Shown piece after piece: positions 1 through 13,824 of a stretch of 13,824 nt of DNA (positions within the stretch are counted from its first letter, which is position 1; each line of letters starts with the position of its first letter). The notes below the pieces were generated by a model. It did no database searches, was not told where the DNA came from, and saw only the letters and a list, made by a program, of their open reading frames with translations. Source of the stretch: Terriglobia bacterium. GTDB taxonomy: Bacteria > Acidobacteriota > Terriglobia > UBA7540. The position numbers and the translations under genes are program-made. The DNA is taken from contig JALHUF010000680.1 of assembly GCA_022866195.1 (NCBI GenBank), forward strand, positions 1 to 13,824. The letters are read 5' to 3'.

Positions 1-69
1 ATCGGGCCATCGGACCAGCGAGACATCGGGCCATCGGACCAGCGAGACATCGGACCATCGGATCATCGG
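1..69. repeat. 24-base tandem repeat, two perfect copies plus a decayed third
   Basis: Bases 1-24 and 25-48 are identical copies of a 24-base unit beginning ATCGGGCCATCGGACC. From base 49 the same ATCGGACC / ATCGGATC sub-motif continues in degenerate form to about 69. The array may extend left beyond the window edge. It lies just upstream of the promoter of the first gene and has no reading frame of its own. Its function is unknown; it looks like a simple intergenic minisatellite. Confidence 0.75.
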
Positions 70-75
70 CCGATT

Positions 76-103
76 TTGCCCGCCACCATTTTGCCGGTAT
101 ACT
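76..103 (+). promoter_or_regulatory. Probable sigma-70 promoter of the BNR_4 gene
   Basis: A -10 hexamer TATACT lies at 98-103 (5 of 6 matches to TATAAT). A weak -35 TTGCCC (4 of 6) lies at 76-81, with a 16-base spacer. The predicted start of transcription near 110 falls just before the GGAGGG ribosome binding site at 115-120 of the gene that starts at 125, so the leader would be very short. Confidence 0.4.
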
Positions 104-124
104 GGCCTCCGCGCGGAGGGATGA

Positions 125-1531
125 ATGGCAAGTCGGCGCTTTCGACTCAGGATTGCTCTGGTTGCTCTCGCCATCCTTCTAACGGCGATCAGCGGCGGTG
201 CGCAACTACCCGCCAATTATGTGGCGGGTTCAATCGTCCAGCTCAATGACAATGGCGCCTGGTCCTGGTTTATGGACGAGCGTGTCATCGTGGACAAAGG
301 CAAGCTCATCGTCGGGTCGGTCCGCTCGCTCGGCGATTTTGACGCCACCCAAGACCAGCCCGACTGGGGCAACGTGGAGATCTCCGTCTACAATATCGAA
401 ACCGGCCGAGCCGACCGCGTCGTCCTTCACCGCCATTTCGAGCAGGACGATCACGATGCGCCGGCTTTCTTGGTGCTCCCCGATGGCCGCTACTTGGCCG
501 TTTACACCAAACATGCCGTCGAGCGCAAAATCTATTACCGCTTTTCGGCGCCAGGCGATCCGCTCACTTGGAGCGACGCGCACGTCTTTGAACCACCCGG
601 GACGGACAAGAATTTTGCCGGCGACAACGTCACCTACTCGAACCTGTTTCGCTTGCCGGACGGCCGCATCTACAACTTCTTCCGCGGCTTCGGCCACGAG
701 CCGAATTACATGTACTCCGACGACAACGGCCAGACCTGGACCTACGGCGGGCACCTGCTGCGCGGCAAGGGTGGCTACAGCCCTTATCTGAAATACGCCT
801 TCGACAACCAGCGCACCATCCATTTCATCGCCACCGAGGACCACCCGCGCAACTACGACAACAGCATCTACCACGGCTTTCTGCGCGACGGCGAGGTTCA
901 CGCCTCGGACGGCCGAGTAATCGCGAAGCTCAGCACCTCGACGGAAGCCGCGCTCGCCTCGTGGGACCTCACCCAGGTGTTTCAGGGCGACCCCGACAAC
1001 GTGGCCTGGACGGTGGACATCGAACTGGACGGTCAGGACCGCCCCTACATCGCCTTTTCGGTGCAAAAAGATGGCCGCGGGCTGCCGCCGCGGCAGGGCG
1101 GAATGGACCTCCGCTACTATTACGGCCGCTGGGACGGCAGCCAGTGGCATGTGCAGGAGATGGCCTACGCCGGCACGCGCCTCTACCCCTACGAGGACGA
1201 CTACAGCGGACTGGTGGCGCTCGACCCTCAGGACCCGAACACCGTATTTATCTCCACGAACGCCGACCCGGTAACCGGCCAGCCGCTCATCAGCGCGGCG
1301 GATGGCCAGCGGCATTACGAGCTTTTCCGCGGCCAGACTGCCGATGAAGGCACGCATTGGCGCTGGCAGCCCATCACGGCAAACTCCACCGTGAATAACC
1401 TGCGCCCGCTCGTGCCGAAATGGAAAGACAAGCGGACGGCGCTGGTTTGGATGCGCGGACCTTCCTACACCCACAACCACGGCAATTGGACGACCGCGGT
1501 CGTCGCCGTGATCCTGCCTCCGAAGCGGTAG
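125..1531 (+). CDS. Secreted BNR_4-type beta-propeller protein, putative glycan-acting enzyme
   Basis: This is a 468-residue protein with an N-terminal signal peptide: a basic RRFRLR stretch, then a hydrophobic core at about 10-24 and likely cleavage near residue 26. Export to the periplasm or outside is therefore expected. The mature part begins with NDNGAWSWFMDERVI (41-55), which matches the opening signature of BNR_4 proteins, a seven-bladed propeller group that includes family PL24 ulvan lyases and sialidase-like proteins. Repeated blade elements are visible: HDAPAFLVLPDGRYLAVYTKH-like (110-130), SNLFRLPDGRIYNFFRG (172-188), and an Asp-box-like SDDNGQTWTYGG (198-209). The ATG is preceded by GGAGGG with a short spacer. 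No enzyme activity can be assigned from sequence alone: polysaccharide lyase, glycosidase and binding protein all remain possible. It stands alone, with no sugar transport or other carbohydrate genes intact beside it. Confidence 0.85.
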   Translation: MASRRFRLRIALVALAILLTAISGGAQLPANYVAGSIVQLNDNGAWSWFMDERVIVDKGKLIVGSVRSLGDFDATQDQPDWGNVEISVYNIETGRADRVVLHRHFEQDDHDAPAFLVLPDGRYLAVYTKHAVERKIYYRFSAPGDPLTWSDAHVFEPPGTDKNFAGDNVTYSNLFRLPDGRIYNFFRGFGHEPNYMYSDDNGQTWTYGGHLLRGKGGYSPYLKYAFDNQRTIHFIATEDHPRNYDNSIYHGFLRDGEVHASDGRVIAKLSTSTEAALASWDLTQVFQGDPDNVAWTVDIELDGQDRPYIAFSVQKDGRGLPPRQGGMDLRYYYGRWDGSQWHVQEMAYAGTRLYPYEDDYSGLVALDPQDPNTVFISTNADPVTGQPLISAADGQRHYELFRGQTADEGTHWRWQPITANSTVNNLRPLVPKWKDKRTALVWMRGPSYTHNHGNWTTAVVAVILPPKR

Positions 1532-1588
1532 ACACGGTCGATTCGCCTTTTGAATTAGCCCTGGGTTTGTACCGGCGGCCTTCAGCAG

Positions 1589-1622
1589 GTAGCGCAGGTC
1601 CCGTTGTTTGGACCTGCGGCTC
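1589..1622 (+). repeat. GTAGCGC-type palindromic element, copy 1
   Basis: The sequence starts GTAG, followed by a perfect 9-bp stem (1593-1601 with 1610-1618) around an 8-base loop CGTTGTTT, and ends GGCTC. The layout matches the copy at 5189-5224, which has the same flanks and the same stem and loop lengths but a different stem sequence. That pattern suggests a mobile or structurally conserved palindrome family. Confidence 0.7.
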
Positions 1623-1682
1623 TTTAAGGCCTTTTCGCGATCCCGGCGGATAGCCGCAACGCCGCCAGAACAAATCTGGAAA

Positions 1683-1720
1683 AGCCGCAATCCCGCAGAG
1701 CGGGACGGGAGTTGCGCTAC
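1683..1720 (-). repeat. GTAGCGC-type palindromic element, copy 2 (inverted)
   Basis: Read on the minus strand it begins GTAGCGCAAC and ends TTGCGGCT, the same ends as the copy at 5189-5224. The stem pairs 1686-1695 with 1706-1716 and has one bulged base. It faces the copy at 1589-1622, so the two flank about 60 bases of non-coding DNA. Confidence 0.6.
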
Positions 1721-1794
1721 GCGCTGGGGCGGGAAATGGGACATTTTGCCCGCCAAGAGAGCGACCGGAAGGAATCCGCCTTTTGTATTTCCAC

Positions 1795-1823
1795 TTGACT
1801 TTCGCTTTTTCTTCGCCTACGCT
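1795..1823 (+). promoter_or_regulatory. Possible promoter of the polymerase cassette
   Basis: A -35 element TTGACT at 1795-1800 is followed after 17 bases by TACGCT at 1818-1823. The -10 is weak (3 of 6). The -35 region CTTGACTTTCGC is identical over 12 bases to the one in front of the gene at 5773, which supports a real promoter type in this genome. No recognisable LexA-like operator is seen around it. Confidence 0.4.
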
Positions 1824-1847
1824 GGCAAGCGGGAAAGGGGACCTGCA

Positions 1848-2507
1848 ATGAGTAAGACCGATGAGACGGGTGAGACTACCTTGTCACCCTCGCGGCCCTG
1901 GCAATTGCCCGCGCACGGGCTGGCAGTTTTTCAGGGCCAAGGCGATGTGGCGCGGCTCAGCCACTACTTCCTGCCCCGCCTGCTGATGCAGGGCAAGCGC
2001 GTCCTCTTTCTCGACGGAGCAAATTCCGCCGACCCGCGGCTCATCGCGCGGTTCGCCCGCGAACGCCACGTGCCCTTCGCGCAGTTCAACCGGCAGATTG
2101 AAATCGCTCGCGCCTTCACCTGCTTCCAACTCACGGAGCTGATCGCGCGCGTGCCGCAGTTCCTGGAAGATTTCCCCGCCGCAGCGCTGATCGTCACGGC
2201 CTTCCCCGATCTCTACTATGACGAAGACGTGCGCGACTGGGACGCGCGCGTGGCGTTCGAGCAAGCGCTCGCGAACCTGCGGCGGTGGGTGAGTTTGCCG
2301 CTCTCCGTCGCGGTTTTTTCCTCTGCTGAAACCTTTGCTCCGCCCGCAGCCCGCCGGCGCTTTTTCGAACGCGTGCGCACCACCGCGACAGAAGTGTGGA
2401 CGTTCCGCGCGGGAGATGACCAGCGGTTGGGATTGACCTGCGAGCCGGGACGGCCGCGACTCAGATGTAGCGCCGGTCCCGCTAAAGCGGGACCGATATG
2501 GCGATGA
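1848..2507 (+). CDS. RecA/ImuA-like protein lacking a P-loop, linked to family B polymerase
   Basis: The protein has 219 residues from an ATG preceded by AGGGG seven bases upstream. The ORF is open further upstream (to 1608), but that part is intergenic in character. The fold pattern resembles the RecA/RadA core: strand HGLAVFQGQGD (23-33) where the P-loop should be, helix, strand RVLFLDGAN (51-59), and a Walker B-like strand AALIVTAFPDLYY (112-124). The GxxxxGK[ST] motif is absent, so ATP binding is doubtful, as in the inactive RecA-like protein ImuA. It heads a three-gene set with a small protein and a divergent DNA polymerase, so I infer a scaffolding or loading role for that polymerase during damage tolerance. 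The last ~17 residues (RLRCSAGPAKAGPIWR) are encoded by a palindromic repeat and are probably not ancestral. The RecA-like call rests on pattern and context, not on a profile hit. Confidence 0.6.
   Translation: MSKTDETGETTLSPSRPWQLPAHGLAVFQGQGDVARLSHYFLPRLLMQGKRVLFLDGANSADPRLIARFARERHVPFAQFNRQIEIARAFTCFQLTELIARVPQFLEDFPAAALIVTAFPDLYYDEDVRDWDARVAFEQALANLRRWVSLPLSVAVFSSAETFAPPAARRRFFERVRTTATEVWTFRAGDDQRLGLTCEPGRPRLRCSAGPAKAGPIWR
2466..2497 (+). repeat. GTAGCGC-type palindromic element, copy 3, overlapping a gene end
   Basis: TGTAGCGCC is followed by a perfect 9-bp inverted repeat (2475-2483 with 2486-2494) centred on GCTAAAGC. The same centre occurs in the second unit of the element at 4274-4323. 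It encodes the last residues of the RecA-like gene and lies just before its stop, so it appears to have rewritten the C-terminus. Confidence 0.7.
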
Positions 2508-2562
2508 AGCCGCCGGGGCCCACGGCACGCCGGGGCGGGCGGCGGCACTACCGAGGTGCCTT

Positions 2563-2916
2563 ATGGGCCGAACGATTGCCACATTTCGCGAACTCGTCGA
2601 GCAGGAATTGCAATCCTGGGAGCGCGTCTTTGGCCGCGCCCTGCGCCGGGAAGAGCGCGCCTGCTTCGCGGCAATGTTCAACCGCGTGCGTCTTTACATT
2701 CAGGCCTGCACCTACGAATTCCCCGTGCACGCCATGGACGCCATCAATGTGACGGTCGGGCTGGACCACGAGATTCGCCTGCGCGCGATGGAAGCGCGTT
2801 TGGGGATTAACCTTGAGACTCAGTGGATGGATTCTCGACCTCTATCCGTCAGCCGACGGAATGACGCTGTGGCTGATCCCGCAGGGCGGGAACCAGAAAC
2901 GCCACCGGCTGATTGA
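2563..2916 (+). CDS. Small helical protein of the polymerase cassette
   Basis: The protein has 117 residues. Its ATG is preceded by GAGG with a 6-base spacer. The first ~82 residues (from GRTIATFRELVEQELQSW to ARLGI) are rich in charged and hydrophobic residues in a helical pattern, with no membrane segment or known catalytic motif. The tail (about 83-117, WMDSRPLSVSRRNDAV...) is read from DNA that also encodes the polymerase N-terminus in another frame, and looks non-native. A lost stop or a small frameshift near 2806-2815 may have extended it. I do not recognise the family. Its position between the RecA-like protein and the polymerase suggests an adaptor role in one complex. Confidence 0.65.
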   Translation: MGRTIATFRELVEQELQSWERVFGRALRREERACFAAMFNRVRLYIQACTYEFPVHAMDAINVTVGLDHEIRLRAMEARLGINLETQWMDSRPLSVSRRNDAVADPAGREPETPPAD

Positions 2917-5233
2917 CCCGTCGTTCAAGCCGTGCTTCTACGTGCACGGCCCTGAGCCGCGGTTGCGGCGTCTGGGGCAGGCGCTCGCAGCCCGCGCCCG
3001 CCTGACCTGCGCGCTCACCGAGCGGGCGAACATCTGGGATGGCCAAGGGCTTCGTGTGCTTCAGGTATCGGTCCACCACCCCACGCAATTTGCCTCGCTC
3101 GCGCGCTTTGTGCACCGCTACGATGCAGGCCTGCAGCTCTACAACTCCGACCTGATGTTGGCGCCGCGCTATTGCTGGGAGAAGGGCGTGTTTCCGCTGG
3201 CCAGAGTGGACGTGGAAGTAAGCGAATGTACAGGCTCGCCCTCGCCATCGGGATTCGGGATGAAAAATCCTTCCTTCGCGAATCCCGAGTCCCGAGTCCC
3301 GAATCCCGAAGTACGCGGCATCGAGTGTCGCGATGACGAGTGGGCAATTGATTATGAGCTGCCGCCGTTCCGGGTGATGCAGATCCGCCTGGAAGGGCTT
3401 GCGCAAGTTGATCCCAAGCACGGCCGGCGCGGCGCCCTGGAGGTGGAAATCGACGGCGAGTGGCGCGTGCTCGACGACGCCGACGAACCTGTGGCCGTGG
3501 GTTTCGAGCGGCTCCTGCGCACGCACGACCCAGACCTCATCGTGAGCGAGTGGGGTGATTCGACGCTGTTTCCGGGACTGCTGGGGCAGGCGCGGAGACG
3601 CGGCCTCGAACTCTCCCTCAACCGCGATCCTGCTTGCGGCGGGACTGTGCAGCGCAGCCGCGCGCGCAGCTACATGAGCTATGGTCGCATTCTCTTCAAA
3701 GGCAGCACCACCACGCTTTTCGGGCGTCTGCACGTGGACACGCAGAATTCTTTCGTCGCCGACCGGTGTGACCTCGTGGGCCTGTGGGAACTGGTGCGGG
3801 TCACAAAACTTCCCGTGCAATACTGCGCGCGCACGACTACCGGCACAGGCATCTCCTACATGCAGATGGAGCTGGCCTACCGCGACGGCGTGCTCATCCC
3901 GGAACAGAAGGCCGAACCGGAAAGCCCCAAGCATCCCGACGAACTCCTTCTCGCCGACCGTGGCGGGCTGGTTTTTCCTCCGCGACTGGGGTTCTTCACG
4001 AACGTCGGCGAGCTGGACTTCATCAGCGAGTTCCCGAGCATCATGGCGCGCTTCAACGTCTCACCCGAGACCGTCAATTGTCGTTGCTGCCCGAACGCCC
4101 CGCGCGTGCCGGAGCTGGGCTACCGCGTCTGCCAGCGGCGCCGGGGCATTACCAGCCGCGTGGTTGAGCGGCTGATTGCCAAGCGCGAGGGGTACAAGGC
4201 GCGCATCAACGCCGGGCCTGTAGCGGCGGTCTATGACCGCCGAAACGGCGATGAGGACATCGCCGCTACAGATGTAGCGCCCCGACCTGTCGGGGCAGGT
4301 GCCGGGCTAAAGCCCGGCGCTACGGATCAACGCCACAATTACCAACTCCGCCGCTCGGCGCTGAAGTGGCTGCTAGTCTGTTGCTTCGGCTACACCGGTT
4401 ACAAGAACGCCCGCTTCGGCAAGATCGAGGCGCACGAAGCCATCAACGCGTTGGCGCGCGAGAAGCTGCTGGTAGCCATGGAGACCGCCGAGCGCGCCGG
4501 TTTTCGCGTGCTGCACGCGCTGGTCGACTCCCTCTACGTGCAGCGCGCGGGCGCGATGCGCGCGGACTACGCGCATCTGGTCCGGGAAATCGAGCAACGC
4601 ACGGGCCTGCCGATGGCGCTCGAAGCCGTGTACCGCTACGTCGTCTTCCTGCCTTCGAAGCAATCGCCTGAGGTGCCGGTGCCGAACCGCTTCTTCTGCG
4701 TGCCGGAAGACGGCGAGATCAAAATCCGCGGCCTGGAGTGCCGGCGGCACGACACGCCGCCGCTGGTGGCCCGGATGCAGCGCGAAGCACTTCAGATCCT
4801 TGCTGAGGCGCATGATTTTGAAAGCTACTGCCGGAAGCTGGAAGAGGCCCGCGAGGTGCTCGAGCGCTATCTGGCGCGGGTGGAGGAAGGCAGCGTGGGC
4901 ATCGAGGAACTGGTCATCAGCCGGCGCCTGACGCGCCCGGCCAACGGATATAAGCACGCGAGCGCTACGGCCATCGCCGCGAAGCAGCTCGCCCGCGCCG
5001 GCGTCGCGTTGCGCCCGGGAGAAACCATCGAGTACATCCTCACCGACACCGACTCAAACTACGCCGACGACCGCGTCCGCGCCTTAACCATGTGGGAAAG
5101 CTGGCGGGGCTACGATATCGAGGAATACCGCCGGGCGCTGCGGGAAGCCTTCAAACCCCTGGAACAGTTCGCCGGCCCCAGGGAACCTGTAGCGCAACGC
5201 TCGCCGTTCAGCGTTGCGGCTCCTCGACCTTGA
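2813..5233 (+). CDS. Divergent family B DNA polymerase (PolB2-like)
   Basis: The protein has 806 residues from a TTG start; GWILDLYPSADGMTLWL right after it is typical of the family N-terminus. Visible in order: an exonuclease-like domain with DVE (133-135) but without clear ExoII and ExoIII residues; motif A as LDFISEFPSIM (401-411) in place of D..SLYPS; a cysteine group C423, C425, C426, C440; motif B ALKWLLVCCFGYTGYKNARFG-like (517-536); motif C as LHALVDSLYV (567-576), which keeps the second Asp (D572) but lacks the first of the usual DTD; and a thumb region to about 785. I recall the archaeal PolB2/Dpo2 clade, linked to damage tolerance, as also having altered catalytic motifs. Proofreading is probably lost; polymerase activity is uncertain. 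Two repeat-derived segments are inserted in frame (about residues 139-168 and 469-504), and the C-terminus from about residue 792 is also repeat-encoded. The gene overlaps the preceding one by 104 bases. Confidence 0.85.
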   Translation: MRLSGWILDLYPSADGMTLWLIPQGGNQKRHRLIDPSFKPCFYVHGPEPRLRRLGQALAARARLTCALTERANIWDGQGLRVLQVSVHHPTQFASLARFVHRYDAGLQLYNSDLMLAPRYCWEKGVFPLARVDVEVSECTGSPSPSGFGMKNPSFANPESRVPNPEVRGIECRDDEWAIDYELPPFRVMQIRLEGLAQVDPKHGRRGALEVEIDGEWRVLDDADEPVAVGFERLLRTHDPDLIVSEWGDSTLFPGLLGQARRRGLELSLNRDPACGGTVQRSRARSYMSYGRILFKGSTTTLFGRLHVDTQNSFVADRCDLVGLWELVRVTKLPVQYCARTTTGTGISYMQMELAYRDGVLIPEQKAEPESPKHPDELLLADRGGLVFPPRLGFFTNVGELDFISEFPSIMARFNVSPETVNCRCCPNAPRVPELGYRVCQRRRGITSRVVERLIAKREGYKARINAGPVAAVYDRRNGDEDIAATDVAPRPVGAGAGLKPGATDQRHNYQLRRSALKWLLVCCFGYTGYKNARFGKIEAHEAINALAREKLLVAMETAERAGFRVLHALVDSLYVQRAGAMRADYAHLVREIEQRTGLPMALEAVYRYVVFLPSKQSPEVPVPNRFFCVPEDGEIKIRGLECRRHDTPPLVARMQREALQILAEAHDFESYCRKLEEAREVLERYLARVEEGSVGIEELVISRRLTRPANGYKHASATAIAAKQLARAGVALRPGETIEYILTDTDSNYADDRVRALTMWESWRGYDIEEYRRALREAFKPLEQFAGPREPVAQRSPFSVAAPRP
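3249..3311 (+). repeat. In-frame repeat insertion in the polymerase exonuclease domain
   Basis: A perfect 12-bp inverted repeat pairs CGGGATTCGGGA (3249-3260) with 3297-3308. Four tandem 7-base units GARTCCC run from 3280 to 3307. The translated stretch FGMKNPSFANPESRVPNPE is low in complexity and breaks the polymerase between DVEVSE and IECRDDEWAIDYELPP. No stop is introduced and the frame is kept. Confidence 0.75.
4219..4323 (+). repeat. In-frame composite palindromic element in the polymerase fingers region
   Basis: The element has exactly 105 bases (35 codons) without a stop. It is built from two units, each bounded by inverted GTAGCG ends: 4219-4228 pairs with 4261-4270 (10 bp), and 4274-4280 pairs with 4317-4323 (7 bp). 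Inside are further perfect hairpins: 4225-4231 with 4235-4241, 4246-4253 with 4258-4265, 4280-4286 with 4289-4295, and 4301-4308 with 4311-4318. It encodes the PVAAVYDRRNG-type segment just before motif B of the polymerase, a plausible solvent-exposed loop. Confidence 0.85.
5189..5224 (+). repeat. GTAGCGC-type palindromic element at the polymerase gene end
   Basis: TGTAG is followed by a perfect 9-bp stem (5193-5201 with 5210-5218) around an 8-base loop CGCCGTTC, then GGCTCC. It matches the copy at 1589-1622 in layout and loop pattern. It supplies the last codons of the polymerase gene; as an RNA hairpin without a T-tract it is not a classical terminator. Confidence 0.7.
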
Positions 5234-5280
5234 GAAGCCGCAGGGCACCAACGCAAAGGTTACGCTACCGATTCCCAAGG

Positions 5281-5520
5281 CTACTTGGCAGGGCTCACTT
5301 TGTAGAGCCCCGCGCTGTGAGCTTGGGCGCGATTGCTACGGCTGTGCTGATCGATGGCCATGGCCTCTTCGTTCGTATAGTAGGCAAGCGTCGCGGCGTC
5401 CATGGTGGGCAGGTCTCTGCCGATCATGAGGGGCGAGCGGAAGATCACCCAGAGCGATATGTGCGTGCGTTGCTCGCCGGCGGCGAACCGGGACTGCCTG
5501 CCAAACTCGGACAGGCGACT
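5281..5520 (-). pseudogene. Decayed alpha-galactosidase-like (GH27/melibiase-type) gene remnant
   Basis: The minus frame ending with TAG at 5281-5283 reads RFAAGEQRTHISLWVIFRSP, then LMIGRDLPTMDAATLAYYTN and EEAMAIDQHSRSNRAQ. This is the conserved late part of the catalytic domain of GH27-type alpha-galactosidases (EQRT..SLW..F.SPLM.G.DL pattern). It then passes directly into AHSAGLYKVSPAK and stop, which looks like the normal extreme C-terminus of such enzymes. The intervening C-terminal beta domain therefore seems deleted. Upstream the frame is closed by a TAA at 5521-5523. A possible continuation in another frame (DIVSLGRV, near 5600-5635, like the D-M-L-x-L-G segment) suggests a frameshift. 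No start or N-terminal domain is present. It is not expected to make a working enzyme. Confidence 0.7.
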
Positions 5521-5660
5521 TTACAACAGGTGACAAGCCAAGTAAGGCAAGGGCCCAATCAGCCCTCTGCGGGAATTGTCCGCAGAAGGGAGCGGTGCGC
5601 GGCACCGGCACCCGGCCGAGCGACACAATGTCCCAAGGAAGCTCCAAGTGCTACTTTTGC
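5521..5660. other. Non-coding gap, possibly further pseudogene debris
   Basis: Between the readable galactosidase remnant and the next promoter no intact gene is visible. A minus-strand frame around 5600-5635 may preserve a few more residues of the same broken enzyme, but similarity there is too short to be sure. Confidence 0.4.
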
Positions 5661-5689
5661 TTGACTTTCGCCCGTTGGCTCTCTAGACT
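5661..5689 (+). promoter_or_regulatory. Sigma-70-type promoter of the secreted-protein gene
   Basis: TTGACT at 5661-5666 and TAGACT at 5684-5689 are separated by 17 bases. The -35 region CTTGACTTTCGC also occurs before the polymerase cassette. The predicted transcript would have a leader of about 75 bases before the GTG at 5773. Confidence 0.6.
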
Positions 5690-5760
5690 CCCGGGAGTAG
5701 AGGGGATGCCGCCGGCTAGATTCACCGGCTCGGCGCACCTGCGCCAGTCCTGGGTAAGAC

Positions 5761-5766
5761 AGGAGG
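5761..5766 (+). promoter_or_regulatory. Consensus ribosome binding site that fixes a GTG start
   Basis: A full AGGAGG lies 6 bases before the GTG at 5773-5775. This decides the start of the following gene, whose protein then opens with a proper signal peptide. Confidence 0.85.
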
Positions 5767-5772
5767 AATTCT

Positions 5773-6609
5773 GTGTATCGAAAACTCATCCTTGTGGCTG
5801 GAGTGTCTTTCCTTCTTGCGGTGACCCAGGGGCTAGCCCAAGAACCGCAGGCTGCTCAAGGTCCGACCCTTCCCGCGGCTACGCAGTCCGAAATGGACTG
5901 TTCGGGGTTCATCGCGGGAAGCCCTGTGCCTACCGACCGCTATCTTTTCGATGGCGCGGACAATGATTTGCGGAGCCCCGTCCACCAGTTTGCGACGGGG
6001 GATTTTGTGTACCTGCGAAGCCGCACGGGAGCCAGCTTCGCGGTGGGGAGCGAGTACTCGCTGGTACGTTCGGCGAAGGAGCTCATGCGGACCAAGTGGT
6101 ACGAGGGGCAGGGAGGTTCGGTTCGGTCGCTAGGCAGCCCCTATGAGGACCTGGGAAGGGTTAAGGTCGTCTCTGTGACTCCGCAGGGGGCGATAGCCGA
6201 GGTCACGCTGTCCTGCGGCCCCATTGTACCCGGGGACATCGCCTTGCCCTATGAGGCCCGCCCCATCCCGCAATACACGCCCACGGCGCACTTGGACCGT
6301 TTCGCACTGCCCAATGGCAAACTGGAAGGTGCCATTACGGCAGGCGGGAACAATATGGGCACCCTTGGCGTGGGCAGGATCGTCTACGTGAACCTCGGGC
6401 AAGAGGATGGCGTGAGCCCTGGACAACGCTTCCGGGTCTTCCGCATTTTCCGGGAACAGACAGGGGAAGGATTCTGGGCCTACCCTGAGACGCCACGGGA
6501 GACCCTGGGCGAGCTAGTCATTCTCTCCACGCAGGCGCGATCCTCGGTGGCGATGGTGATCAGCAGCTTGCGGGAAATTACGTTGGGCGACGGCATCGAA
6601 CTGGAATAA
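5773..6609 (+). CDS. Secreted protein of unknown function with a FlgT-C-like repeat region
   Basis: This is a 278-residue protein with a signal peptide (MYRKLILVAGVSFLLAVTQG, cleavage likely after LAQ near residue 23). The mature part has two similar beta-rich stretches: GDFVYLRSRTGASFAVGSEY at about 76-95, and GRIVYVNLGQEDGVSPGQRF at about 201-220, followed by RVFR. The second pattern (V.VNLG...GV..GQRF.V.R) resembles the small beta domain seen in FlgT C-termini and in some LysM-associated envelope proteins; this is a resemblance only. There is no lipobox, transmembrane helix or catalytic motif. The gene is a single unit with its own promoter and terminator. A role in the periplasm or envelope is likely; the specific function is unknown. 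Confidence 0.8.
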   Translation: MYRKLILVAGVSFLLAVTQGLAQEPQAAQGPTLPAATQSEMDCSGFIAGSPVPTDRYLFDGADNDLRSPVHQFATGDFVYLRSRTGASFAVGSEYSLVRSAKELMRTKWYEGQGGSVRSLGSPYEDLGRVKVVSVTPQGAIAEVTLSCGPIVPGDIALPYEARPIPQYTPTAHLDRFALPNGKLEGAITAGGNNMGTLGVGRIVYVNLGQEDGVSPGQRFRVFRIFREQTGEGFWAYPETPRETLGELVILSTQARSSVAMVISSLREITLGDGIELE

Positions 6610-6654
6610 CTGGCGTGCCTCCTCGAGGGCGCGCGCTTCCCGGTGTTGAGGTGG

Positions 6655-6692
6655 ACCAAGGGCGGGAGAAGTTCATCCCGCCCTTGGTTTTT
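6655..6692 (+). terminator. Strong intrinsic terminator
   Basis: A perfect 13-bp stem (6655-6667 with 6676-6688) encloses an 8-base loop and is followed by a TTTTT run (6688-6692). It lies 46 bases after the stop of the secreted-protein gene. On the opposite strand the hairpin has no T-tract, so it probably terminates mainly plus-strand transcripts, between two convergent genes. Confidence 0.92.
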
Positions 6693-6709
6693 CCGCGCCG
6701 GTGAGTAAG

Positions 6710-7288
6710 TCAAGCAGGGTGGCGCGCGGACCGTGCCGACCTCCGCGGCTCAGCAAAGACCTGGGCCGTAAACGCCTGGATTCGGGCCCCGTGCCGCCAT
6801 GCGTCAGGTGGCAGGCCAGCTTTCAGGCACGTCTCTTCGAGGAACTGGCGGCCGTCCCATTTCCACTCCACAGCCACCTGGGGCAGCAGAACCCCGCGCT
6901 GCGGGCCGCGGGAAACCAACAACCCGTGGCGCCCCACTTCGACCTGCTCGGGCGAAAGGTCCTCGAGCGGGGAAAGGACTGAAATCTCCAGGTGCAGGGA
7001 TGGGAGTTCTTCGGGGGCCACGGGATCGAAGCGGGGATCGTGGAGCGCGGCCGCCAGCGCGCACTCGCAGACCGTCTGATAGAGAGGTTTCAGCGACTCA
7101 ATGTAGCCAATGCAGCCGCGCAGGCGTCCCGCCTTGTGGAGGGTGACAAACGCCCCGCATTTCTCGTGCAGCGGGCCGGAGGGGACTTCGACGTGCGGCA
7201 GTTTGTAATGGCGGACGCTCTCCTCCAGAGCCTGGCGCGACAAGCGGAGCAAGAACTGCTGGTCGGCTTCACTGAGCGGCAACATCAT
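6710..7288 (-). CDS. amrA: AmmeMemoRadiSam system protein A (AMMECR1 domain)
   Basis: The protein has 192 residues and spans the whole AMMECR1 domain. The family signature LRGCIGYIE is at 56-64, HDPRF at 83-87, LEISVLSPLEDL at 100-111, VGRHGLLVSRG at 118-128, and GVLLPQVAVEWKWD at 132-145. AMMECR1 proteins often occur with a Memo-like dioxygenase and a radical SAM protein, but neither partner is in this window. The biochemical role is not established; a link to nucleotide or protein modification has been suggested for the family. The ATG (a second ATG follows at once) lies inside the end of pgsA, overlapping by 20 bases, so the two are likely co-transcribed and translationally coupled. Confidence 0.93.
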   Translation of the reverse strand: MMLPLSEADQQFLLRLSRQALEESVRHYKLPHVEVPSGPLHEKCGAFVTLHKAGRLRGCIGYIESLKPLYQTVCECALAAALHDPRFDPVAPEELPSLHLEISVLSPLEDLSPEQVEVGRHGLLVSRGPQRGVLLPQVAVEWKWDGRQFLEETCLKAGLPPDAWRHGARIQAFTAQVFAEPRRSARSARHPA

Positions 7289-7883
7289 TTTCTTCCTCGT
7301 GCTTTTGGCCGACCCGCAGCACCACCAGGGGGCGAGACGGTCGGCGTTTAACGCGCGCGTCCAGCTTTCTCCAGAAGTGCCAGAAGTACTGCACGGCCGA
7401 AACTAGCGCAAACACCACCACCACCCACAACAGCACCTCACCCCAAGGGTGCATCTGGGCATAACGTCGCTCCAGCACAATCACGGTGATGGCCACCACC
7501 TGAAAGACCATCTTGGTCTTGCCCAGTTCCGAGGCTTCCAGGGCAAACCCTTGCGCAAAGGCTATGGCCCGCAGCCCGGAGACCGCAAACTCCCGGCCTA
7601 CAATGATGACCACCATCCAAGCCGGGACCAACTCGAGTTCCACCAGAGAAATGAGGGCGGCGGAGATAAGGAGCTTGTCGGCAACCGGATCGAGCAGGAT
7701 GCCGAGCGTCGTGATCTGCCCGCGCCGGCGCGCGAAGTAGCCGTCCAGAAGATCCGTGGCGGCCGCCAGCAGGAACACCCCGACCGCCCAGAGGTCCAGG
7801 TTCCGGCCCTTGGTGAGGAGGAGCACGACCAATAAGGGCACAAAGAAGATTCGGAGTAGGGTGAGCGAAATCGGGAGGTTCAT
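7269..7883 (-). CDS. pgsA: CDP-diacylglycerol-glycerol-3-phosphate 3-phosphatidyltransferase
   Basis: This inner-membrane enzyme makes phosphatidylglycerophosphate from CDP-diacylglycerol and glycerol 3-phosphate, the committed step to phosphatidylglycerol and cardiolipin. The 204-residue protein has the full CDP-alcohol phosphotransferase motif: D44, DG 47-48, AR 51-52, G61, D65, D69 (DLLDGYFARRRGQ...GILLDPVAD). PgsA-like GREFAVSGLR is at 96-105. Several membrane helices are evident (about 9-24, 30-43, 70-97, 125-137, 149-168). The start was set at the ATG beginning MNLPISLTLLR, the normal family N-terminus; the frame is open 77 codons further upstream, but that part contains the promoter and is not protein-like. 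The C-terminal ~30 residues are hydrophilic and extend past the family core. Other CDP-alcohol transferases are less likely given the REF.SGLR motif. Confidence 0.93.
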   Translation of the reverse strand: MNLPISLTLLRIFFVPLLVVLLLTKGRNLDLWAVGVFLLAAATDLLDGYFARRRGQITTLGILLDPVADKLLISAALISLVELELVPAWMVVIIVGREFAVSGLRAIAFAQGFALEASELGKTKMVFQVVAITVIVLERRYAQMHPWGEVLLWVVVVFALVSAVQYFWHFWRKLDARVKRRPSRPLVVLRVGQKHEEENDVAAQ

Positions 7884-7976
7884 GCGCCTTCGAGTTTGAC
7901 CCGCAGCGGGAAATGGTCGGAAGGGTCCGCCAACCGAGATCGCCGCCGCGCCGCGTTGCAGCGGCGTACCGGCCTG

Positions 7977-8005
7977 ACTATAACGAACGCTCCGCACCGT
8001 GTCAA
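7977..8005 (-). promoter_or_regulatory. Near-consensus sigma-70 promoter for pgsA-amrA
   Basis: Read on the minus strand, a perfect TTGACA (8000-8005) and TATAGT (7977-7982, 5 of 6) are separated by exactly 17 bases. Transcription would start near 7970, giving a leader of roughly 85 bases before the pgsA ATG. It is the best promoter match in the window, and it shows that the longer open frame upstream of pgsA is not translated as such. Confidence 0.8.
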
Positions 8006-8370
8006 CGCACATGGCTTGGCAAATCGTTGCGGTGACGGCCGGAAACATTGAGTGATTACCATCAGGGCGCGTGGCGAGACAGGTTGCGGAGGCGCAGGAA
8101 GCGGCCACGAGCACGGCCAGCCAGTACTCCTGCCAGTGGCTAGCTGTGGAGGCCAGACCCAGACGGCCTTGATTTGACGGGACAATACAGCACCTGGCGG
8201 GCTACGCGGGAGCATCGTGGGGTGCACCAGAATTGTGCAAAATTCCGGCTACGGGACAGCCCCCGCCCCAAGCACAATCACCCCCTGCAAGCAGGCGCGG
8301 GCACCCGATCAGTCGAAACTAACATGCTTATAAATCAAAGGGATACAAGTGCCACCTCGATGGCGCCCGC
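8006..8370. other. Intergenic region between hflX and pgsA with no gene seen
   Basis: Neither strand gives a reading frame with convincing codon use or a known domain. An AT-richer patch with ATGCTTATAAATCAAAG lies near 8322-8342. No tRNA-like cloverleaf or T-loop sequence was found. The upstream control region of pgsA is at its left end. Confidence 0.5.
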
Positions 8371-8460
8371 CATTTTCGCGGGTTCCGGCGCTGCACCTGT
8401 TCCAGTGCAAGTGCAGATTTTTCCACAGCCTTTTCCACACCGCTCGGAGCCGCGAAAATG
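8371..8460. repeat. 90-base inverted-repeat structure behind hflX
   Basis: A perfect 11-bp inverted repeat, CATTTTCGCGG at 8371-8381 and its complement at 8450-8460, can extend by about five more pairs with one bulge and a G-U pair (GTTCCG against CGGAGC). Inside lies a nested CTGCAC (8391-8396) / GTGCAG (8411-8416) pair and two copies of TTTTCCACA (8419-8427 and 8431-8439). It begins 8 bases after the hflX stop. It could be a structured RNA, a mobile MITE-like element or a transcription end structure; sequence alone does not decide. Confidence 0.6.
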
Positions 8461-8468
8461 CTGGGTTT

Positions 8469-9872
8469 TCAGCCCCCGGCAGAGACTTTTGGGGGAGGAG
8501 GTGCGAGGCTAGCGTGGAGGCGTTGGCGTAGCGACGCCGCAACGCGCGCGTGCACGAGAACGCGGTCGTCCTCGAAATGGGTGGAAAGAACGATCCCAGA
8601 CCTGTGAAGCAGCGCTAACTGCTCGCTGTCGGAGGGAGAGAATTCGAAGTGCGCTTCGACAATGGGATCCTCCTCCAGAGCCTCGTCGATCCGCCGCAAG
8701 AGCGTCTCCCCGCCCTCACCGCTGCGCGCGGAGACCCACACGTCTCTCCGGCATGTCCCCGGGGAATCGGGATCTTCCGCCTGCCGCGATGGGACCCCGG
8801 CCCGCCGCATCGCTTCTCGTGGCTCGAGGAGATCGATCTTGTTCCAAACGTGCAGCCGGGGGGTAGAAGCAATCCCTAACTTCTCCAGCAACTCCTCGAC
8901 CGCAGCATCTTGCGCCGCGTGCTGAGGGTGCGAAGCGTCCGTGACGTGGAGCAGGAGACTGGCGCCTTCCAGTTCTTCCAGCGTGGCACGAAACGAAGCC
9001 ACGAGGTGTGCGGGCAATTTGCGGATGAATCCCACCGTGTCGGAGAGCAGGACGGCACGACGGGAGCGGAGCGGGAGGGCGCGGACCGTGGGGTCGAGCG
9101 TGGCGAAAAGACGCGGCGAGGTGCTGACGCAGGAGCGCGTCAGAGCGTTGAAGAGGGTGGACTTGCCCGCGTTGGTATAGCCCACCAGCGCCACCATCTG
9201 GAAATGGCAGGCGCGGCGATGCGCGCGGTGCAAGGCGCGCTGTGCGCGCACGCCCTCGATGGCCTCCCTCAAGCGGCGGATGCGGGCGCGGATGCGTCGA
9301 CGGTCGAATTCCAATTGTTGCTCACCGGGTCCGCGCGTGCCAATGCCGCCCCCCAGCCGCGAGAGCAGAGTCCCTCGCCCCGCCAGGCGCGGCAGGAGAT
9401 AGCTCAGTTGGGCTAGCTCCACCTGCAACTGGCCTTCCCGCGTGCGCGCCCGGCGCGCGAAGATGTCGAGGATTAGCTGCGTGCGGTCGATGACTTTCAG
9501 ATCGAGCGCCTGTTCGAGGTTGCGCAGCTGGGTCGGAGTGAGGTCGTGGTCAAAGATCACCACGTCGGCGCGCGCCGCGCGCGCGCTGGCCCGAATCTCC
9601 TGCACCTTGCCGCGCCCCACAAGAGTGGCCGGGTCGGGCTCCGGCGTACGCTGCAGAGTGGAAGCTGCTACCCGGGCGCCGGCGCTGGCGGCGAGTTCGT
9701 GAAGCTCCTGAAGCGTTTCCTCTGCGTCGGGCGCTCCCGCCGCTACGCCCCGGCGGCGGCTCGACGCCCAGCCCACCAAATATGCCCGCTCCAGGATTTC
9801 AGGGCGACGAATACCTTTAACCCTCCGGTGCCGCCGCAGGCGCCGAGGCGGCGCTGGCACGCGGCAGCACAA
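8469..9872 (-). CDS. hflX: GTPase HflX (ribosome-associated)
   Basis: HflX binds the 50S subunit and splits stalled or hibernating ribosomes. The 467-residue frame shows the N-terminal glycine-rich and linker region, with [13 protein letters not shown] (81-93) and [20 protein letters not shown] (172-191). The G domain follows with G1 GYTNAGKST (231-239), G3 DTVG (278-281), G4 NKID (344-347) and G5 SARSG (381-385), then a C-terminal domain to about residue 450. The start is unsure. The frame opens at TTG 9872, with a GTG at 9860, and both lie inside hfq. Conserved ERAYLVG (28-34) means the start cannot lie much beyond residue 27; the first in-frame TTG/GTG after hfq (9779/9776) would cut into it. 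An ATT preceded by GGAGG is another possibility. Overlap with hfq suggests coupled translation. Confidence 0.93.
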
Positions 9873-10095
9873 CCGTGGAAATGGCGTGCTTGAAGATCAG
9901 TTGCTCCTGATTGTTGCTTTCCAGGACCACTGAGTACTTGTCAAAACTGCGGATGCGCCCTGAGAGCTTGACGCCGCTGAGGAGGTAAATCGTAACCAGC
10001 GTCCTTTCCTTGCGTGCGGAGTTCAAAAAGGCGTCTTGAATATTCTGCGTCTGCTTCTCCATTTTATCTCTGTCTCCAGTGCCAGGGGTGGTCAT
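9817..10095 (-). CDS. hfq: RNA chaperone Hfq
   Basis: Hfq is a hexameric Sm-like protein that binds A-rich and U-rich RNA and pairs small RNAs with messages. In this 92-residue form the canonical start of the fold, [13 protein letters not shown], is at 18-30. Sm1 includes [20 protein letters not shown] (34-53), and the Sm2 motif is FKHAIST at 68-74. A short Ala/Pro-rich tail follows. The ATG at 10095 has GAGGGAG upstream at good spacing and overlaps the miaA stop in an ATGA arrangement. A second ATG at 10062 (MEKQTQNIQ) gives the more usual N-terminus with a weaker ribosome binding site, so either may be used. The miaA-hfq-hflX order is widely conserved. Confidence 0.96.
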
Positions 10096-11108
10096 GCTTT
10101 GTCTCCCTCAAAAGGTTCAAGCGGCGAACGGGGGCAGGTGGTGTGCACCGCCGGCGCCGCACCGGCAAGCCACGCCTGCCGCAGCCAGTCGAGGACCTGG
10201 CGCTCGGTCTCTGGTTCGTCGCCAAATCCGGCGAACCACGTGATATCGGTCTCGCGTCGAAACCAGGTCATCTGGCGCTTGGCGTAGCGGCGCGTGGCCC
10301 CCTGTGTTTCCCGCACCGCCTCCTCGAGACCACGTTCGCCGCGCAGCAGGGCGCAAGCCTGGCGATAGCCGAGCGCGCCAAGGGCCTTGATGCGACCAGC
10401 GTTCGGCCGCGCCAGCATCGCCCGCGTCTCCTCCAGCAGGCCCGCCGCGAACATGTGCTGGACGCGGGCATTGATGCGCTGCGCGAGCTTTTTTCGATCG
10501 GGGTCAAGCCCTACTTTGAAAACCCGGAACCCCTGCAGACCGGCTCGGCCGCGGGCCAGCAGGGCGGACATGGGCTGGCGGGCAAGGAGGCGGACCTCCA
10601 ACGCCCGAATGATCTTCGGCGTGTCGCGCGGGTGGATTCGCTCCCCCGCTTCCCGGTCCAAACGTCGCAGGAGCCGGGGCAGAAACTCGCGACCCCGGCG
10701 CTCGGCCGACGCGCGCAGCCGCGCGCGCAAATCCTCGGAGCGCTCGGGACCTTCAAACAAACCCAACAAGAGCGCACGAAGATAAAGTCCCGTGCCCCCC
10801 ACAACAACGGGCAGCTTCCCCCGCTCGCGCACGCCCGCAAGCACGCGCAACGCCTCGCGCCGGTAATCTCCAGCCGTGAAGAGTTCGCCGGGCTCCACCG
10901 CGTCGATAAGATGATGAGGAATCCCCCGCCGCTCCTCCGGTGGTACCTTCCTGGTGCCGATGTTGAAGCCACGGTACACCTGGACCGAATCGCAGTTGAT
11001 GATCTCGCCCTCCAGGTGCTGGGCCAGCGTCAGGGCCAGCGCTGACTTGCCCGAGGCCGTCGGCCCCACAATCGCCAGGAGCGGGTAATCGCCTCCTAGC
11101 GAGCCCAC
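10092..11108 (-). CDS. miaA: tRNA dimethylallyltransferase
   Basis: MiaA transfers a dimethylallyl group to N6 of A37 in tRNAs that read codons starting with U. Hallmarks are the P-loop [29 protein letters not shown] for A37 and substrate contact, [26 protein letters not shown], and near the end [14 protein letters not shown]. The frame is open to a GTG at 11303, but the first ~65 codons have poor GC-rich third positions and no family match. I place the start at GTG 11108 (or TTG 11111) just before the P-loop strand, giving about 338 residues, near the family norm. No strong ribosome binding site precedes it; translation may be coupled to a small upstream frame (11096-11203). The stop overlaps hfq. 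Confidence 0.93.
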
Positions 11109-11203
11109 CAAAGCACGCGCGCGCAGCGGAGCAGCAGCAGACAGAGGATCACTGCGAGTAGGAGAAAGCAACCGAGGAGCTGAGTTCTTGAGGGGTGCAG
11201 CAT
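11096..11203 (-). CDS. Possible 35-residue single-span membrane peptide
   Basis: An ATG frame of 36 codons lies in front of miaA and overlaps its proposed start by 13 bases. The peptide begins MLHPSRTQ, continues with a continuous hydrophobic run CFLLLAVILCLLLL (12-25), and ends in a basic, Trp-containing tail ([10 protein letters not shown]). Third codon positions are GC-rich, unlike the competing upward extension of miaA. The ribosome binding site is weak. It could be a real micro-protein, a leader that couples translation to miaA, or chance. I know no family for it. Confidence 0.3.
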   Translation of the reverse strand: MLHPSRTQLLGCFLLLAVILCLLLLRCARVLWWAR

Positions 11204-11334
11204 CGGCCGGATGCGAAGTCCTAGCTGTCAATGCGGGGTGGGCAGCAAAAAAATTGCCAGTGCCGACCTCGGAACTTGATTCCCCCGCGGGTTTACTCCT
11301 CACAACGAAATTCTAACCGAGCGCCTGCGGCGCT

Positions 11335-12327
11335 TCAAGGCCCATATCCCAGGTTGTAGAGGAAAATGAACTGGAGCACGAGGTGGTTGCCCGTGAATTC
11401 CTCCGGCAACGGCGGAAAGGGATTGGAAGCACGAATAGAGCCCACGGCCGCCCGATCCAACGGATCGGAGCCCGACGAACCAACCAGACGCAGTTCGGGC
11501 ACCGACCCGTCCTTTAAGATCTCGAAGATGATGGCCACGCGCCCCTTCTGCCCCAGCCGTGCTGCCACCGGAATCATGGAGTACCAATTGCGCCGCACGT
11601 TGAACACTACCCTGGCCAGGTAAGGTCCAAAGTCCACACCTCGCGTGTCGGACAGGATCAGGGGCGCTTCCGTTGAGAAATTGGGGTCGTAGTTCCGGAA
11701 CTGGGCGGCAGAATCGCCAGGTCCCGACCCGGAGCCGCCCGCCCGGCCGCGCGCCGCGGCCTCCAGAGATTGTTGGATCGCCTCACCGGGGGTCGAGAGT
11801 GGCACACGCAGTTGCGCATCCCCTCCGCTGCCCGCCGGGGGCACGTCCATCAATCGCAGGCGACTCTCCTCCCTGCTCTCTTCGGGAGGTGGAGAGGGTG
11901 TGGAAGAGCCCGCCGGCGCCTGCGGCGGCGCGGCCGGGGGCGACGGCGGCGCGCCGCCCGCGATCTCTGGCAGCGGTGTATTGCCCTCGGAATACGGCAT
12001 CCGATTCCCGAAGGGGTTGACAATCGGGGAAGGCCCCTGCGCGCGGCGATCCTTATCGGAGAGAATGTTCGTCTCCGGCGGTGGCTCCTTCAGCCGCTGT
12101 ATGAGTTCGGGCGGGAACCACAAGAAGGTGGCTTCGCGCTTCGGTGCCGGCTCGAGCCGAATGCCCAGCATCTCCGCGCCGCGCTTGAACAGTTGCGGCG
12201 AAACGAGCAGGAGAGCAACTGCCACCGCGTGCAGAACCACGGAAAGCAGGAACATCGTCCGGCGGCGCCACAGCGCCGCTTCCTGCTCCAATTCCAGAAT
12301 CAGGTGGAGTTCGGGCTCCGTGCTCAT
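11335..12327 (-). CDS. TonB-family energy transducer protein
   Basis: The 330-residue protein has the typical TonB order. A short cytosolic part is followed by one membrane helix (about 25-43, MFLLSVVLHAVAVALLLVS), then a long Pro-rich periplasmic linker (about 72-160, with runs such as PPSPPAAPPQAPAG). A C-terminal TonB domain follows at about 232-328, with YLARVVFNVRRNWYS, GRVAIIFEILKDGSV, and SSGSDPLDRAAVGSIRASNP then FPPLPEEF. Such proteins link the ExoB/ExbD proton motor to outer-membrane receptors. No exbB, exbD or receptor gene is nearby, so the partner is unknown. It follows the Gfo/Idh/MocA gene by 32 bases and probably shares its transcript. The N-terminal part before the helix is longer than in classical TonB. 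Confidence 0.85.
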   Translation of the reverse strand: MSTEPELHLILELEQEAALWRRRTMFLLSVVLHAVAVALLLVSPQLFKRGAEMLGIRLEPAPKREATFLWFPPELIQRLKEPPPETNILSDKDRRAQGPSPIVNPFGNRMPYSEGNTPLPEIAGGAPPSPPAAPPQAPAGSSTPSPPPEESREESRLRLMDVPPAGSGGDAQLRVPLSTPGEAIQQSLEAAARGRAGGSGSGPGDSAAQFRNYDPNFSTEAPLILSDTRGVDFGPYLARVVFNVRRNWYSMIPVAARLGQKGRVAIIFEILKDGSVPELRLVGSSGSDPLDRAAVGSIRASNPFPPLPEEFTGNHLVLQFIFLYNLGYGP

Positions 12328-12359
12328 CTTGAAACATCCCGCCCGTCGTGCTGCCAGGG

Positions 12360-13340
12360 CTAGATTTCTCCGCTCCGTCCCGCCGCACGGCCCAGGGGAA
12401 CGTTCACCAGGGCCGCATGCTCTTCAATCCGGGTCATTACGCGCTCGGCCAGGGCCAGCGCCTGGCGCCCCTCCGGCCCGCCCACCAGCGGTGGGCGCCG
12501 GGTGCAGACCGACTCGATAAACGCCTCAAGCTCCGCGCGCAGCGGTTCCCGAGGCTCCGTCTCCAGCTTGCGAAAACCGAGGCGCGGCACGCCCCCATCG
12601 TGAGCCACGCTCAGCACCAGAACGTCTTGCCGCGTAAAGTCAATCGAGACGTACTCGTTGGGCTGGAAGTAACGAAACTTCCTCACGCGTTCCGTGCTGA
12701 CCCGGCTGGCGGTGCAATTCGCCACCGTACCATTTTGAAACTCTACGCGGGCGTTGGCAATGTCCACCTTGTCGGAAAGCACCGGCAGCCCCACGGCGCG
12801 GACATCCGCCACCGGAGCGTTCACCATCCAGAGGACAAGGTCCAGGTCATGGATCATCAGGTCGAACACCACGTCGACGTCCAAGCTGCGCGGGCTGAAG
12901 ACCCCCAGCCGGTGGATTTCGAAAAAGAGCGGGCTATGGGTCATCGCCTTGGCGGCGACCACGCCGGGGTTGAAGCGCTCCAGATGGCCGACCTGGAGAA
13001 TGCGCCCCTGTGCCGTGGCGCGTGCGATCAAGTCGTCGGCTTCTTCGAGGGTGCGGGTGATCGGTTTCTCAAGCAGGACATCCACGCCGCGGTCGAACGC
13101 TTGGCGCGCCACGCGGGCATGGTCCGTAGTGGGGATGACCACGCTGACGGCGGCCGCCGCGCCCAGAGCTGCGTCCAGGCTCGCAAAGGCTTGCACGCCC
13201 AGTTCGGCGGCGACCTCGCGGGCTCGCTCCGCGCGCAGGTCGTAGACGCCCACCAGTTGCGCGCCCTCCGCCTCCAGGAGTTGGCGCGCGTGCTTACGAC
13301 CGTGCTCACCCACGCCGATGACAGCGACGGGTACCTTCAT
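12360..13340 (-). CDS. Gfo/Idh/MocA-family oxidoreductase of a lipid A gene cluster
   Basis: This is a 326-residue NAD(P)-dependent dehydrogenase. The Rossmann motif AVIGVGEHGRKHA is at 6-18, the EKP motif with the catalytic Lys at 91-93, QVGHLERFNP at 116-125, and LMIHDLDLVLW at 161-171, which holds the usual His/Asp pair. The start was set at the ATG giving MKVPVAVIGVG, preceded by GAGGGAAG. A longer frame begins 9 codons upstream but bypasses this site. Members with HLERFNP next to lpxI or lpxA are frequent in lipid A clusters. One relative, GnnA, oxidises UDP-GlcNAc to allow a 3-amino sugar in lipid A. Its transaminase partner GnnB is not in the window, so that role is only a suggestion. 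lpxI is 75 bases upstream. Confidence 0.9.
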   Translation of the reverse strand: MKVPVAVIGVGEHGRKHARQLLEAEGAQLVGVYDLRAERAREVAAELGVQAFASLDAALGAAAAVSVVIPTTDHARVARQAFDRGVDVLLEKPITRTLEEADDLIARATAQGRILQVGHLERFNPGVVAAKAMTHSPLFFEIHRLGVFSPRSLDVDVVFDLMIHDLDLVLWMVNAPVADVRAVGLPVLSDKVDIANARVEFQNGTVANCTASRVSTERVRKFRYFQPNEYVSIDFTRQDVLVLSVAHDGGVPRLGFRKLETEPREPLRAELEAFIESVCTRRPPLVGGPEGRQALALAERVMTRIEEHAALVNVPLGRAAGRSGEI

Positions 13341-13415
13341 CTTCCCTCGCCCTGCGCCGCGCCCCACCGCAGCGGTTCAGCACCCGCTGCAGTCGCCGCC
13401 CGAGGAGCGGGGTGG

Positions 13416-13824
13416 TCAGTCTTTGACGCCCACGACGGCGATGCCGGATTCGTCAGCCTCCTGGAGCAGCCGCTGGCGGTCAAACAACAGCGTCTTGCCC
13501 GCGTCCACGGCCAACGTGCTCGCATTCGCGCGCCTCATCACCTGGATGGTCTTTGGCCCCACCACCGGGACGTCGAACCGCATGTCCTGATGAGGCTTAC
13601 TTACTTTGACGACGATCAGCCGCCGTCCGTTGCTCAGGGTGGCGGCGCGTTCGATGGTGGCATCGGTGCCTTCCATGGCTTCCACCGCCACGCAGGCGCG
13701 TTCGGACACGGCCACGCTCTGGCCGATGTCGAAGCCCGCCAGCGCGCCCGCCACCCGGCGGCCGTAGGCCATGTCGGCATCCTCCTCCGTCGTGGGCCTG
13801 CGCCTGGCGAGGGAACCGGGGCCG
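13416..13824 (-). CDS. lpxI: UDP-2,3-diacylglucosamine pyrophosphatase LpxI, C-terminal part
   Basis: LpxI hydrolyses UDP-2,3-diacylglucosamine to lipid X and UMP in lipid A synthesis, replacing LpxH in some bacteria. About 135 residues are visible; the N-terminus lies beyond the right edge, and the frame stays open to it. Family C-terminal features are present: RRPTTEEDADMAYGRRVA, GFDIGQSVAV, VEAMEGTDATIERAA, VKVSKPHQDMRFDVPVVGPK followed by TI, and a tail ending GIAVVGVKD. The internal ATG at 13770-13772 is not the start, because conserved sequence continues upstream of it. In related genomes lpxA or lpxD usually precede it. A GC-rich hairpin-like sequence lies in the gap before the next gene. 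Confidence 0.9.
   Translation of the reverse strand, partial: GPGSLARRRPTTEEDADMAYGRRVAGALAGFDIGQSVAVSERACVAVEAMEGTDATIERAATLSNGRRLIVVKVSKPHQDMRFDVPVVGPKTIQVMRRANASTLAVDAGKTLLFDRQRLLQEADESGIAVVGVKD

Follow-up and report, generated by a model that had tools for sequence, protein, structure and literature searches.

The window analysed here, a stretch of 13,824 nucleotides, carries a three-gene cassette (iRadA, PPB2, and PolB2) that is best explained as an acidobacterial PolB2 mutasome, which would be induced in the SOS response via LexA and act in translesion synthesis in place of ImuA-ImuB-DnaE2. We put the probability of this reading at about 0.8. The initial annotation had proposed a mutasome, in line with a published prediction (PMC11791011), and the proposal is strengthened because the cassette appears to share an SOS-type operator with lexA of related genomes and is nearly exclusive with DnaE2. 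The annotation had also allowed that the system may be described in part. A new analogous system was considered and rejected: the PolB2 operon (iRadA-PPB2-PolB2) was reported in 2014 for archaea and bacteria (the sections of PMC4104785 used here), the PolB2 mutasome was modelled in 2025 (PMC11791011), and the window holds a member of this known system. Some description does therefore exist, but it is a close one rather than a partial one. Neither the SOS-type promoter box nor the near-exclusion with DnaE2 was found in the parts of the published operon and mutasome accounts used here.

The mechanism would run as follows. LexA would bind the 17-bp box and block RNA polymerase; upon damage, LexA would be cleaved and the three proteins co-expressed. 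In line with the published model, iRadA would hold PolB2 via a contact like that of RadA oligomerisation, and a PPB2 trimer would also hold PolB2, with its MGRT arm reaching the active site. PolB2 would extend primer ends beyond lesions without proofreading, and in the window's family the cassette would fill the place that ImuA-ImuB-DnaE2 takes in sister genera. In the literature used here, the bacterial PolB2 mutasome is a computational prediction, and activity has been shown for an archaeal polymerase. At the level of sequence, the lexA-shared operator and the near-exclusion in one family link the bacterial cassette with the SOS response and mark Acidobacteriota as a group for direct tests of an inducible-mutator role.

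The three genes and their products

The three consecutive genes lie in tandem on one strand at 1848-5233, downstream of one shared putative promoter (Table 1), as first annotated; their names come from the sections used of PMC4104785 and PMC11791011. PolB2 homology starts at approximately 2822, and the PPB2 and PolB2 genes overlap by 104 nt.

Table 1. Features of the cassette and its promoter, in window positions.
Feature	Position	Strand	Remarks
-35-like hexamer TTGACT	1795..1800	+	read by eye
Putative LexA/SOS operator TTCGCTTTTTCTTCGCC	1801..1817	+	exact motif match; exactly fills the 17-bp promoter spacer
-10-like hexamer TACGCT	1818..1823	+	read by eye; TATnnT consensus in relatives
iRadA	1848..2507	+	ATG 1848, stop 2507, 219 aa; RadA/Rad51 fold without Walker A
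PPB2 (arCOG07300-like), N-terminal MGRT	2563..2916	+	ATG 2563, 117 aa; small helical protein
PolB2, family B DNA polymerase	2813..5233	+	TTG start 2813, 806 aa
In-frame insert FANPESRVPNPE in degenerate exonuclease region	3248..3330	+	dispersed repeat; bounds approximate
D(K/R) motif (ADRGG), residues 379-380 counted from 2822	3956..3961	+	D379 invariant
Motif A aspartate (ELDFISEFPS), residue 399	4016..4018	+	invariant in 10-sequence alignment; 71/71 in tree set
In-frame insert AAVYDRR...GLKPGAT, motif A to motif B	4214..4336	+	dispersed repeat; bounds approximate
Motif C distal aspartate (HALVDSLY), residue 569	4526..4528	+	alignments; 71/71 in tree set

The same genes co-occur in other genomes: among 84 PolB2 loci from several phyla, iRadA is present in 75 and PPB2 in 76, and the order iRadA-PPB2-PolB2 is kept in every one of the 73 loci that allowed all three to be located. 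Because this order is conserved across several phyla, a chance association is excluded. PPB2 occurs in 21 of 61 related genomes, always alongside both PolB2 and iRadA, and iRadA occurs without PolB2 in four of the 61. When a phylum sample of 199 genomes was searched with a single iRadA query, the only match was in the window's own genome.

Homologous cassettes, with homologues sitting upstream of PolB2, also occur in Leptospira LE1-type phages and on plasmids of haloarchaea, as might be expected if the cassette belonged to a mobile element and served that element rather than the host. The surroundings of the window's copy point the other way. Nine of its 10 scanned flanking frames matched a family (BNR_4, AMMECR1, CDP-alcohol phosphatidyltransferase, HflX-type GTPase, Hfq, IPP transferase, TonB, oxidoreductase, and LpxI) and one had no match; no phage or transfer gene is among the matches, and prophage membership was rejected; an IMG/VR scan with PolB2 as single protein query gave no confirmed relative. 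We consider a mobile-element role very improbable.

The first protein had been annotated as RecA-like with no P-loop, and this description holds, with the similarity lying nearer to RadA/Rad51 than to bacterial RecA. The window's iRadA alone has no usable Pfam or NCBIfam family (one chance match, E 0.3), and the RadA link emerged only with an alignment as query (profile search against PDB RadA, E 8.9e-11). Its AlphaFold model (mean pLDDT 87.5) has RadA/Rad51 proteins as best Foldseek matches (first match: E 1.3e-10, TM 0.65, 17% identity), and the Walker A pattern GxxxxGK[ST] is absent from 74/74 iRadA stretches. Profile, model, Foldseek, and motif count together indicate a RadA/Rad51 core fold that lacks both the N-terminal domain and Walker A, and the predicted fold is of the RecA superfamily. 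Gene 1 was also considered as ImuA, a reading set aside as improbable: iRadA members match Pfam Rad51 (25 of 64), whereas ImuA-like proteins of relatives match Pfam RecA. Compared with the iRadA alignment, a single ImuA-like protein scored a probability of 11% (E 0.0026), which does not settle this question by itself.

The second protein is small and helical, as annotated, with three predicted helices and a short fourth (pLDDT 80.6); PPB2 of the published mutasome is likewise helical, with approximately 90 aa and an N-terminal MGRT. Among 76 PPB2 stretches, 71 start with MGRT, three with MGRN, and one with GRT after GTG, and one starts elsewhere in frame. The window's PPB2 alone has no usable family in Pfam or NCBIfam and no Foldseek match in the PDB at E <= 0.001. 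A sigma-factor N-terminal domain stood at rank 19 of that search (E 8.9), in agreement with a published remark but no proof of it.

The third protein had been called a family B polymerase with altered catalytic motifs. It matches Pfam PF00136 (E 2.3e-20) and NCBIfam PRK05761.1-2 (386 bits, under the 516-bit cut-off of that family). An alignment of 10 PolB2 sequences has K or R beside the invariant D379 (D379-R380 in the window), which corresponds to the D(K/R) motif described before the palm of PolB2 (PMC11791011). Its motif C, HALVDSLY, has Leu for the first Asp of DxD and retains the distal Asp. At what we take to be the exonuclease motif positions, Exo I is not conserved among the relatives in the 10-sequence alignment. 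In a comparison with the archaeal enzyme, the Exo II sequence NGDSFD of the latter aligns with WGDSTL, the Asn and the last Asp being lost. From these degraded motifs, the proofreading exonuclease is predicted to be inactivated.

PolB2 could instead lack catalytic activity and serve, together with iRadA and PPB2, as a scaffold in the regulation of replication or the clearing of stalled forks, in line with the first proposals for the family (2008 and 2014; sections of PMC2527604 and PMC4104785). The first DxD Asp is indeed replaced in 71/71 tree-set sequences, and the Exo II residues are lost. However, the same 71 sequences all retain the Asp of motif A and the distal Asp of motif C, which is unlike drift in a dead enzyme, and archaeal Dpo2, itself a PolB2, is an active, robust polymerase that lacks exonuclease and elongates mismatched ends (as given in part of PMC8764526). 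A dead scaffold therefore seems to us improbable, and we favour an active PolB2 within the mutasome.

A putative LexA operator in the promoter

The 17-bp spacer motif of the promoter is TTCGCYTTTNNTTCGCC, and the box in the window is an exact copy, the sole match at up to two mismatches where 0.10 would be expected. We surveyed the 33 acidobacterial cassettes for which 350 nt or more of upstream sequence is present. The box lies 5' of 32 of them (27 exact), and L061 is the one without it; the 33 are not independent of each other (e.g., L034 and L057 are close kin). Control windows had the box at up to two mismatches in 39 of 6269 cases. Directly 5' of the box, the 32 box-bearing cassettes have the consensus CTTGACT.

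The box is likely a LexA operator. In the window's family it precedes 27 of the 28 strong lexA matches (E < 1e-15), a count derived from match coordinates; a separate pattern search placed 22 of 30 lexA loci, and 9 of 37 family genomes have no lexA match or a weaker one. A position upstream of lexA fits autoregulation, and in these relatives the putative operator of the cassette is the one that lexA has. The 37 family genomes hold 118 exact box sites, compared with two for the reversed pattern. Pfam assigned 10 box-flanking proteins to DUF72, RecA-like, Y-family polymerase, DinB, radical SAM (two), DEAD helicase, IrrE-like peptidase, and LexA, with one unmatched. For the seven family genomes that bear DnaE2, the box is 5' of an imuA-like gene or imuB in six (four exact, two with one mismatch), and in the seventh the contig ends too early for the box region.

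This box, a direct repeat found in either orientation beside genes (opposite before imuA and several others), might be recognised not by LexA but by another regulator that responds to damage or stress; LexA binding is predicted from sequence. Such a regulator is unlikely given the box before nearly every strong lexA match of the family, and most of the 10 scanned neighbour proteins are of repair or SOS type. We infer LexA control of the window's copy from relatives, because lexA was not found in its own assembly (85% complete).

At loci of other phyla, the box was not found within 500 nt 5' of iRadA, the nearest being one 3-mismatch match (L127). Known LexA boxes are rare at such loci, being weak or absent: GAAC-N4-GTTC was seen at 3/13 Chloroflexi, 0/18 Bacteroidota/Ignavibacteria, and 1/6 other loci.

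PolB2 and DnaE2 in related genomes

Among 61 related genomes, 23 have PolB2 only, 21 have DnaE2 only, none has both, and 17 have neither (p = 3e-6, by a statistic that ignores ancestry). PolB2 was counted at E < 1e-50 and DnaE2 as an NF004225 match above cut-off, which left out a 618-bit partial match in G030. Two PolB2 rows were dropped, G031 (38.6 bits, a fragment) and G058 (24 bits, 23% identity); G058 has DnaE2, and counting its weak PolB2 match would give one overlap in 61. The window's own genome (85% complete) has only a 19.8-bit DnaE2 match.

The exclusion is not strict. In the class sample, at least 3 of 44 PolB2 genomes carry both (G315, G371, and G439); these overlaps were taken from best E-values, G439 lies beyond the individual matches listed, and DnaE2 in pieces in other PolB2 genomes could escape. 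From 54 PolB2 matches, 10 had been dropped as weak or fragmentary (G031, G036, G323, G333, G351, G455, G494, G497, G546, and G562), and several of these genomes have DnaE2, including G333 (a 90-bit PolB2 piece with a stop).

Lineage history alone, without functional replacement, could account for such a pattern, since the counts across the class come mostly from a few families and presence is clustered by genus. However, the exclusion also holds between genera within the window's family (PolB2 in 11, DnaE2 in five, both in none, neither in two; p = 0.0025), and both operons carry the same box. We give lineage history appreciable weight but less than even odds, and we lean slightly towards functional replacement: in Acidobacteriota, two unrelated mutasomes would be interchangeable modules of one SOS regulon, either one under the same LexA operator and rarely both, with PolB2 having replaced DnaE2 (or the reverse) several times. 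Mutasome replacement could be tracked between sister genera of Acidobacteriota.

Relation to known systems

Like the published PolB2 mutasome, the window's cassette has the three families in the bacterial gene order, a PPB2 starting with MGRT, a PolB2 with the D(K/R) motif, without the first DxD Asp and with a degraded proofreading domain, and an iRadA of RadA fold that lacks the ATPase site. It differs in three respects. First, a simple pattern saw no beta-clamp motif in the last 50 residues of the window's iRadA and PolB2; only a fraction of mutasome members have a clamp-binding motif. Second, its PolB2 has the two in-frame repeat inserts. That at 3248..3330 is a gap in most rows of the 10-sequence alignment and gave 50 blastn matches in 19 loci, and that at 4214..4336 gave 23 in 12, both counts including the self-match and overlapping loci. 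Third, its promoter has an SOS-type box, whereas the published bacterial LexA link consists of neighbouring lexA genes (the sections of PMC11791011 used here). A 1:1:3 complex of iRadA, PolB2, and PPB2 was published for a set of 40 modelled complexes (PMC11791011).

Sulfolobus Dpo2 has the same family, catalytic pattern, and operon partners. DNA damage induces it, and targeted mutagenesis depends on it alone (in the part of PMC7390963 used); the window's cassette would be induced likewise. However, the archaeal damage response uses Orc1/Cdc6-type regulators (PMC11791011) and here the regulator is presumably LexA; direct translesion evidence in the cited literature is archaeal only, and the window's PolB2 is known from sequence.

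ImuA-ImuB-DnaE2 is likewise a set of three genes that opens with a RecA-superfamily protein and ends in an error-prone polymerase, and in the same bacterial family it has the same box. Its polymerase is family C, accompanied by the Y-family ImuB, and the window's polymerase is family B, not DnaE2. The initial annotation called the two systems non-homologous, which is right for the polymerases but not fully so for the first subunits, since iRadA and ImuA are both of the RecA/Rad51 superfamily. An architectural analogy with E. coli Pol V (UmuD'2C-RecA) was drawn in PMC11791011; Pol V differs in its Y-family polymerase, its other small subunit, and its active RecA.

The cassette and its genes

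The three-gene cassette (iRadA, PPB2, PolB2) is already known as a system. Makarova et al. 2014 described an operon of PolB2, an inactivated RadA and arCOG07300, sometimes with lexA, in archaea and several bacteria (PMC4104785). The name "PolB2 mutasome" comes from Timinskas et al. 2025, whose available text gives the bacterial gene order as exclusively iRadA-PPB2-PolB2, models a 1:1:3 complex and reports that lexA, SRAP and DUF72 genes are enriched near polB2 (PMC11791011). Polymerases of this kind were described as inactivated by Rogozin et al. 2008 (PMC2527604), and archaeal Dpo2 as an active, exonuclease-less extender polymerase (PMC8764526) that DNA damage induces and that accounts for targeted mutagenesis (PMC7390963). 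The initial annotation's proposal of a mutasome agrees with this literature. We describe the cassette's anatomy, conservation, catalytic pattern, shared putative operator and exclusion with DnaE2, the last two being the parts worth following.

The window is an entire contig of a 727-contig assembly (85.4% complete, 2.7% contaminated), and its nearest named relatives, among the matches listed, are metagenome bins of Terriglobia or Acidobacteria. Genes 2 and 3 overlap by 104 nt.

Features of the window (contig C590 of its genome, G000)
Feature	Positions	Strand	Remarks
24-bp tandem duplication	1-48		Perfect; extreme contig start; assembly artefact possible
Box	1801-1817		Exact; fills the 17-bp spacer between TTGACT and TACGCT
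Gene 1, iRadA	1848-2507	+	Tandem with genes 2 and 3
Gene 2, PPB2	2563-2916	+	Tandem with genes 1 and 3
Gene 3, PolB2	2813-5233	+	TTG start
In-frame insert in PolB2	3248-3330	+	Dispersed repeat; translates to FANPESRVPNPE
In-frame insert in PolB2	4214-4336	+	Dispersed repeat; translates to AAVYDRR...GLKPGAT

As a single sequence, gene 1 matched nothing useful in Pfam or the PDB. A profile of 64 homologues matched RadA in the PDB (E 8.9e-11, profile positions 27-138), 25/64 homologues matched Pfam Rad51 (best E 5.9e-5), and RadA/Rad51 were the top PDB folds for the AlphaFold model (pLDDT 87.5; first match E 1.3e-10, TM 0.65, 17% identity). The product is therefore RadA/Rad51-like rather than bacterial RecA-like. 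It had been annotated as RecA-like without a P-loop. GxxxxGK[ST] is indeed absent from 74/74 iRadA stretches, and the fold is of the RecA superfamily, closer to RadA/Rad51 than to bacterial RecA. Conspicuous positions in the 26 iRadA stretches listed are DGxNxFD-, RAFTCxQ- and DE-like.

The other two gene products are as first read. Gene 2 encodes a small helical protein, with three main helices in its predicted structure (pLDDT 80.6); PPB2 N-termini in 76 homologous stretches include MGRT (71), MGRN (3) and GRT after a GTG start (1). Gene 3 encodes a family B polymerase with altered catalytic motifs: in 71/71 tree-set sequences, the motif A Asp and distal motif C Asp are kept and the proximal motif C Asp is replaced. 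Where archaeal PolB has the Asn and final Asp of Exo II, the aligned gene 3 product has Trp and Leu; its D379-R380 fits the D(K/R) motif. In the 71-sequence tree (rooted on haloarchaea), 13 of the 14 acidobacterial members form a supported group, and the fourteenth lies outside it with low support. The three products may form a complex, and the cassette is a candidate for translesion synthesis.

The reading frame of PolB2 stays open across both repeat inserts, and similar repeats in relatives lie within the polymerase gene or elsewhere.

A shared putative SOS-type operator

The box, TTCGCYTTTNNTTCGCC, is a putative LexA/SOS operator also found upstream of lexA in related genomes. Among the 33 acidobacterial cassettes whose upstream sequence spans 350 nt or more, 32 are preceded by it with up to two mismatches (27 exact), compared with 39/6269 control windows taken from other parts of these loci, and the aligned consensus over cassettes is CTTGACT-box-TATnnT. 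In the window's family (37 genomes), there are 118 exact sites vs 2 for the reversed pattern. Of the family's 28 strong lexA matches, 27 carry an exact box upstream, whose end lies 32-155 nt ahead of the DNA-binding domain. LexA may bind the box, which would make the cassette inducible. No published acidobacterial LexA operator was found among the literature records searched, and lexA was not found in the window's own 85.4% complete assembly.

Ten proteins beside part of the other box sites were compared with Pfam: DUF72, RecA-like, Y-family polymerase, DinB, two radical SAM, DEAD helicase, IrrE-like peptidase and LexA, with one unmatched. G000 has two exact boxes, that of the cassette and one at a DUF72 gene on contig C617 (L227:199-1137), a gene type found near polB2 in the PolB2 mutasome paper (PMC11791011). 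By eye, DUF72-like genes also adjoin the box in two relatives (L210, L242). In cassette loci of other phyla, no box was seen and LexA boxes of known types are rare.

Exclusion with DnaE2

DnaE2, the polymerase of the ImuA-ImuB-DnaE2 mutasome, was called by NF004225 matches over the cut-off. By p values that ignore ancestry and bin incompleteness, PolB2 and DnaE2 tend to exclude each other. The 61 related genomes comprise 0 with both, 23 with PolB2 alone, 21 with DnaE2 alone and 17 with neither (Fisher p = 3e-6). In the same order, the window's family gives 0, 18, 7 and 12 by genome (p = 0.008) and 0, 11, 5 and 2 by genus (p = 0.0025). The class sample (399 genomes) gives, among the matches listed, 3, 41, 227 and 128 (p = 8e-14), a count that leans on a few large families. 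In other phyla, 1/45 PolB2 genomes has DnaE2 over the cut-off, with no baseline rate for comparison.

The box also occurs at the other mutasome, mostly in the opposite orientation. It is exact before an imuA-like gene in four of the family's seven DnaE2 genomes (L251, L252, L253 and L233, the last from G001, whose dnaE2 sits on another contig), has one mismatch before that of L254, and lies beyond imuB with one mismatch in L257, where imuA itself was not called; the contig of L256 ends too early to judge. Pfam assigns the first protein of each of the four operons scanned (L251-L254) to RecA and the second to IMS. NCBIfam ImuA scores on the first proteins (46-52 bits) are below the 150-bit cut-off, so the name ImuA is partly positional.

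The main text of PMC11791011 contains no DnaE2, ImuA or ImuB. A 2026 bacterial polymerase survey, one of two literature records naming both PolB2 and DnaE2, mentions the PolB2 mutasome (PMC12926913), and the exclusion was not found in its available text.

Conservation, variants and mobile copies

We surveyed 84 PolB2 loci: the window, three loci of related bins and the 80 listed of at least 569 relatives. Of these loci, 75 have an iRadA match and 76 a PPB2 match, and order and strand are iRadA-PPB2-PolB2 in 73/73 loci where all three could be placed. The operon proposed from the window is thus real and well conserved, its genes co-occurring across genomes. Six of the nine loci missing iRadA have <1.2 kb of contig upstream; at L093, L106 and L120 the absence looks real. 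One open frame at L081:3-2564 joins an iRadA piece to PolB2 minus its first 48 residues, with PPB2 missing, and is a fusion, a decayed copy or a contig-start assembly error. The acidobacterial L080:5130-5996 holds iRadA and PPB2 in one open frame, a fusion of a published type.

Among the 61 related genomes, iRadA occurs without PolB2 in G021, G035 (near a contig end), G039 and G054. In the last two, both with DnaE2, it directly follows lexA (L186:6897-8038; L187:8727-9697), and neither genome has a PPB2 or PolB2 match; the G054 copy is reduced to its C-terminal half. These lexA-adjacent copies are possibly relics, or possibly have a LexA-linked role of their own. G044, which has a full cassette, carries a second iRadA copy (L190:7559-8338) with its own box upstream (L204); PPB2 and PolB2 are absent from the 16 kb around it.

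Record titles among the PolB2 matches listed include Acidobacteria, Chloroflexi, Armatimonadetes, Methylomirabilota, Bacteroidetes/Ignavibacteria, Deltaproteobacteria and Nitrospinae. The polymerase also matches 114 plasmid records (the ten commonest genera are all haloarchaea) and 4 phage records (Leptospira LE1-type). In 12 of these 118 (9 plasmids and 3 phages, two phages being near-identical over the compared stretch), iRadA was found in 10 and PPB2 in 12, weakly in L141. In the LE1-type phages L142, L143 and L151, iRadA is followed by a PPB2 homologue and then PolB2, as in the cassette; no word starting with phage or Leptospir occurs in the main text of PMC11791011. On H. salinarum plasmid PHS2 (L141:2040-6638), PolB2 is set apart from the weak PPB2-like frame by an IS200/IS605 transposase gene, and iRadA was not found in the examined stretch. 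On a Halalkalicoccus plasmid (L150:1655-5638), an annotated SOS response-associated peptidase (SRAP) gene adjoins the cassette, matching a neighbour reported for the PolB2 family.
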